Shown: one piece after another, positions 1 through 64,000 of the stretch
Position numbering within the stretch: position 1 is the stretch's first letter
Layout: each line of letters opens with the position of its first letter
DNA from: Sphaerotilus uruguayifluvii
GTDB lineage: Bacteria > Pseudomonadota > Gammaproteobacteria > Burkholderiales > Burkholderiaceae_C
Length of the DNA stretch: 64,000 bases
NCBI RefSeq assembly: GCF_013294065.1
Contig: NZ_JABSNM010000016.1
Span: 1 to 64,000 of the forward strand
Direction of reading: 5' to 3'
Notes under the pieces: generated by a model
What the model saw: only the letters and a program-made list of their open reading frames with translations
Told to the model about the DNA's origin: nothing
Databases searched by the model: none
Program-made: the position numbers and the translations under genes

Positions 1-89
1 GCAAACCGCTCTCGGCTGATGTCACTCGCGTAGGCTTTTCTCGTCGGCATCCCCGCATTTTCAGGGCAGTCGGGATCGTGAACACGCTC

Positions 90-2117
90 TCAGACCGGCA
101 GCGTCGGCGGCGAGGCGGCCCGCGGCGCGCCCTCGCCGGCCAGCGACTCCAGCCAGGCCCGCACCTCGGCCTCGCTCTCCAGCCGGCCCATCGGCGGCAG
201 CGCTGCCAGCAGCCGCCGGCCGTAGCCCATCTGCACCAGCCGCGTGTCGCAGATCACCAGCAGGCCGCGGTCGCTCTCGCTGCGGATCAGCCGCCCGGCG
301 CCCTGCTTCAGCGCGATCGCCGTCTCCGGCACGAAATGGTCGTTGAAGGCGCTGCCGCCCTCGGCCTCGATCGCGCGGCTGCGCGCCTCGGCCAGCGGAT
401 CGTTCGGCGGCGGGAACGGCAGCTTGTCGATGACGACGCACTGCAGCGCGTCGCCCGGCACGTCGATGCCCTCCCAGAAGCTGTGCGAACCCACCAGCAC
501 CGCGCGCGGGCGCTCCAGGAAGCGCGCCAGCAGCGCCCGCTTCGGCCCCTCGCCCTGCATCAGCACCTCGATGCCCCGGCCCTGCAGCCGCGCGCGCAGG
601 CCCTCGCCGATGCGCTGCAGCGCGCGCAGCGTCGTCGTCAGCACGAAGGTGCGTCCGCCCAGCGCCTGCGCGCAGCGCGCCGCCAGCGCCGTCACCTCGT
701 CCGGGTGGCGCGGATCGGCCGGCTTCGGGAACAGCCGCGGCACATGCAGCCGCGCCCGGCCCGCGTAGTCGAAGGGGCTGGCGACCTGCAGCGTGCGGGC
801 CTCCTCCAGCCCGGCGCGGCGGGTGAACCAGGCCAGGCTCGGCTCGTCGCCCAGCGTCGCCGAGGTGAAGATCCAGGCCCGGCGGCCGGACTCGACCTGG
901 GCGCGCAGCGTCTCGCGCACGTCCAGCGGCGACTCGGTCAGCCGGGCCTGGTGCGCGCCGGCATCGATCCAGCGCACCCGCCCGGGCTCGGCCTCCGCGC
1001 CGAAGGCCTCGGCCCGCGACAGCAGCGAGCGGGCGCGCTCGAGCAGGCGCTGCAGGTCGGGCCCGGCGGCCTCGACCGCCTCGAGGTGCTGCGCCGCCTC
1101 GGCCGCGACCCGCGCGACCCGTTCCAGCGCCTCGTCGAAGGGCGCCTGGCCGGCGCGCTCGTCCCAGCGCAGCCGCACGCTGGTGCGCCCCGGCCCGGCG
1201 CAGGCCAGCCGCAGCTCGCGCGCGGCCAGCTCGCAGCGCGCCGCCAGCTCCTGCCACGGCCCGAAGCCGCGCGCCTGCGTCAGCCCGGCGGCGAGCAGGT
1301 CGCGCCCGAAGTCCATCAGCTGCGAGCTCGCCAGCGTGCGGCCGAGGAACTGCACGCCCGCCTCGTTGAGCTGGTGCGCCTCGTCGAAGACCACCGCATC
1401 GACGCTGGGCAGCAGCTCGGCCATGCCGGTGTCGCGCAGCGTCAGGTCGGCGAAGAACAGGTGATGGTTGACGACGACGATGTCGGCCTGCATCGCCTCG
1501 CGCCGCGCCTGCACCACATGGCATTGCCGCCAGGACGGACAGTCGGCGCCCAGGCAGTTGTCGCGCGTCGAGCTGACCAGCGGAATGACCGCCGAGCGCT
1601 CGTCCAGCCCGTCGACCTCGGCCAGATCGCCGCTGCGCGTGCCCTGCGCCCAGGTCTCGATGCGGGCGAGCTGGCGCAGCGCGAAGACATCGAGCGGCTC
1701 GGGTGCCTGGCGCGCCAGCGTCAGGCGGTGCAGGCAGAGGTAGGACGCGCGCCCCTTGAGCAGCGCCACCTGCACCGGCAGGCCGAACAGGCGCGCCAGC
1801 CGCGGCAGGTCGCGCAGGAAGAGCTGGTCCTGCAGGCTCTTGGTCGCGGTGCTGACCATCGCGCGCAGGCCCGACAGCAGCAGTGGCACCAGGTAGGCGT
1901 AGGTCTTGCCGACGCCGGTGCCCGCCTCGGCCACCAGCACGTCGCGCGAATCGAGCGCCTGCGCCACCGCGTCGGCCAGCCGGGTCTGGCCCGGACGCGG
2001 GCGAAAGCGCGGATCCAGCCGGGCCAGATCGCCGCCGGGCGCGAAGGCGCGAGCGACCTCGGCCCGCAGCGCGAAGGCGTCGTCGCCAGGGGAGGTGTCG
2101 GGCGCTGCGTCGTTCAT
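90..2117 (-). CDS. ATP-dependent DNA helicase, DinG/YoaA (XPD-like) family
   Basis: A 675-residue superfamily 2 helicase that should unwind DNA 5'-3' during repair. Walker A is AEAGTGVGKT at residues 63-72 and the Walker B DEAH box is at 246-249. Four cysteines (C129, C189, C194, C200) lie between the two motifs in the spacing expected for the 4Fe-4S cluster of the DinG/XPD group; family knowledge says this cluster is needed for activity. The C-terminal half has the second RecA-like lobe, including GAGRLIRSESDRG near the end. The ATG overlaps the stop of the upstream DUF465 gene by 4 bp (2114-2117), so the two are probably co-translated. Length is normal for a YoaA-type protein. The 89 bases downstream to the window edge show no gene or clear terminator. 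DinG and YoaA cannot be separated from the sequence alone. Confidence 0.93.
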   Translation of the reverse strand: MNDAAPDTSPGDDAFALRAEVARAFAPGGDLARLDPRFRPRPGQTRLADAVAQALDSRDVLVAEAGTGVGKTYAYLVPLLLSGLRAMVSTATKSLQDQLFLRDLPRLARLFGLPVQVALLKGRASYLCLHRLTLARQAPEPLDVFALRQLARIETWAQGTRSGDLAEVDGLDERSAVIPLVSSTRDNCLGADCPSWRQCHVVQARREAMQADIVVVNHHLFFADLTLRDTGMAELLPSVDAVVFDEAHQLNEAGVQFLGRTLASSQLMDFGRDLLAAGLTQARGFGPWQELAARCELAARELRLACAGPGRTSVRLRWDERAGQAPFDEALERVARVAAEAAQHLEAVEAAGPDLQRLLERARSLLSRAEAFGAEAEPGRVRWIDAGAHQARLTESPLDVRETLRAQVESGRRAWIFTSATLGDEPSLAWFTRRAGLEEARTLQVASPFDYAGRARLHVPRLFPKPADPRHPDEVTALAARCAQALGGRTFVLTTTLRALQRIGEGLRARLQGRGIEVLMQGEGPKRALLARFLERPRAVLVGSHSFWEGIDVPGDALQCVVIDKLPFPPPNDPLAEARSRAIEAEGGSAFNDHFVPETAIALKQGAGRLIRSESDRGLLVICDTRLVQMGYGRRLLAALPPMGRLESEAEVRAWLESLAGEGAPRAASPPTLPV

Positions 2118-2317
2118 GCCGGCTCGGGCGGATCGAGCGAGATCTCGAGGCGCGCGATCATGTCGCGCAGCGCCAGCCGGCGCTTCTTCAGGCGGCGCAG
2201 CATCAGCTCGTCGAGCGGCATCTCGTGCGCGATCCTGTCGATCAGGCTGTCGAGATCGGCGTGCTCGATGCGCAACTCGATCAACCGACGCTGCGGGGAA
2301 TGCAGGTTATCGTCCAT
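2114..2317 (-). CDS. DUF465 (YdcH-like) small helical protein
   Basis: A 67-residue protein with the DUF465 pattern: a helix around RLIELRIEHADLDSLID, then LKKRRLALRDMIARLE, which should form an antiparallel helical hairpin. The family (E. coli YdcH) is common in proteobacteria and has no established function. It overlaps the helicase start by 4 bp and should share its transcript. A perfect TATAAT hexamer on this strand lies at 2360-2355, about 38 bases before the ATG, back to back with the promoter of the phosphatase gene. A charged, lysine/arginine-rich surface is visible, but I assign no role. Confidence 0.85.
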   Translation of the reverse strand: MDDNLHSPQRRLIELRIEHADLDSLIDRIAHEMPLDELMLRRLKKRRLALRDMIARLEISLDPPEPA

Positions 2318-2341
2318 CCGCGTGCATCATCAACAGGAAAC

Positions 2342-3136
2342 ATGGCAGACAGCGATTATAGTTTTGCCATGAAACCCGACTCCCCTGGATATCGGCTGTC
2401 GGCGTCGACTGGAATCGACCGCGGCGACCGGCTCTACCAACAGGATCAGGTGGAGATCTTCTCCCACCCGCGCGTGCCGGGCTGCGTGCTGGCCGTGCTG
2501 GCCGACGGCATGGGCGGCAAGAGCGGCGGCCGCAAGGCCGCCGACCAGGTGCTGCTGATCGCCCGCCAGCTCTTCGAGCGCTTCGTGCCGAGCCGCGAGC
2601 CGGCCGCCGACCTGCTCAAGCGCATCGTGCTCGAATCGCACCTGATGATCAAGCTGACGGCGATCACCTCCGAGCAGGAGCCGCACAGCACGATCGCCGC
2701 TGCGCTGATCCTGCCCGATCGCCAGTGCCATGTGATCCACGCCGGGGACTCGCGCGTCTACGTCTTCCGCGGCTCGCAGATGATGTCGCGCACCTTCGAC
2801 CACTCGCTGGTGCAGCGCCTGGTCGAGGAAGGCGAGATCACCGAGGACGAGGCCAACGACCATCCGCACTCGCACCTGCTGACCGGCTGCCTGGGCGCCG
2901 ACGAGGAGCCGCCGATCACGCTGGCCCGCCATGACCGGCTCGAGCTCGGCGACTCGATCCTGGTCTGCAGCGACGGGCTGTGGCACTACTTCACCTCGCG
3001 CGAGCTGGGCACCATCGTGCATGCGCTCAAGCCCCGCGACGCCAGCAAGATGCTGATCAGCAAGGCGCGCCAGCGCGCCCGCGGCGGCGGCGACAACCTC
3101 TCGCTCGCCCTGGTGCGCCTCGACGCGATCGAGTGA
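2342..3136 (+). CDS. PP2C-family serine/threonine protein phosphatase
   Basis: A metal-dependent (Mg/Mn) phosphatase removing phosphate from Ser/Thr residues of unknown targets. The PP2C motifs appear in order: DRLYQQDQVE, LADGMGGKSGG, IHAGDSRVYVFR, CSDGLW and GGGDNLSLALV, supplying the acidic metal ligands. It is a single catalytic domain with no membrane segment, so cytoplasmic. The start is uncertain. ATG 2342 has AGGAAA immediately upstream (264 aa). ATG 2369 (255 aa) has no ribosome site but follows a TATAGT hexamer by six bases, which would give a leaderless mRNA. No kinase lies beside it; in other proteobacteria such stand-alone phosphatases often belong to Stk/type VI or global Ser/Thr signalling, which I cannot assign here. 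Confidence 0.88.
   Translation: MADSDYSFAMKPDSPGYRLSASTGIDRGDRLYQQDQVEIFSHPRVPGCVLAVLADGMGGKSGGRKAADQVLLIARQLFERFVPSREPAADLLKRIVLESHLMIKLTAITSEQEPHSTIAAALILPDRQCHVIHAGDSRVYVFRGSQMMSRTFDHSLVQRLVEEGEITEDEANDHPHSHLLTGCLGADEEPPITLARHDRLELGDSILVCSDGLWHYFTSRELGTIVHALKPRDASKMLISKARQRARGGGDNLSLALVRLDAIE
2355..2362. promoter_or_regulatory. Overlapping divergent -10 elements (DUF465-dinG / PP2C)
   Basis: The sequence ATTATAGT contains TATAGT on the plus strand (2357-2362) and a perfect TATAAT on the minus strand (2360-2355). Plus-strand initiation would fall at about 2369, exactly an in-frame ATG of the phosphatase. Minus-strand initiation would fall near 2348, about 30 bases before the DUF465 ATG. 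No good -35 hexamer is visible on either side. Confidence 0.5.
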
Positions 3137-3160
3137 GCCGGACCGGGTCGCCGCCGGGAT

Positions 3161-4261
3161 TCAGGTCAGCGACGTGTCCACGTCGCGCCGCTCCAGCGCC
3201 AGGAATTCCTGCGACTGCATCTCGTTCAGACGCGAGACGGTGCGCGGGAACTCGTGCGACAGCGGCCCTTCGGTGTAGAGCTGCTCGGCCGGCACCTCGG
3301 CCGACATGATCAGCTTGACGCGCCGGTCGTAGAGCACGTCGACCAGCCAGGTGAAGCGCCGGGCCTCCGAGGCCAGCTTCGGCGGCATCATCGGCACGTC
3401 CGACAGCAGCAGCGTGTGGAACTGGCTGGCCAGCTCGAGGTAGTCGTTCTGCGAGCGCGGGCCGCCGCAGAGCTGCCTGAAATCGAACCACACCACGCCG
3501 CCGGCCTTGCGACGCGCGCGGATCTCGCGGCTCTCGATGCGCAGCACCGGATCCTCGTCCTTCACCTCGGCCAGCTCGTCGAAGGCCTTCGTCATCTCGG
3601 CATCGGCCTGCGCGCCCAGCGGCGTGTGGTAGAGCTGCACGTGCTGCAGCGTGCGGCGGCGGTAGTCGGTGCCGTTGTCGACGTTGATCACCTCGAGCTT
3701 GGCCTTCAGCAGCTCGATCGCCGGCAGGATGCGGTCGCGGTGCAGGCCGTTCGGGTACAGCTCGTCGGGATGGAAGTTCGACGTGGTGATGATCGAGACC
3801 CGGTTCGCATACATCGCGTCGAGCAGCCGGTGCAGGATCATCGCGTCGGTGACGTCGGCGACATGGAACTCGTCGAAGCAGATCAGCCGGAAGCGCCGCG
3901 CGATGCGCTTGCCCAGCTCGTCGAGCGGATTCGGGATGCCCTTGAGCTCCTGCAGCTCGCGGTGCACCTCGCGCATGAACTCATGGAAGTGCAGCCGGGT
4001 CTTGCGCTGCAGCGGCACCGCCTGGAAGAAGCTGTCCATCAGGAAGCTCTTGCCCCGCCCCACCCCGCCGTACATGTAGACGCCGCGCGGCAGCGCCGGG
4101 CGCACCAGCATCTTGGTGATCGCGTTGCTGCGCCGGGCCTTGTAGGCGATCCACTCGTCCTGGCAGCGCTGCAGCGCCGCCACGGCGCGCAGCTGGGCCG
4201 GATCGGCCTGGTAGCCGCGCTCGGCGAGGGTCTGGTGATAGATCTCGGTGACGGTGCTCAT
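3161..4261 (-). CDS. zapE: Cell division protein ZapE (AFG1-like ATPase)
   Basis: A 366-residue AFG1/ZapE P-loop ATPase; the E. coli homologue acts at the Z-ring late in division and under low oxygen. Walker A is GGVGRGKS at residues 65-72 and Walker B is LICFDEFHVAD near 130-140, followed by the family motif TSNFHPDELYPNGLHR. Length matches the family (about 365-375). The ATG at 4261 gives the expected N-terminus; upstream there is no strong ribosome site. It lies just downstream of lpdA on the same strand but is separated by a perfect hairpin (4287-4310), so its transcription may be read-through or independent. It converges with the phosphatase gene with only 24 bases between stops. Confidence 0.92.
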   Translation of the reverse strand: MSTVTEIYHQTLAERGYQADPAQLRAVAALQRCQDEWIAYKARRSNAITKMLVRPALPRGVYMYGGVGRGKSFLMDSFFQAVPLQRKTRLHFHEFMREVHRELQELKGIPNPLDELGKRIARRFRLICFDEFHVADVTDAMILHRLLDAMYANRVSIITTSNFHPDELYPNGLHRDRILPAIELLKAKLEVINVDNGTDYRRRTLQHVQLYHTPLGAQADAEMTKAFDELAEVKDEDPVLRIESREIRARRKAGGVVWFDFRQLCGGPRSQNDYLELASQFHTLLLSDVPMMPPKLASEARRFTWLVDVLYDRRVKLIMSAEVPAEQLYTEGPLSHEFPRTVSRLNEMQSQEFLALERRDVDTSLT

Positions 4262-4286
4262 GGGTTCGGGGGCGTCGACAAGGACA

Positions 4287-4310
4287 GAGGGGCGGCCTGC
4301 GCCGCCCCTC
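4287..4310 (-). terminator. Hairpin terminator after lpdA
   Basis: Perfect 10-bp stem (GAGGGGCGGC / GCCGCCCCTC) with a 4-base loop, 37 bases past the lpdA stop. On the minus strand it is followed by TCTGTCCTTGT, which is only moderately T-rich, so termination may be partial and allow zapE expression. Confidence 0.6.
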
Positions 4311-4346
4311 AGGGTCTCACGGCCTGCCGGGGCCGCGAGCGGATGC

Positions 4347-5774
4347 TCAGAAGTTCAGCGTGCGCTTGTCCACGGCCAGCGCGGCTTCCTTGGTGGCTTC
4401 CGACAGCGACGGGTGCGCATGGCAGATGCGCGCGATGTCCTCGGCCGAGGCCTTGAACTCCATCGCCACGACGGCTTCCGAGATCAGCTCGGACGCGAAC
4501 GGGCCGACGATGTGCACGCCCAGGATCTCGTCGGTCTTGGCATCGGCCAGGAACTTGACGAAGCCGGTGGTGTCGCCCAGCGCACGCGCGCGGCCGTTGG
4601 CCATGAACGGGAACTGGCCGGCCTTGTAGGCGACGCCGTCGGCCTTGAGCTGCTGCTCGGTGCGGCCGACCCAGGCGATTTCCGGGCTGGTGTAGATCAC
4701 CCACGGAATGGTCGCGAAGTTGACATGGCCGTGCTGGCCGGCGATGCGCTCGGCGACCGCCACGCCTTCTTCCTCGGCCTTGTGCGCCAGCATCGGGCCG
4801 CGCACCACGTCGCCGACCGCCCAGACGCCGGGCAGGTTGGTCTTGCAGTCGGCGTCCACGACGATCATGCCGCGCTCGTCGAGCTGCAGGCCGACGGCTT
4901 CAGGGTTCAGGCCGATGGTGTTGGCGACGCGGCCGATCGAGACGATCAGCTTGTCCACCGCCAGCGTCTGCTCCTCGCCCTTGGCGTTGGCATAGCTGAT
5001 GACCACGCCTTCGCCCGAGGCGTCGACCTTGGAGATCTTGGCGCCGAACTCGAACTTCAGGCCCTGCTTCTGGAAGGCCTTGAGCGCCTCCTTGGCCACG
5101 CCTTCGTCGGCGGCGGCCAGGAAGGACGGCATGGCTTCGAGAATGGTGACCTCGGAGCCCAGGCGGCGCCAGACCGAGCCCATCTCCAGGCCGATCACGC
5201 CCGAGCCGATCACGCCGAGCTTGGCGGGAACGGCACCGATGCGCAGCGCGCCGTCGTTGGAGAGGATCTTCTCCTCGTCGAACGGGGCACCCGGCAGCGC
5301 ACGCGCGTTCGAGCCGGTGGCGACGATGACGTTCTTGGCCGTCAGCGTCTCGTTGGCCGCGCCGGCCACCGCGATCTCGTAGCCGCCCTCGACCGCCTTG
5401 GCAAAGGAGCCGCGGCCGTGGAAGAAGCTGACCTTGTTCTTCTTGAACAGGTAGAGGATGCCGTCGTTGTTCTGCTTCACGACGGTGTTCTTGCGGCCGA
5501 CCATCTTCGCGACATCCATCTTCAGGTTGTCGAGGGTGATGCCGTGGTCGCCGAAGTGGTGCGCGGCCTGCTCGAAGTGCTCGCTGGACTGCAGCAGCGC
5601 CTTCGACGGGATGCAGCCGACGTTGGTGCAGGTGCCGCCCGGAGCCGGGCCGCCCTTGTCGTTCTTCCACTCGTCGATGCAGGCGACCTGGAAGCCGAGC
5701 TGGGCTGCACGGATCGCGGCGATGTAGCCGCCGGGGCCGCCACCGATGACGACGACGTCGAATTGCTTGGACAT
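4347..5774 (-). CDS. lpdA: Dihydrolipoyl dehydrogenase (E3 of 2-oxoglutarate dehydrogenase)
   Basis: FAD enzyme that reoxidises the dihydrolipoyl groups of E2 and passes electrons to NAD+. The 475 residues start with the FAD-binding GGGPGG (residues 11-16). The redox disulfide is C49/C54 in GGTCTNVGC, followed by the NAD-binding [10 protein letters not shown], the second FAD motif WAVGDV and the C-terminal active-site HAHPSLSE. There is no N-terminal lipoyl domain, unlike the pyruvate dehydrogenase E3 of many betaproteobacteria, which supports assignment to the 2-oxoglutarate complex. It is the third gene of sucA-sucB-lpdA. AGGAAA lies six to seven bases before the ATG. An intercistronic hairpin precedes it and a terminator follows it. 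Confidence 0.96.
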
Positions 5775-5797
5775 GGTGTTTCCTGGAATGCTTGGCA

Positions 5798-5819
5798 GAA
5801 CGCCCCCGGAGGGGCGTTC
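5798..5819 (-). terminator. Intercistronic hairpin between sucB and lpdA
   Basis: Perfect 9-bp stem (GAACGCCCC / GGGGCGTTC). On the transcribed strand the loop is TCCG, a UNCG-type stable tetraloop. No T-tract follows, so it is more likely an RNA stability or processing element than a true terminator. Confidence 0.4.
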
Positions 5820-5856
5820 GAGATCACGTCAGAGGATCAGATGCGGGGCGCGTCGA

Positions 5857-7125
5857 TCAGATGTCGAACAGCAGGCGGGCCGGATCTTCCAGCGCTTCCT
5901 TCATCGTCACCAGACCCAGCACGGCCTCGCGGCCGTCGATGATGCGGTGGTCGTACGACATCGCCAGGTAGTTGATCGGACGCACGACGACCTGGCCGTT
6001 CTCGACCACCGCGCGGTCCTTGGTGGCGTGCACGCCCAGGATGGCCGACTGCGGCGGGTTGATGATCGGGGTCGACAGCATCGAGCCGAAGGTGCCGCCG
6101 TTGGAGATCGAGAAGGTGCCGCCCGACAGGTCTTCCAGACCCAGCTTGCCGTCCTTGGCCTTCTTGCCGAACTCGGCGATCTTCTTCTCGATGTCGGCGA
6201 AGGACATCTGGTCGGCGTTGCGGATGATCGGCACCACCAGGCCGCGCGGCGAGCCCACCGCGATGCCGATGTCGAAGTAGCCGTGGTAGACGATGTCGTT
6301 GCCGTCGACCGAGGAGTTCAGGATCGGGTACTTCTTCAGCGCCGCGACCGCCGCCTTGACGAAGAAGGACATGAAGCCCAGCTTGATGCCGTGCTCCTTC
6401 TCGAACTTGTCCTGGAACTTCTTGCGCATGTCCATGACCGGCGCCATGTTGACCTCGTTGAAGGTCGTCAGGATGGCGTTGGTCGACTGCGACTGGATCA
6501 GGCGCTCGGCGATGCGCGCGCGCAGGCGGCTCATCGGCACGCGCTGCTCGGGGCGGTCGCTCAGGTTCTGCGCGGCCGGCGCGGCCACGGCGGGCAGCGG
6601 CCGGGCCACGGCGGCGGGCACCGGCGCGGCGACCGGGGCCGGCACGGCGGCCGGCTTGGCACCACCGGCGACGGCGGCCAGCACATCACCCTTGGTGACG
6701 CGGCCGTCCTTGCCCGAGCCGGCGACATCGCCGACGGCCAGGCCGTTGTCGGCCAGCAGCTTGGCGGCGGCCGGCATCGCGACGTCGCCCTTCGAGCCGC
6801 CGGTGGCGGCCGGCGCGGCGGCGGCCGCCACCGGAGCGGCGGCCGGCGCGGCTGCGGCCGGAGCGGCGGCAGCGCCCGCCTTGCCTTCGGTGTCGATCTG
6901 CGCGATCACCTGGTCGCTGACGACCGTGCCGCCGTCACCGACGACATGGGCGGCCAGCACGCCGGCGGCCGGCGCCGGCACTTCCAGCACGACCTTGTCG
7001 GTCTCGATCTCGATCAGGATCTCGTCGATGGCGACAGCCTCGCCCGGCTTCTTCTTCCACGACAGCAGGGTTGCTTCGGCAACCGACTCGGACAGCTGGG
7101 GAACCTTGACTTCTACGATGGCCAT
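5857..7125 (-). CDS. sucB: Dihydrolipoyllysine-residue succinyltransferase (E2)
   Basis: Core of the 2-oxoglutarate dehydrogenase complex; transfers succinyl from lipoamide to CoA in the TCA cycle. The 422 residues contain one lipoyl domain (1-75, lipoylated K44 in ETDKVV) and an Ala/Pro-rich swinging linker (about 82-112). A peripheral subunit-binding domain follows at about 115-152 ([10 protein letters not shown]...[11 protein letters not shown]), then a second Ala/Pro linker. The catalytic domain begins near 190 and ends with the active-site HRIIDG (H393, D397). A single lipoyl domain is normal for SucB. It sits between sucA (101 bp upstream) and lpdA (82 bp downstream). The ATG begins the usual MAIVEVKVP sequence. 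Confidence 0.97.
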
Positions 7126-7177
7126 GATGGGAAATTCGGTTGGATCTCGGATTCACGCCCGCGACCTGTCCCGGGCA

Positions 7178-7196
7178 CCCGCCCTGCTGGGGCGGG
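7178..7196 (-). terminator. Intercistronic hairpin between sucA and sucB
   Basis: Stem CCCGCCC / GGGCGGG with a 5-base loop, about 30 bases after the sucA stop. No T-tract follows on the minus strand. It is the first of three hairpins, one after each cistron of the operon (see also 5798-5819 and 4287-4310). Confidence 0.35.
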
Positions 7197-7226
7197 CGCC
7201 GGGCACGCGAAGCGTTCGGGACAGGC

Positions 7227-10082
7227 TTACTTGGTCAGCACGAAGCCCTTGAGCTTGGCGAAGGACTGGTCCAGCAGCGCCTTCTGCTGTTCCTGGTGCA
7301 GGTGGGCGTAACCCACGGCCGGCGAGGCCGAGGCCGGGCGACCGGCGTAGCCGAGACGCTGACCGCTCTGCATGTTCTCGTGGATCTGATGCTGCACGAA
7401 GAACCAGGCACCCTGGTTCTGCGGCTCGTCCTGGCACCACACGATGTCGGTGGCGTTCGGATACTTCTTCAGCTCGTTGGCGAAGGCGCGGTGCGGGAAG
7501 GGATAGAGCTGCTCGACGCGGATGATGGCCACGTCGTTCGCCTTCTTCTCCTCGCGCTTCTTGATCAGGTCGTAGTAGACCTTGCCCGAGCAGCAGATCA
7601 CGCGCTTGACCTTGGCGCCGTCGATCGCGGCGTTGAGCTCGCCGATCACGGTGCGGAACTCGCCCTTGGTGAACTCGGTCACCGGCGAGGTCGCCTCCTT
7701 GTTGCGCAGCAGCGACTTCGGCGTGAACAGCACCAGCGGCTTGCGCAGCGGGCGCACCATCTGGCGACGCAGCACATGGAAGATCTGCGAGGCGGTGGTC
7801 GGCTGCACGATCTGCATGTTGGTGTCGGCGGCCAGCTGCATGAAGCGCTCCAGGCGGGCCGAGCTGTGCTCGGGGCCCTGGCCTTCGTAGCCGTGCGGCA
7901 GCATCAGCGTCAGGCCGTTGACGCGGCCCCACTTCACTTCGCCGGAGGCGATGAACTGGTCGATCACGACCTGCGCGCCGTTGGCGAAGTCGCCGAACTG
8001 GGCTTCCCAGATCGTCAGCGTGTTCGGCTCGGCCGAGGCGTAGCCGTACTCGAAGCCCAGCACCGCCTCTTCCGACAGGATCGAGTCGATGACGGTGAAG
8101 GTGGCCTGACCGTCGGCGACGTGCTGCGCCGGCACGTAGGTGCCCTCGTCCCACTTCTCGCGCTTCTGGTCATGGATGACGGCGTGACGGTGCGTGAAGG
8201 TGCCCCGGCCGCAGTCCTCGCCCGACAGGCGCACGCCGTAGCCGGCCGCCACCAGCGAGGCGAAGGCCATGTGCTCGCCCATGCCCCAGTCGACGTTGAT
8301 CTCGCCACGACCCATGGCCGCGCGGTCGTCGTAGACCTTCTTGACCAGCGGGTGCATGTTCACGGTGGCCGGCATGGTGGTCAGGCGCTCGGCCAGACGC
8401 TTCCACTCGGTCAGCGGGATCGCGGTGTCGGCCGAATCGGTCCACTTCTTGCCCAGGAACGGCGCCCAGTCGACCGCGAACTTGCTCTTGTAGTTCGACA
8501 GCACCGGGTCGACCGTGTGGCGGCCGGCGTCCATCGCGGCGCGGTAGGCCTTGACCATGTCGTCGCCCAGCGTCTCGCCCAGGCCCTGGGCGGCCAGCTT
8601 GTCGGCGTAGAGCTTGCGGGTGCCAGGGTGCGCGCCGATCTTCTTGTACATCAGCGGCTGGGTCAGCGCCGGCGTGTCCTGCTCGTTGTGGCCCAGCTTG
8701 CGGAAGCAGATGATGTCGACGACCACGTCCTTGCGGAAGGCCAGGCGGAACTCGAGCGCCAGCTGCGTGGCCAGCACGACCGCTTCCGGATCGTCGCCGT
8801 TGACGTGCAGCACCGGCGACTCGACCATCTTGACGATGTCGGTGCAGTACAGCGTCGAGCGCAGGTCGCGCGGGTCGCTGGTGGTGAAGCCGATCTGGTT
8901 GTTGATGATCAGGTGCACCGTGCCGCCCGTGGAGTAGCCACGGGTCTCGGACAGCATCAGCGTCTCCTGGTTGACACCCTGGCCGCCGAAGGCCGAGTCG
9001 CCGTGCACCAGCACCGGCAGCACCTGCGCGCCGGCCGGATCGCCGCGGCGGTCCATGCGCGCGCGCACCGAGCCTTCCACCACCGGGTTGACGATTTCCA
9101 GGTGCGACGGGTTGAACGCCAGCGACAGGTGGACCGGACCGCCCTGGGTCGCGATGTCCGAGCTGAAGCCCTGGTGATACTTGACGTCACCGGCAGGCAG
9201 CTCTTCCGGCGCGGTGTGGTCGAATTCGGCGAACAGGTCCTTGGGCATCTTGCCCAGGGTGTTGACCAGCACGTTCAGGCGGCCGCGGTGGGCCATGCCG
9301 ATGACGATCTCCTGGACACCCTTCTCGCCGGCGCGCTGGACCAGCTCGTCCATCGCGGCGATGAAGCTCTCGCCGCCTTCGAGCGAGAAGCGCTTCTGGC
9401 CGACGTACTTGGTGTGCAGGAAGCGCTCCAGGCCTTCGGCCGCGGTCAGACGCTCCAGGATGTGCTTCTTCTGCTCGACGCTGAAGCTCGCCTTCGAGCG
9501 GATGCTCTCGAGCTTCTCCTGCCACCAGCGCTTCTGCGTCTGGTCGGTGATGTGCATGAACTCGACGCCGAGCGTGCTGCAGTAGGTCTCGCGCAGCGCC
9601 TGCAGGATCTCCCGCAGGGTCATGTGCTCGGCCTTCGTGAAGTACGTGTTCGTCGCCGAGAACGTGATGTCCATGTCGGACTCGGTCAGGTCGTAGAACG
9701 CCGGCTCGAGTTCGGGAATCTTGGGACGCTCGGTGCGCTTGAGCGGATCGAGGTCGGCCCAGCGCGCGCCCACGTTGCGGTACGCGGCGATCAGCGACTG
9801 GACGTGGACCTGCTTGCGGGCGACCGCCAGATCGGCGGAGCTGGCCTTGACGGCGAAGGCGTTGGCCTTGGCGCGCTGCGCGAAGGATTCGATGACGGGC
9901 GCGTGGGCGACGTCGCGGCTGTCGGAGCCGTCGACCGCGGGCACGTGCTGAAGCGCGTCGAAGTAGTCGCGCCAGTTGTCAGGCACCGAGCCCGGATTGT
10001 CGAGGTACGCCTCGTACATTTCTTCGACGTAGGGGGCATTGCCGCCGAAGAGGTACGAGTTCGACCTGTATTGCTGCATCAT
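7227..10082 (-). CDS. sucA: 2-oxoglutarate dehydrogenase E1 component
   Basis: Thiamine-diphosphate enzyme that decarboxylates 2-oxoglutarate and succinylates the lipoyl group of SucB. From the ATG at 10082 the protein is 951 residues, the normal size, beginning MMQQYRSNSYLFGGNA. This start has AAGGTGAG about seven bases upstream. The frame stays open to a TTG at 10133, adding 17 residues, but that lacks support. Recognisable features are the E1 N-terminal helix with NWRDYFDAL, the thiamine-binding GMAHRGRLNVL and GDSAFGGQGV regions, NNQIGFTTSDP, and the transketolase-like domain with HGYEGQGPEHSSARLERFMQ. It is the first gene of the operon, behind a 140-base leader. Confidence 0.96.
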   Translation of the reverse strand: MMQQYRSNSYLFGGNAPYVEEMYEAYLDNPGSVPDNWRDYFDALQHVPAVDGSDSRDVAHAPVIESFAQRAKANAFAVKASSADLAVARKQVHVQSLIAAYRNVGARWADLDPLKRTERPKIPELEPAFYDLTESDMDITFSATNTYFTKAEHMTLREILQALRETYCSTLGVEFMHITDQTQKRWWQEKLESIRSKASFSVEQKKHILERLTAAEGLERFLHTKYVGQKRFSLEGGESFIAAMDELVQRAGEKGVQEIVIGMAHRGRLNVLVNTLGKMPKDLFAEFDHTAPEELPAGDVKYHQGFSSDIATQGGPVHLSLAFNPSHLEIVNPVVEGSVRARMDRRGDPAGAQVLPVLVHGDSAFGGQGVNQETLMLSETRGYSTGGTVHLIINNQIGFTTSDPRDLRSTLYCTDIVKMVESPVLHVNGDDPEAVVLATQLALEFRLAFRKDVVVDIICFRKLGHNEQDTPALTQPLMYKKIGAHPGTRKLYADKLAAQGLGETLGDDMVKAYRAAMDAGRHTVDPVLSNYKSKFAVDWAPFLGKKWTDSADTAIPLTEWKRLAERLTTMPATVNMHPLVKKVYDDRAAMGRGEINVDWGMGEHMAFASLVAAGYGVRLSGEDCGRGTFTHRHAVIHDQKREKWDEGTYVPAQHVADGQATFTVIDSILSEEAVLGFEYGYASAEPNTLTIWEAQFGDFANGAQVVIDQFIASGEVKWGRVNGLTLMLPHGYEGQGPEHSSARLERFMQLAADTNMQIVQPTTASQIFHVLRRQMVRPLRKPLVLFTPKSLLRNKEATSPVTEFTKGEFRTVIGELNAAIDGAKVKRVICCSGKVYYDLIKKREEKKANDVAIIRVEQLYPFPHRAFANELKKYPNATDIVWCQDEPQNQGAWFFVQHQIHENMQSGQRLGYAGRPASASPAVGYAHLHQEQQKALLDQSFAKLKGFVLTK

Positions 10083-10221
10083 ATTTTCGCTCACCTTGCG
10101 CCCCAGTGACCAGGGCTCCGATGGGTTGGACAACCTTCCGCGACACGGCTAGACCGGTTGGCGGATCGCGACCCGCCTTAGCTGTTGCCAGAGAAGGGGA
10201 CGGGAAGGACCTACAGAGTCA
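10083..10221 (-). promoter_or_regulatory. sucA 5' leader, candidate sucA-motif RNA
   Basis: From the predicted start near 10222 the mRNA has about 140 untranslated bases ending in the sucA ribosome site (AAGGTGAG). A hairpin GGCGG/CCGCC at 10160-10177 encloses a TCGCGA core, and CAACC/GGTTG segments further down can pair. A conserved cis-regulatory 'sucA' RNA motif is known upstream of sucA in Burkholderiales, and this leader lies in the right place. I could not verify the consensus by eye. Confidence 0.35.
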
Positions 10222-10228
10222 GGACGAC

Positions 10229-10237
10229 AATGTAGCA
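10229..10237 (-). promoter_or_regulatory. sucA extended -10 promoter element
   Basis: Minus-strand TGC TACATT: an extended -10 (TGn) with a near-consensus hexamer, within CGGTGCTACATTG. The same 13 bases occur in front of glnB (24543-24555). No convincing -35 is seen, as is common for extended -10 promoters. Confidence 0.45.
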
Positions 10238-10470
10238 CCGGGAACGCGGCGCGTCCCTGGCGTTTTTTCTGTGTCGAGAGAATGACTGTGGTCAAAATGA
10301 TGCAACCCTGTCCGCGTTGCGGACATGAATGCATCAGCCTGGCACAGGGCGGCGCGGCCCGAGGCGTGGCACATGATCTGCTTGTCTCCTGCGACGGTCG
10401 TGTCGCTGCGTTCTCGTGTCGTTGTCGTCTGCCGTTCCCGCCCGCGGCCCCAAGGCCGTGGGTGCTCCCG
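10238..10470. other. Non-coding interval upstream of the sucA promoter
   Basis: The 233 bases between the sucA promoter and the stop of the TIGR03790 gene contain a GC-rich hairpin (CGGCC-CCAA-GGCCG near 10445-10458), which may end transcription of the TIGR03790 gene. They also hold an open plus-strand start with a CPRCGHEC sequence that I do not accept as a gene. Nothing else is recognisable. Confidence 0.4.
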
Positions 10471-11619
10471 TCAGGGGCGCATTCTCGCGAAGGGCGCCGC
10501 CAGCGGATCACCGACGAACAGCCCCTGGCGAGGCCAGGCCACGCTCTTCCAGTAGGCCTCGAGCGCGGTGCTGCCCTGCAGGTAGTGCATCAGCAGCAGC
10601 TGCGGGTGCGGGAACTTCTGCGGATGATTGCAGGGTTCGCTGACAGTTCCATAACTTGCAGTGACGCCGGCATCGATCCAGTCGAGCGCCGTGCTCTGCC
10701 CGGCGGACCGGTCGAGCACGCCGCCGTAGGAGGTCAGATGATCGGCCAGCGCGCCCGGCAGCCAGCCGATCGCCTCCGCGCCCGAGAAGCGCGCCACCCC
10801 GGTCTGCACCAGAACGACGCGTTCGCTGCCGGCCGCGGGCAGGTCGCCGTCCTCGACCAGCACCTCGAGGCCCAGGCGAGGGACCGCGCCGGCCGGCGGG
10901 AACAGCGACGCGCGGACATTGCGCGCCGCATCGGCGGTGTTCATGTAATGCACGCGCGACGGCGCCACGCCGCGCAGCGCCAGCGCGCCGATCGAGGTGC
11001 TGGCCCGGTCGATCAGCCGGTGCGCCAGCGCCGGGGAGGAGGCGGCCAGCAGCATCGACGGGCGCAGGCCATGATCGCGCCAGGGCGCCGCGCTGCGGGA
11101 GTTGAAATAGGGCGACAGGGCCTGTCGGGCGCAGGTCGACGCGCAGACCCCCGGATCGAAGCCCAGCGTGACCGCCGACGTGATCGACTGGCACTCGACG
11201 GCAAACGGCTTCACCCAGGCCAGCGCCAGGCCCTGGACGCGATCGCCGAAGAACTCGTCGATGCGCCGGCGCAGCCGCTCCAGCTCGGCCACCGCCAGAT
11301 GCGGCTGCACCGGCAGGTCCACATGCAGCACCTGATCGTCGGCCAGCGCATGGGCGCGGCGGTAGTGCTCGCCGACCTCGACCGAATAGGGATCAGCATC
11401 GTTGACGACCAGCCCGATGCGCGACGGCAGCACCCGCCCGGCCACGCGCGGCACGCCAGTCAGCCAGCGCCGCTGCGGCGCGGAGGCCGCCCGCGCCGGG
11501 GCCGCGCCGGCCGGCTCCATCGGGGGCTCGGCCGGGGCCGGTGCGGCCGCCGCAGCCCCTCCGATCATCGACGCCAGAAGCGCACCGAGCATCTGCATCG
11601 CCAGATGCCTTTTCGCCAT
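10471..11619 (-). CDS. TIGR03790 family exported protein, function unknown
   Basis: From ATG 11619 the protein is 382 residues. It begins with a positively charged stretch (MAKRH) and an Ala/Gly-rich hydrophobic segment, a likely signal peptide, so probably periplasmic or surface-exposed. The family hallmark GLVVNDADPYSVEVGEHYRR follows, with DDQVLHVDLP. These match TIGR03790, an uncharacterised family found in scattered bacteria. A later in-frame ATG (at 11598) has AAAAGG upstream and would shorten the signal peptide; the frame also stays open to 11715. It is divergent from the IclR regulator with only 34 bases between starts, so the regulator may act on this gene, which is inference. Confidence 0.72.
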   Translation of the reverse strand: MAKRHLAMQMLGALLASMIGGAAAAAPAPAEPPMEPAGAAPARAASAPQRRWLTGVPRVAGRVLPSRIGLVVNDADPYSVEVGEHYRRAHALADDQVLHVDLPVQPHLAVAELERLRRRIDEFFGDRVQGLALAWVKPFAVECQSITSAVTLGFDPGVCASTCARQALSPYFNSRSAAPWRDHGLRPSMLLAASSPALAHRLIDRASTSIGALALRGVAPSRVHYMNTADAARNVRASLFPPAGAVPRLGLEVLVEDGDLPAAGSERVVLVQTGVARFSGAEAIGWLPGALADHLTSYGGVLDRSAGQSTALDWIDAGVTASYGTVSEPCNHPQKFPHPQLLLMHYLQGSTALEAYWKSVAWPRQGLFVGDPLAAPFARMRP

Positions 11620-11653
11620 GTAAAAATGCCGACAGAAACCGAATCGAATCACC

Positions 11654-12433
11654 ATGACAAAGAAGGATAGTGCACCGCAGACCCCGGCCATCCAGGTGAT
11701 GGAACGCATGTTCATGCTGCTCGACGTGCTCGCCGAGCATCAGGATCCGGTGTCGCTCAAGCAGATCAGCGAGCAGACGGGCCTGCACCCGTCGACCGCG
11801 CACCGCATCCTGAACGATCTGGCGATCGGCCGCTTCGTCGATCGCCCGGAAGCCGGCAGCTACCGGCTCGGAATGCGACTTCTTGAACTCGGAAACCTGG
11901 TCAAGGCGCGACTCGACGTGCGCGATGCGGCCCTGGGACCGATGCGCGATCTGCACAAGCTCACGCATCAGCCGGTCAACCTGTCGGTGCGCCAGGGCGA
12001 CGAGATCGTCTACATCGAGCGGGCCTACTCGGAACGCTCGGGCATGCAGGTGGTGCGGGCCATCGGCGGGCGCGCGCCGCTTCACCTCACCTCGGTGGGC
12101 AAGCTCTTCCTCGCGCACGACGATCCCCAGCGGGTGCGCAGCTATGCGACCCGCACCGGGCTGGCCGGCCACACCCGCAACAGCATCACCGACCTGTCGA
12201 CGCTGGAGCGCGAGCTCTCGCGGGTGCGGCAGACCGAGATGGCACGGGACAACGAGGAACTGGAGCTGGGCGTGCGCTGCATGGCCGCAGCCATCCACGA
12301 CGACCAGGGCCGGCTGGTGGCCGGACTGTCGATCTCGGCGCCGGCCGACCGTCTCGAGGAGACCTGGGCCGACCGGCTGCGCGAGACCGCACAGTCGATC
12401 TCGGCCTCGCTGGGCTACCGCGGCAGCCACTGA
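11654..12433 (+). CDS. IclR-family transcriptional regulator
   Basis: A 259-residue regulator. The N-terminal winged helix (about residues 12-75) contains LKQISEQTGLHPSTAHRILNDL, the family's helix-turn-helix. The C-terminal effector domain (about 85-255) includes IGGRAPLHLTSVGKLFLAH and DNEELELGVRCMAAAIHD, which are typical IclR signature segments. Family members bind small carboxylates or aromatics and act as repressors or activators; the ligand is not predictable here. It is transcribed divergently from the TIGR03790 gene, the obvious candidate target. It ends just before a strong bidirectional terminator. The ATG was chosen because it gives the usual short N-terminal arm before the DNA-binding domain. 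Confidence 0.93.
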   Translation: MTKKDSAPQTPAIQVMERMFMLLDVLAEHQDPVSLKQISEQTGLHPSTAHRILNDLAIGRFVDRPEAGSYRLGMRLLELGNLVKARLDVRDAALGPMRDLHKLTHQPVNLSVRQGDEIVYIERAYSERSGMQVVRAIGGRAPLHLTSVGKLFLAHDDPQRVRSYATRTGLAGHTRNSITDLSTLERELSRVRQTEMARDNEELELGVRCMAAAIHDDQGRLVAGLSISAPADRLEETWADRLRETAQSISASLGYRGSH

Positions 12434-12447
12434 GGCACCCACGAGAA

Positions 12448-12471
12448 AAGCCCCGCTCGCGAGCGGGGCTT
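12448..12471. terminator. Bidirectional terminator between IclR gene and pbpG
   Basis: A perfect 24-base palindrome, AAGCCCCGCTCG followed by its complement. It lies between two convergent genes. The minus-strand side ends in CTTTTC, so it should terminate the peptidase transcript well; the plus side has only a short TT. Confidence 0.75.
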
Positions 12472-12490
12472 CGGATCCGTGCGGCCCGGA

Positions 12491-13570
12491 TCAGGACAGC
12501 GGCGTGCGGGCCCGGCCGGCCGACAGCGGCCCGGCCGGATGACGCCCGGCATCTCCCGACTCGATCCAGCGCCGCACCCGCTCGGCATCGCCGATGCGCG
12601 AGTACTTGCCCGCCGAATCGAGGAAGACCATGATCAGCTTGCGGCCGGACAGCTTCGCCTGCATCACCAGGCAGCGCCCGGCCTCGACGATGTAGCCGGT
12701 CTTCTGCAGGCCGATGTCCCAGCCCGGGTTCATCACCAGGCGGTTGGTGTTGTGGAACTGCAGCGTACGCGAACCGACGTCGACCTCGTGCGCCGGCGAG
12801 GTCGAGAACTCGCGCAGCAGCGGGTACTGGTAGGCCGCCTTGACCAGGCGAGCCAGATCGGCCGCGCTGGACTGGTTGCTGCTCGACAGGCCGGTCGGCT
12901 CGACATAGCGCGTACTGGACATGCCCAGCGCCACGGCCTTGCGGTTCATCGCGGCGACGAAGGCCTGCAGGCCACCGGGATAGTGGCGGCCGAGCGCGTT
13001 GGCCGCACGGTTCTCCGACGACATCAGCGCCAGATGCAGCAGTTCGCCACGGCTGAGCACGATGCCGGGCGACAGGCGCGAGCGGCTGTTCTTCTCGGTG
13101 TCGATGTCTTCCGCGGAGATCTCGAGCATGTCCTCGAGCGGCTGCTTCGCCTCGACGACGACCAGCGCCGTCATCAGCTTGGTCAGCGAGGCGATCGGCA
13201 GCACCGCCTGCGAGTTCTTGCTGAACAGCACCTCGGAGGTGTCCTGGTCGACCACCAGCGCGACGCTGGACTTCAGGTCGAGCGGATCGGCAGTGGCATG
13301 CAGGCCGCTGGCCTGGCCGTAGGACAGGCGCGGCGGCTCGGCCGCCTCGGCGGCCACGGCACGGCGGGCCGACACCCGGCGTGCGGCACGCGCGCCGTCG
13401 CCGGACTTCTTGCGCACGGCCGCGGCGGCGGAGGTGCTCTTGGCCCGGGCCTGGCGGGTGGCGGCCTCGGCCGACACCGGACCCAGCCCGGAGAGAAGCA
13501 CTGCCACGCCGAGCAGCAGTGCCGAACACTGGGAGGAAATCGTCTTCTTCTTCAAGGATTCACACGTCAC
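12491..13570 (-). CDS. pbpG: D-alanyl-D-alanine endopeptidase/carboxypeptidase (PBP7-like)
   Basis: A low-molecular-weight penicillin-binding protein of the S11 peptidase family acting on peptidoglycan in the periplasm. The three active-site motifs are S128-x-x-K131 (IASLTK), S185-E-N187 and K290-T-G292. A signal peptide occupies about residues 1-36 (basic LKKK, then a hydrophobic core ending near SAEA). It is followed by a long Ala/Arg-rich region (about 37-80) longer than in E. coli PbpG; this may be a tether. Length is 359 residues. Whether it cleaves cross-links (endopeptidase) or terminal D-Ala cannot be decided from motifs alone; the overall layout is closest to PbpG. Confidence 0.9.
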   Translation of the reverse strand: MTCESLKKKTISSQCSALLLGVAVLLSGLGPVSAEAATRQARAKSTSAAAAVRKKSGDGARAARRVSARRAVAAEAAEPPRLSYGQASGLHATADPLDLKSSVALVVDQDTSEVLFSKNSQAVLPIASLTKLMTALVVVEAKQPLEDMLEISAEDIDTEKNSRSRLSPGIVLSRGELLHLALMSSENRAANALGRHYPGGLQAFVAAMNRKAVALGMSSTRYVEPTGLSSSNQSSAADLARLVKAAYQYPLLREFSTSPAHEVDVGSRTLQFHNTNRLVMNPGWDIGLQKTGYIVEAGRCLVMQAKLSGRKLIMVFLDSAGKYSRIGDAERVRRWIESGDAGRHPAGPLSAGRARTPLS

Positions 13571-13608
13571 GACGGGCCTCTGGATACTGCGAACAGGGAA
13601 CCGGAATC

Positions 13609-13638
13609 AGTCTAGGCCAAGCATGCCCTGCGTCACAA
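13609..13638 (-). promoter_or_regulatory. Candidate sigma-70 promoter of pbpG
   Basis: Minus strand: TTGTGA (13638-13633) and TAGACT (13614-13609) with an 18-base spacer, about 40 bases before the start codon. Confidence 0.4.
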
Positions 13639-13694
13639 GCACATGATTCGCCGAAGATTTTCAGTTCCCACCCCCAGTTCGCACGATCCCTGCG

Positions 13695-15236
13695 TCAGCC
13701 CTGTGCCGCGACCCGCTCGGCCTTGCTGTGGAGCTTGTTCAGCGCCGACAGATAGGCCTTGGCCGAGGCGACGACGATGTCGGGATCCGCGCCGACCCCA
13801 TTGACGACGCGGCCGCCATGTTGAAGCCGAACAGTGACTTCGCCCTGCGACTCGGTGCTGCCGGACGTGATGGCGTTCACGGAATACAGCAGCAGTTCAG
13901 CTCCGGTCTCCAGCTTCGACTCGATCGCCTTCAGCGTCGCATCGACCGGACCGTTGCCCTGCGCCACCGCGCGGTGCTCGATCTGGCCGGCGGCGAAGGT
14001 CACCCGCGCGCCCGGACGCTCGCCGGTCTCGGAGTGCTGCGACAGCGACAGCAGGCGATAGTGCTCGACCTCGGCGCTGACGCTCTCGTCGCCGACCAGC
14101 GCGATGATGTCCTCGTCGAAGATCTCGCTCTTGCGGTCGGCCAGGTCCTTGAACTTGACGAAGGCGGCGTTGAGCTCGGACTCGGACTCGAGCTCGACGC
14201 CGAGGTCCTGCAGGCGCTGCTTGAAGGCGTTGCGGCCCGAGAGCTTGCCCAGCACGATCTTGTTGGCGCTCCAGCCCACGTCCTCGGCGCGCATGATCTC
14301 GTAGGTGTCGCGCGCCTTGAGCACGCCGTCCTGGTGGATGCCCGAGGCATGCGCGAAGGCGTTGGCGCCCACCACCGCCTTGTTCGGCTGCACCACGAAG
14401 CCGGTGGTCTGCGCCACCATGCGCGAGGCCGGCACGATCTGCGAGGTGTCGATGCCCAGGTCGAGGTTGAAGTAGTCGCGGCGGGTCTTGACCGCCATCA
14501 CCACCTCTTCGAGCGAGCAGTTGCCCGCGCGCTCGCCCAGGCCGTTGATGGTGCATTCCACCTGGCGCGCGCCGCCGATCTTCACGCCGGCCAGCGAGTT
14601 GGCCACCGCCATCCCCAGGTCGTTGTGGCAGTGCACCGACCAGATCGCCTTGTCGGAGTTCGGGATGCGCTCGCGCAGCGTGCGGATGAAGTTGCCGTAG
14701 AGCTCGGGAATCGCGTAGCCGACGGTGTCGGGAATGTTCAGCGTCGTGGCGCCCTCGTCGATCACGGCCTCGAGCACGCGGCACAGGAAGTCGACGTCCG
14801 AACGGTAGCCGTCCTCGGGCGAGAACTCGATGTCGGCGCACAGATTGCGCGCGAAGCGCACCGACAGCCGCGCCTGCTCGAGCACCTGCTCGGGCGTCAT
14901 GCGCAGCTTCTTCTCCATGTGCAGCGCGCTGGTGGCGATGAAGGTGTGGATGCGGGCGCGGTTGGCGCCGCGCAGCGCCTCGGCCGCACGCGAGATGTCG
15001 CGGTCGTTGGCACGCGCCAGCGAGCAGACGGTGGAGTCCTTGATCACGTCGGCGATGGCCTTGACCGCCTCGAAGTCGCCATTCGACGACGCGGCGAAGC
15101 CGGCCTCGATGACATCGACCTTCAGGCGCTCGAGCTGGCGCGCGATGCGCAGCTTCTCGTCGCGCGTCATCGAGGCGCCGGGCGACTGCTCGCCGTCGCG
15201 CAAGGTGGTGTCGAAAATGATCAGCTTGTCACTCAT
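13695..15236 (-). CDS. leuA: 2-isopropylmalate synthase
   Basis: First committed enzyme of leucine synthesis: condenses acetyl-CoA with 2-oxoisovalerate. It has 513 residues from the ATG at 15236, which follows GGAG by about seven bases; the open frame upstream belongs to the leader RNA. The N-terminal HMGL-like TIM barrel carries [13 protein letters not shown] (metal-binding Asp) and the metal-binding HxH region in [13 protein letters not shown]. The C-terminal leucine-sensing dimer domain starts near residue 390 and contains the allosteric region around [22 protein letters not shown]. Transcription is preceded by a leader peptide and an intrinsic terminator, so it is controlled by leucine supply as well as by feedback. 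pssA lies upstream on the same strand. Confidence 0.97.
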
Positions 15237-15310
15237 GGTCGTCTCCAAGGAGGGTGGGTACACCGACGCTGCTCTGGGATCCCGGGTGGATGACCGGGCG
15301 ACAAAAGAGA

Positions 15311-15341
15311 ACGGCCCGCAGCGTGGTGCCATGCGGGCCGT
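15311..15341 (-). terminator. leuA transcription attenuator
   Basis: A perfect 10-bp stem (minus strand ACGGCCCGCA / TGCGGGCCGT, 11-base loop) followed directly by TCTCTTTT. It lies between the leader peptide gene and leuA, 75 bases before the leuA ATG. This is a classic intrinsic terminator. A CGGGC segment within the last codons of the leader peptide could pair with the 5' arm as an antiterminator; that pairing is inference. Confidence 0.85.
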
Positions 15342-15382
15342 CGATCCAGAAAGGGGGTACAGGAATGTACAGGTGTGACTGG

Positions 15383-15442
15383 TCAGCGCGCCCGGGGCAC
15401 TTCGATTAGAAGCAGTGCTAGGGATTGAACGCCGAAAGTCAT
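15383..15442 (-). CDS. leuL: leuA leader peptide
   Basis: A 19-codon open frame encoding [19 protein letters not shown]. Four leucines fall within five codons (L-A-L-L-L), read by CTA, CTG, CTT and CTA. CTA and CTT are rare in such a GC-rich genome, so stalling on scarce Leu-tRNA is plausible. The stop codon lies about 40 bases before the intrinsic terminator in front of leuA. The start codon is six bases after a TATAGT -10 element, with no room for a ribosome site, so this would be a leaderless mRNA. The arrangement fits transcription attenuation as known for leu operons in enterobacteria: stalled ribosomes allow antitermination and leuA expression. It was too short for routine ORF calling, and I found it by translating the leader. 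Confidence 0.85.
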
Positions 15443-15448
15443 GCGGCC

Positions 15449-15457
15449 ACTATAGCA
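15449..15457 (-). promoter_or_regulatory. leuL-leuA extended -10 promoter element
   Basis: Minus strand TGC TATAGT, an extended -10. The predicted start at 15442 coincides with the A of the leuL ATG. It lies in the gap just after the pssA stop (15462). No -35 match is visible. Confidence 0.65.
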
Positions 15458-15461
15458 CGCC

Positions 15462-16304
15462 TCAGCGGTGCAGGCCGCGCTCGTCGGGCTCGTCGGTCGA
15501 GGTGGCGATGACGCTGACCGGGCGGCCGCGCGACTTGCGCACCCCGTACACCACATAGCCCGACAGGCCGTAGACGACGAAGACGCCGAACAGCACCAGC
15601 GGCGGGTGATAGGTGATCACCGCGATGCCCAGCGCGATCGCCACGATCACGATGAAGGGCACGGTGCGCTTGAAGTTGACGTCCTTGAAGCTGTAGAAGG
15701 GCACGTTGGTGACCATCGTCAGCCCGGCGTAGAGCGTGGTGGCGAAGGCCAGCCAGATCAGCCATTCGATGTCGCGCACGCCCCGGAAGCCCATGTCGTC
15801 CATCACCCAGATCAGGCCGGTGACCAGCGCGGCCGCGGCCGGGCTCGGCAGGCCCTGGAAGTAGCGCTTGTCGACCACGCCGATGTTGGTGTTGAAGCGC
15901 GCCAGGCGCAGCGCGGCGCCCGAGCAGTAGACGAAGGCGGCGATCCAGCCGAGCTTGCCCAGGCCCTTGAGCGCCCACTCGTACATGATCAGCGCCGGCG
16001 CCGCGCCGAAGGAGACCATGTCCGACAGGCTGTCCATCTGCTCGCCGAAGGCGCTGGTGGTGTTGGTCATGCGTGCGACGCGACCGTCCAGGCTGTCGAG
16101 CACCATCGCGCAGAACACGCCGATCGCGGCCTGGTCGAAGCGGCCGTTCATCGCCATCACGATGGCGTAGAAGCCGCCGAACAGCGCCGCCAGCGTGAAC
16201 AGGTTCGGCAGGATGTAGATGCCCTTGCGCCTCGGACGCAGCGGCGCCGGCTCGTCCAGATCGTCGTCGAGGTCGCCCCGATCGGGGGTGGTGTTTTGGT
16301 TCAT
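15462..16304 (-). CDS. pssA: CDP-diacylglycerol--serine O-phosphatidyltransferase
   Basis: Inner-membrane enzyme making phosphatidylserine, the precursor of phosphatidylethanolamine. The CDP-alcohol phosphotransferase motif is clear: DGRVARMTNTTSAFGEQMDSLSD supplies D-G-x2-A-R-x8-G-x3-D-x3-D, preceded by LDSL. About 280 residues with six to eight hydrophobic segments; the N-terminus is acidic and Pro/Arg-rich before the first segment (YILPNLFTLAALFGG). This is the type II, membrane-embedded PssA, unlike the soluble E. coli enzyme. The ATG at 16304 was chosen over an upstream start 48 bases earlier because it follows a GATAAT hexamer by six bases. leuA follows downstream behind its own promoter. 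Confidence 0.93.
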   Translation of the reverse strand: MNQNTTPDRGDLDDDLDEPAPLRPRRKGIYILPNLFTLAALFGGFYAIVMAMNGRFDQAAIGVFCAMVLDSLDGRVARMTNTTSAFGEQMDSLSDMVSFGAAPALIMYEWALKGLGKLGWIAAFVYCSGAALRLARFNTNIGVVDKRYFQGLPSPAAAALVTGLIWVMDDMGFRGVRDIEWLIWLAFATTLYAGLTMVTNVPFYSFKDVNFKRTVPFIVIVAIALGIAVITYHPPLVLFGVFVVYGLSGYVVYGVRKSRGRPVSVIATSTDEPDERGLHR

Positions 16305-16310
16305 GGCGCG

Positions 16311-16316
16311 ATTATC
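16311..16316 (-). promoter_or_regulatory. pssA -10 element, leaderless start predicted
   Basis: Minus strand GATAAT, six bases (CGCGCC) before the pssA ATG. It sits in a small palindrome, GCGATTATCGC. Initiation seven bases downstream would fall on the ATG itself. Confidence 0.5.
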
Positions 16317-16370
16317 GCCAAGCGCGGCCGCCGCCCGACAGGGCCGCCCCACGGCCAGCCCGGGCGGGGC

Positions 16371-17150
16371 TCAGCGCCCCTCGCTCATCAGGTACAGCCA
16401 GGGATCGCGCGCGGCGGCGATCTCCGGTCCGTCGACGCGCTCGTGGCCGGCGAGGTCGAACAGATGCACCCGGCGCCAGCCGGCCGCACGGCACTCGTCG
16501 ATCATCGCCTCGGGCCGCAGGTAGCGGGTCGCGCCACCGTTGCACGGGTCGATCAGCTCGACCGGTCCGGCGCCGGCCTGGCGCAGCCGGTCGCGATTGA
16601 GCCGGCGCATGCGGCCCCAGAAATGCTGCGTCTCCAGATAGACGCGCAGCGAACCGGCCCAGCGCACCGCCGCCCGGCTGTCGAGCCAGTTCAGGTTGTG
16701 CGAGGAATGGATCATCGCGCCGCCCGGCGCCAGCACCCGCGCGCACTCGGCCAGCACCTGGCGCCGCTGCGCCGCATCGCCCACCAGGTCGATGCCGTTG
16801 AAGCTGAACAGCACCAGGTCGAAGGCCGCGTCGGCGAAGGGCAGCGCCCGCGCGTCCGCCACCTCGAGGCGCAGGCCGGGAAAGCGCTGCCGGCAGGCGG
16901 CGATCATCGGCTCGGACAGGTCCACGCCGACATAGCCGCGGCAGCGCCCGGCCAGCGCCGCGGTCGTGCGCCCGCCGCCCACGCCCAGGTCCAGCACCCG
17001 GCTGGCGGCCAACCGGCGCTCGCCGATGCGCCCCAGGATGACCTGCTCGGCGCGCTGCAGCGTCGACTGGCCGGCATAGCGGCGCACCACCTCCGGCCGC
17101 AGGTAGTAGTCGGGTCCGACCGGAGAAGGAGCGAGAGGCGGCGTCATCAT
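16371..17150 (-). CDS. Class I SAM-dependent methyltransferase
   Basis: A 259-residue Rossmann-fold methyltransferase of the Methyltransf_11/25 type. Motif I is VLDLGVGGGRTTAAL (about residues 48-62). The acidic end of strand 2 is VGVDLSEPMI, then the DARALPF and FDLVLFSFNGIDLV segments. The substrate is not identifiable; similar proteins are annotated for quinones, lipids or small molecules. AGGGA lies seven bases before the ATG, and a GACAAT hexamer lies about 35 bases upstream, just after the ilvC terminator. It sits between ilvC and pssA, so it is probably its own short transcription unit. It could conceivably act on lipids given pssA beside it, but that is only context. Confidence 0.85.
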   Translation of the reverse strand: MMTPPLAPSPVGPDYYLRPEVVRRYAGQSTLQRAEQVILGRIGERRLAASRVLDLGVGGGRTTAALAGRCRGYVGVDLSEPMIAACRQRFPGLRLEVADARALPFADAAFDLVLFSFNGIDLVGDAAQRRQVLAECARVLAPGGAMIHSSHNLNWLDSRAAVRWAGSLRVYLETQHFWGRMRRLNRDRLRQAGAGPVELIDPCNGGATRYLRPEAMIDECRAAGWRRVHLFDLAGHERVDGPEIAAARDPWLYLMSEGR

Positions 17151-17256
17151 GGGGATTCCCTGCGTGATTTCTCGTGAATGCGCCGATTGTCAGATACAAA
17201 TCATTACATTCAGGCTCGCTCAAGCCGCGTTCAGCAAGCCGCAAGGAAACGAGAAA

Positions 17257-17284
17257 GGGGCGACACCCTCGCGGGTGTCGCCCC
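17257..17284 (-). terminator. Terminator of the ilvI-ilvH-ilvC operon
   Basis: Perfect 12-bp stem (GGGGCGACACCC / GGGTGTCGCCCC). On the minus strand it has a GCGA (GNRA) tetraloop followed by TTTCTCGTTTCC. It lies about 50 bases after the ilvC stop. Confidence 0.8.
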
Positions 17285-17332
17285 CTCGTGCTCGACGGCG
17301 TCCGGCACCGAGCCGGACCGCCGGACGCGCGA

Positions 17333-18884
<1,552 letters not shown>

Positions 18885-18914
18885 GTGAGGGTCTCCCGGC
18901 CGGCGGGCCGCGGC

Positions 18915-18935
18915 GCGACGGCGTGTGGCCGTCGC
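18915..18935 (-). other. Intercistronic hairpin between ilvI and ilvH
   Basis: Perfect 8-bp stem GCGACGGC / GCCGTCGC with a 5-base loop. A second CAGGCC/GGCCTG pairing spans most of the rest of the 187-base gap (about 18990-19065). No T-tract is present. It may be a processing or stability element adjusting the subunit ratio, which is inference. Confidence 0.35.
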
Positions 18936-19071
18936 CCGCCCCGCAGGCCTGTCAACGAAGAAAGGTCGAGTGCTCTCGAGAGGAATCAGCAGGCCCGGGG
19001 CCGTGCCGGCGCTTCCCGGCGCCCTGCCCCGCCGGCGGTCACCCGCGGGGCCTGGCCGGGTCGCGGACCGG

Positions 19072-20862
19072 TCACAGGTCTTCCGAGCCCAGCAGCATCT
19101 CGGTGATGCCCTTGCCCGCCTGGACCATCGGCCAGACGTTCTCGGTCGGATCGGTGCGCACGTCGAGGAAGACGGTGCGGTCCTTCAGGCGGATGACCTC
19201 CTTCAGGGCCGGCTCGACCTCGGACGGGCGCTCGATCTTGATGCCGACGTGGCCATAGGACTCGGCCAGCTTGACGAAGTCGGGCAGCGCGTCCATGTAG
19301 CTGTGCGCGTAGCGGCCTTCGTAGATCAGCTCCTGCCACTGGCGGACCATGCCGAGGTAGCGGTTGTTCAGCGCGATGACCTTGACCGGCGTGCGGTACT
19401 GCTGGCAGGTCGAGAGCTCCTGGATGTTCATCTGGATCGAGCCCTCGCCGGTGATGCAGAACACGTCCGCATCCGGCTTGGCCAGCTTGATGCCCATCGC
19501 ATACGGCAGGCCCACGCCCATCGTGCCCAGGCCGCCGGAGTTGATCCAGCGACGCGGCTCGTCGAAGCGGTAGAACTGCGCCGCCCACATCTGGTGCTGG
19601 CCGACGTCCGAGGTCACGTAGCTGTCGGTGCCGCGCGTCAGGTTCCACAGCGTCTCGACGACATGCTGCGGCTTGATCAGCTCGTCCGACAGCTTGTAGC
19701 TCAGGCAGTCGCGCTTGCGCCATTCGGCGATCTGCGACCACCAGGCGCCGAGCGCGTTGGCGTCCGGCCGCTGCTGGGCCTCGCGGATCTGCGCGATCAG
19801 CTCCTGCAGCACGTCCTTGACATCGCCCACGATGGGGATGTCGACCTTGACGCGCTTGGAGATCGACGACGGATCGATGTCGACATGGATGATCTTGCGC
19901 TCGACCGAGGCGAAGTGCTTCGGGTTGCCGATCACGCGGTCGTCGAAGCGTGCGCCCACCGCCAGCAGGACGTCGCAGTTCTGCATCGTCATGTTGGCTT
20001 CGTAGGTGCCGTGCATCCCGAGCATGCCCAGGAAGCGCGGGTCGGTGGCCGGCATCGCGCCCAGGCCCATCAGCGTGTTCGTGACCGGGTAGCCCAGCAG
20101 GTCGACCAGCTCGCGCAGCTCGGCCGAGGCATTGCCCAGCACCACGCCGCCGCCGGTGTAGATGTAGGGCCGCTTGGCCTGCAGCAGCAGCGACACGGCC
20201 TTGCGGATCTGGCCGCCATGGCCCTTGCGCACCGGGTTGTACGAGCGCATCGAGATCGTCTCGGGATACTCGAAGGGCGCGGTGTTCAGCGACACGTCCT
20301 TCGGGATGTCGACGACGACCGGCCCCGGGCGACCCGTGCGGGCGATGTGGAAGGCCTTCTTCAGCGTGACGGCCAGGTCGCGCACGTCCTTGACCAGGAA
20401 GTTGTGCTTGACCACCGGGCGGGTGATGCCGACGGTGTCGCACTCCTGGAAGGCGTCGAGGCCGATCGCGGCGGTCGGCACCTGGCCGGTGATCACCACC
20501 ATCGGGATCGAGTCCATGTAGGCGGTGGCGATGCCGGTGACCGCGTTGGTCACGCCGGGGCCGGAGGTGACCAGGGCCACGCCGACGTTGCCGGTGGCAC
20601 GCGCATAGCCGTCGGCCGCATGGACGGCCGCCTGTTCGTGGCGGACCAGGACGTGCTGGATCGACTCCTGCTTGTACAGGGCGTCGTAGATGTACAGGAC
20701 CGAGCCGCCGGGATAGCCCCAGATGAACTCGACGCCTTCGGCCTGAAGGCTGCGCACGAGGATTTCCGAGCCGTTGAGCACCGGCAGGGAAGCGGAGGAG
20801 GAGGAATCGCGGGAGGCTTGTGCCGAGGCGGCACGCTTTTGTTCCGCGGCAGACATGTCCAT
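19072..20862 (-). CDS. ilvI: Acetolactate synthase large (catalytic) subunit
   Basis: Thiamine-diphosphate and FAD enzyme forming acetolactate from pyruvate, the first common step to valine and leucine. 596 residues. The catalytic Glu is E76 in [19 protein letters not shown]. The ThDP motif is [13 protein letters not shown]...ALNN (the usual GDGS reads GEGS, a known variant of the motif). The first 28 residues are Ser/Ala-rich and not conserved. Two ATGs (20862 and 20856) are close together; AAAGG precedes the first by about ten bases. It is the first gene of the operon, with its promoter and a large inverted repeat about 150 bases upstream. It could equally be named ilvB. Confidence 0.96.
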
Positions 20863-20937
20863 GTTGATGAACCTTTCGGGTTTTCTCTGACGAAAATCGA
20901 TCGGTGCGCCTCCTCTCGCCCTCGTGAGGCGGAATTG

Positions 20938-20965
20938 GCGCCTGCGCGGTCATCGACGCAGGCGC
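20938..20965 (-). other. Hairpin in the ilvI leader
   Basis: A 9-bp perfect stem GCGCCTGCG / CGCAGGCGC with a 10-base loop in the leader between the promoter and ilvI. No T-tract follows, and I found no leader peptide rich in Ile, Val or Leu, so this is not a classic attenuator. Confidence 0.4.
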
Positions 20966-21000
20966 CCGGGGTCGGGCGACCGGTTCAGACCAGGCACGCG

Positions 21001-21027
21001 TGGTGCGAATCCGGGATTATCGCACCA
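21001..21027 (-). promoter_or_regulatory. ilvI promoter with overlapping inverted repeat
   Basis: Minus strand TGC GATAAT (21024-21016) is an extended -10. It lies inside an inverted repeat with perfect 8-bp arms TGGTGCGA (21001-21008) and TCGCACCA (21020-21027), with an inner AATCC/GGATT pair. The repeat spans the -10 and the predicted start (about 21009), the position expected for a repressor site. Confidence 0.55.
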
Positions 21028-21101
21028 AGCTGGCGTCATGTCGAAGAAATGCACCCAGGCCGCCCGCACATGCCCTCATCGGAGGGCAGCGACGGCGATG
21101 A

Positions 21102-21107
21102 CATAAT
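21102..21107 (+). promoter_or_regulatory. -10 element of the ECF sigma gene
   Basis: CATAAT on the plus strand, 24 bases before the ATG at 21132. The predicted start near 21114 leaves a short leader. The ilvI promoter reads away from it about 80 bases upstream. Confidence 0.4.
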
Positions 21108-21131
21108 CCGCGCCGCCCCACTTCCGGACCG

Positions 21132-21731
21132 ATGCCGCCCGCCCGGGCGCGGCCCCACCCCTTGGCCACCGAACAAGAGCTCTCCGACTTCCTGCAGAAC
21201 ATCGAGAAGCGCGCCTTCAAGCGCACCGTCTATGCGGTGCGCGACGAGGACGCGGCGCTCGACATCGTGCAGGACGCGATGATCCGGCTCGCGCAGCGCT
21301 ATGGCGACCGCCCGGCGGCGGAGCTGCCGCTGCTGTTCCAGCGCATCCTCAGCAACGCGACGATGGACTGGTTCCGCCACCAGAAGGTGCGCAACGCGGT
21401 GATGCGCAACTTCTCGGAGTTCGAGTCGTCCGAGTCCGACGACGACTTCGACCTGCTCGAGCACCTGTCGACCCAGGACAGCGCCGGCACCGATGCGGAA
21501 TCGGCCGACGCGGCAGTCGCGCGGGTACAGACCTTGCAATTGATCGAGGAGGAAATCGCCAGGCTGCCGGCGCGTCAACGTGAAGCCTTCCTTATGCGTT
21601 ACTGGGAGGAAATGGATGTTGCCGAGACCGCGGTGGCCATGGGCTGCTCGGAAGGCAGCGTCAAGACTCACTGCTCGCGCGCCGTGCATGCACTGGCGAA
21701 GGCACTGCAAGCCAAGGGAATCTCACTGTGA
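21132..21731 (+). CDS. RNA polymerase ECF sigma factor (RpoE-like)
   Basis: A 199-residue sigma-70 family factor with only regions 2 and 4. Region 2 covers about 20-85 (RDEDAALDIVQDAMIRLAQRYGD, ILSNATMDWFRHQK). An acidic linker follows (FESSESDDDFDLLEHL), then region 4 at about 135-195 (LPARQREAFLMRYWEEMDVAETAVAMGCSEGSVKTHCSRAVHAL), whose helix-turn-helix reads -35 elements. A TTG at 21162 would give a start MATEQELSDFL, which resembles relatives as I recall them; I kept the ATG. It overlaps the next gene by 4 bp (GTGA), and the next gene encodes a one-segment membrane protein, so that protein could be an anti-sigma factor (inference). Confidence 0.9.
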   Translation: MPPARARPHPLATEQELSDFLQNIEKRAFKRTVYAVRDEDAALDIVQDAMIRLAQRYGDRPAAELPLLFQRILSNATMDWFRHQKVRNAVMRNFSEFESSESDDDFDLLEHLSTQDSAGTDAESADAAVARVQTLQLIEEEIARLPARQREAFLMRYWEEMDVAETAVAMGCSEGSVKTHCSRAVHALAKALQAKGISL

Positions 21732-22267
21732 ACACCGCCCCCCCCTCCCGTCCGCCCAGGCCGGCCAATGCCGAGGCCCTGGAAGCCCGTTTCGCGCTGC
21801 GACTGGCCGCGCGCCTGGAGACCGGCGCGCAGCAGGTGCCGCACGACATCGGCGAGCGGCTGCGCGTGGCGCGCCAGCAGGCGGTCGCGCAGGCGCGCCG
21901 TCCCGCCCCGGCGCGCGCGCCGGTGCAGGCCGAGGCCCCGGTGGTGATGCCGGTCTCGATCGGCGCGTCGGGCAGCGCCGCGCTGATGCAGGGCCGGCTG
22001 GGCAGCGGCGACGAGTCGCCCTGGTGGGGCCGTCTGGGCTGGCTGCTGCCGACGCTGGCGCTGGTGGCAGGCCTGTTCGGCATCGGCGAATGGCGCGACA
22101 TGGAGTCGATCGCCTCGATCGCGCAGATCGACGCCGAACTGCTCGGCGACGACGTGCCGCCCTCGGCCTATGCCGACGCGGGCTTCCACGAATTCCTGAA
22201 GCTGCCGGCCGTGGCCACCGCCGAGCCGGCGCCGACCCCCTCCGCAGAGATCGCCCAGCAGCCATGA
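21728..22267 (+). CDS. DUF3619 family membrane protein
   Basis: 179 residues from a GTG start that overlaps the sigma factor stop. The N-terminal cytoplasmic part has EALEARFALRLAARL, then an Ala/Pro/Arg-rich linker. One membrane segment (about residues 102-120, GWLLPTLALVAGLFGIGEW) follows, then a short periplasmic tail. This matches DUF3619, a family of unknown function that accompanies this sigma factor in Burkholderiales. Size, topology and translational coupling are like those of anti-sigma factors, but no zinc-binding anti-sigma motif is visible. The ATG of the DUF3106 gene overlaps its stop (ATGA). Confidence 0.82.
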   Translation: MNTAPPSRPPRPANAEALEARFALRLAARLETGAQQVPHDIGERLRVARQQAVAQARRPAPARAPVQAEAPVVMPVSIGASGSAALMQGRLGSGDESPWWGRLGWLLPTLALVAGLFGIGEWRDMESIASIAQIDAELLGDDVPPSAYADAGFHEFLKLPAVATAEPAPTPSAEIAQQP

Positions 22268-23103
22268 CCCCTTCGCGTCCCGCACCGTCCCGGCGGACCG
22301 CGGCCAGCCTCGTGCTGGCGTCGGCGCTGAGCCTCGGCCTGCCGGCCGGCGCGCAGACGGCGGCCTCGGCCAGTCCGGGCGGCGGGCTGACCTGGCAGCA
22401 GCTCAGCCCGGCCGAACAGGCGGTGCTGCAGCCGCTGCGCGCGCAGTGGAGCGACATCGAACCGACGCGTCGCCAGAAATGGCGCGACATCGCCGCGCTC
22501 CATCCGAAGCTGACGCCCGAGCAGCGCGAGCGGCTGCGCTCGCGCATGACCGAATGGGCCGCGATGACGCCGGTCCAGCGCAATGCCGCACGGCTGAACT
22601 TCGAGGAAGCGCGCCAGATCCCGGCCTCGGAGCGCCAGGCCCGCTGGCAGGCCTGGCAGCAGCTGCCCGAGGAACAGCGCCGCGCGCTCAGCGAGCAGGC
22701 CGCCAGCCGGCCCGCACCGGCCGGACCGGTGCCCGCCGCGGTGCGCCGGACGCCGGCGACCGACACGCCGCAGCCCAAGAACAACATCGTCTCGGGCTCG
22801 CCGGTCCGGACACAGCCGCAGCCGGTCGCGCTCGGCACGGTCCAGGCCGGCCCCGGCGCCAGCACCCGGCCGATCGGCCGCTCCGCGCCGATGCCGCCGC
22901 GCCACCAGCCCGTCGGCCTGCCCAAGATCGCCGCGACCCCCGGCTTCGTCGACAGCACGACGCTGCTGCCCTCGCGCGGCCCGCAGGGCACGCCCGTGCC
23001 GTCGCCGACGCTGTCGCCCGCCGCCGTCGCCCAGGACGCAGCGGCAGCACCTGGGGCTGCCGCCGCGCCCGCGGCGACGCCTGCCTCGGGCAGCGAGCCC
23101 TGA
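22264..23103 (+). CDS. DUF3106 domain exported protein
   Basis: 279 residues. A signal peptide is seen at the N-terminus (basic RPAPSRR, then LVLASALSLGLPAGAQT, cleavage likely after AGA or AQT). Residues about 42-145 contain repeated LTWQQLSP, LTPEQRERL, MTPVQRNAAR and LPEEQRRAL segments typical of DUF3106. These resemble the LTxxQ repeats of CpxP/Spy-type periplasmic proteins. The last 130 residues are Pro/Ala-rich and probably unstructured. The start overlaps the DUF3619 stop by 4 bp, completing a sigma-DUF3619-DUF3106 operon. An envelope-stress sensing role is suggested by context only. Confidence 0.85.
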   Translation: MTPSRPAPSRRTAASLVLASALSLGLPAGAQTAASASPGGGLTWQQLSPAEQAVLQPLRAQWSDIEPTRRQKWRDIAALHPKLTPEQRERLRSRMTEWAAMTPVQRNAARLNFEEARQIPASERQARWQAWQQLPEEQRRALSEQAASRPAPAGPVPAAVRRTPATDTPQPKNNIVSGSPVRTQPQPVALGTVQAGPGASTRPIGRSAPMPPRHQPVGLPKIAATPGFVDSTTLLPSRGPQGTPVPSPTLSPAAVAQDAAAAPGAAAAPAATPASGSEP

Positions 23104-23156
23104 AGCCCGCCTCCGAGGCCCTCGCATCGCAGGCGTTAACATGGCGGCCCCGATGA

Positions 23157-23735
23157 ATGCCGCCCCCGCCTGAGATGGCCGCCACGACTGCCCCGTCCGC
23201 CCTGCCCTACACCCCCGACGATGCCGACCCCTCGCTGCAGCCGACGCCGCCGCTGCAGCGGCGCATCGCGGCCATGCTCTACGAGAGCGTGCTGCTGTTC
23301 GGCGTGCTGATGATCGGCGGCATCGCCTACGGGGTCGCGACCGGCCAGACGAATGCGCTGCAGGGCCGGCTGGAGTTCCAGATCTTCCTGTTCCTGCTGC
23401 TGGGCCTGTACTTCTGCTGGTGCTGGGTGCGCGGCGGGCAGACGCTGGCGATGAAGACCTGGCATGTGCGGCTGGTGCGGCTGGACGGCCGCTCGCCGAG
23501 CCTGCCGCAGGCGGTCGCGCGCTACCTGCTGGCCTGGCTGTGGTTCCTGCCGGCGCTGCTGGCCGCCTGGAAGCTGGGGCTGCATGACAAGGGCGCGCTC
23601 TCGGGCGCGCTGCTGGCCGGCATGGCCGGCTATGCGCTGCTGACCTGGGTGCTGCCGGACCGGCAGTTCCTGCACGACCGGCTCTGCCAGACCCGGCTGG
23701 TCACCTGGCGTCCCGCGCCGCGCAAGCGCCGCTGA
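23157..23735 (+). CDS. RDD family membrane protein
   Basis: 192 residues with an RDD-type layout: the first membrane segment includes RRIAAMLYESVLLFGVLM (the RxxAxxxD signature, with E where many members have D). A second segment is IFLFLLLGLYFCWCW, then GGQTLAMKTWHVRLVR (conserved), and two further hydrophobic stretches, ending in LHDRLCQTRLV. Function of the family is unclear; some members are proposed to be ion antiporters. The start is uncertain: ATGs occur at 23157 and 23175. A TAACAT hexamer lies ten bases before an out-of-frame ATG at 23153. Confidence 0.85.
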   Translation: MPPPPEMAATTAPSALPYTPDDADPSLQPTPPLQRRIAAMLYESVLLFGVLMIGGIAYGVATGQTNALQGRLEFQIFLFLLLGLYFCWCWVRGGQTLAMKTWHVRLVRLDGRSPSLPQAVARYLLAWLWFLPALLAAWKLGLHDKGALSGALLAGMAGYALLTWVLPDRQFLHDRLCQTRLVTWRPAPRKRR

Positions 23736-23772
23736 AGCGGCCCCGCCTCACCTCTCCGATCCACGTCACGGA

Positions 23773-24156
23773 ATGGACAATCCGCACAAGGGCCGCACCG
23801 GCCTCGATCGAATCCGACACGCCGCGGGCTATTCGCTGCAGGGCCTGAGCGGCGCCTACCGGCACGAGAGCGCGTTCCGCCAGGAGCTCTGGCTGGCCGC
23901 GCTGCTGCTGCCGCTGGCCTTCTGGCTGGGACGGACCTGGGTGGAGGTGGCGCTGCTGGCCGGCAGCGTGGTGATGGTGATGATCGTCGAGCTGCTGAAC
24001 TCGGCGGTCGAGGCGACCGTCGACCGCATCTCCTTCGATCTTCACGAGCTGGCCAAGCGCGCCAAGGACTACGGCAGCGCCGCGGTCTTCCTGGCGCTGG
24101 CGCTGTGCGGCGGCATCTGGGCCGCCGCGCTGTGGAGCCGCCTGGCCGGCGGCTGA
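23773..24156 (+). CDS. dgkA: Diacylglycerol kinase
   Basis: Inner-membrane enzyme phosphorylating diacylglycerol (released by osmoregulated glucan or LPS modification) back to phosphatidic acid. 127 residues, three membrane segments, and the family motif ELLNSAVEATVDRIS with the conserved E-x3-N-x3-E pattern that binds Mg-ATP. A basic amphipathic N-terminus (RIRHAAGYSLQGL) precedes AYRHESAFRQEL. Length is close to E. coli DgkA (122). It lies 37 bases after the RDD gene on the same strand and converges with glnB with three bases between stops. Confidence 0.94.
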   Translation: MDNPHKGRTGLDRIRHAAGYSLQGLSGAYRHESAFRQELWLAALLLPLAFWLGRTWVEVALLAGSVVMVMIVELLNSAVEATVDRISFDLHELAKRAKDYGSAAVFLALALCGGIWAAALWSRLAGG

Positions 24157-24159
24157 AGA

Positions 24160-24588
<429 letters not shown>

Positions 24589-24593
24589 TCACC

Positions 24594-26258
<1,665 letters not shown>

Positions 26259-26474
26259 GGGGTGTGCGGAAAAGAGCCTGGGGCGATGGGTGCGGGGAAT
26301 CCCCGCGCTGAATCCGGTATTGTCGCCGCACTCGCGGCCGAACGCACCGTCCGACGGACGGCAGGCTGCAGCCGACCAGCGGCAAGGCCGGGCGGTGACG
26401 ACGGCACGCCGGCGCCCTAGCATCCCGCCATCGTTTCATTTTTGCGCGATCGCCCGACCGCCTCGCGACCCTCC

Positions 26475-26960
26475 ATGTCCCGCCCGACTTCCGCCCGTGC
26501 CCGCCGCCCGCACCCGACCCGGGGCTTCACGCTGATCGAGGTGATGGTGGTGGTGGCCATCATCGGCATCCTCGCCTCGGTGGCACTGCCCTCCTACAAC
26601 GACTACATGCGCCGCAGCGCGCTGCCCGAGGCCTTCACATTCCTGTCGAACGACCGGGTGGCGATGGAGCAGTACTACCAGGACAACCGCAACTACGGCA
26701 GCGGTGCCTGCGCCAGCAAGACGCAGGCGGTGCCCTCGGCCGGCAACCTGCCCGACAAGGGCTCGAGCCTGAAGTTCGGCTACAGCTGCACGGTCGGCGC
26801 GGACGGCCAGAGCTACAGGCTCGTGGCCACCGGCGTGAGCGGCCAGGCTTCCTACGGCCATGTCTACGAGACCGACCAGTCGGGCGCGCAGCGCACGACG
26901 ATGTTCAAGGGCGCGACCGTCAGCAAGTCCTGCTGGCTGAAGAAGGGCACGGAATGCTGA
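26475..26960 (+). CDS. pilE: Type IV minor pilin PilE-like
   Basis: 161 residues with a class III (prepilin) signal: a basic leader of 17 residues ending G17, cleavage before F18, then [21 protein letters not shown] with the essential Glu at mature position 5. The mature protein has a [10 protein letters not shown] segment and two C-terminal cysteines (SKSC...GTEC) that form the usual pilin disulfide loop. The ATG at 26475 gives a normal short leader; a TTG 33 bases upstream keeps the frame open. It opens a minor pilin operon with fimT, pilV, pilW, pilX and pilY1. Position and size suggest the minor pilin PilE rather than the major subunit. Confidence 0.9.
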
Positions 26961-27586
26961 ACCGACGCCGGCACGGCTTCACGCTGATCGAGCTGATGGT
27001 CACGCTCGCGGTGGCGGGCGTGCTGCTGGTCGGGGCCATTCCGCTGGTGCGCGAATGGCTGATGAACCTGGAGATCCGCAACGCGGCCGAGTCGATCGCC
27101 AGCGGCCTGTCCAAGGCCCGCAGCGAGGCGGTCAAGCGCAACCAGCCCGTGATGTTCTCGCTGGTCTCCAGCACCAGCGCCGGCACGCTCGACGCCGACT
27201 GCCAGCTCTCGCCGCGATCGGCCTCGTGGGTGGTGAGCCTGGAGGATCCGTCGGGCGCCTGCGACCGTCCCGCCGGCGTCGGCGGCGTCAAGGAAGACAA
27301 GCCGCGCCTGCTCGACAAGCACGCGAGCGGCGACGGCTCGCCCAGCGTCGTCGTCGGCGTCTACGACGCGAGCTGCTCGAACTCCACCGGCGCGACCCAG
27401 GTCAGCTTCAACGGCTACGGCCGGATGAACGACGATCCGGAGCCGATGCGCTGCATCGTCGTGCGCCATCCGCGCAGCGACACCACGCACACGCTGCGCG
27501 TCATGGTCGGCACCGGCGGCACCGTGCGCACCTGCGATCCGGCGGTCACCGACCGCGACGACCCCCGCACCTGCATCCCGACATGA
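26954..27586 (+). CDS. fimT: GspH/FimT family pseudopilin
   Basis: 210 residues, prepilin signal [21 protein letters not shown] with cleavage after G8 and Glu at mature position 5. The following helix [23 protein letters not shown] is the typical GspH/FimT segment, and the C-terminal beta domain has several cysteines. It starts 7 bp inside the pilE end. The product should be part of the priming complex for pilus assembly at the inner membrane. Confidence 0.9.
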
Positions 27587-28038
27587 AGACCGCCCGCCGC
27601 CCCGCCCTCCGCCCGGTCCGCGGCTTCGCGCTGATCGAGGCGCTGATCGCGCTGCTGATCTTCTCGCTGGCGGTGCTCGGCCTGGTGGGTCTGCAGGCCT
27701 CGATGACGCGCGCCAGCACCGGCGCGAAGTACCGCGCCGACGCCGCCTACCTGGCCACCGACCTGATCGGCATGATGTGGAGCGACCGCACGCAGCTCAA
27801 GCTGTTCAACAGCTGCGACGCGCACGCGCCCTGCCAGGCCTGGAGCACGCGTGTCGGCAGCACGCTGCCGGCAGGCCGCGCCACCGTCAGCGTCGTCGAC
27901 AAGGTCACCGACACCAGCGTGCAGTCGGCCTACGCGGTCAGCGAGGTCACCGTGACCGTCTTCTGGCGCACGCCCGGCGAGAACGCCGACCACCAGTTCA
28001 GCACCACCACCGTCATCAGCGCGAACCCGGCCTCCTGA
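27583..28038 (+). CDS. pilV: Type IV pilus modification protein PilV
   Basis: 151 residues, prepilin signal PVRGFALIEALIALLIFSLAVLG with cleavage after G14 and Glu at mature position 5. LGLVGLQASMTRAST and the ADAAYLATDLIGMMW helix are typical of PilV. Its ATG overlaps the fimT stop by 4 bp. It is short but complete, ending before pilW. Confidence 0.9.
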   Translation: MKTARRPALRPVRGFALIEALIALLIFSLAVLGLVGLQASMTRASTGAKYRADAAYLATDLIGMMWSDRTQLKLFNSCDAHAPCQAWSTRVGSTLPAGRATVSVVDKVTDTSVQSAYAVSEVTVTVFWRTPGENADHQFSTTTVISANPAS

Positions 28039-28060
28039 GCCCGGCGCGCGCCTTCAGAGC

Positions 28061-29269
28061 ATGTCCGGCATGACCGAGTCCTCCCGTCCCATGGCGTCGT
28101 CGCAGCGCGGCGTCACGCTGATCGAGCTGATGATCGGCATGGTCATCGGCCTGCTGGCCGTGCTCGTGATCAGCCAGGTGGCGATCCTCTACGAGGGGCG
28201 CAAGCGCACGATCACCTCCGGCGCCGACGCCCAGGCCAGCGGCGCGCTGGCGCTGATGGCGATCCAGCGCGACATCCAGACCAGCGGCTACGGCCTGGCC
28301 GAGGGCGGCGCGATCGGCTGCCCGGTGCGCGCGCGCCACAGCGGCATGGCCGCCGGCGCGGTGCTGCGCTTCACGCTGGCGCCCGTCGTCATCACCGATG
28401 GCGCCAACGGCGCGCCCGACAGCATCGGCGTGCTGATGAGCCGTCCCGGCGACTTCGCGGTGCCGATCCGCACCACGAGCGACCATGCCCGCGGCGCCAG
28501 CGTGTTCAAGGTCGGCAGCGGCGCCCCGCTCGGGCTGAAGCAGGGCAGCCTGATGCTGGCCGTGCCGGTCCCCACGCCCGACCCGAAGGCGCTCGCCAGC
28601 GAGGAGAGCACCTGGTGCAGCGTCTTCAACCTCAGCGAGACGCCGGCCGCCGACGCCACCACGCTGGCCCACGCGACCGGCACGACCGGCCCGTGGAACC
28701 AGGACCTGTCGGGCGAGCCGGTCTTTCCCGGCGCGACCAGCACCGACATCGCCTACGCCTCGGGCAGCCTGCTGCTGAACCTGGGCTCGCTGACGCGGCG
28801 CACCTTCTGCATCAGCGGCCGCGGCGGCGACTGCGACGCGCCCGGCGCGCCGCTGGTGCCGCTGAACCTGCGCCAGATCAGCCTCGACAGCGCCACCGCG
28901 AAGGACAAGGCCGAGGACCTGCACCCGCAGGTGGTGCAGCTGCAGGCGGTCTACGGCCTGGACACCACCGGCGCCGACCAGATCGTCGACCAGTGGACCG
29001 CGACCTCGCCGACCACCGCCGCGGGCTGGCGCCAGGTCATCGCGGTGCGGGTGGCGGTCGTGACCCGCAGCGTGCAGGACGAGCGCCGGCCCGACCGCGC
29101 CGCCGAGCAGCCGGTCACGCCGGACCTGCCGGTCTGGCACCCGGACGGCTCGACCGCCGAGACGCTGCGCGTCGACCAGGTCGTCGGCAGCGGCTGGCGC
29201 AACTACCGCTACAAGGTCTTCGAGACCGTGATCCCGCTGCGCAACCTGCTCTGGCAGGCCGCCTCCTGA
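28061..29269 (+). CDS. pilW: Type IV pilus assembly protein PilW
   Basis: 402 residues, prepilin signal SQRGVTLIELMIGMVIGLLA with cleavage after G17, then the PilW motif ISQVAILYEGRKRTITSGADAQ and MAIQRDIQTSGYGLA. The large C-terminal part contains a GW/R-rich segment ending RNYRYKVFETVIPLRNLLW, typical of PilW C-termini. Two start codons are possible (28061 and 28070). It lies 22 bases after pilV and 39 before pilX. Confidence 0.9.
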   Translation: MSGMTESSRPMASSQRGVTLIELMIGMVIGLLAVLVISQVAILYEGRKRTITSGADAQASGALALMAIQRDIQTSGYGLAEGGAIGCPVRARHSGMAAGAVLRFTLAPVVITDGANGAPDSIGVLMSRPGDFAVPIRTTSDHARGASVFKVGSGAPLGLKQGSLMLAVPVPTPDPKALASEESTWCSVFNLSETPAADATTLAHATGTTGPWNQDLSGEPVFPGATSTDIAYASGSLLLNLGSLTRRTFCISGRGGDCDAPGAPLVPLNLRQISLDSATAKDKAEDLHPQVVQLQAVYGLDTTGADQIVDQWTATSPTTAAGWRQVIAVRVAVVTRSVQDERRPDRAAEQPVTPDLPVWHPDGSTAETLRVDQVVGSGWRNYRYKVFETVIPLRNLLWQAAS

Positions 29270-29308
29270 TCCCGCCGGCCGGCCCCCAGCAGCCGAGGAC
29301 CCCTCCCG

Positions 29309-29977
29309 ATGAACAGAGCTCCCCTCCCGATCCGCAGAACGCAGCATGGCGCCTCGCTGGTGTTCGCGATGATCACCGTCGTGGCGCTGTCGCTGGCCGC
29401 GGTCGCGCTGATCCGCTCGGTCGACACCGGCGTCAACATCCTGGGCAACCTCGGCTTCAAGCAGGACACGCTGATGGCGGCCGACCGCGCCACGCAGAAG
29501 GCCGTCGAGTGGATGCAGAGCCAGGTCTCGGCCAGCACCAGCTCGCTCGATGCCAGCCAGCCCGACCTCGGCTACATGGCCGCGATGGTCGACGGCCTCG
29601 ATCCGGTCTCGAGCTCGAAGTCGGCGACCCGCGCGGCGATCGACTGGAACCGCGACGGCTGCAGCTCGCAGCCCGGCCCGACACCCAGGACCTGCGTGCC
29701 GGCGCTGAAGGACGCGATCGACCTGGGCAACGGCATCCGCGCGCGCTACCTGATCGTGCGGCTGTGCAGCGACATCGGCAGCAGCACCTCCGGCACGGTG
29801 CTGTGCCCGCGCCCGCCCGGCTCCAACAGCACGATCTCGGGCGAGCGCAACCAGCTCGACACCAAGAACAGCGGCCGCATCGGCACGACCGTCGTGACCG
29901 AGTACTACCGCGTCATCGTGCGCGCCGAGGGCGCACGCAACACCGTCAGCCTCACCGAGACGCTGGTGCACTTCTGA
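29309..29977 (+). CDS. pilX: Type IV pilus assembly protein PilX
   Basis: 222 residues. The N-terminus (RRTQHGASLVFAMITVVALSLAAVALIRS) is PilX-like: cleavage after G14 is likely, but the residue at mature position 5 is Phe, not Glu. Lack of Glu5 is usual for PilX/GspK-type tip pseudopilins. FKQDTLMAADRATQKAVEW and the C-terminal YYRVIVRAEGARNTVSLTETL follow. It sits directly before pilY1 (8 bases). Confidence 0.87.
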   Translation: MNRAPLPIRRTQHGASLVFAMITVVALSLAAVALIRSVDTGVNILGNLGFKQDTLMAADRATQKAVEWMQSQVSASTSSLDASQPDLGYMAAMVDGLDPVSSSKSATRAAIDWNRDGCSSQPGPTPRTCVPALKDAIDLGNGIRARYLIVRLCSDIGSSTSGTVLCPRPPGSNSTISGERNQLDTKNSGRIGTTVVTEYYRVIVRAEGARNTVSLTETLVHF

Positions 29978-29985
29978 GAACCGCC

Positions 29986-32900
29986 ATGTCCCGACGCCCC
30001 AGCCCTTCCCGTCCGGCACCCGCCTCGCCCCCCGCCCGCCCGCCGGTGGCGGCCCTGCCGCTGCTGACCGCGCTGGCGCTGGGCCTGCCGACCCTGCATG
30101 CCCAGGTCATCGACGTGGCCCAGGCGCCGCTGAACGCGACCTCGCTGCGGGTCAAGCCCAACATCATGTTCATCCTCGACGACTCGGGCTCGATGAACTA
30201 CGAGTTCATGCCCGACGAGGTCGGCTTCACGAAGGACTGGGCCACCGACGAGTTCTATGTCGGCTACTGGTCGTCGCAGTGCAACGGCGTGGCCTTCGAC
30301 CCGACGCTGGACTATGCGCCCCCGGTCGATGCCGCCGGCAACACCTATCCCAACGCGAGCTTCACCGCCGCACCGAACGACGGCTTCCGCACCGGCTCGC
30401 CCACCACCAGCCTCGACGGCCGCAGCTACTACGTCTACGTGCCCTACGCCGGCTCGCCGGCGGCGATGTCCTGGACCTACCGCAGCTACGGCGAGGTCGA
30501 CACCTCGACCACCTTCTACAAGGAATGCATGCAGACGGCCGGCGATGCCGTCAAGGCGGGCCGGTTCACCAAGGTGACGCTCAGCGCCAGCGACACCTCC
30601 GCCACCGCCGTGGCGCTGCGGCAGAAGTACGCCAACTGGTACACCTACTACCGCAGCCGCAAGCTGACGATGCGCAGCGCCGTCGGCCGCTCCTTCCGCT
30701 ACATCGGCGAGAACTACCGCGTCGGCATCACGCTGATCAGCGACGGCACCGTCACCAGCCCGAGCTTCCTGAACGTCTCGGACTTCCTCGACAAGGCCGG
30801 CTCGGGCACCGGCACGCAGCGCAGCGACTTCTACCGCCTGCTCTATGCCGCCGAGACGGTCGACGGCTACACGCCGCTGCGCGGCGCGCTCTCCAAGGTC
30901 GGACGCTACTTCGCCAAGACCTGGCCGGGCCAGACCGTCGATCCGATGCAGTACTCGTGCCAGCGCAACTACGCGCTGCTGTCGACCGACGGCTACTGGA
31001 ACGTCGGCATCCCGAGCGAGCCCGGCTACGAGACCGGCATCTACCGGCCGCTGCAGCTGAACAGCAGCACCCTGGTGGACAACCAGGATGGCACGCTCAA
31101 GACCCCCTACAAGGACAGCACCGGCACCGACGCCGGCGGCGACAGCAACTCGCTGGCCGATGTCGCCCAGTACTACTGGGCCACCGACCTGCGCCCCGAC
31201 ATGGCCGACAATGTCGCCGCGACCGAGCGCGACCGCGCCACCCACCAGCACCTGCGGACCTTCACGGTCGGCCTGGGCGTGCGCGGCACGCTGACCTACG
31301 ACCGCAACTACCTGACGCAGAGCAGCGGCGACTACGCCGACATCGTCGCCGGGCGCAAGCAGTGGCCGGTGCCGACCGGCACGAAGGACCCCAGCTCCTA
31401 CGGCGACGCCACCCACATCGACGACCTCTGGCACGCCGCGGTCAACGGCCACGGCCAGTACTTCTCGGCCAGCAACCCGGAGTCGCTGGCCGAGGCGATC
31501 ACGACGATGCTCAGCGAGATCAGCAAGGACAGCGGCTCCGGCTCCGCGGCCTCGACCAGCTCGCTGACGCCGGTGAGCGGCGACGACTGGATCTTCCTGC
31601 CCAGCTTCAGCAGCGCGCCGAGCTGGTACGGCGACATCCGCGCCTTCCGCTTCACCACCGACCCGGTCACCGGTGCGCTGATCGCTCCCGACACCGGCCC
31701 CGACAAGGAGATCTGGAGCGCACGCAAGAAGCTCGATGCGCGCGATGCGTCGACGCGCCGCATCCTGTTCGGCACGACCGGCGGCACGCTGGCCGAGCTG
31801 ACCTATGCCAACCTGCAGGCCTCCGGCCTGAACGGCGACTTCGACATCGCCTGCAGCGCCACCGTCTCGAGCCTGTCGCAGTGCAGCACGCTCAGCACCG
31901 CAGCCAAGGCCAAGGTCACAGGCACCAATCTGGTGAGCTTCCTGCGTGGCGACACCTCGCTGTCGCTGAGCCAGAAAACCCTCGACAACCAGGTCTTCCG
32001 CAGCCGCACCTCGGTGCTGGGCGACTTCGTCAACGCCTCGCCGGTGTACCTGGCCCGGGCGCCCTTCAGCTACGCCGACGCCGACTACAGCACCTTCGCC
32101 GCCGCCCAGAAGACGCGGCTGAAGATGGTCTACGCCGCGGCCAACGACGGCATGCTGCACGCCTTCCGCGTCGGCGAGAACACCAGCGACAGCACCGGCG
32201 GCGAGGAGGCCTGGGCCTTCGTGCCGCGCGGCGTGATGCCGCACCTGTGGCGCCTGGCCGACGCGGGCTACGACAGCAACCACCGCAACATTCTCGACGC
32301 CACGCCGGTCATCGGCGACGTCTACGACAGCACGACCCGGCAGTGGCGCACCATCCTGGTCGGCGGCATGGGGGCCGGCGGGCGCTACTACTACGCGCTC
32401 GACGTGACCTCGCCGCTGAACCCGAAGCTGCTGTGGGAGTTCAGCAACGGCAACCTCGGCCTGACCTTCGGCAACCCGGTCATCGCGAAGAATGCGCAGG
32501 GACGCTGGACGGTCGCCTTCACCTCCGGCACGAACAATGTCGGCGACGGCATCGGCCGGCTCTACGTGGTCGACGCGGTCAGCGGCGCCCTGCTGAGCAC
32601 GGTGGCGACCCCCGCGGGCAGCGCGGCCGCCCCGAACAATCTCGGCCGGCTCAACGCCTGGGTCGCCAGCGAGACCGACAACACCGCGCTGCGCTACTAC
32701 GCCGGCGACATGCAGGGCAGCCTGTGGCGCTTCGACCCGGACGACCGGGTCGAGCCCTCCGGCACCGAGGCGGTGCGCCTGGGCCGCGCGCTCGACGCGG
32801 CAGGCAATGCGCAGCCGATCGTCGACATGCCGCTGCTGACCGAGATCACCGCCGGCAGCGGCATCAAGACCGCGATCGTCACCTTCGGCACCGGCCGGCT

Positions 32901-33456
32901 CGTCAACATCGGCGACCTCTCGACCACCGGCGTGCAGAGCGTCTACGCGGTCAAGGACGCGCTGCAGGCCAGCGGCATCGGCGGCAGCGGCGCCAGCCAG
33001 GCCGCGCTGCGCGACACCGCCTCGCACCTGGTCAAGCAGACGCTGAAGGCCGATCGCACGATCGACCCGGTCAACGCGGTCGACTGGACGACGCAGAACG
33101 GCTGGTATGTCGACCTCGACCTGCCGCTGTCCACGGGCGAGCGCATCGTGCTCGACGGCGTGCCGCTGGGCGACGGCGTGATCGCCTACGCCTCGTCGGT
33201 GCCCAGCAGCGACCCGTGCAGCAGCGGCGGCAAGTCCTACCTCTACCAGTTCAAGGTCGGCAACGGCGCGCTGGCGGCCAAGACGCTGACCTACGACTCG
33301 CTGCTGGTGGGCATCGGCCGCACCGTCGACAGCAAGGGCAATGTCAGCGTGGTCACGACGCAGCGCAACGAGGCGCTGTCGCTGGCTGCAGGCGGCGGGC
33401 GCAAGCCGGAGAAGTCGACCCAGGCTCGACGCACCGCATGGCGGGAACTCGACTGA
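29986..33456 (+). CDS. pilY1: Type IV pilus tip adhesin / biogenesis factor PilY1
   Basis: 1,156 residues, near the 1,161 of P. aeruginosa PilY1. A signal peptide ends near HA-Q at 39/40. A von Willebrand A-like domain follows with the MIDAS sequence DDSGSM starting at D65 and FTVGLGVRG further on. The C-terminal half is the PilY1 beta-propeller: FVNASPVYLARAPF, KMVYAAANDGMLHAF, VGGMGAGGRYYYALDVT and YAGDMQGSLWRFDPDD (Y905-D908). The loop just before that segment, which in characterised PilY1 is the calcium site D-x-N-x-D-x3-D, reads A894-S-E-T-D-N-T-A-L902, keeping one Asp. The following gene overlaps its end by 19 bp. Confidence 0.93.
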   Translation: MSRRPSPSRPAPASPPARPPVAALPLLTALALGLPTLHAQVIDVAQAPLNATSLRVKPNIMFILDDSGSMNYEFMPDEVGFTKDWATDEFYVGYWSSQCNGVAFDPTLDYAPPVDAAGNTYPNASFTAAPNDGFRTGSPTTSLDGRSYYVYVPYAGSPAAMSWTYRSYGEVDTSTTFYKECMQTAGDAVKAGRFTKVTLSASDTSATAVALRQKYANWYTYYRSRKLTMRSAVGRSFRYIGENYRVGITLISDGTVTSPSFLNVSDFLDKAGSGTGTQRSDFYRLLYAAETVDGYTPLRGALSKVGRYFAKTWPGQTVDPMQYSCQRNYALLSTDGYWNVGIPSEPGYETGIYRPLQLNSSTLVDNQDGTLKTPYKDSTGTDAGGDSNSLADVAQYYWATDLRPDMADNVAATERDRATHQHLRTFTVGLGVRGTLTYDRNYLTQSSGDYADIVAGRKQWPVPTGTKDPSSYGDATHIDDLWHAAVNGHGQYFSASNPESLAEAITTMLSEISKDSGSGSAASTSSLTPVSGDDWIFLPSFSSAPSWYGDIRAFRFTTDPVTGALIAPDTGPDKEIWSARKKLDARDASTRRILFGTTGGTLAELTYANLQASGLNGDFDIACSATVSSLSQCSTLSTAAKAKVTGTNLVSFLRGDTSLSLSQKTLDNQVFRSRTSVLGDFVNASPVYLARAPFSYADADYSTFAAAQKTRLKMVYAAANDGMLHAFRVGENTSDSTGGEEAWAFVPRGVMPHLWRLADAGYDSNHRNILDATPVIGDVYDSTTRQWRTILVGGMGAGGRYYYALDVTSPLNPKLLWEFSNGNLGLTFGNPVIAKNAQGRWTVAFTSGTNNVGDGIGRLYVVDAVSGALLSTVATPAGSAAAPNNLGRLNAWVASETDNTALRYYAGDMQGSLWRFDPDDRVEPSGTEAVRLGRALDAAGNAQPIVDMPLLTEITAGSGIKTAIVTFGTGRLVNIGDLSTTGVQSVYAVKDALQASGIGGSGASQAALRDTASHLVKQTLKADRTIDPVNAVDWTTQNGWYVDLDLPLSTGERIVLDGVPLGDGVIAYASSVPSSDPCSSGGKSYLYQFKVGNGALAAKTLTYDSLLVGIGRTVDSKGNVSVVTTQRNEALSLAAGGGRKPEKSTQARRTAWRELD

Positions 33457-34097
33457 AGCCGGCAGCGGCGGCCAGCGTGCTGCTGTCGCTGCTGCTGCAT
33501 GCGGCGCTGCTGGCGGCCCCGCCGGCGGCACGGCCCCAGGAAGGCGCGGGCCGTCCGCCAGCGATGCGGGTGCGCACGCTGACCGAGGCCATCACGGCGC
33601 CGCAGGCGCAGCCACCGCGGCCGCCGGACGATCGGGCCGGCCGCGAGCCCGCGCGAGCCCGCACGGGCAGAGCGGGCACGACGATGCCGGCCTGGGATCT
33701 GCCGACGGCACCGACCGCGGCGGGCCCGCCGGTGGACGGGCCATCCGACGACCCGGCCGCCCCGAACGAGGGCGAGAGCGAGAGCGAAGACGGACTGGGC
33801 GACTTTCTCGCGCCCGAGCAGCTCGACCGGCGCGCCCGGGCCAGCGCGTCGATCGACCTGCCCTGGCCGGAGCTGGCACCGCATGGCCGCTTCCGCGCGG
33901 TCATGACGCTGTTCGTCGACGAGACCGGCCAGGTGCTGCGGGTGCGGCTGGAGCCGGACGAGGCCGGCACGCTGCCGCCGGTGCTCGAGGACAGCGCGCG
34001 CCAGGCCTTTCTCGCCGGCCGCTTCGAGCCGGGCGAGCTCGGCGGGCGCGCGGTGCGCAGCCGGCTGCGGGTCGAGGTGGAGTTCCGGGACGACTGA
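33438..34097 (+). CDS. TonB-like protein with C-terminal TonB domain
   Basis: 219 residues. An N-terminal hydrophobic segment (AAASVLLSLLLHAALLAAPP, about 10-30) is a membrane anchor or signal. A long Pro/Arg/acidic linker follows (about 35-135), including GESESEDGLGDF. The final 75 residues (GRFRAVMTLFVDETGQVLRVR ... AFLAGRFEPGELGGRAVRSRLRVEVEF) match a TonB C-terminal domain. The ATG lies 19 bp inside pilY1, so it is translationally coupled to the pilus operon. There is no exbB/exbD nearby. It may be a periplasm-spanning partner for the pilus rather than an iron-uptake TonB; that is inference. Confidence 0.72.
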   Translation: MAGTRLKPAAAASVLLSLLLHAALLAAPPAARPQEGAGRPPAMRVRTLTEAITAPQAQPPRPPDDRAGREPARARTGRAGTTMPAWDLPTAPTAAGPPVDGPSDDPAAPNEGESESEDGLGDFLAPEQLDRRARASASIDLPWPELAPHGRFRAVMTLFVDETGQVLRVRLEPDEAGTLPPVLEDSARQAFLAGRFEPGELGGRAVRSRLRVEVEFRDD

Positions 34098-34113
34098 AAC
34101 GCGTCCGGGCCGC

Positions 34114-35052
34114 TCAGACCCCGGCCAGCACCCGCAGGTGCGCCGCGACGCTGCGCGCCAGCGAGCTCAGCACGTAGCCGCCCTCCAGGCAGGAGACGAT
34201 GCGCCCCTTGGCGTGGCGCTCGGCCAGGTCGACCAGGCGCTGGGTGATCCAGCCGTAGTCGGCCTCGACCAGGCCGAGCTGGCCCAGGTCGTCCTCGCGG
34301 TGCGCGTCGAAGCCGGCGGAGATGAAGATCATCTGCGGGCGGAAGGCCTCCAGCCGCGGCATCCAGTGCAGGTCGATCAGCTCGCGCACCTCCATGCCGC
34401 GGGTGTAGGCAGGCACCGGCACGTTGACCATGTTGTCGCCCAGCGGCACGCCACCGCTGTACGGGTAGATCTGGTCCTGGAAGAAGCTCGCCATCAGGAT
34501 GCGGTCGTCGCCGGCGACGATGTCCTCGGTGCCGTTGCCGTGGTGCACGTCGAAGTCGATGATCGCCACCCGCTCCAGCCCGCGCACGTCCAGCGCATGG
34601 CGCGCCGCGATCGCGATGTTGTTGTAGAAGCAGAAGCCCATCGCCTCGGAGCGGGTCGCGTGGTGGCCGGGCGGACGGATCGCGCAGAAGGCGTTGGCAT
34701 AGGTGCCGTCGATGACGGCGTCGGTGGCGGCGATCGCCGCGCCCACCGAGCGCAGCATCGCCTGGCGGGTGCCGGGGCAGACGCTGGTGTCGGGGTCGAT
34801 CGCGCGGTGCTCGCCGGTCTCGACCGCCTGGCGCAGGAACTCGTCGAGCTCGATCAGGTAGCGCTCGCTGTGCGCCAGCATCAGGTCCTCGTGGCGGCCG
34901 AGCGGCACCTCGTCGGGGCGATGCAGCGCGATGTCCAGCCCGGTGGCCAGCAGATGGTCCTCGATCGCGTCGAGGCGCTGCGGACATTCGGGGTGGCCGG
35001 GGCCCATGTCGTGGCCGCGGCAGTCGGAGTGCGTGTAGAAGGCGGTGCTCAT
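34114..35052 (-). CDS. Histone deacetylase-family amidohydrolase
   Basis: 312-residue zinc hydrolase of the arginase/deacetylase fold, class II HDAC-like. Motifs: HPECPQRLDAI, AIRPPGHHATRSEAMGFCFYNN (catalytic His pair), IIDFDVHHGNGTED (zinc ligands D and H), FISAGFDAHREDDLG (third ligand) and CLEGGYVL. In bacteria this group includes acetylpolyamine amidohydrolases and lysine deacetylases; the natural substrate cannot be read from sequence. The ATG at 35052 begins MSTAFYTHSDC; an upstream ATG adds five residues without support. It is convergent with the TonB-like gene (16 bases) and divergent from moxR. Confidence 0.9.
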   Translation of the reverse strand: MSTAFYTHSDCRGHDMGPGHPECPQRLDAIEDHLLATGLDIALHRPDEVPLGRHEDLMLAHSERYLIELDEFLRQAVETGEHRAIDPDTSVCPGTRQAMLRSVGAAIAATDAVIDGTYANAFCAIRPPGHHATRSEAMGFCFYNNIAIAARHALDVRGLERVAIIDFDVHHGNGTEDIVAGDDRILMASFFQDQIYPYSGGVPLGDNMVNVPVPAYTRGMEVRELIDLHWMPRLEAFRPQMIFISAGFDAHREDDLGQLGLVEADYGWITQRLVDLAERHAKGRIVSCLEGGYVLSSLARSVAAHLRVLAGV

Positions 35053-35123
35053 GATGTTGTCTCGCACGGGAATGCGGGGGTCCTTTTCCCGTGCGTTGTC
35101 CCTCTGGCTTCAGGTATGGTTCG

Positions 35124-36077
35124 ATGATGATGACAAGCCCACATCACGCCCAGCTGACACCCCTTTCACGGCTTCTGGCGCAGCTGGTCGACCGGATCGG
35201 CTCGGTGGTGGCGGGCAAGCCGGCGCAGATCCTCGACAGTGTCGCCTGCCTGCTCGCGGGCGGGCACCTGCTCATCGAGGATGTCCCGGGTGTCGGCAAG
35301 ACGACGCTGGCGCACGCGCTGGCCGCCTCCGTCGGCCTGCGCTTCGCGCGCGTCCAGTTCACCGCGGACCTGACACCCAGCGACCTGATCGGGGTCAGTG
35401 TCTACGAGCGAAACCGCGAGAGCTTTGTCTTTCATCAAGGCCCGATCTTCACCCAGGTCCTGCTGGCCGACGAGATCAACCGGACCGGGCCGCGCACGCA
35501 GAGCGCGCTGCTCGAGGCGATGGAGGAGCATCAGGTCAGCGTCGACGGCCAGACGCTGGCGCTGCCGGCGCCCTTCTTCGTCATCGCGACGCAGAACCCG
35601 TCGGAGCAGCTCGGCACGCACCCGCTGCCCGAGAGCCAGCTCGACCGCTTCCTGATGTGCCTGACGCTGGGCTATCCCGACCCGGCGGCCGAGCGCGCGC
35701 TGCTCGAGGGCCGCGACCGGCGCGCGGCGGTGCGCGGGCTGGAGGCGGCGATGACGCCGGCGGAGCTGCAGGCGGCGCAGGCCGCGGTGCTGCAGGTCCA
35801 TGCCGCGCCGGCCCTGCTCGACTACCTGCAGGCGCTGATCGCTGCGACCCGCGACGGACGCTGGTTCGTGCAGGGCATCTCGCCGCGCGCCGCGCTGGGC
35901 CTGCTGCGTGCGGCGCGCGCGCGTGCGCTGCTGGCCGGGCGCGACCATGTGATGCCGGAGGACCTGCAGGCGCTGGCGGTGCCGGTGCTGGCGCACCGGC
36001 TGCAGCCGCTGCCCGGATCGGGCCGCGGCCCGGCCGCCCAGGTGCGCGCGATGGTCGACGCGGTCGGACTGGCCTGA
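35124..36077 (+). CDS. MoxR-type AAA+ ATPase
   Basis: AAA_3 family ATPase thought to act as a chaperone for the neighbouring DUF58 or transglutaminase proteins. About 317 residues. Walker A is EDVPGVGKTTLAHA, Walker B is VLLADEINRTGPRTQSALLEAMEE, followed by sensor 1 IATQNPSEQLGTHPLPESQLDRF and the lid WFVQGISPRAALGLLRAA. Three ATGs follow each other at 35124, 35127 and 35130. A TATGGT hexamer ends at 35120, so initiation would fall on the second ATG, giving a leaderless message. First gene of moxR-DUF58-tgpA. Confidence 0.93.
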   Translation: MMMTSPHHAQLTPLSRLLAQLVDRIGSVVAGKPAQILDSVACLLAGGHLLIEDVPGVGKTTLAHALAASVGLRFARVQFTADLTPSDLIGVSVYERNRESFVFHQGPIFTQVLLADEINRTGPRTQSALLEAMEEHQVSVDGQTLALPAPFFVIATQNPSEQLGTHPLPESQLDRFLMCLTLGYPDPAAERALLEGRDRRAAVRGLEAAMTPAELQAAQAAVLQVHAAPALLDYLQALIAATRDGRWFVQGISPRAALGLLRAARARALLAGRDHVMPEDLQALAVPVLAHRLQPLPGSGRGPAAQVRAMVDAVGLA

Positions 36078-36094
36078 GCGGAGCCGCCCCGTCG

Positions 36095-37108
36095 ATGCGA
36101 CGCCCGCGCCGCTGGCAGCTCTGGTGGGAGGCGCGCCACCCGCGCACCGACCGGCTCGAGCTGACCCACCGCAACCTCTACATCCTGCCGACGGCCTCGG
36201 GCTGGCTGTTCGCGCTGCTGCTGCTGGCGCTGCTGCTGGCCTCGATCAACTACCAGCTCAACCTCGGCCACCTGCTGACCTTCTCGCTGGCCAGCGCCGG
36301 CGTCGTCGCGCTGCACGCGACCCATTCGGCGCTGCGCGGCCTGGTGCTGCAGGCCATGCCGGTCGAGCCGGTCTTCGCCGGCGACGAGCTGCTGCTGGAG
36401 ATCCGGCTGGACGAGCGCCTGCGCGTGGGTGCGCCGTGGAACTTCGGCCGCCACGGCATCGGCCTGCGCTGGCGCGACCGGCCCGGCGACGAGACGGTGC
36501 AGGTCAGCCTGTCGGAGAACGGCCCGGCGGTGCTGCGGCTCGGCCGCCGGACCGCACGGCGCGGCCGGCTGGAGCTGCCGGCGATCGAGATCGACTGCCG
36601 CTTCCCGCTCGGCCTGTTCCGCGCCTGGAGCGTCTGGCGGCTGTCGCTGCAGCCGCTGGTCTGGCCGGCGCCGGAGCCCGGCGCGCCGCCGCTGCCCGAG
36701 CCGCCGGCCCGGGACGGCACGGCCCGCGCCGCCGCGTGGCGGCATGACGAGGACGGCGAGCACGGCATCCGCCCGTGGCGGCGCGAGGACCGGCCCTCGC
36801 AGGTGCTGTGGAAGCTGTCGGCGCGCAGCCTGGCCGCCGGCAGCGGCCTGCTGGTGCGCGACCCGCCGCCCCCGCCCCGCCAGGGCAGCGACCTGCAGCT
36901 CGACGGCGACCGGCTGCAGGGCCTGGACGGCGAGACGCGGCTGAGCCGGCTGTGCGCCTGGGTGCTGGCGGCCGAGGCCGAGGGGCGGCGCTGGCGACTC
37001 GACCTGGGCGCGGTGCATGTCGGCCCCGGCCACGGTCCGGTGCAGCGGCGCGCCGCGCTCGACGCGCTGGCGCTGTGGGGCGGTCGCCCGGCGGAGACGG
37101 CGCCATGA
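36095..37108 (+). CDS. DUF58 domain membrane protein
   Basis: 337 residues. Two adjacent membrane segments near the N-terminus (about 30-75, [20 protein letters not shown] and [15 protein letters not shown]) are followed by a cytoplasmic part. It contains [28 protein letters not shown] and the DUF58 signature region [26 protein letters not shown]. The DUF58 domain is usually a degenerate von Willebrand A fold. Context is the standard triplet with moxR (17 bases upstream) and tgpA (4-bp overlap downstream), present in many proteobacteria with poorly known function. Confidence 0.88.
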
Positions 37109-39240
37109 GCCGCCTGCTGCATGCCTGGACCGTCGCGCTCGACAGCCGCCCGCGCGAGACACGCGACACGCTGTTCCTGCTGGCGGTGCTGGCCTGGACG
37201 CTGCTGCCGCAGATCAGCCAGGTGCCGCTCTGGTGCGCCGCGCTGGCCTATGCGGCGCTGGCCTGGCGCGCGCGGCTGGCCTGGCGCGGCGCGGCGCTGC
37301 CCTCGCGCTGGATGCTGCTGCTGGCGCTGCTGGGCGCAGGCGCGGGCACGCTGCTCAGCCACCAGACGCTGCTGGGCAAGTCGGCCGGCCTGACGCTGCT
37401 GGTGGTGCTGGCGGCGCTGAAGACGCTAGAGCTGCGCGCGCGACGCGACGCCACCGTGGTGTTCTTTCTCGGCTTCTTCCTGGTGCTGGCGAGCTTCCTG
37501 CACTCGCAGTCGCTGGCCACCGCGCTGGCGATGGCGCTCTCGGTGTGGACGCTCCTGGCCGCGCTGGTGCTCGCGCACATGCCCCAGGGCCGCCCGCCGC
37601 TGCTGCAGTCGCTGAAGCTGGCGGCGCGGCTGCTGCTGACCGGCCTGCCGCTGATCGTGCTGCTGTTCCTGCTGTTCCCGCGCATGGCGCCGCTGTGGAG
37701 CCTGCCGTCGGAGGGCGGCGGGCGCACCGGGCTGTCGGACCGGCTGCAGCTCGGCCAGGTCGCCGAGCTGGCGCAGGACGACAGCCCGGCGCTGCGGCTG
37801 CAGTTCGACGGCCCGGTGCCGGAGCCGGCGCGGCTGTACTTCCGCGGCCCGGTGCTGGCCGAGCCCGACGGCACCGGCTGGCGCATCCGCCCCGGCGCCA
37901 GCGGCGAGCCGCTGCCGGCGCCGCGGCCCGGCGCGACGCTGCTGCGCTACCGCATGACGGTCGAGCCGCTGGGCATCACCACGCTGCCGCTGCTGGAGTC
38001 GGCGCGCTTCGGCCCGCTGCCGGCCGAGGGCCATCCGCGCTGGCTGCGCCACCGCGACGGTGCCTGGCTGTCGGAGCGGCCGCTGGACGCGCGGCTGCAG
38101 GTCGAGGCGCAGGCGGTGCTCGACACGCCCGAGCATGTCGCCCCCGGCGCGCGTCCGTCCACGCCCGCACCCGCGTCCGCCACCGCGCTCGTCGCCGCGC
38201 AGCCGCTGCCCGAGGCGCTGCAGCCGCAGGTCGAGCTGCCGGCCGGCCACCATCCGCGCACCATCGCCTGGGCCCGCGGCCAGCTCGGCGGCGACGGCGA
38301 ACGCGATCCGGCCCGCCTGGCCCAGCGCCTGCTCGAGCGCATCCGCCGCGAGCCCTACGTCTACACGCTGACGCCGGGCGAGTCCGGCCCCGAGCCGGTC
38401 GACGAGTTCTGGCTCGACCGCCGCAGCGGCTTCTGCGAGCACTACGCCAGCGCCTTCGTCATCGCGATGCGCGCGCTGGGCGTGCCGGCCCGGCTGGTGA
38501 CCGGCTACCAGGGCGGACGGGTCAATCCGGTCAACGGCGTGCTCGAGGTGCGCCAGAGCGATGCCCATGCCTGGGTCGAGTACCACGATCCGCGCCGGGG
38601 CTGGGTGCGGGTCGATCCGACGGCGGCGATCGCGCCGGAGCGGGTGATGCTGCCGGGCCCTGGCGGCGCCGGACGCCGGCTCGACGGCGCCTTCGCCGCG
38701 CTCGATCCGGCGCTGCTCGAGCGCATGCGCGCGCTGTGGAGCGCCGCCGACCACCGCTGGAACCAGTGGGTGCTGGGCTATGGCCGCCAGGGCCAGCGCG
38801 ACCTGGCCGGGGCGCTGGGCTGGTCGCTGCCGGACACCGCCGGGCTGGTGCGGCTGCTGGCCGGCCTGATCGGGCTGCTCGGACTGGCCGGCGCGCTGCT
38901 GGCCGCGCGCGCCGGCCGCCAGCGCCCGCCCGACGAGCTGTGGCTGCAGGGCTACGAGCGGCTGCGCCAGGAGCTGGCCCGGCGCGGCCTCGACAGCCGG
39001 GCCTCGGTCCCGCCGGCGACACTGGCGCAGCAGGTGCGTCTGCACTGGGGCGAGGCCGGCGAGCCGGTGGCCCTGCGGCTGCAGGGCCTGGGCGAATGGC
39101 GCTACGCTGCACCGGTCGCCCGCCGTCCGGCGCTGCGGCCGCTGCTGCGCGAGGCCCTGAAGGCGGCGCGCCGGCTGCCGCGCCGGCCCGGCCCACCGGC
39201 CCCGGCGACGGCCGCCCCACCTTCCGATCCCCCGCGATGA
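37105..39240 (+). CDS. tgpA: TgpA-type membrane transglutaminase-like protein (DUF3488)
   Basis: 711 residues. The N-terminal 200 residues hold about six membrane segments (DUF3488), then a periplasmic transglutaminase core with the catalytic triad C444 ([13 protein letters not shown]), H488 ([11 protein letters not shown]) and D504 (WVRVDPTAA). One further membrane helix near 595-620 ([19 protein letters not shown]) and a DUF4129-like cytoplasmic tail ([17 protein letters not shown]) complete the TgpA architecture. In P. aeruginosa TgpA is essential, with a role at the envelope that is not well understood. The ATG overlaps the DUF58 stop by 4 bp, and the stop overlaps the next start. Confidence 0.9.
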
Positions 39241-39635
39241 GAATCCTCCACACCATGCTGCGCGTCGGCGACCTGCAGCGCTCGATCGACTTCTACACCC
39301 AGGTGATGGGCATGACGCTGCTGCGCACCACGCACCGGCCGGAGCAGAAGTACGACCTGGCCTTTCTCGGCTACGGCAGCAACCCCGAGCACGCCGAGCT
39401 GGAGCTCACCTTCAACCACGGCGTCGACCGCTACGAGCTGGGCAGCGCCTACGGCCACATCGCCGTCGGCGTGGAGGACGCCGCGGCCACCTGCGCGGCG
39501 GTGCGCGAGCGCGCGCAGGCGCTGGGCGGCGCGGTCACCCGCGAGGCCGGCCCGGTCCAGGGCGGCAGCACCGTGATCGCCTTCATCACCGATCCGGACG
39601 GCTACAAGATCGAGCTGATCCAGCGCGGCACCTGA
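39237..39635 (+). CDS. gloA: Lactoylglutathione lyase (glyoxalase I)
   Basis: Isomerises the hemithioacetal of methylglyoxal and glutathione to S-lactoylglutathione. 132 residues, in two beta-alpha-beta-beta-beta modules. The metal ligands of the Ni-type enzyme are visible: His in [20 protein letters not shown], Glu in [10 protein letters not shown], His in AYGHIAVGV and Glu in [11 protein letters not shown]. Length and motifs match E. coli GloA (135). Its ATG overlaps the tgpA stop (ATGA), so it ends the moxR operon. Confidence 0.95.
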
Positions 39636-39665
39636 AGCCGGCTGAAGGTGGCTGCACGGCAGCGG

Positions 39666-39671
39666 CACAAT
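39666..39671 (+). promoter_or_regulatory. -10 element of the SNF2 helicase gene
   Basis: CACAAT ending nine bases before the ATG at 39681; predicted start about 39678, leaving only about three untranslated bases. Confidence 0.35.
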
Positions 39672-39680
39672 CGGGCCCCG

Positions 39681-43997
<4,317 letters not shown>

Positions 43998-44018
43998 GGC
44001 CGGCGGCAGCGGGGCGGC

Positions 44019-45545
44019 TCAGGCCGCCTGCTGCTGCAGCGCACGCGCGATGCGCTGCAGGTCGACCATCTGCAGCATGCGGCGCGCGTCGCCCTGCCCG
44101 ACCTGGGCGAGCTGGCGCGAGTGCACCGCCTGCGCCAGCGCATCGCGGGCATCGCCCAGCACGGGCAGCGCCGGCTCCCAGTCGGCCGGCTCGATGCTGC
44201 GCAGCATCGGCACCGCGAAGCCCACCGGCACGCCCTCTTCGGCCTCGACCACCAGCACGCTGACCGCCGGCGTGACTGCCGGCGGCGGCAGGCCGTGCAG
44301 CCGGCTCAGGCACATCACCGGGATCGAGCGGCCCCGGTGCGCGACCAGACCGAGCATCACGCCGCCGACCTCGAGCACCGCGATCTCGCAGCCGAAGGGC
44401 AGGATCTCGCGGATCTGCCCGATCGGCGTGGCCACCTCGCGGCCGAGCTGGTAGGTCACCATCGCGCGCTGGCCGGCGGCCTGCAGCGCCACGGCCGCGG
44501 CGCCGTCCGCCGGCGCCGACCCCGCGGCGGCCCCGCGCAGCGCCGCGACCGGCCGACCGCTGGCCGCCAGGGCCTGGAGCCCGGCGTGTCCGAGCAGGCC
44601 CCGCGGGCTCAGCACCAGGAACTGCTGCACCGTCGGCGGCAGCAGCGCGCGCACCTCCTCGGCCAGCGCCTGGATGGACAGCCCGCCCTCGAACAGGTCC
44701 TGCCGCGGCAGCGCAAACGCCGGCACCGGCATCACCGCATCGTCATCGACGCGCACCACGTCGAGCACCCGGTCGATCAGGAAGGCCACCAGGCCGGCCT
44801 CGAGCCGCACCATGAAGGCCTGGTGCGTCGCCTCCTGCGCACGCTCCATCCGGCCGAGCCCGCACAGCGCCGGCAGATCGACCACCGGCACCTCCTCGCC
44901 CGCATGCTCGAGCACGCCGATGCAGGCCCCGGATCCGCCCAGCACCGAGGCGCGCACCTGCGGCGAGGGCAGCGTCGCATGCACCGCCATCGCCGGCAGC
45001 GCCAGCGGGACGCGGCCGCAGGTCATCAGCAGCATCGGCAGGCCCGAGGCCAGCGGCTCGTCGCTGACGCTGCCGTCATGCACCCGCTGGCGCTGCGGCT
45101 CCGGATCCTCGACGCAGGGCAGACCGGGCAGCGCCAGCAGCGCCGCCGGCGACAGCACGCTGATCAGGCCCGCGTCGTCGGCACGGCGCAGGCTGCCGGC
45201 CAGCAGCCCGCCCGGCGCGGCGCGGTTCATCCGCCCGCCCTCGCTGCGGAACACGCCCGTCACGCCCTCGCACAGCAGCCCCAGGATGCGACCGTCATGC
45301 ACCACCAGCACGACGCACGGCCAGTCGACCGGATCGATCGCCAGCCCGATCAGCGGCCGCAGGTCCAGCACCGGCACCAGCACGCCGCGCAGGTCGATCG
45401 CGCCGAGCAGCCCCTCGGCCCGCACCGGCAGGCGCTCGAGCCGGCCGCAGGGCACGACCTCGCGCAGCGCGCTCATCGGCAGCGCCAGCTGCAGGCCGCC
45501 GACCCGCATGCCGCCGAAGTCGCCGGCCGGATCGATTCCGCTCAC
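44019..45545 (-). CDS. Triple CheW-domain chemotaxis coupling protein
   Basis: 508 residues from a GTG that overlaps the receptor stop (GTGA, 45542-45545). Three CheW-like modules are visible: about 12-140 ([22 protein letters not shown]), 168-310 ([36 protein letters not shown]) and 360-500 ([40 protein letters not shown]). Each has the CheW pattern of a G-x-L/V-P-V-x-D/C-L strand pair. There is no kinase or receiver domain. CheW links receptors to CheA; a three-module version could bridge several array partners. It is translationally coupled to the PAS receptor and probably dedicated to it. No cheA lies in the window. Confidence 0.85.
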
Positions 45546-47956
45546 GACTTCACCGAGCCGGTCAGCGCCCCGATCAGCCCGGAGACCTCGCCGGCCAGAC
45601 GCCGCTGGCCCTCGGTGGCCTGGGCGATCTCGGACACGCTCGAGCGGGTGCGCCCGACGCTGCTCATGATGCCCTCGAAGCTGCGCGCGGCCTCCTTGCT
45701 GACCTCGGCGCCATGGCCGACCTGCATCACCGACTCCTCGATCAGCTTGGCGATCTCGCGCGCCGCCACCGAGCTGCGCTCGGCGAGCTTGCGCACCTCG
45801 CCGGCCACCACCGAGAAGCCCACGCCGTGCTGGCCGGCGCGCGCCGCCTCGATCGCGGCGTTGAAGGCCAGCAGATTGGTCTGGCTGGCGATCTCGCCGA
45901 TCACGCGCACGATCTCGGAGACCCGCACCGAGCTGGTCTGGATGCTGCCGATGGTCTCGATCGACTTCTGCAGCGCCGCGAAGCCGCCCTGCGCGGCGCA
46001 GGCCGCCTCGCCCGCCATCTCGGCGGCGACGCCGGAGTTGCGCGCGATCTCGGTGATGCTGGCCACCAGGCTGGCCACGCTCTCGCTCATCTCGGCCGAC
46101 TTGGAGGCGATGCGCTTCTCCAGCTGCACCTCCTTCGTGACGTCGAAGGCGTACTTGACGATCTTCATGACCCGGCCGTTGAGGTCGAGGATCGGGTTGT
46201 AGGTCGCCTGGATCCAGACATCGCGGTTGTACTTGCCCACCCGGTGGAAGCGGCCGCTGAGGAACCTGCCCTCGCCCAGGCGCAGCCAGAAGTCGCGGTA
46301 CTCCTCGCCCTGGGTGTATTCCGGCGTGCAGAACATGCTGTGGTGCATGCCCTGGATCTCGCGCAGCGTGTAGCCCATCGCGGCGAGGAAGTTGCGGTTG
46401 GCGCTCAGCACCCGGCCATCGAGGTCGAACTCGATCACCGCCTGGCCGATGTCCATCGCCTGGACCTTGGCGACGTACTCGGCATTGCGCAGCCGCGCCT
46501 CGGTGACGTCGCTGGCGAACTTGACCACCTTCACCGGATGGCCGCGCCGGTCCAGGATCGGGTTGTAGGTGGCCTGGATCCAGATCTCGCGCCCGTCCCG
46601 GCCGATGCGCTTGTACTCGCCGGAGAAATACTCGCCGCGCGAGAGCCGCTCCCAGAAGGTCTGGTAGTCGCTCGAGCCGACCTCGGCCGGCGCGACGAAC
46701 ATGCGGTGGTGCCGGCCGGCGATGTCCTCGGCCTTGTAGTCGAACAGGCGCAGGAAGTTCTCGTTGGCGTGCAGCACCCGCCCGCTCAGGTCGAACTCGA
46801 TCACCGCCTGCGCGCGGTCGATCGCGCCGAGCTTGCCGGCCGCATCGAGCCGGGCCTGCTGCTCCTGGGTGATGTCCTGGGCCAGGATCAGCACCTTCAT
46901 CAGCGTGCCGTCCAGGTTCATCACCGGACTGCGCGTCGACGAGAACCACGCCTCGCGCCCGCCCGCGGCCTTGCGACGGAAGGCGCCGCTGCAGGAGCGC
47001 CCGGAGCGCAGGCCCTGCCACATCGCCTCGTATTCCGGGGAATGGCTGTCGTCGTCGAACAGCAGCGAGCTCTCGGCACGCCCGATCAGCTCCTCGCGCG
47101 AACAGCCCAGCGCCTGCACGAACCGGTCGTTGATCGACTGGATGCAGCCATCTCGATCGAGCACCATCATGCAGCTGGTGGCGGAGACCGCGTCCATCAT
47201 CGTCTGGGTCTCGAGGCTCTGCTGCCTGGCCTCGGTGATGTCGCGGCAGTGCTTGACCACCTTCACCGGCTGGCCATCGCCGTCGAGGACCGGGTTGTAG
47301 CTGGCCTGGATCCAGATGCGACGACCGTTCTTGCCGAAGCGCAGGTACTCGCCGGAGAGCACCTCGCCATGCGCCAGCGCGTGCCAGAACTGCCGGTACT
47401 CGGACGAGCGCCCCTCGCTGTTGTCGACGAAGACGCGGTGATGCTGGCCGCGCAGCTCCTCGCGCGTGTAGCCGACGAGCTTCAGGAAGTTGTCGTTGGC
47501 GTCGAGGATGTTGCCCGTCAGGTCGAACTCGACGATGCCATGCGAGCGCGAGATCGCGTCGAGCCGGCACTGGTTCTCGACCGACTGGGCCTTGGCCTCG
47601 GTCACGTCCCGCGCCAGCATCAGCACATGGACCGGATGCCCCTGCGGATCGCGCACCGGCAGCATCGACAGCGCCAGCCAGACGGTCCGGGCCTGCGGGC
47701 CGATGTGGCGCAGCGTGCGGATCACCGGCCTGCCGTCGTGCAGCAGCTCGAGCAGGCCGCCCGGCTCGCCCGTGGGCCGGACTTCCGTGCAGAAGCGGCT
47801 GTAGGGCTGGCCGATCACGTCCTCGCGACGGCTCTCGAAATGCGCGAGAAAGGCGTCGTTGGCGCTGCGGACCGTGCCGTCGAACTCGATCTCCGCCACC
47901 ATCAGGTGGCTGTTGATCGCGGAGATGCTGGATTCGGTGAGGTTCGGGGTGTTCAT
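45542..47956 (-). CDS. Soluble five-PAS methyl-accepting chemotaxis protein (BdlA-like)
   Basis: 804 residues from ATG 47956. There is no membrane segment, so it is a cytoplasmic receptor. Five PAS/PAC units are at about 8-122, 132-243, 253-366, 375-487 and 500-608. Units 2, 4 and 5 are clear recent duplicates ([33 protein letters not shown], each followed by V-K-VVK and DVTEA-like ends). The signalling domain (615-790) has the conserved tip [20 protein letters not shown] and [15 protein letters not shown]. It is short, with reduced methylation helices and no HAMP. The layout resembles P. aeruginosa BdlA (two PAS plus MCP), with three extra sensors. Haem or FAD binding is possible but not shown by motifs. 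Confidence 0.9.
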
Positions 47957-48061
47957 CGTCGGCGGGAGCTGGGAACTGCGGCCCGATGATTCTCGGCACC
48001 CTGCCCCCACCCCCGATCCGCGGATCAGGACCCCGATTGCCCCCCTGTCGGATCCGGGCTT

Positions 48062-49381
48062 TCAGATCAGCGACATGCGGCGCGCCGCCTCGCGCAGCTC
48101 GCCGCGGAAGTCCGGATGCGCGATGGCGATCAGCGCGGCGGCGCGCTCGCGCAGCGAGCGCCCGCGCAGCTGCGCGATGCCGTGTTCGGTGACGACATAG
48201 TTGACGTCGTTCTTGGTCGTCGACACGAAGGTGCCCGGCGAGAGCACCGGCGCGATGCGCGAGACGGTGCCGCCGCGCGCGGTCGACGGCAGCACGATGA
48301 TGCCGCGCCCGCCCTCCGACAGGTTGGCCGCGCGGATGAAGTCGGCCTGGCCGCCGGTGCCGGAGAACGGCGTCGGCCCGAAGCTCTCGGAGCCGCACTG
48401 GCCCGACAGATCGACCTGCAGCGAGGCGTTGATCGCCACCAGGTTGTCGTTGCGCCCGGCGATCGCCGGATCGTTGGTGAAGTCGACCGGATGCATCTCC
48501 AGCATCGGATTGCGGTGCATCGCGCGGTAGAGCCGCGCGGAGCCCATGCCGAAGGTGGCGACGATGCGCCCGGGCATGAAGTTCTTGCGCCGGCAGGTGA
48601 CCGCGCCGCTCTCGACCAGCGACAGCAGGCCGTCGCCCATCATCTCGGTGTGGATGCCCAGATCGCGCTTGTCGTGCAGCTGGGTCACCACCGCGTCCGG
48701 GATGCTGCCGTAGCCCAGCTGCAGCGTGTCGCCGTCGCGCACCAGGCCGGCCACATGCGCGCCGATGGTGCGCTGCACCTCGTCGATCTCCGGCAGGCCG
48801 ACCTCGCGCAGCGGCGCGCCGCTCTCGACGATGGCGCTCACCTGCGAGATGTGCACATGGCAGGCCCCGAAGGCGAAGGGCACGTTCGGGTTGACCTCCA
48901 GGATCACCTCGCGGGCGCGCTCGATCGCCGCCATCGTGAAGTCCGGGCTCAGGCTGATCGAGAAGAAGCCGTGCTCGTCCATCGGCGAGGCCAGCGTCAT
49001 CACCACCTCGCAGCGCTGCTCGCCGCGGCGGATCAGGCGCGGGATCTCCGAGAAATGGCAGGGCACCTGATCGACCCAGCCGGCGGGAAAGCCGGCGCGG
49101 ATCGACGCGCTCAGGAACAGCGAGCGCGCGCGCAGCCGCGACGGATCGGGATCCTGCATGTAGCCCTGCGGCGCCAGCGGCAGCAGCTGGCTGATCGTCA
49201 CGTCGGAGAGCCGGTCGCGCCGCGCCGACAGCGCGCGCAGCAGCTCGGGCGGCTCGCCGACGGCCGAGGCGACCAGCACGGTGTCGCCGTCGCGCACCCG
49301 CGCGGCGAGGACCTCGTCGGCGCGGCCCAGCCGGTCCTGGTAGAGCGACTGGGGCGATGCAAGGGTGGGAACTCGGTTCAT
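48062..49381 (-). CDS. Acetyl-CoA hydrolase / 4-hydroxybutyrate CoA-transferase family
   Basis: 439 residues of the two-domain acetyl-CoA hydrolase/transferase fold. N-terminal domain: VRDGDTVLVASAVGEPPELLRAL, ASPMDEHGFFSISLSPDF. C-terminal domain: GDTLQLGYGSIPDAVVTQLH, ESGAVTCRRKNFMPGRIVATFGMGS, then TKNDVNYVVTEHGIAQLRGRS, whose Glu is the usual covalent CoA-binding residue. The exact acyl donor and acceptor (acetate, butyrate, 4-hydroxybutyrate, propionate) cannot be settled; size is closest to the AbfT/Cat2 group. AGGAGA lies seven bases before the ATG. A possible -10 (TAGAAT, minus strand) is at 49465-49460. Confidence 0.87.
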   Translation of the reverse strand: MNRVPTLASPQSLYQDRLGRADEVLAARVRDGDTVLVASAVGEPPELLRALSARRDRLSDVTISQLLPLAPQGYMQDPDPSRLRARSLFLSASIRAGFPAGWVDQVPCHFSEIPRLIRRGEQRCEVVMTLASPMDEHGFFSISLSPDFTMAAIERAREVILEVNPNVPFAFGACHVHISQVSAIVESGAPLREVGLPEIDEVQRTIGAHVAGLVRDGDTLQLGYGSIPDAVVTQLHDKRDLGIHTEMMGDGLLSLVESGAVTCRRKNFMPGRIVATFGMGSARLYRAMHRNPMLEMHPVDFTNDPAIAGRNDNLVAINASLQVDLSGQCGSESFGPTPFSGTGGQADFIRAANLSEGGRGIIVLPSTARGGTVSRIAPVLSPGTFVSTTKNDVNYVVTEHGIAQLRGRSLRERAAALIAIAHPDFRGELREAARRMSLI

Positions 49382-49459
49382 GTGCTGTTTCTCCTGGGCC
49401 CTGGGCTGGTTGAGTGCCTGTGAGTGTTCGGGGTTCCTGGGGGCTGGGCCGTCCGGCCC

Positions 49460-49465
49460 ATTCTA
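49460..49465 (-). promoter_or_regulatory. Candidate -10 of the CoA-transferase gene
   Basis: Minus strand TAGAAT, 79 bases before the ATG. No convincing -35. A site resembling the edd palindrome (GTCACCGGTTAC, 49509-49520) lies about 45 bases upstream. Confidence 0.3.
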
Positions 49466-49547
49466 GGAAGCGCCGGCCTGCAGCGGGGGCCCGGACAGTC
49501 ACCCTCGCGTCACCGGTTACATCGATGTTTCATGCGGCGATCCCGGC

Positions 49548-49553
49548 GACAAT
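49548..49553 (+). promoter_or_regulatory. rlmJ -10 element, leaderless start predicted
   Basis: GACAAT followed by CGCGCCC and then the rlmJ ATG (49561); seven bases separate hexamer and start codon, so initiation would be at or one base from the ATG. Confidence 0.45.
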
Positions 49554-49560
49554 CGCGCCC

Positions 49561-50418
49561 ATGCTCGCCTACCGCCACGCCTTCCATGCCGGCAACCATG
49601 CCGACGTCCTCAAGCACCTCGTCCTGACCCAGGTGCTGCGCTACATGACGCAGAAGGACAAGCCCCTGACCCTGATCGACACCCACGCCGGCGCCGGCGG
49701 CTACGGCCTCGACAGCAACCACGCCCGCAAGCACGCCGAGTACGACGACGGCATCGGCCGCCTCTGGGGCCGCAGCGACCTGCCCGAGGCGCTGGCCGAC
49801 TACGTCGGGCTGGTGAAGGCCTTCAACCCGGACGCCTCGCGGCTGATGCGCTATCCCGGCTCGCCCACGCTGGCCAAGATGCTGCTGCGCGCTGACGACC
49901 GCATGCGCCTGTACGAGCTGCACTCGACCGACTTCCCGCTGCTGCAGGAGACGATGGCCGAGCGGCGCGAGACGGCGGTGATGAACCGCGACGGCTTCGG
50001 CGCGCTCAAGGCCGACCTGCCGCCGCCCTCGCGCCGCGCGGTGGTGCTGATCGACCCGTCCTACGAGATCAAGACCGACTACGCCAAGGTGGTCGCCGCG
50101 GTGCGCGAGGGCCTGGAGCGCTTCGAGGACGCGGTGATCCTGGTCTGGTACCCGCAGCTGCAACGGCTGGAGCCCCGCGAGATGGTCAGCCGGCTCAAGG
50201 CCGCGGCCAACCAGGGCGCGCGCCGCGGCTGGCTGCACGCCAGCCTGTCGGTGGCCGCACCGACCAGCGACGGCTTCGGCATGCTGGGCTCGGGCATGTT
50301 CGTGATCAACCCGCCCTTCGTGCTGCAGCAGATGCTGGCGCAGACGCTGCCGGTGCTCAAGCGCGAGCTGGCCCAGCACGACGGTGCCAGCTTCGTGCTC
50401 GAGCAAGGCACGCGCTGA
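49561..50418 (+). CDS. rlmJ: 23S rRNA (adenine-2030-N6)-methyltransferase RlmJ
   Basis: 285 residues; methylates N6 of A2030 in 23S rRNA in E. coli (280 residues there). N-terminal MLAYRHAFHAGNHADVLKH is the strongly conserved family start, which fixes the ATG; the frame is open further upstream but without conservation. The SAM motif is TLIDTHAGAGGYGL and the catalytic motif DPSYE (usual DPPYE) is present in VVLIDPSYEIKTDY. It ends with GMFVINPPFVLQQML. Single gene, convergent with the cytochrome gene and divergent from the CoA-transferase. Confidence 0.95.
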   Translation: MLAYRHAFHAGNHADVLKHLVLTQVLRYMTQKDKPLTLIDTHAGAGGYGLDSNHARKHAEYDDGIGRLWGRSDLPEALADYVGLVKAFNPDASRLMRYPGSPTLAKMLLRADDRMRLYELHSTDFPLLQETMAERRETAVMNRDGFGALKADLPPPSRRAVVLIDPSYEIKTDYAKVVAAVREGLERFEDAVILVWYPQLQRLEPREMVSRLKAAANQGARRGWLHASLSVAAPTSDGFGMLGSGMFVINPPFVLQQMLAQTLPVLKRELAQHDGASFVLEQGTR

Positions 50419-50434
50419 AGACGCCGGACGCCGC

Positions 50435-50992
50435 TCAGCGCGGCCGGCGCCGCTTGATGCCGCTGACCATCGCGGCGACCAGGTTGGTGCGCTCGACCGC
50501 GCTCATCAGCAGCGCCGCGGCCACATGCACGCCGGCCAGTCCGAGCAGGGCCTCGGCCAGCCCCTCATGCAGCTCCTGCAGCCATTCCTCGCCCCAGAAG
50601 GCGTCGGTGGTCTGCAGCCAGCCGGTGACGCCCAGCGCCAGCACCACCGCCAGCAGCGCCAGCATCATCAGCGCGCCCAGCGGGTTGTGGCCGGCGTGCG
50701 TGCCGTGGCAGCCGGCCCGCAGGTCGGCCAGATGGGCGCGCAGCCGCGCTGGCGTCGGCCAGAAATCGGCGAAGCGCGCATGCCGCGTGCCGACGAAGCC
50801 CCAGACGATGCGCGCGAGCACCAGCGCGCCGGCCGCGTAGCCGATCCACTGGTGCACCCGCTCGCCATCGTCGATGACGAACTCGTTGAGCGCGATGCAG
50901 GCCACCAGGCCCCAGTGGAAGATCCGCACGAACGGATCCCACACCCGGACCTCTCCAGGCTCCAGGTCGGACGGCGACGTGCCCGTGCTCAC
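50435..50992 (-). CDS. Cytochrome b561-family membrane protein
   Basis: 185 residues from a GTG that overlaps the PepSY stop by 4 bp (GTGA). Four membrane segments and the conserved haem ligand pattern: FVRIFHWGLVACIALNE (His), RVHQWIGYAAGALVLARIVWGFVG (His), LHEGLAEALLGLAGVHVAAALLMS (His in both). The sequence begins with WDPFVRIFHW, typical of Ni/Fe-hydrogenase-type or diheme b561 proteins that pass electrons to small exported cytochromes or PepSY proteins. Electron partner here is probably linked to the adjacent PepSY protein, but this is context only. Confidence 0.88.
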   Translation of the reverse strand: MSTGTSPSDLEPGEVRVWDPFVRIFHWGLVACIALNEFVIDDGERVHQWIGYAAGALVLARIVWGFVGTRHARFADFWPTPARLRAHLADLRAGCHGTHAGHNPLGALMMLALLAVVLALGVTGWLQTTDAFWGEEWLQELHEGLAEALLGLAGVHVAAALLMSAVERTNLVAAMVSGIKRRRPR

Positions 50993-51246
50993 TTGGACTC
51001 GAGCACCGCGGCCGTGGCCGGGTCGAAGTAGATCTCGACCTTCTTGCCAGCCTTGTCCTGGCCGTAGATCTCGTAGCACTGGCCCTTCGTGACCTTGAAG
51101 GTCTTGATCTTGTAGCCCTCGCCCTCGAGCTTGGCCTTGAAGTCGGCCTCCTTCATCCAGCTCTCCTTCGGCGCCTTGCAGGTCGGGCCGGCGGTGGCGG
51201 CGGTGGCGGTCAGCAGCGCGGCGATCAGGATCATCAGTCGGTTCAT
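50989..51246 (-). CDS. PepSY-domain small exported protein
   Basis: 85 residues. Signal peptide MNRLMILIAALLTATAATA, cleavage after ATA-G near 19/20. The mature 65 residues (SWMKEADFKAKLEGEGYKIKTFKVTKGQCYEIYG ... VEIYFDPATAAVLES) are a PepSY-like domain with two cysteines that may form a disulfide. Such small proteins commonly precede cytochrome b561 genes, and the pair is coupled by a 4-bp overlap. Function unknown. A palindromic promoter candidate lies about 145-170 bases upstream. Confidence 0.85.
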   Translation of the reverse strand: MNRLMILIAALLTATAATAGPTCKAPKESWMKEADFKAKLEGEGYKIKTFKVTKGQCYEIYGQDKAGKKVEIYFDPATAAVLESK

Positions 51247-51550
51247 CGTTTCGGTCCTTCGTTCGGGGTCAGGGGGAACGACCCCGGGCGGGGCCGCGAT
51301 CGCATTGCAGCGCCGGGGCGTGAAGCCGGACTGAAGCCGGACCGCGGATCAGGGACGAAAAAACCGATGGGCACGAAAGATGCCGGCGAGACATACCCCC
51401 TTGAAAAGGGGGGTCCACTTTGCCTTTCTTGACGGATTCAGCGCTCGATGCGGCAAATTTTCGCATCTATCATGAAGGACACCCCACAAACACGGGACAG
51501 TACCGATCCCGTGCAGATCCTGTTCCGATCCCTGGTCCGCGGAGTCCGCC
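51247..51550. other. Intergenic region between PepSY gene and the small membrane protein gene
   Basis: 304 bases between divergent starts. It contains a palindromic promoter candidate (51390-51418) and GAAGCCGGAC twice in tandem near 51319-51341. The GGAG ribosome site of the plus-strand gene lies just before 51551. I see no small gene or RNA in the rest. Confidence 0.5.
51390..51418 (-). promoter_or_regulatory. PepSY-b561 promoter with palindromic spacer
   Basis: Minus strand: GTGGAC (51418-51413), a 17-base spacer and TATGTC (51395-51390). The whole spacer is a palindrome, CCCCCTT-N3-AAGGGGG. An operator located between -35 and -10 is the pattern used by MerR-type and many repressor-controlled promoters. 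The -35 match is weak. Confidence 0.4.
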
Positions 51551-51850
51551 ATGAATCTCGTCCTCGCCCCGATCGCCTCGCCCGCCGTGCGCAGCACCGC
51601 CTGGCTGCTGGTCGCGCTGCAGGTGCTGGCGATGACGCTGCTGACGCTGCTGATGGGGCTGCTGCCCGGCCTGAGCCCCTCGGTCGAGAAGGCGCTGTTC
51701 GGCGCCTGGGTGATGCTGGTGGGCGTGTCGATCGCGTTCACGCCGCTGGTGCCACCGCGCGAGCGCGCCTCGCACCTGCTGGGCTTCGGCCTGGGCTGGC
51801 CGATGCTGCAGGTGCTGGCGTCGTGGGCGGTGCAGGCGCTGCTGCTCTGA
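51551..51850 (+). CDS. Small hypothetical membrane protein
   Basis: 99 residues with three predicted membrane segments (about 17-37, 45-65, 76-97). I do not recognise a family. GGAG lies six bases before the ATG, and codon usage follows its neighbours, so it looks real. It converges with the CDF transporter gene (7 bases between stops). No charged motif or cysteine that would hint at function. Confidence 0.6.
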   Translation: MNLVLAPIASPAVRSTAWLLVALQVLAMTLLTLLMGLLPGLSPSVEKALFGAWVMLVGVSIAFTPLVPPRERASHLLGFGLGWPMLQVLASWAVQALLL

Positions 51851-51857
51851 ACGCGGC

Positions 51858-52826
51858 TCAGCGCAGCGCGGCCGCCACCGGCGGCGGCGGCACGGCATGG
51901 TCGAGATCCGGGCGACGCCACGGATCGACATGGGTCATCAGGTTCAGCACCCGGTGGCGCTGCATGACCCGGCGCCGGGCCTCGACGGCGATGTCGTGGC
52001 CGGCCTCGACGCTGAGCGTGGCCTCGACCTCGAGGTGCGCGTCGACGACGATCATGTCGCCCATCTTGCGGGTGCGGATGTCGTGCACGCCGCTGACGCC
52101 GGGCGTGCCGGCCAGCGTCTCGCGGATGGCCTCGACCTCGCTGTCGTCGACCGCCCGGTCCATCAGGTCGTGCAGCGCGTCCCAGCCGAACTCCCAGCCC
52201 ATGCGAGCGACCAGGAAGCCGACGATCAGCGCGGCGATCGGATCGAGCAGCGGGTAGCCGGCCAGGTTGCCGACGATGCCCAGTCCGACCACCAGCGAGG
52301 AGGCCGCATCCGAGCGCGCATGCCAGGCGTTGGCCACCAGCATGCTCGACTTGACCCGCTTGGCCACCGCCAGCATGTAGCGGAACAGGCCCTCCTTGGC
52401 CAGCAGCGCCAGCCCGGCCACCCACAGCGCCAGCGGCGCGACCGGCGCGATCTCGTCCGGGTTCTCGAGCTTGAGGATGGCCGACCAGACCATGCCCAGC
52501 CCCACGGCCAGCAGCAGCGCGCCCAGCACCAGCGAGGCGGCGTTCTCGAAGCGCTGGTGGCCGTAGGGGTGGTCCTCGTCGGCGTCCTTGCGGCTGTGAT
52601 GGCTGGCCAGCAGCACGACGAAATCGGCCACCAGATCCGACAGCGAGTGGATGCCGTCGGCGATCAGGCCCTGGGACTTCGACAGCACGCCGGCGACGAT
52701 CTGGACCGTCGTCAGCACCAGATTGACGATCACGCTGACCCAGGTGCTGCGGGACGCGGCCCGGGCGCGGTCCTCGGCAAGACCGGGACCGTCCTCGTCG
52801 TCATCGGGCAGAGGGGAAAACTGCAT
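51858..52826 (-). CDS. Cation diffusion facilitator (CDF) metal transporter
   Basis: 322 residues, proton-coupled efflux of a divalent metal (Zn, Fe, Mn or Co) from the cytoplasm. Membrane segments fill about 25-215. The metal site motifs are in TM2 (GLIADGIHSLSDLVAD) and TM5 (NAWHARSDAASSLVV); the H/D pairs in both suggest a Zn/Fe-type MamB/FieF relative. Histidine-rich loop HHSRKDADEDHPYGHQRFE. C-terminal cytoplasmic dimer domain (about 220-300, HDIRTRKMGDMIVVDAHLEV). It follows eda after 90 bases containing a 6-bp CGCCGG/CCGGCG hairpin and a TAGGAT hexamer, so it may have its own promoter. Confidence 0.92.
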   Translation of the reverse strand: MQFSPLPDDDEDGPGLAEDRARAASRSTWVSVIVNLVLTTVQIVAGVLSKSQGLIADGIHSLSDLVADFVVLLASHHSRKDADEDHPYGHQRFENAASLVLGALLLAVGLGMVWSAILKLENPDEIAPVAPLALWVAGLALLAKEGLFRYMLAVAKRVKSSMLVANAWHARSDAASSLVVGLGIVGNLAGYPLLDPIAALIVGFLVARMGWEFGWDALHDLMDRAVDDSEVEAIRETLAGTPGVSGVHDIRTRKMGDMIVVDAHLEVEATLSVEAGHDIAVEARRRVMQRHRVLNLMTHVDPWRRPDLDHAVPPPPVAAALR

Positions 52827-52916
52827 CGGAGCGGGCCGACCCGGAGGGCCGGCGTGAAAGTGGAGATCCCCTCATCCTAGCGCCGGTGCTGAAGCCGGCG
52901 TGAGGCCCGGCGCGGA

Positions 52917-53540
52917 TCAGCCGCGCAGCGCCTGCGCCTCGGCCGCCAGCCGGGTGATGCGCGCCCAGTCGCCGGCCTTGACCGCGTCGGCCGGGGTGAG
53001 CCACGAGCCGCCGCACACCTTCACGTTGGGCAGCGACAGGAACTGCGGCGCCGTCTCCAGCGTGATGCCGCCGGTCGGGCAGAACACCACGTCGTGGAAG
53101 GGGCTGGCGAAGGCCTTGAGCAGGTTGACGCCGCCCACCGCGGTGGCCGGGAACAGCTTCAGGAAGCGGTAGCCGTCGGCGCTGGCCATCATGACCTCGC
53201 TGGCGGTGGACACGCCCGGCAGCAGCGGCAGGCCGATGTCCAGGCAGGCGCGGCCGATCTCGGGGGTGTAGCCGGGGCTGACGGCGAACTGGCAGCCGGC
53301 GTCCCTGGCGGCCTGCGCGTCGGCGATCGAGCGCACCGTGCCGGCGCCGACGATGGCCTCGGGCACCTCGGCGATCATCGCCTTGATGCAGTCGAGCGCC
53401 GCCGGGGTGCGCAGCGTCACCTCCAGCACCTTGACACCGCCGGCGACCAGCGCGCGGGCCAGCGGCACCGCGTCCTCGACGCGGTCGATGACGATGACGG
53501 GAATGACGGGGCCGTGGCCGGCCAGATCGAGGGTGTTCAT
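52917..53540 (-). CDS. eda: KDPG aldolase (Entner-Doudoroff)
   Basis: 2-dehydro-3-deoxy-6-phosphogluconate aldolase: splits KDPG into pyruvate and glyceraldehyde 3-phosphate. 207 residues, TIM barrel. Motifs include [13 protein letters not shown] (catalytic Glu), GAGTV, QFAVSPG and FLKLFPAT (Schiff-base Lys), then PTGGI. Start [19 protein letters not shown]. It is 36 bases downstream of edd on the same strand and should be co-transcribed from the edd promoter. Its product also serves as 4-hydroxy-2-oxoglutarate aldolase in other species. Confidence 0.95.
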
Positions 53541-53576
53541 GGGGAGACTCGCGATTCGTGAGGGTTCAAGGCCCGG

Positions 53577-55406
<1,830 letters not shown>

Positions 55407-55447
55407 GGCGTTGGGCTGGCCTGGAACGGCCGTGAAACTTTCGGATG

Positions 55448-55476
55448 ATTACAGCGTAACCGGGTTACATCGTCAA
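55448..55476 (-). promoter_or_regulatory. edd-eda promoter with operator in the spacer
   Basis: Minus strand TTGACG (55476-55471), 17-base spacer, TGTAAT (55453-55448): a good sigma-70 promoter. The spacer holds the palindrome GTAACC-C-GGTTAC (55456-55468). A repressor bound there would block polymerase. The shape resembles LacI-family operators; the regulator is not in the window. Confidence 0.7.
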
Positions 55477-55505
55477 ATCATTCGCCAGGAGCCCACGCAA
55501 GAAAA

Positions 55506-55539
55506 AGGCCCGGCGCCGCGACGATCGCGGCCCGGGCCT
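55506..55539 (-). terminator. Terminator of the OmpA-like gene
   Basis: Long hairpin: AGGCCCGG / CCGGGCCT outer stem and CCGCGA-CGA-TCGCGG inner stem. On the minus strand it ends in a run of five T (positions 55506-55502). It lies 35 bases past the stop of the OmpA-like gene and before the edd promoter. Confidence 0.75.
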
Positions 55540-55573
55540 GCGCAAGCGCCAGCCCTCGCGGGCCGGCCGACGC

Positions 55574-56095
55574 TCAGGGCGCGTCAACGATGCGGATCTC
55601 GACGCGACGGGCCTCGCGGTCGGTGCCGCTGCCGGTGGTGCTTTCCGGCTTGCGCAGCAGCACCTGCTGCAGCGGCACGCCGCCGACGATCAGTGCCGCA
55701 CGCACGGCCTTGGCGCGCTGCTTGGCCAGCTCGGCGTTCTTCGCCGGGTCGCCGGTGGAATCGTGATAGCCCGACAGCAGCACGCGCTTGCTGCCGTCGC
55801 CGGCCAGCGCCTTGACCACCTCGGCCAGCGCGCCCGCATCCTGCGGCGACACCTCGGCCGAGCCGGTCTCGAAATACAGCACCGCCAGCGCCGGGCCGGT
55901 CGGGTTCAGGTCGACCAGCACATCGGTCTCGCCGGTCGAGGCCGCGGCCGCCGCGGTCTGCGCCGCCGGAGCCGACGGGCCCTTCAGGGTGCGCGTCACC
56001 GCAAAGCCCAGCACGCCCAGCAGCAGCACCGCCACGCTGGCGAACACCACCCACAGACCCACCTTGCGGCTGTCGTCGCGATCGTCGTCACTCAT
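55574..56095 (-). CDS. OmpA-family domain membrane protein
   Basis: 173 residues. A short acidic N-terminus (MSDDDRDDSRK) precedes one membrane segment (about 13-34, VGLWVVFASVAVLLLGVLGFAV) and then a periplasmic OmpA C-terminal domain (about 70-170). That domain shows YFETGSAEVSP, VLLSGYHDSTGDPAKNAELAKQRAKAVRAALI and ARRVEIRI, the peptidoglycan-binding fold. AGGAGG exactly six bases before the ATG at 56095 decides the start over an ATG 15 bases upstream that overlaps this site. It has an inner-membrane anchor, not a beta-barrel, as in MotB-like or YiaD-type proteins. Own terminator follows. Confidence 0.88.
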   Translation of the reverse strand: MSDDDRDDSRKVGLWVVFASVAVLLLGVLGFAVTRTLKGPSAPAAQTAAAAASTGETDVLVDLNPTGPALAVLYFETGSAEVSPQDAGALAEVVKALAGDGSKRVLLSGYHDSTGDPAKNAELAKQRAKAVRAALIVGGVPLQQVLLRKPESTTGSGTDREARRVEIRIVDAP

Positions 56096-56216
56096 TTCGA
56101 ACCTCCTCATGTTGATGAACGCGGCAGTTTACGGTGACAAACATCACGCATTCTTGACTTTGGGAGGGGCCGTCGCGCTCTTGTGGCGACAGCACCACTG
56201 CACCGACACTGCGGTG

Positions 56217-56891
56217 ATGGACCTCGCGCGCATCCATGACGATCTCGAGCGGCTGCTCGCCGGCGGCACCGGCCTGCAGGTCTTCGGCTATGGCTCGCTG
56301 CTGTGGCGGCCGGCCTTCGCGCCGGCCGAATGCCTGCCGGCGCGGGTGCATGGATGGCACCGGGCACTGCGGATGCGCTCGCGCGTCAACCGCGGCACGC
56401 CGCAGTGCCCGGGGCTGGTCTTCGCGCTGCTGCCCGGCGGCTCGTGCCGGGGCGAGCTGCACCGCGAACACGACGCGCGCGCCCATGCGACGCTCGACGC
56501 GCTGTGGGAGCGCGAGATGCCCGGCGGCGGCGTCTACCGGCCACGCTGGATCGACTGCCACACGCCGCGGGGGCGGCTGCCGGCGCTGGCCTTCACGCTG
56601 TCGCCCGCGCATCCCAGCCATGTCGGCCGGCTGGACGACGCCGCGCTGCTGCAGGTGCTGCGCCAGGCCCGGGGCCGCTACGGCAGCACGCTCGACTACC
56701 TGCTGCGCACCGCCGCGCGCCTCGAGCAGCTCGGCATCCGCGATGCCGAGGTCTCACGCCTGGTCGACCTGGCCGAACGGCATGGGCTGACGGACCGCGA
56801 GCGCCGGCTCGGCCTCGATCAGCCGCTCGAGGTCGGCCTGCGTGTCGATGTCGACCAGCACGCCGGCGTCGCCGGTCTCGACCGGCACTGA
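56217..56891 (+). CDS. chaC: Gamma-glutamylcyclotransferase ChaC
   Basis: Cleaves glutathione to 5-oxoproline and Cys-Gly in characterised homologues. 224 residues. The N-terminal substrate-binding loop is VFGYGSLLWRP, followed by RVHGWHRALRMRS, RGTPQCPGLVFALLPGG and the conserved catalytic Glu in LWEREM. LARIHDDLERLL starts the protein. The conserved fold ends near residue 190 (IRDAEVSRLVDLAERHG). The last 34 codons run antisense into the end of the mocA-like gene (138-bp overlap of convergent genes) and look non-conserved. A GACACT hexamer six bases before the ATG hints at a leaderless start, but it is weak. Confidence 0.88.
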   Translation: MDLARIHDDLERLLAGGTGLQVFGYGSLLWRPAFAPAECLPARVHGWHRALRMRSRVNRGTPQCPGLVFALLPGGSCRGELHREHDARAHATLDALWEREMPGGGVYRPRWIDCHTPRGRLPALAFTLSPAHPSHVGRLDDAALLQVLRQARGRYGSTLDYLLRTAARLEQLGIRDAEVSRLVDLAERHGLTDRERRLGLDQPLEVGLRVDVDQHAGVAGLDRH

Positions 56892-57416
56892 AGGGTAGCG
56901 CGCCAGCACGCGGCGCAGCCCCTGGTCGCCGCTCAGGCGCGAAAGCTCGTTGTACAGCTCGGCCGACAGGCCGACCGGATGGCCGGCGCGGCCGCCATGC
57001 TGCGCGCAGACGATCGGCGCAGCCCCCAGGCAGACCGCGCGCGCCACCGCCTGCAGCGTCTGCGGACGCACCCGCGGCATGTCGCCGGGCAGCACCAGCC
57101 AGCCGCAGGACTGCGCCCGCGCACACACGCCGGCCGCGATCGAGTAGCCCACGCCCAGCGGCTCGCGGCTGGCCGAGCCGACCGGCGGCAGCAGCACGAT
57201 GTCGCGCGAGGCCACCACCTCGCGCACCAGGCCGACCAGCGGCGCCACCGTCACCACCACCAGCGGCAGCCCCGAGGCCAGCACCGACTGCAGCGTGTGC
57301 GCCAGCACGCTGGAGTCCCCCAGGGGCGCGGCCAGCTTCGGCGCTGTCGTGCCGAAGCGACGTCCGGCCCCGGCCGCGACCACCACCACCGTCGGAAGCG
57401 TGCGCGTCGGGCTCAT
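56754..57416 (-). CDS. MocA/MobA-like nucleotidyltransferase
   Basis: 220 residues of the NTP_transf_3 family, which attaches CMP or GMP to molybdopterin. N-terminal VVVVAAGAGRRFGTTAPKLAAPLGDSSVLAHTL is the nucleotide-binding loop. GWLVLPGDMPRVRPQTLQAV contains the metal-binding Asp, then QHGGRAGHPVGLSAELYNEL and GDQGLRRVLA; the end has VLVDIDTQADLERL. The pattern GHPV and RRVLA favours MocA (cytidylyltransferase) over MobA. No other molybdenum cofactor or xanthine dehydrogenase gene is nearby. Its 3' end overlaps chaC by 138 bp on the opposite strand, including its conserved DIDT segment. Confidence 0.83.
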   Translation of the reverse strand: MSPTRTLPTVVVVAAGAGRRFGTTAPKLAAPLGDSSVLAHTLQSVLASGLPLVVVTVAPLVGLVREVVASRDIVLLPPVGSASREPLGVGYSIAAGVCARAQSCGWLVLPGDMPRVRPQTLQAVARAVCLGAAPIVCAQHGGRAGHPVGLSAELYNELSRLSGDQGLRRVLARYPSVPVETGDAGVLVDIDTQADLERLIEAEPALAVRQPMPFGQVDQA

Positions 57417-57575
57417 GCCACCCCCTCCCCCGCGCCTCTGGAATGCTGCACTGCGATCATGCCGCTATCGAAACCGACAAGCGCCGCGCAAGGAAGTGGT
57501 GCCTTCACTTAAGGAAGATCACTAGCGCCGCCGCGACCCGCCCGGGATCGGGGCGGAAGGCGCTCCACGATGGCG

Positions 57576-57581
57576 CATACT
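57576..57581 (+). promoter_or_regulatory. pdxH -10 element, leaderless start predicted
   Basis: CATACT followed by GGCGCC and then the ATG at 57588; six bases separate hexamer and start codon. No ribosome site is present. Confidence 0.45.
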
Positions 57582-57587
57582 GGCGCC

Positions 57588-58226
57588 ATGAAGGACATCG
57601 CCCACCTGCGCAAGAGTTACGAGAGCGGCGAGCTCGAGGAGGCCCAGGCCCATTCCGAGCCGCTGCAGCAGTTCGAGCAGTGGCTGCACGCGGCGCTCGA
57701 CGCCGGCGTGCCCGAGCCGAACGCGATGACGCTGGCCACCGTCGGCGCGGACGGCCGCCCGTCGACCCGCATCGTGCTGATCAAGGACTACGACGCCCGC
57801 GGTCTGGTCTGGTACACCAACTACGACAGCCGCAAGGGCCGCGAGCTCGCCACCCACCCCTGGGCCGCGCTGCAGTTCCACTGGGTCGAGATGGAGCGGG
57901 TGGTGCGCATCGAGGGCCGGGTCGAGCGGGTGACCGAGGCCGAGTCGGACGCCTACTACGCCTCGCGCCCGCTGGATTCGCGTCTGGGCGCCTGGGCCTC
58001 GCCGCAGAGCCAGCCGATCGAGTCGCGCGCCACCCTCGTCGCCAATGCGGCCAGGGCGGCCGCGCGTCATGGCCTGAACCCGCCCCGTCCGCCGCACTGG
58101 GGCGGCTTCCGCCTCGATCCGGACCGATGGGAGTTCTGGCAGGGCCGCAAGTCGCGCCTGCACGACCGGCTGGTCTACCAGCGCGACGCCACCGGCACCT
58201 GGCAGCGCCTGCGCCTGGCGCCATGA
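57588..58226 (+). CDS. pdxH: Pyridoxamine 5'-phosphate oxidase
   Basis: FMN enzyme that oxidises pyridoxine or pyridoxamine 5'-phosphate to PLP. 212 residues, close to E. coli PdxH (218). Motifs: [58 protein letters not shown] (FMN phosphate binding), [35 protein letters not shown] and the C-terminal [17 protein letters not shown] signature. The ATG begins MKDIAHLRK, right for the family. The upstream 170 bases to the mocA-like gene hold only its promoter. It is monocistronic; PLP made here is the cofactor of GlyA further along. Confidence 0.95.
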
Positions 58227-58336
58227 AGTGAATATTTCGCGCAAGCCTTGTTATCAAATGATGATTTCCGAAACCTGAAGGAGGCCGGGCACCGAGAATC
58301 GCAGCGTTACCAGACCTGCGCTCTCGCCTCTCGCCC

Positions 58337-59122
58337 GTGCTCGACCCTTCCTGGAAACCGACCCTCTCCGCGCTGATCCAGCCCCCGGCCAGCCTGCTGC
58401 TGATGATCCCGGCGGGGTTGTGGGCATTGCGCTGGCGCCGCTGGGCCGGCCGGCTGATGATCTCGCTGGCCACGCTCGGGCTGTGGCTGATGTGCTGCAG
58501 CGGCAGCGCGCAGTGGCTGCAGGACCATGTGCTGCGCCCGCCCTCGGCGCTGAGCGCGCCGGAGATCCGCGCGCTGATGCGCGCGCCCGGCACGCCGCCG
58601 ACCGCGATCGTCGTGCTCGGCGCCGGCCGCCATCGCCTCTCGCCGGAATACGGCAGCTCGATGCTGACGCAGCAGGCGATGGTGCGGCTGCACTACGGTG
58701 TCTGGCTGGCGCGGCGCACCGGGCAGCCTCTGGCCTACAGCGGCGGCGTGGGCTGGGGCCAGTCCGGCGAGACCACCGAGGCCGAGACCGCCGCACGCAT
58801 CCTGATGGACGACTACGGCAGCCGGCTGCGCTGGACCGAATCGCGCTCGCGCGACACCCGAGAGAACGCCGAGCGGCTGGTGCCGATGCTCCAGGCCGAC
58901 GGCGTGCGCCGCATCATCCTGGTGACGCACGCCAGCCACATGCCACGCGCGATGCGCGCCTTCCGCGATGCCGCCGGACGGCAGATCTCGATCGTCGCCG
59001 CGCCGGTGGGCTTCGTGACGAACGACGAGTCGGGCCTGCTGGACTGGATCCCGAGCTCGTACGGCTACCGGCTGGTGCACGACGCGCTGCACGAGGTGCT
59101 CGGGCTGATCACCGGGAACTGA
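58337..59122 (+). CDS. YdcF/ElyC family DUF218 membrane protein
   Basis: 261 residues from a GTG start. Two N-terminal membrane segments (about 10-30 and 38-57) are followed by a DUF218 domain: TPPTAIVVLGAGRHRL, YGVWLARRTGQPLAYSGG, TEAETAARILMDDYG, ESRSRDTRENAERL and GVRRIILVTHASHMPRAMRAFRDA. These match ElyC/SanA/YdcF proteins, which affect envelope integrity in E. coli through an unclear mechanism. No ribosome site is close to the GTG, though an AAGGAGG sequence lies about 50 bases upstream, so the real start may differ. Confidence 0.85.
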   Translation: MLDPSWKPTLSALIQPPASLLLMIPAGLWALRWRRWAGRLMISLATLGLWLMCCSGSAQWLQDHVLRPPSALSAPEIRALMRAPGTPPTAIVVLGAGRHRLSPEYGSSMLTQQAMVRLHYGVWLARRTGQPLAYSGGVGWGQSGETTEAETAARILMDDYGSRLRWTESRSRDTRENAERLVPMLQADGVRRIILVTHASHMPRAMRAFRDAAGRQISIVAAPVGFVTNDESGLLDWIPSSYGYRLVHDALHEVLGLITGN

Positions 59123-59156
59123 GCGGCCGGACACCGGACGGGAGGCCCGGACAGAA

Positions 59157-59187
59157 ACCCGCCCGAGGCGCAGGCCGTCGGGCGGGT
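59157..59187. terminator. Terminator between convergent YdcF gene and ubiD
   Basis: Perfect 10-bp stem ACCCGCCCGA / TCGGGCGGGT with an 11-base loop, 34 bases past the YdcF-type gene. T-tracts are short on both sides (TTTCTG on the minus strand). Confidence 0.55.
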
Positions 59188-59302
59188 GGTGGCGATCGTC
59201 ATCTGATCGCCTGCGGAGAACGCGGAGGGGAAGAGTCCACGCCTCCTTCCGGACCACAATGATCCGGCTTCAGGGCGTCCGCCTGATGCGGACGGCCAAA
59301 GA

Positions 59303-60904
59303 TTACGCCCCGGATCTGCCGCTGGCAAGCCCCCCCGGCTTCGGCTCGAACAGCCGCGACCACATCGCCTCCATGCGGGTGGCCACCGCATGGTCCATCT
59401 CGATCGTGCGCCCCCACTCGCGGTCGGTCTCGCCGGGCCACTTGTTGGTCGCGTCCAGCCCCATCTTGCCGCCCAGGCCCGACACCGGCGAGGCGAAGTC
59501 GAGGTAGTCGATCGGCGTGTGCTCGACCAGCGTGGTGTCGCGCACCGGATCCATGCGGGTGGTGATCGCCCAGATCACCTCCTGCCAGCTGCGGATGTCG
59601 ACGTCGTCGTCCACCACCACGATGAACTTGGTGTACATGAACTGGCGCAGGAAGCTCCACAGGCCGAACATCAGCCGCTTGGCGTGGCCCGGATAGGCCT
59701 TCCTCATGCTGATGACCGCCATGCGGTAGCTGCAGCCCTCCGGCGGCAGATAGAAGTCGACGATCTCCGGAAACTGCTTCTTCAGGATCGGCACGAAGAC
59801 CTCGTTGAGCGCCACCCCCAGCACCGCCGGCTCGTCGGGCGGCTTGCCGGTGTAGGTCGAGTGGTAGATCGCGTCCTGGCGCATCGTCAGGCGCGAGATC
59901 TCGAACACCGGGAACCAGTCCTGCTCGTTGTAGTAGCCGGTGTGGTCGCCGTAGGGGCCTTCCAGCGCGTGCAGGTAGCCGTCCTTCTCCTTCAGCCGCA
60001 CGCCGTGCTCGCTGACGCCCTCGAAGCCGGGCTCGGCCGGCGGGATGTGGCCCTCCAGCACGATCTCGGCGCTGGCCGGCACCTGCAGCATCAGGCCGCC
60101 CTCGCCCACCTGGCTGTCGGCCAGCTCGGTGCGGCCGCCACGCAGCAGGCCGGCGAACTGGTACTCCGACAGGCTGTCGGGCACCGGCGTCACCGCGCCG
60201 AGGATCGTCGCCGGATCGGCGCCCAAAGCCACCACGATCGGAAAGGGCTTTCCACGATTTGCATGAACGAATTCGCGGAAATCCAACGCACCGCCGCGAT
60301 GGGCCAGCCAGCGCATGATGACCTGGCGACGTCCGATCACCTGCTGGCGGTAGATGCCGAGGTTCTGGCGCCGGCGCGGCCGCGCAACCGATTGCGGTCC
60401 GCGCGTCACCACCAGCCCCCAGGTGATCAGCGGCGCCACGTCGCCCGGCCAGCAATGCTGCACCGGCAGCCGGCCCAGGTCGACGTCCGGCCCCTCGATC
60501 ACCCGCTCCTGGCAGGCCGGCCGGCGCACCACCGAGGGCTTCATGTCCCACAGCGTGCGTGCCATCTGCCACAGCTGGCCGGCGTCCTGCAGCCCCTTCG
60601 GGGGCTCGGGCTCCTTCAGCCGCGCCAGCAGCTCGCCGATGTCGCGCAGCGCCGAGACGCTTTCGGCGCCCATGCCCAGCGCGACACGCCCCGGCGTGCC
60701 GAAGAGATTGGTAACTGCAGGTATCGTGAATTTTTCACTTCCACGCACCGGATGGGTGAACAGCAGAGCCGGCCCGCCCGCCCGAAGCGTGCGATCGGAC
60801 AGCCAGGTCATTTCCAGATCGGTCGAGACGGGCTCTTTCACTTCAAGAAGCTCGCCCCGGGCCCGCAAGGCGGCCAGGAAGTCTCGGAGGTCTCGGTATT
60901 TCAT
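59303..60904 (-). CDS. ubiD: 4-hydroxy-3-polyprenylbenzoate decarboxylase
   Basis: Prenylated-FMN-dependent decarboxylase of ubiquinone synthesis. 533 residues, the normal bacterial UbiD length is about 490-520. Starts [20 protein letters not shown]; contains [82 protein letters not shown] (catalytic Glu region), [11 protein letters not shown] and [24 protein letters not shown]. The last 20 residues ([11 protein letters not shown]) are a short non-conserved tail. It needs UbiX, not present in this window. It is divergent from the lytic transglycosylase gene with 279 bases between starts. Confidence 0.95.
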
Positions 60905-60937
60905 GCTTTTTGTGTCTGATTGGTGACTCTTTTATTG

Positions 60938-60967
60938 TTGACCGGTTATTTGGACGACTTCTAGAAT
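60938..60967 (+). promoter_or_regulatory. Candidate sigma-70 promoter toward the lytic transglycosylase
   Basis: TTGACC (60938-60943), 18-base spacer, TAGAAT (60962-60967). Initiation near 60974 would leave a leader of about 210 bases before the ATG at 61184. Confidence 0.5.
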
Positions 60968-61183
60968 CCGGCCGTTTCGTAACACAGGGGCTCGTGGCCT
61001 GCCGCGACCATCGCGCAGCAGCCCCTTATTCGAACCCGTCAGGACAAGGGAGGGCGGCCGCCACCAGAGCGGCCCGGTGTGCAGGAACTGCGAAGAGCAG
61101 CATCCTGCCGCGGTGACGACGGGAATTATCGAGGCGCCTGCCCATGGCCACACGGCGCCTGCAGTGATAGCGAAAGGAGTTGC

Positions 61184-62095
61184 ATGACTGCACCCCGATC
61201 GTGGACACGCGTGCGCATGGCAGCCCTGCTGTCGGTGCGGGTGTTCTTCTCCGATCTCGGACACGGCCTGCTGGCCGTGAGCCACAGCAGCCTGGCCGTC
61301 ATCGGTCTGGCGGTGCTGAGCACCACCTTCGTCATCGGCGGTCGCGCCGATGTCCGCGGCGCGCTCGAGGAGCGCGCGCTGGACTGGCTCGTCGCGCGCC
61401 AGGAGGCCCGCACGGCCGACAGCGCCGACACGCTCGAGACCTCGGACCTGCTCGGTCCGGGCGACGCGTCGGCGGTCGACCGCGCCACCGCGGTCGACCC
61501 GAGCGAGCTCAACCGCCAGCAGGCGGTGGTCGCGCAATGGCTGGCGCGCCGCTACAAGGTCGCGCCCGAGCCGGTCGGCCGGCTGGTCCAGGAGGCCTGG
61601 TCGCTGGGCCGGCGCGTCGGTCTCGAGCCGACGCTGATCCTGGCCATCGTCGCGATCGAGTCCTCGTTCAACCCGTTCGCGCAGAGCTCGGTCGGCGCGC
61701 AGGGCCTGATGCAGGTGCTGACGAAGGTCCATGACGACAAGTACGTCGCCTTCGGCGGCAACCACGCGGCCTTCGATCCGCTGACCAACCTGCGCGTCGG
61801 CGTGCAGGTGCTCAAGGACTGCATCGCCCGGGCCGGCTCGGTCGAGGGCGGCCTGCGCTACTACGTCGGCGCGGCCAATCTGGCCAGCGACGGCGGCTAC
61901 GCCTTCAAGGTGCTGGCCGAGCAGGAGTTCATGCAGCAGCTGCTGCACGGCCGCTCGGTGCCGGTGACGGCACGCCTGCCGGTGCCGCCGGTGGCGCCGC
62001 CCGACGCCCCGCCCGCGGGCGGGCCGATGTCGCCGGTCAGCCCGGCGCCCGGCGCGGGAGCCCATGGCAACCGCGTGGCGTCGCTGGGCTACTGA
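61184..62095 (+). CDS. Membrane-anchored lytic transglycosylase (SLT domain)
   Basis: 303 residues. AAAGGAG lies five to six bases before the ATG. One N-terminal membrane segment (about 30-52, LLAVSHSSLAVIGLAVLSTTFVIGG) anchors it, with the rest periplasmic. The SLT/lysozyme-like domain (about 130-260) has the catalytic E159 in AIESSFNPFAQSSVGAQGLMQVL, then FDPLTNLRVGVQVLKDCI and GGLRYYVGAAN. The C-terminus (about 270-303) is Pro/Gly-rich. It cleaves peptidoglycan glycan strands with formation of 1,6-anhydro ends; a housekeeping or assembly role cannot be distinguished. Confidence 0.9.
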   Translation: MTAPRSWTRVRMAALLSVRVFFSDLGHGLLAVSHSSLAVIGLAVLSTTFVIGGRADVRGALEERALDWLVARQEARTADSADTLETSDLLGPGDASAVDRATAVDPSELNRQQAVVAQWLARRYKVAPEPVGRLVQEAWSLGRRVGLEPTLILAIVAIESSFNPFAQSSVGAQGLMQVLTKVHDDKYVAFGGNHAAFDPLTNLRVGVQVLKDCIARAGSVEGGLRYYVGAANLASDGGYAFKVLAEQEFMQQLLHGRSVPVTARLPVPPVAPPDAPPAGGPMSPVSPAPGAGAHGNRVASLGY

Positions 62096-62121
62096 GCGCG
62101 TGCGCTTCCTGTAAACTCGCC

Positions 62122-62245
62122 CGACCACGCAACTGGCGTTCAAGGCCTCGATCGGGGCCGAGGTGGGCAACCACCGGGGAGCGTGGTCGCCGCAGGCGCA
62201 TCGGCTTGCGGCGGTTTCTTGCCGTGCGCCTGGGCAGCCCGTGCC
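62122..62245 (+). ncRNA. ZTP (pfl) riboswitch upstream of glyA
   Basis: The RNA begins with a perfect 9-bp P1 stem, CGACCACGC (62122-62130) with GCGTGGTCG (62181-62189). Inside are the conserved CTGGCG (62133-62138) and GTGGGCAACCACCGGGGAG (62163-62181). A linker hairpin follows (62190-62211), then the 3' conserved element CGCCTGGGCA (62227-62236), which forms the pseudoknot. This matches the pfl motif that binds ZTP/ZMP and signals 10-formyl-tetrahydrofolate shortage; glyA is a known downstream gene in proteobacteria. A TAAACT hexamer at 62112-62117 is the likely -10. About 58 bases separate the aptamer from the ATG, with no obvious terminator, so control may be at translation. Confidence 0.88.
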
Positions 62246-62302
62246 GTCGATCCGCGAGGAATCGCCGCCGGGTCCAGAACCTCCCGACAGGACTGCCGCA
62301 TC

Positions 62303-63556
62303 ATGTTTGACCGCGCCACCCACACCCTGGCCGCCATCGACCCCGAGATCACCGCCGCGATCGAGGCCGAGGTCCATCGCCAGGAAGACCACATCGAGCT
62401 GATCGCCAGCGAGAACTACACCTCGCCGGCCGTCATGGCCGCCCAGGGCTCGCAGCTCACCAACAAGTACGCCGAAGGCTACCCCGGCAAGCGCTACTAC
62501 GGCGGCTGCGAGCATGTCGACGTCGTCGAGCAGATCGCCATCGACCGTGCCAAGGAACTGTTCGGCGCCAGCTTCGCCAACGTGCAGCCGAACTCCGGCT
62601 CGCAGGCCAACCAGGCCGTCTACTTCGGCCTGCTGCAGCCGGGCGACACCATCATGGGCATGAGCCTGGCCGAAGGCGGCCACCTGACCCACGGCATGCC
62701 GCTGAACATGTCGGGCAAGTGGTTCAAGGTCGTCTCCTACGGCCTGAACGCCGCCGAGGACATCGACTACGACGCGATGGAGCGCATGGCGCACGAGCAC
62801 AAGCCGAAGCTGATCATCGCGGGCGCGTCGGCGTTCGCGCTGCGCATCGACTTCGAGCGCTTCGCCAAGGTGGCCAAGGCCGTCGGCGCCTACCTCTGGG
62901 TCGACATGGCGCACTACGCCGGCCTGATCGCCGCGGGCGTCTACCCGAACCCGGTGCCGCACGCCGACGTCGTCACCACGACCACGCACAAGACGCTGCG
63001 CGGCCCGCGCGGCGGCCTGATCCTGATGAACGACGAGGCCGTCGCCAAGAAGATCAACTCGGCGATCTTCCCCGGCATCCAGGGCGGCCCGCTGATGCAC
63101 GTCATCGCGGCCAAGGCCGTGGCGCTGAAGGAAGCCCTGTCGCCCGAGTTCAAGGCCTACCAGGAGCAGGTGGTCAGGAACGCCGCCGTGATGGCCGAGA
63201 CGCTGACCCAGCGCGGCCTGCGCATCGTCAGCGGCCGCACCGAGAGCCACGTCATGCTGGTCGACCTGCGTCCGAAGGGCCTGACCGGCAAGGAAGCCGA
63301 GGCGCTGCTGGGCCGTGCCCACATGACCTGCAACAAGAACGGCATCCCGAACGACCCGCAGAAGCCGATGGTCACCAGCGGCATCCGCCTGGGCTCGCCG
63401 GCCCTGACCACCCGCGGCTTCAAGGAGGACCAGGCCCGCCTGGTCGCCAACCTGATCGCCGACGTGCTGGAAGCCCCGAACGACGAGGCCGTCATCGAGC
63501 GCGTCAAGGCGCAGGTCGCGCAGCTGACCCGCGACTTCCCCGTCTACCGCGGCTGA
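62303..63556 (+). CDS. glyA: Serine hydroxymethyltransferase
   Basis: PLP enzyme interconverting serine and glycine while charging tetrahydrofolate with a one-carbon unit. 417 residues as in E. coli. Start [16 protein letters not shown]; the frame upstream is the riboswitch region. Features: [33 protein letters not shown], the PLP lysine K230 in [13 protein letters not shown] and the C-terminal [18 protein letters not shown] lies about ten bases before the ATG. Expression should be raised by ZTP through the riboswitch. nrdR follows 23 bases downstream and may be co-transcribed. Confidence 0.97.
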
Positions 63557-63579
63557 GGCCGGGCGGCGACGCCCTCCCG

Positions 63580-64000
63580 ATGCGCTGCCCCTACTGCGGT
63601 CACCAGGAAACCACCGTCGTCGAGACCCGCGCGTCCGACGAGGGTGACGCGATGCGCCGGCGGCGGCGCTGCAGCGGCTGCGACAAGCGCTTCACCACCT
63701 ACGAGCGCGCCGAGCTGGCGATGCCGGCGGTGGTGAAGAAGAACGGGGCACGCAGCGAGTTCGACCGCGCCAAGCTGCGCGCGTCGATGACGCTGGCCCT
63801 GCGCAAGCGCAATGTCAGCGTCGACCTGCTCGACGCGGCGATCGCCCGCATCGAGAACACCCTGTTCACCAGCGGCGAGAGCGAGGTCGGCACCTCGCAG
63901 ATCGGCGAGCTGGTGATGCGCGAGCTCAAGCGCCTCGACAAGGTCGCCTACGTGCGCTACGCCTCGGTCTACCGCCAGTTCGAGGATGTCGACGCGTTCA
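63580..64000 (+). CDS. nrdR: Transcriptional repressor NrdR (partial, cut by window end)
   Basis: The first 140 codons of a protein normally about 150 residues; the end lies outside the window. The N-terminal zinc ribbon has [17 protein letters not shown] and [19 protein letters not shown] (two C-x2-C pairs). The ATP-cone domain is recognisable from [16 protein letters not shown] through to [17 protein letters not shown]. NrdR senses ATP/dATP and represses ribonucleotide reductase genes. Placement directly after glyA (with ribD usually following) is common in betaproteobacteria. Confidence 0.95.

Follow-up and report, generated by a model that had tools for sequence, protein, structure and literature searches.

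Ribosome-mediated attenuation is usually taught with a leader peptide whose translation is driven by a Shine-Dalgarno (SD) sequence, and the leu leaders of enteric bacteria have an untranslated 5' part with an SD. The attenuators of proteobacteria were reportedly treated by Vitreschak et al. in 2004. In E. coli, a leu leader peptide of 28 amino acids with 4 Leu residues is involved in the attenuation of leuABCD (PMC6123439). Campylobacter jejuni carries LeuL, a leader peptide with rare Leu codons located before leuABCD, and LeuL-like peptides in its relatives were predicted from their location and a ribosome binding site (PMC3847290), a leaderless start not being part of the description in the accessible sections of that paper. 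The LEU element of Actinobacteria places a Leu-rich leader frame before leuA (PMC1262725). Leaderless leader peptides, leucine ones included, are established. The leucine leader peptides LeuL1 and LeuL2 of Streptomyces lividans are reported to be transcribed leaderless upstream of leuA and leuS, LeuL2 being followed by a hairpin and uridines, and LeuL1, by context the leuA leader, being without a typical terminator (PMC8079986). In Sinorhizobium meliloti, transcription of the trpL attenuator starts with the leader ATG (PMC7298713), the start site of the Corynebacterium diphtheriae ilvB leader lies at the leader start (PMC5784534), and a title cited in the reference list of PMC4046766 reports leader formation without a ribosome binding site in C. 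glutamicum. The leaderless leader that the initial annotation of the present locus considered unusual is thus less so, such leaders having been reported for the leucine peptides of S. lividans and for S. meliloti trpL.

The element analyzed here lies before leuA in the window, a 64-kb stretch of Sphaerotilus uruguayifluvii DNA that was analyzed as a whole. It resembles the leu attenuators of E. coli and Salmonella in having Leu codons in a leader peptide but differs from them in its shorter frame (19 codons), in the absence of an SD and in a start codon placed at the promoter. Compared with S. lividans LeuL1 and LeuL2, it belongs to another phylum, encodes other peptides and provides the leuA element with a terminator. 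As with S. meliloti trpL, the host is a proteobacterium and the transcript is predicted to begin at the leader ATG, although the amino acid is leucine here and tryptophan there, and trans-acting roles have been reported for trpL. The Corynebacterium leaders precede ilvB, and in Actinobacteria, whereas the gene concerned here is leuA. For the actinobacterial LEU element, base pairing between the Leu run and the leuA SD, in a pseudoknot or an alternative hairpin, has been described (PMC1262725), in contrast to the terminator and predicted antiterminator of the present locus. No description of this element for its order was found in the open-access papers searched.

The whole element is carried by the minus strand of the window (Table 1), where an extended -10 is followed by a leader frame with a run of Leu codons, by an intrinsic terminator and then by leuA. 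Re-reading the sequence confirmed the anatomy proposed in the initial annotation, i.e. an extended -10, six bases (read here as GGCCGC), a 19-codon Leu-rich frame, a 10-bp hairpin and leuA; the gaps of about 40 bases between the leader stop and the hairpin and of 75 bases between the hairpin and leuA given there were measured as 41 and 74 bases, respectively. Four of five consecutive leader codons specify Leu (CTA8, CTG10, CTT11 and CTA12). The leuA gene has an SD of its own (GGAG, 15246-15243). The stop codon of pssA, the upstream gene on the same strand, is separated by 4 nt from the TGC of the extended -10.

Table 1. Features of the leuA leader locus in the window
Feature	Position	Strand	Basis or detail
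leuA, 2-isopropylmalate synthase	13695..15236	-	TIGR00973 and NF002087 above cut-off; ATG 15236-15234
T-rich tail TCTCTTTT	15303..15310	-	read in sequence
Intrinsic terminator hairpin, perfect 10-bp GC stem ACGGCCCGCA/TGCGGGCCGT	15311..15341	-	read in sequence; fold; compensatory pairs in family; arms ACGGCCCGCA 15341-15332 and TGCGGGCCGT 15320-15311, loop 11 nt
Strand 3, CTGGATCGACGGCCCG, 3' half of predicted antiterminator	15334..15349	-	fold; partner exchange
Strand 2, CGGGCGCGCTGACCAG, 5' half of predicted antiterminator	15379..15394	-	fold from 15400 on; partner exchange
Leader frame, 19 codons + TGA	15383..15442	-	ATG 15442-15440, stop TGA 15385-15383
Putative regulatory Leu codons CTA-GCA-CTG-CTT-CTA (codons 8-12)	15407..15421	-	CTA/CTT rare in neighbouring genes
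Extended -10 promoter element TGC-TATAGT	15449..15457	-	read in sequence; TAnnnT hexamer recurs in family matches
pssA, upstream gene	15462..16304	-	TIGR00473, 112.7 bits against a cut-off of 107; stop 15464-15462

A scan for consensus promoters and terminators reported neither at the leader locus, because its settings demand a -35 and reject loops longer than 8 nt. The window also contains genes that we take to be ilvC, ilvH and ilvB. As another frame lies between ilvC and pssA, ilvB, ilvH, ilvC and pssA were not regarded as a single ilvBHC-pssA operon, and inspection by eye revealed no leader before ilvB.

The initial annotation had made its proposal depend on the conservation of the Leu codons and the terminator in close relatives. 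LeuA was found in all 13 genomes of the genus, and 11 of the loci were fully readable (the G009 contig breaks off within the element, and leuA is incomplete in G011). Each of the 11 contains the -10, a Leu-rich frame of 19 to 23 codons and the terminator, and conservation of the Leu codons and terminator extends across the family, as shown below. The start codon lies 6 nt past the -10 in nine of them (6 ATG, 3 GTG) and 9 nt past it in the other two. The leader directly precedes leuA in six congeneric genomes, and in six others (L019, L020, L021, L022, L028 and L030) a second LeuA homologue is located between the attenuator and leuA, G009, seen only in part, being one of the latter; both counts refer to the 12 genomes with a complete leuA. 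The intervening homologue of L019, the single one tested, is a 2-isopropylmalate synthase of the TIGR00970 type. In addition, contig C9 of genome G000 (L029) carries a separate leuA2 of the TIGR00970 type with a promoter-like TTGACA/TACATT pair, and a Leu-containing frame, MSPRRTLSLNLGLTLGRDLLVRAAPPFAGR, lies 6 nt past the TACATT, upstream of position 1402; the other 12 congeneric genomes contain nothing that matches this frame.

A covariance model built from the 11 congeneric loci was then run on 150 genomes drawn from the family. Matches at E values up to 0.01 were obtained in 123 of them, and the full-length element was present at 120 loci in 119 genomes, which leaves 31 without a full-length match, partial matches being left out of the counts. 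One genome (G056) contains two full-length copies, L136 and L138. A plasmid collection gave no match. All 120 full-length loci have a leuA-type (69) or leuA2-type (51) match within 700 nt downstream, the type being assigned by the better tblastn E-value. The leader peptides differ widely except for the Leu run and the last few codons, and 118 of the 119 leaders have at least 3 Leu codons. Of the 529 Leu codons in these leaders, 266 are CTA, a codon that accounts for none of the 530 in the first part of 38 downstream genes, those of the 120 loci whose start the script found. In agreement with the rare codons pointed out in the initial annotation (CTA twice and CTT once), CTA is absent from, and CTT accounts for only 2 of, the 163 Leu codons of leuA, pssA, ilvC, ilvH and ilvB of the window.

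The position of the leader start was analyzed in the same family sequences, bearing in mind that the covariance model that found them itself included the -10 and the start codon and that sequences from relatives are not independent of one another. The 119 automatic frame calls placed the start 6 nt from the -10 in 39 cases, 7 nt in 51, 8 nt in 16, 9 nt in 8 and at another distance in 5; the calls for G006, L126 and L135 are wrong and that for L116 failed, and the wrong calls remain in these counts as well as in the Leu codon counts of the leaders given above. In a separate pattern check, which corrects G006 only (ATG at 6 nt), TAnnnT was found 6-8 nt upstream of 107 of the 119 called starts and not of the other 12. 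The same hexamer spacing was seen at none of 35 leuA/leuA2 starts and at 6 of 1476 ATGs located further downstream. In 107 of 119 leaders, a C or T precedes the start; a pyrimidine is preferred just before +1, and this bias is expected if the start codon is +1. Leaders of 36-48 codons occur in L116, L126 and L135, with TATATT, TACATT and TAGAGT, respectively, as hexamers, and their start is still 6 nt past the hexamer. A spacing that is nearly constant at 6-8 nt while the peptide diverges, and 6 nt even in these long leaders, is what a leaderless start predicts. An SD match at or below -5 kcal/mol was found before none of the 119 family leaders, as opposed to 28 of 35 gene starts; an SD-driven leader was set aside. 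The window locus, with its start codon 6 nt from the -10, i.e. at the usual distance from a -10 to the transcription start, and without an SD, has the sequence features of a leaderless mRNA, and the leader ATG probably sits at +1 of the transcript.

A second set was collected by LeuA protein similarity alone and is therefore independent of the RNA model. It comprises 80 records, from genera that include Ideonella, Piscinibacter, Methylibium, Rubrivivax, Rivibacter, Hydrogenophaga, Acidovorax, Limnohabitans and Polaromonas, and the 450 nt upstream of the gene were searched in each. A Leu-rich frame past a TAnnnT was called in 56 of the 80 (two calls, L216 and L253, being doubtful), at 6 nt in 30, 7 nt in 24 and 8 nt in 2, and the terminator pattern followed in 55 of these 56; in the controls, it turned up in 6 of 1600 shuffles and in none of 80 leuA-internal stretches. 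Of the 24 records without a frame call, 17, including the two closest records (Ideonella L202 and Piscinibacter L203), carry a leuA2-type gene immediately upstream of leuA, so that their leader, if any, would lie beyond the 450 nt searched. The other 7 have no such gene, and two of them, L221 and L255, are cut by contig ends.

Outside the family, a second covariance model, the strict filters of which lose weak matches, matched 16 of 399 genomes of the order, only five of them from outside the family and all five belonging to a single other family (f10); in three f10 leaders that were read, the start lies 6-8 nt past the hexamer, whereas L171 has no leader. A LeuA-based search of 60 genomes of the order matched 51, and 28 loci from outside the family were scanned, 26 of which were usable (L180 and L183 were excluded, the latter having only 88 nt upstream). 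Upstream of leuA, 16 of these 26 loci, representing 15 families, carry a Leu-rich frame whose start codon lies 6-9 nt past a TAnnnT, whereas 0.42 are expected in shuffles of all 28. A terminator-like hairpin was recognized in 3 of 18 such loci examined, by a looser criterion that 118 of 119 family leaders satisfy. A frame adjacent to the -10 in 16 of 26 loci, with a terminator in only 3 of 18, indicates that such a frame is widespread and that the output stage varies. Two further features were noticed: in L177-L200 the 3' end of the Leu-rich frame is often a CTGCTGCTGCGC...GCGC stretch with LLLRPAR-like codons, and by eye a C-rich tract follows the leader stop in many loci from outside the family.

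The distribution of the frame raises the question of whether the leaderless start could be the functional core of a leucine sensor common to the order. An ancestral leaderless Leu-rich frame would then have been retained at the promoter of leuA or of its operon in many families while the output stage was exchanged, with an intrinsic terminator in the family of the window and in part of f10 and no recognizable terminator in most of the others examined, whose output may, as a guess, be translational or of the Rho type. As translation without an SD would be open only to RNAs whose first bases are the AUG, the response to leucine would be confined to RNAs from the element's own promoter, and read-through from pssA and the genes before it would always be terminated. 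We put this reading forward tentatively, as one that we would doubt rather than adopt. If such exchange occurred, comparing relatives that have the terminator with those that lack it could reveal how an output is replaced while the sensor of an attenuator stays.

The same data bear on whether the leader could belong to a leu attenuator without a leaderless start, which would be transcribed from an upstream promoter or by read-through from pssA and reached by re-initiation after the pssA stop. The leader ATG is only 19 nt from the end of pssA on the same strand, as such coupling would call for, and the absence of a -35 match upstream of the leader -10 would suit a transcription start farther away. 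However, re-initiation is at odds with the lack of an SD before every one of the 119 family leaders, and a -10 at nearly fixed spacing from starts whose leaders diverge in sequence and length, also found in 15 other families, would find no place in it. This explanation is judged unlikely.

The terminator and the alternative folds were examined in the same sequences. The predicted folding energy of the leader RNA (15442-15300) is -50.7 kcal/mol, whereas shuffled versions average -38.1 (z -3.54), and 0 of 200 shuffles fold as well. The 8 nt past the terminator stem contain a mean of 5.6 T in the 119 family sequences, and the pairs of the stem covary, with compensatory changes across the family: at one position the pair is CG in 84, AT in 25 and TA in 1 of 114 sequences, and at a second position TG in 48, TA in 31 and CG in 30 of 114.

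In the window sequence, strand 2, which overlaps the leader stop codon, is predicted to be able to pair with the 5' arm of the terminator, which strand 3 overlaps. Across the family, the antiterminator has an energy of -16.05 kcal/mol with its own partner and of -14.82 kcal/mol with exchanged partners (sd 0.16, 20 exchanges), although only 28 of 119 sequences, taken singly, beat shuffled strand 2 at the 5% level. The closing pair joins the nucleotide 5' of CGGG to that 3' of GCCCG. Among 98 scored sequences it is A-T in 58, G-C in 10 and G-T in 3, and the closing bases are unpaired in the other 27; 21 of the 119 were left out of this scoring, as CGGG or GCCCG is missing. The association of A or G on one side with T or C on the other gives a Fisher p of 5.6e-9, related sequences being counted as independent. 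These calculations predict that a mutually exclusive antiterminator is present. For a hairpin that would mask strand 2 (1:2), the gain in stability over shuffles is only slight (mean z -0.88; 22 of 119 below -2), and 64 of 99 sequences have the CGGG of strand 2 paired within the isolated leader frame. When a ribosome with assumed footprint edges of +14 and -20 was modelled on the first Leu codon, the CGGG was free in 99 of 99 sequences, and on the stop codon it was covered in 98 of 99. A modelled stall on the last Leu codon left strand 2 free in only 25 of 99, so that the earlier Leu codons would have to act.

Taken together, the comparisons strongly support a leucine attenuator, and the element is very likely a leucine-responsive, ribosome-mediated transcription attenuator of leuA whose sensing peptide would be translated from a leaderless start. 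The proposal of a leuA attenuator with a leaderless Leu-rich leader, first made in the initial annotation, is upheld at the level of sequence by the conservation of the Leu codons, of the terminator and of the -10 spacing. In the mechanism that we propose, RNA polymerase would initiate at the leader AUG or one or two bases away from it, and a ribosome would load directly on the 5' end of the transcript. When charged leucyl-tRNA is scarce, the ribosome would stall at CUA-GCA-CUG-CUU-CUA and leave strand 2 free to pair with strand 3; this pairing would tie up the 5' arm of the terminator and leuA would be transcribed. When leucine is plentiful, the ribosome would reach the stop codon inside strand 2 and cover it, allowing the terminator to form. 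If the leader is not translated at all, base pairs formed within its own frame may keep strand 2 masked, and the terminator would form as well.

The peptide or the short terminated RNA might also act in trans, beside or instead of attenuation. The terminated RNA would itself constitute a small mRNA, and peTrpL and rnTrpL of S. meliloti provide a precedent (PMC7298713). Against a role of this kind, the peptides differ widely apart from the Leu run and their few final codons, and these final codons coincide with strand 2, so that RNA pairing can explain their conservation. We consider trans action very improbable. Least credible of all is an ordinary terminator after pssA accompanied by a Leu-rich frame that arose by chance, with the leuA promoter further down, since, although a hairpin between two genes would also stop read-through, the Leu codons are kept and heavily biased to the otherwise rare CTA while the rest of the peptide changes, and the element accompanies leuA- or leuA2-type genes at every full-length locus.

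In many genera, leucine control would become part of the leuA annotation. A leaderless start for a key regulatory frame appears to be kept across a large part of one order, which would make these leaders a natural test bed for how initiation at a bare 5' AUG is timed relative to RNA polymerase. The element is without an Rfam match: in the window, the 4227 models of release 15 gave only two matches above the gathering threshold, both located elsewhere, and permissive scans of the loci of 17 relatives returned sub-threshold matches only. The best near-match, Thr_leader on the strand of the leader in L116, was rejected (31.5 bits against a threshold of 55). The two matches in the window are a sucA RNA motif at 10088-10171 on the minus strand (RF01070, 79.7 bits) and a ZMP/ZTP riboswitch at 62119-62242 on the plus strand (RF01750, 52.7 bits).
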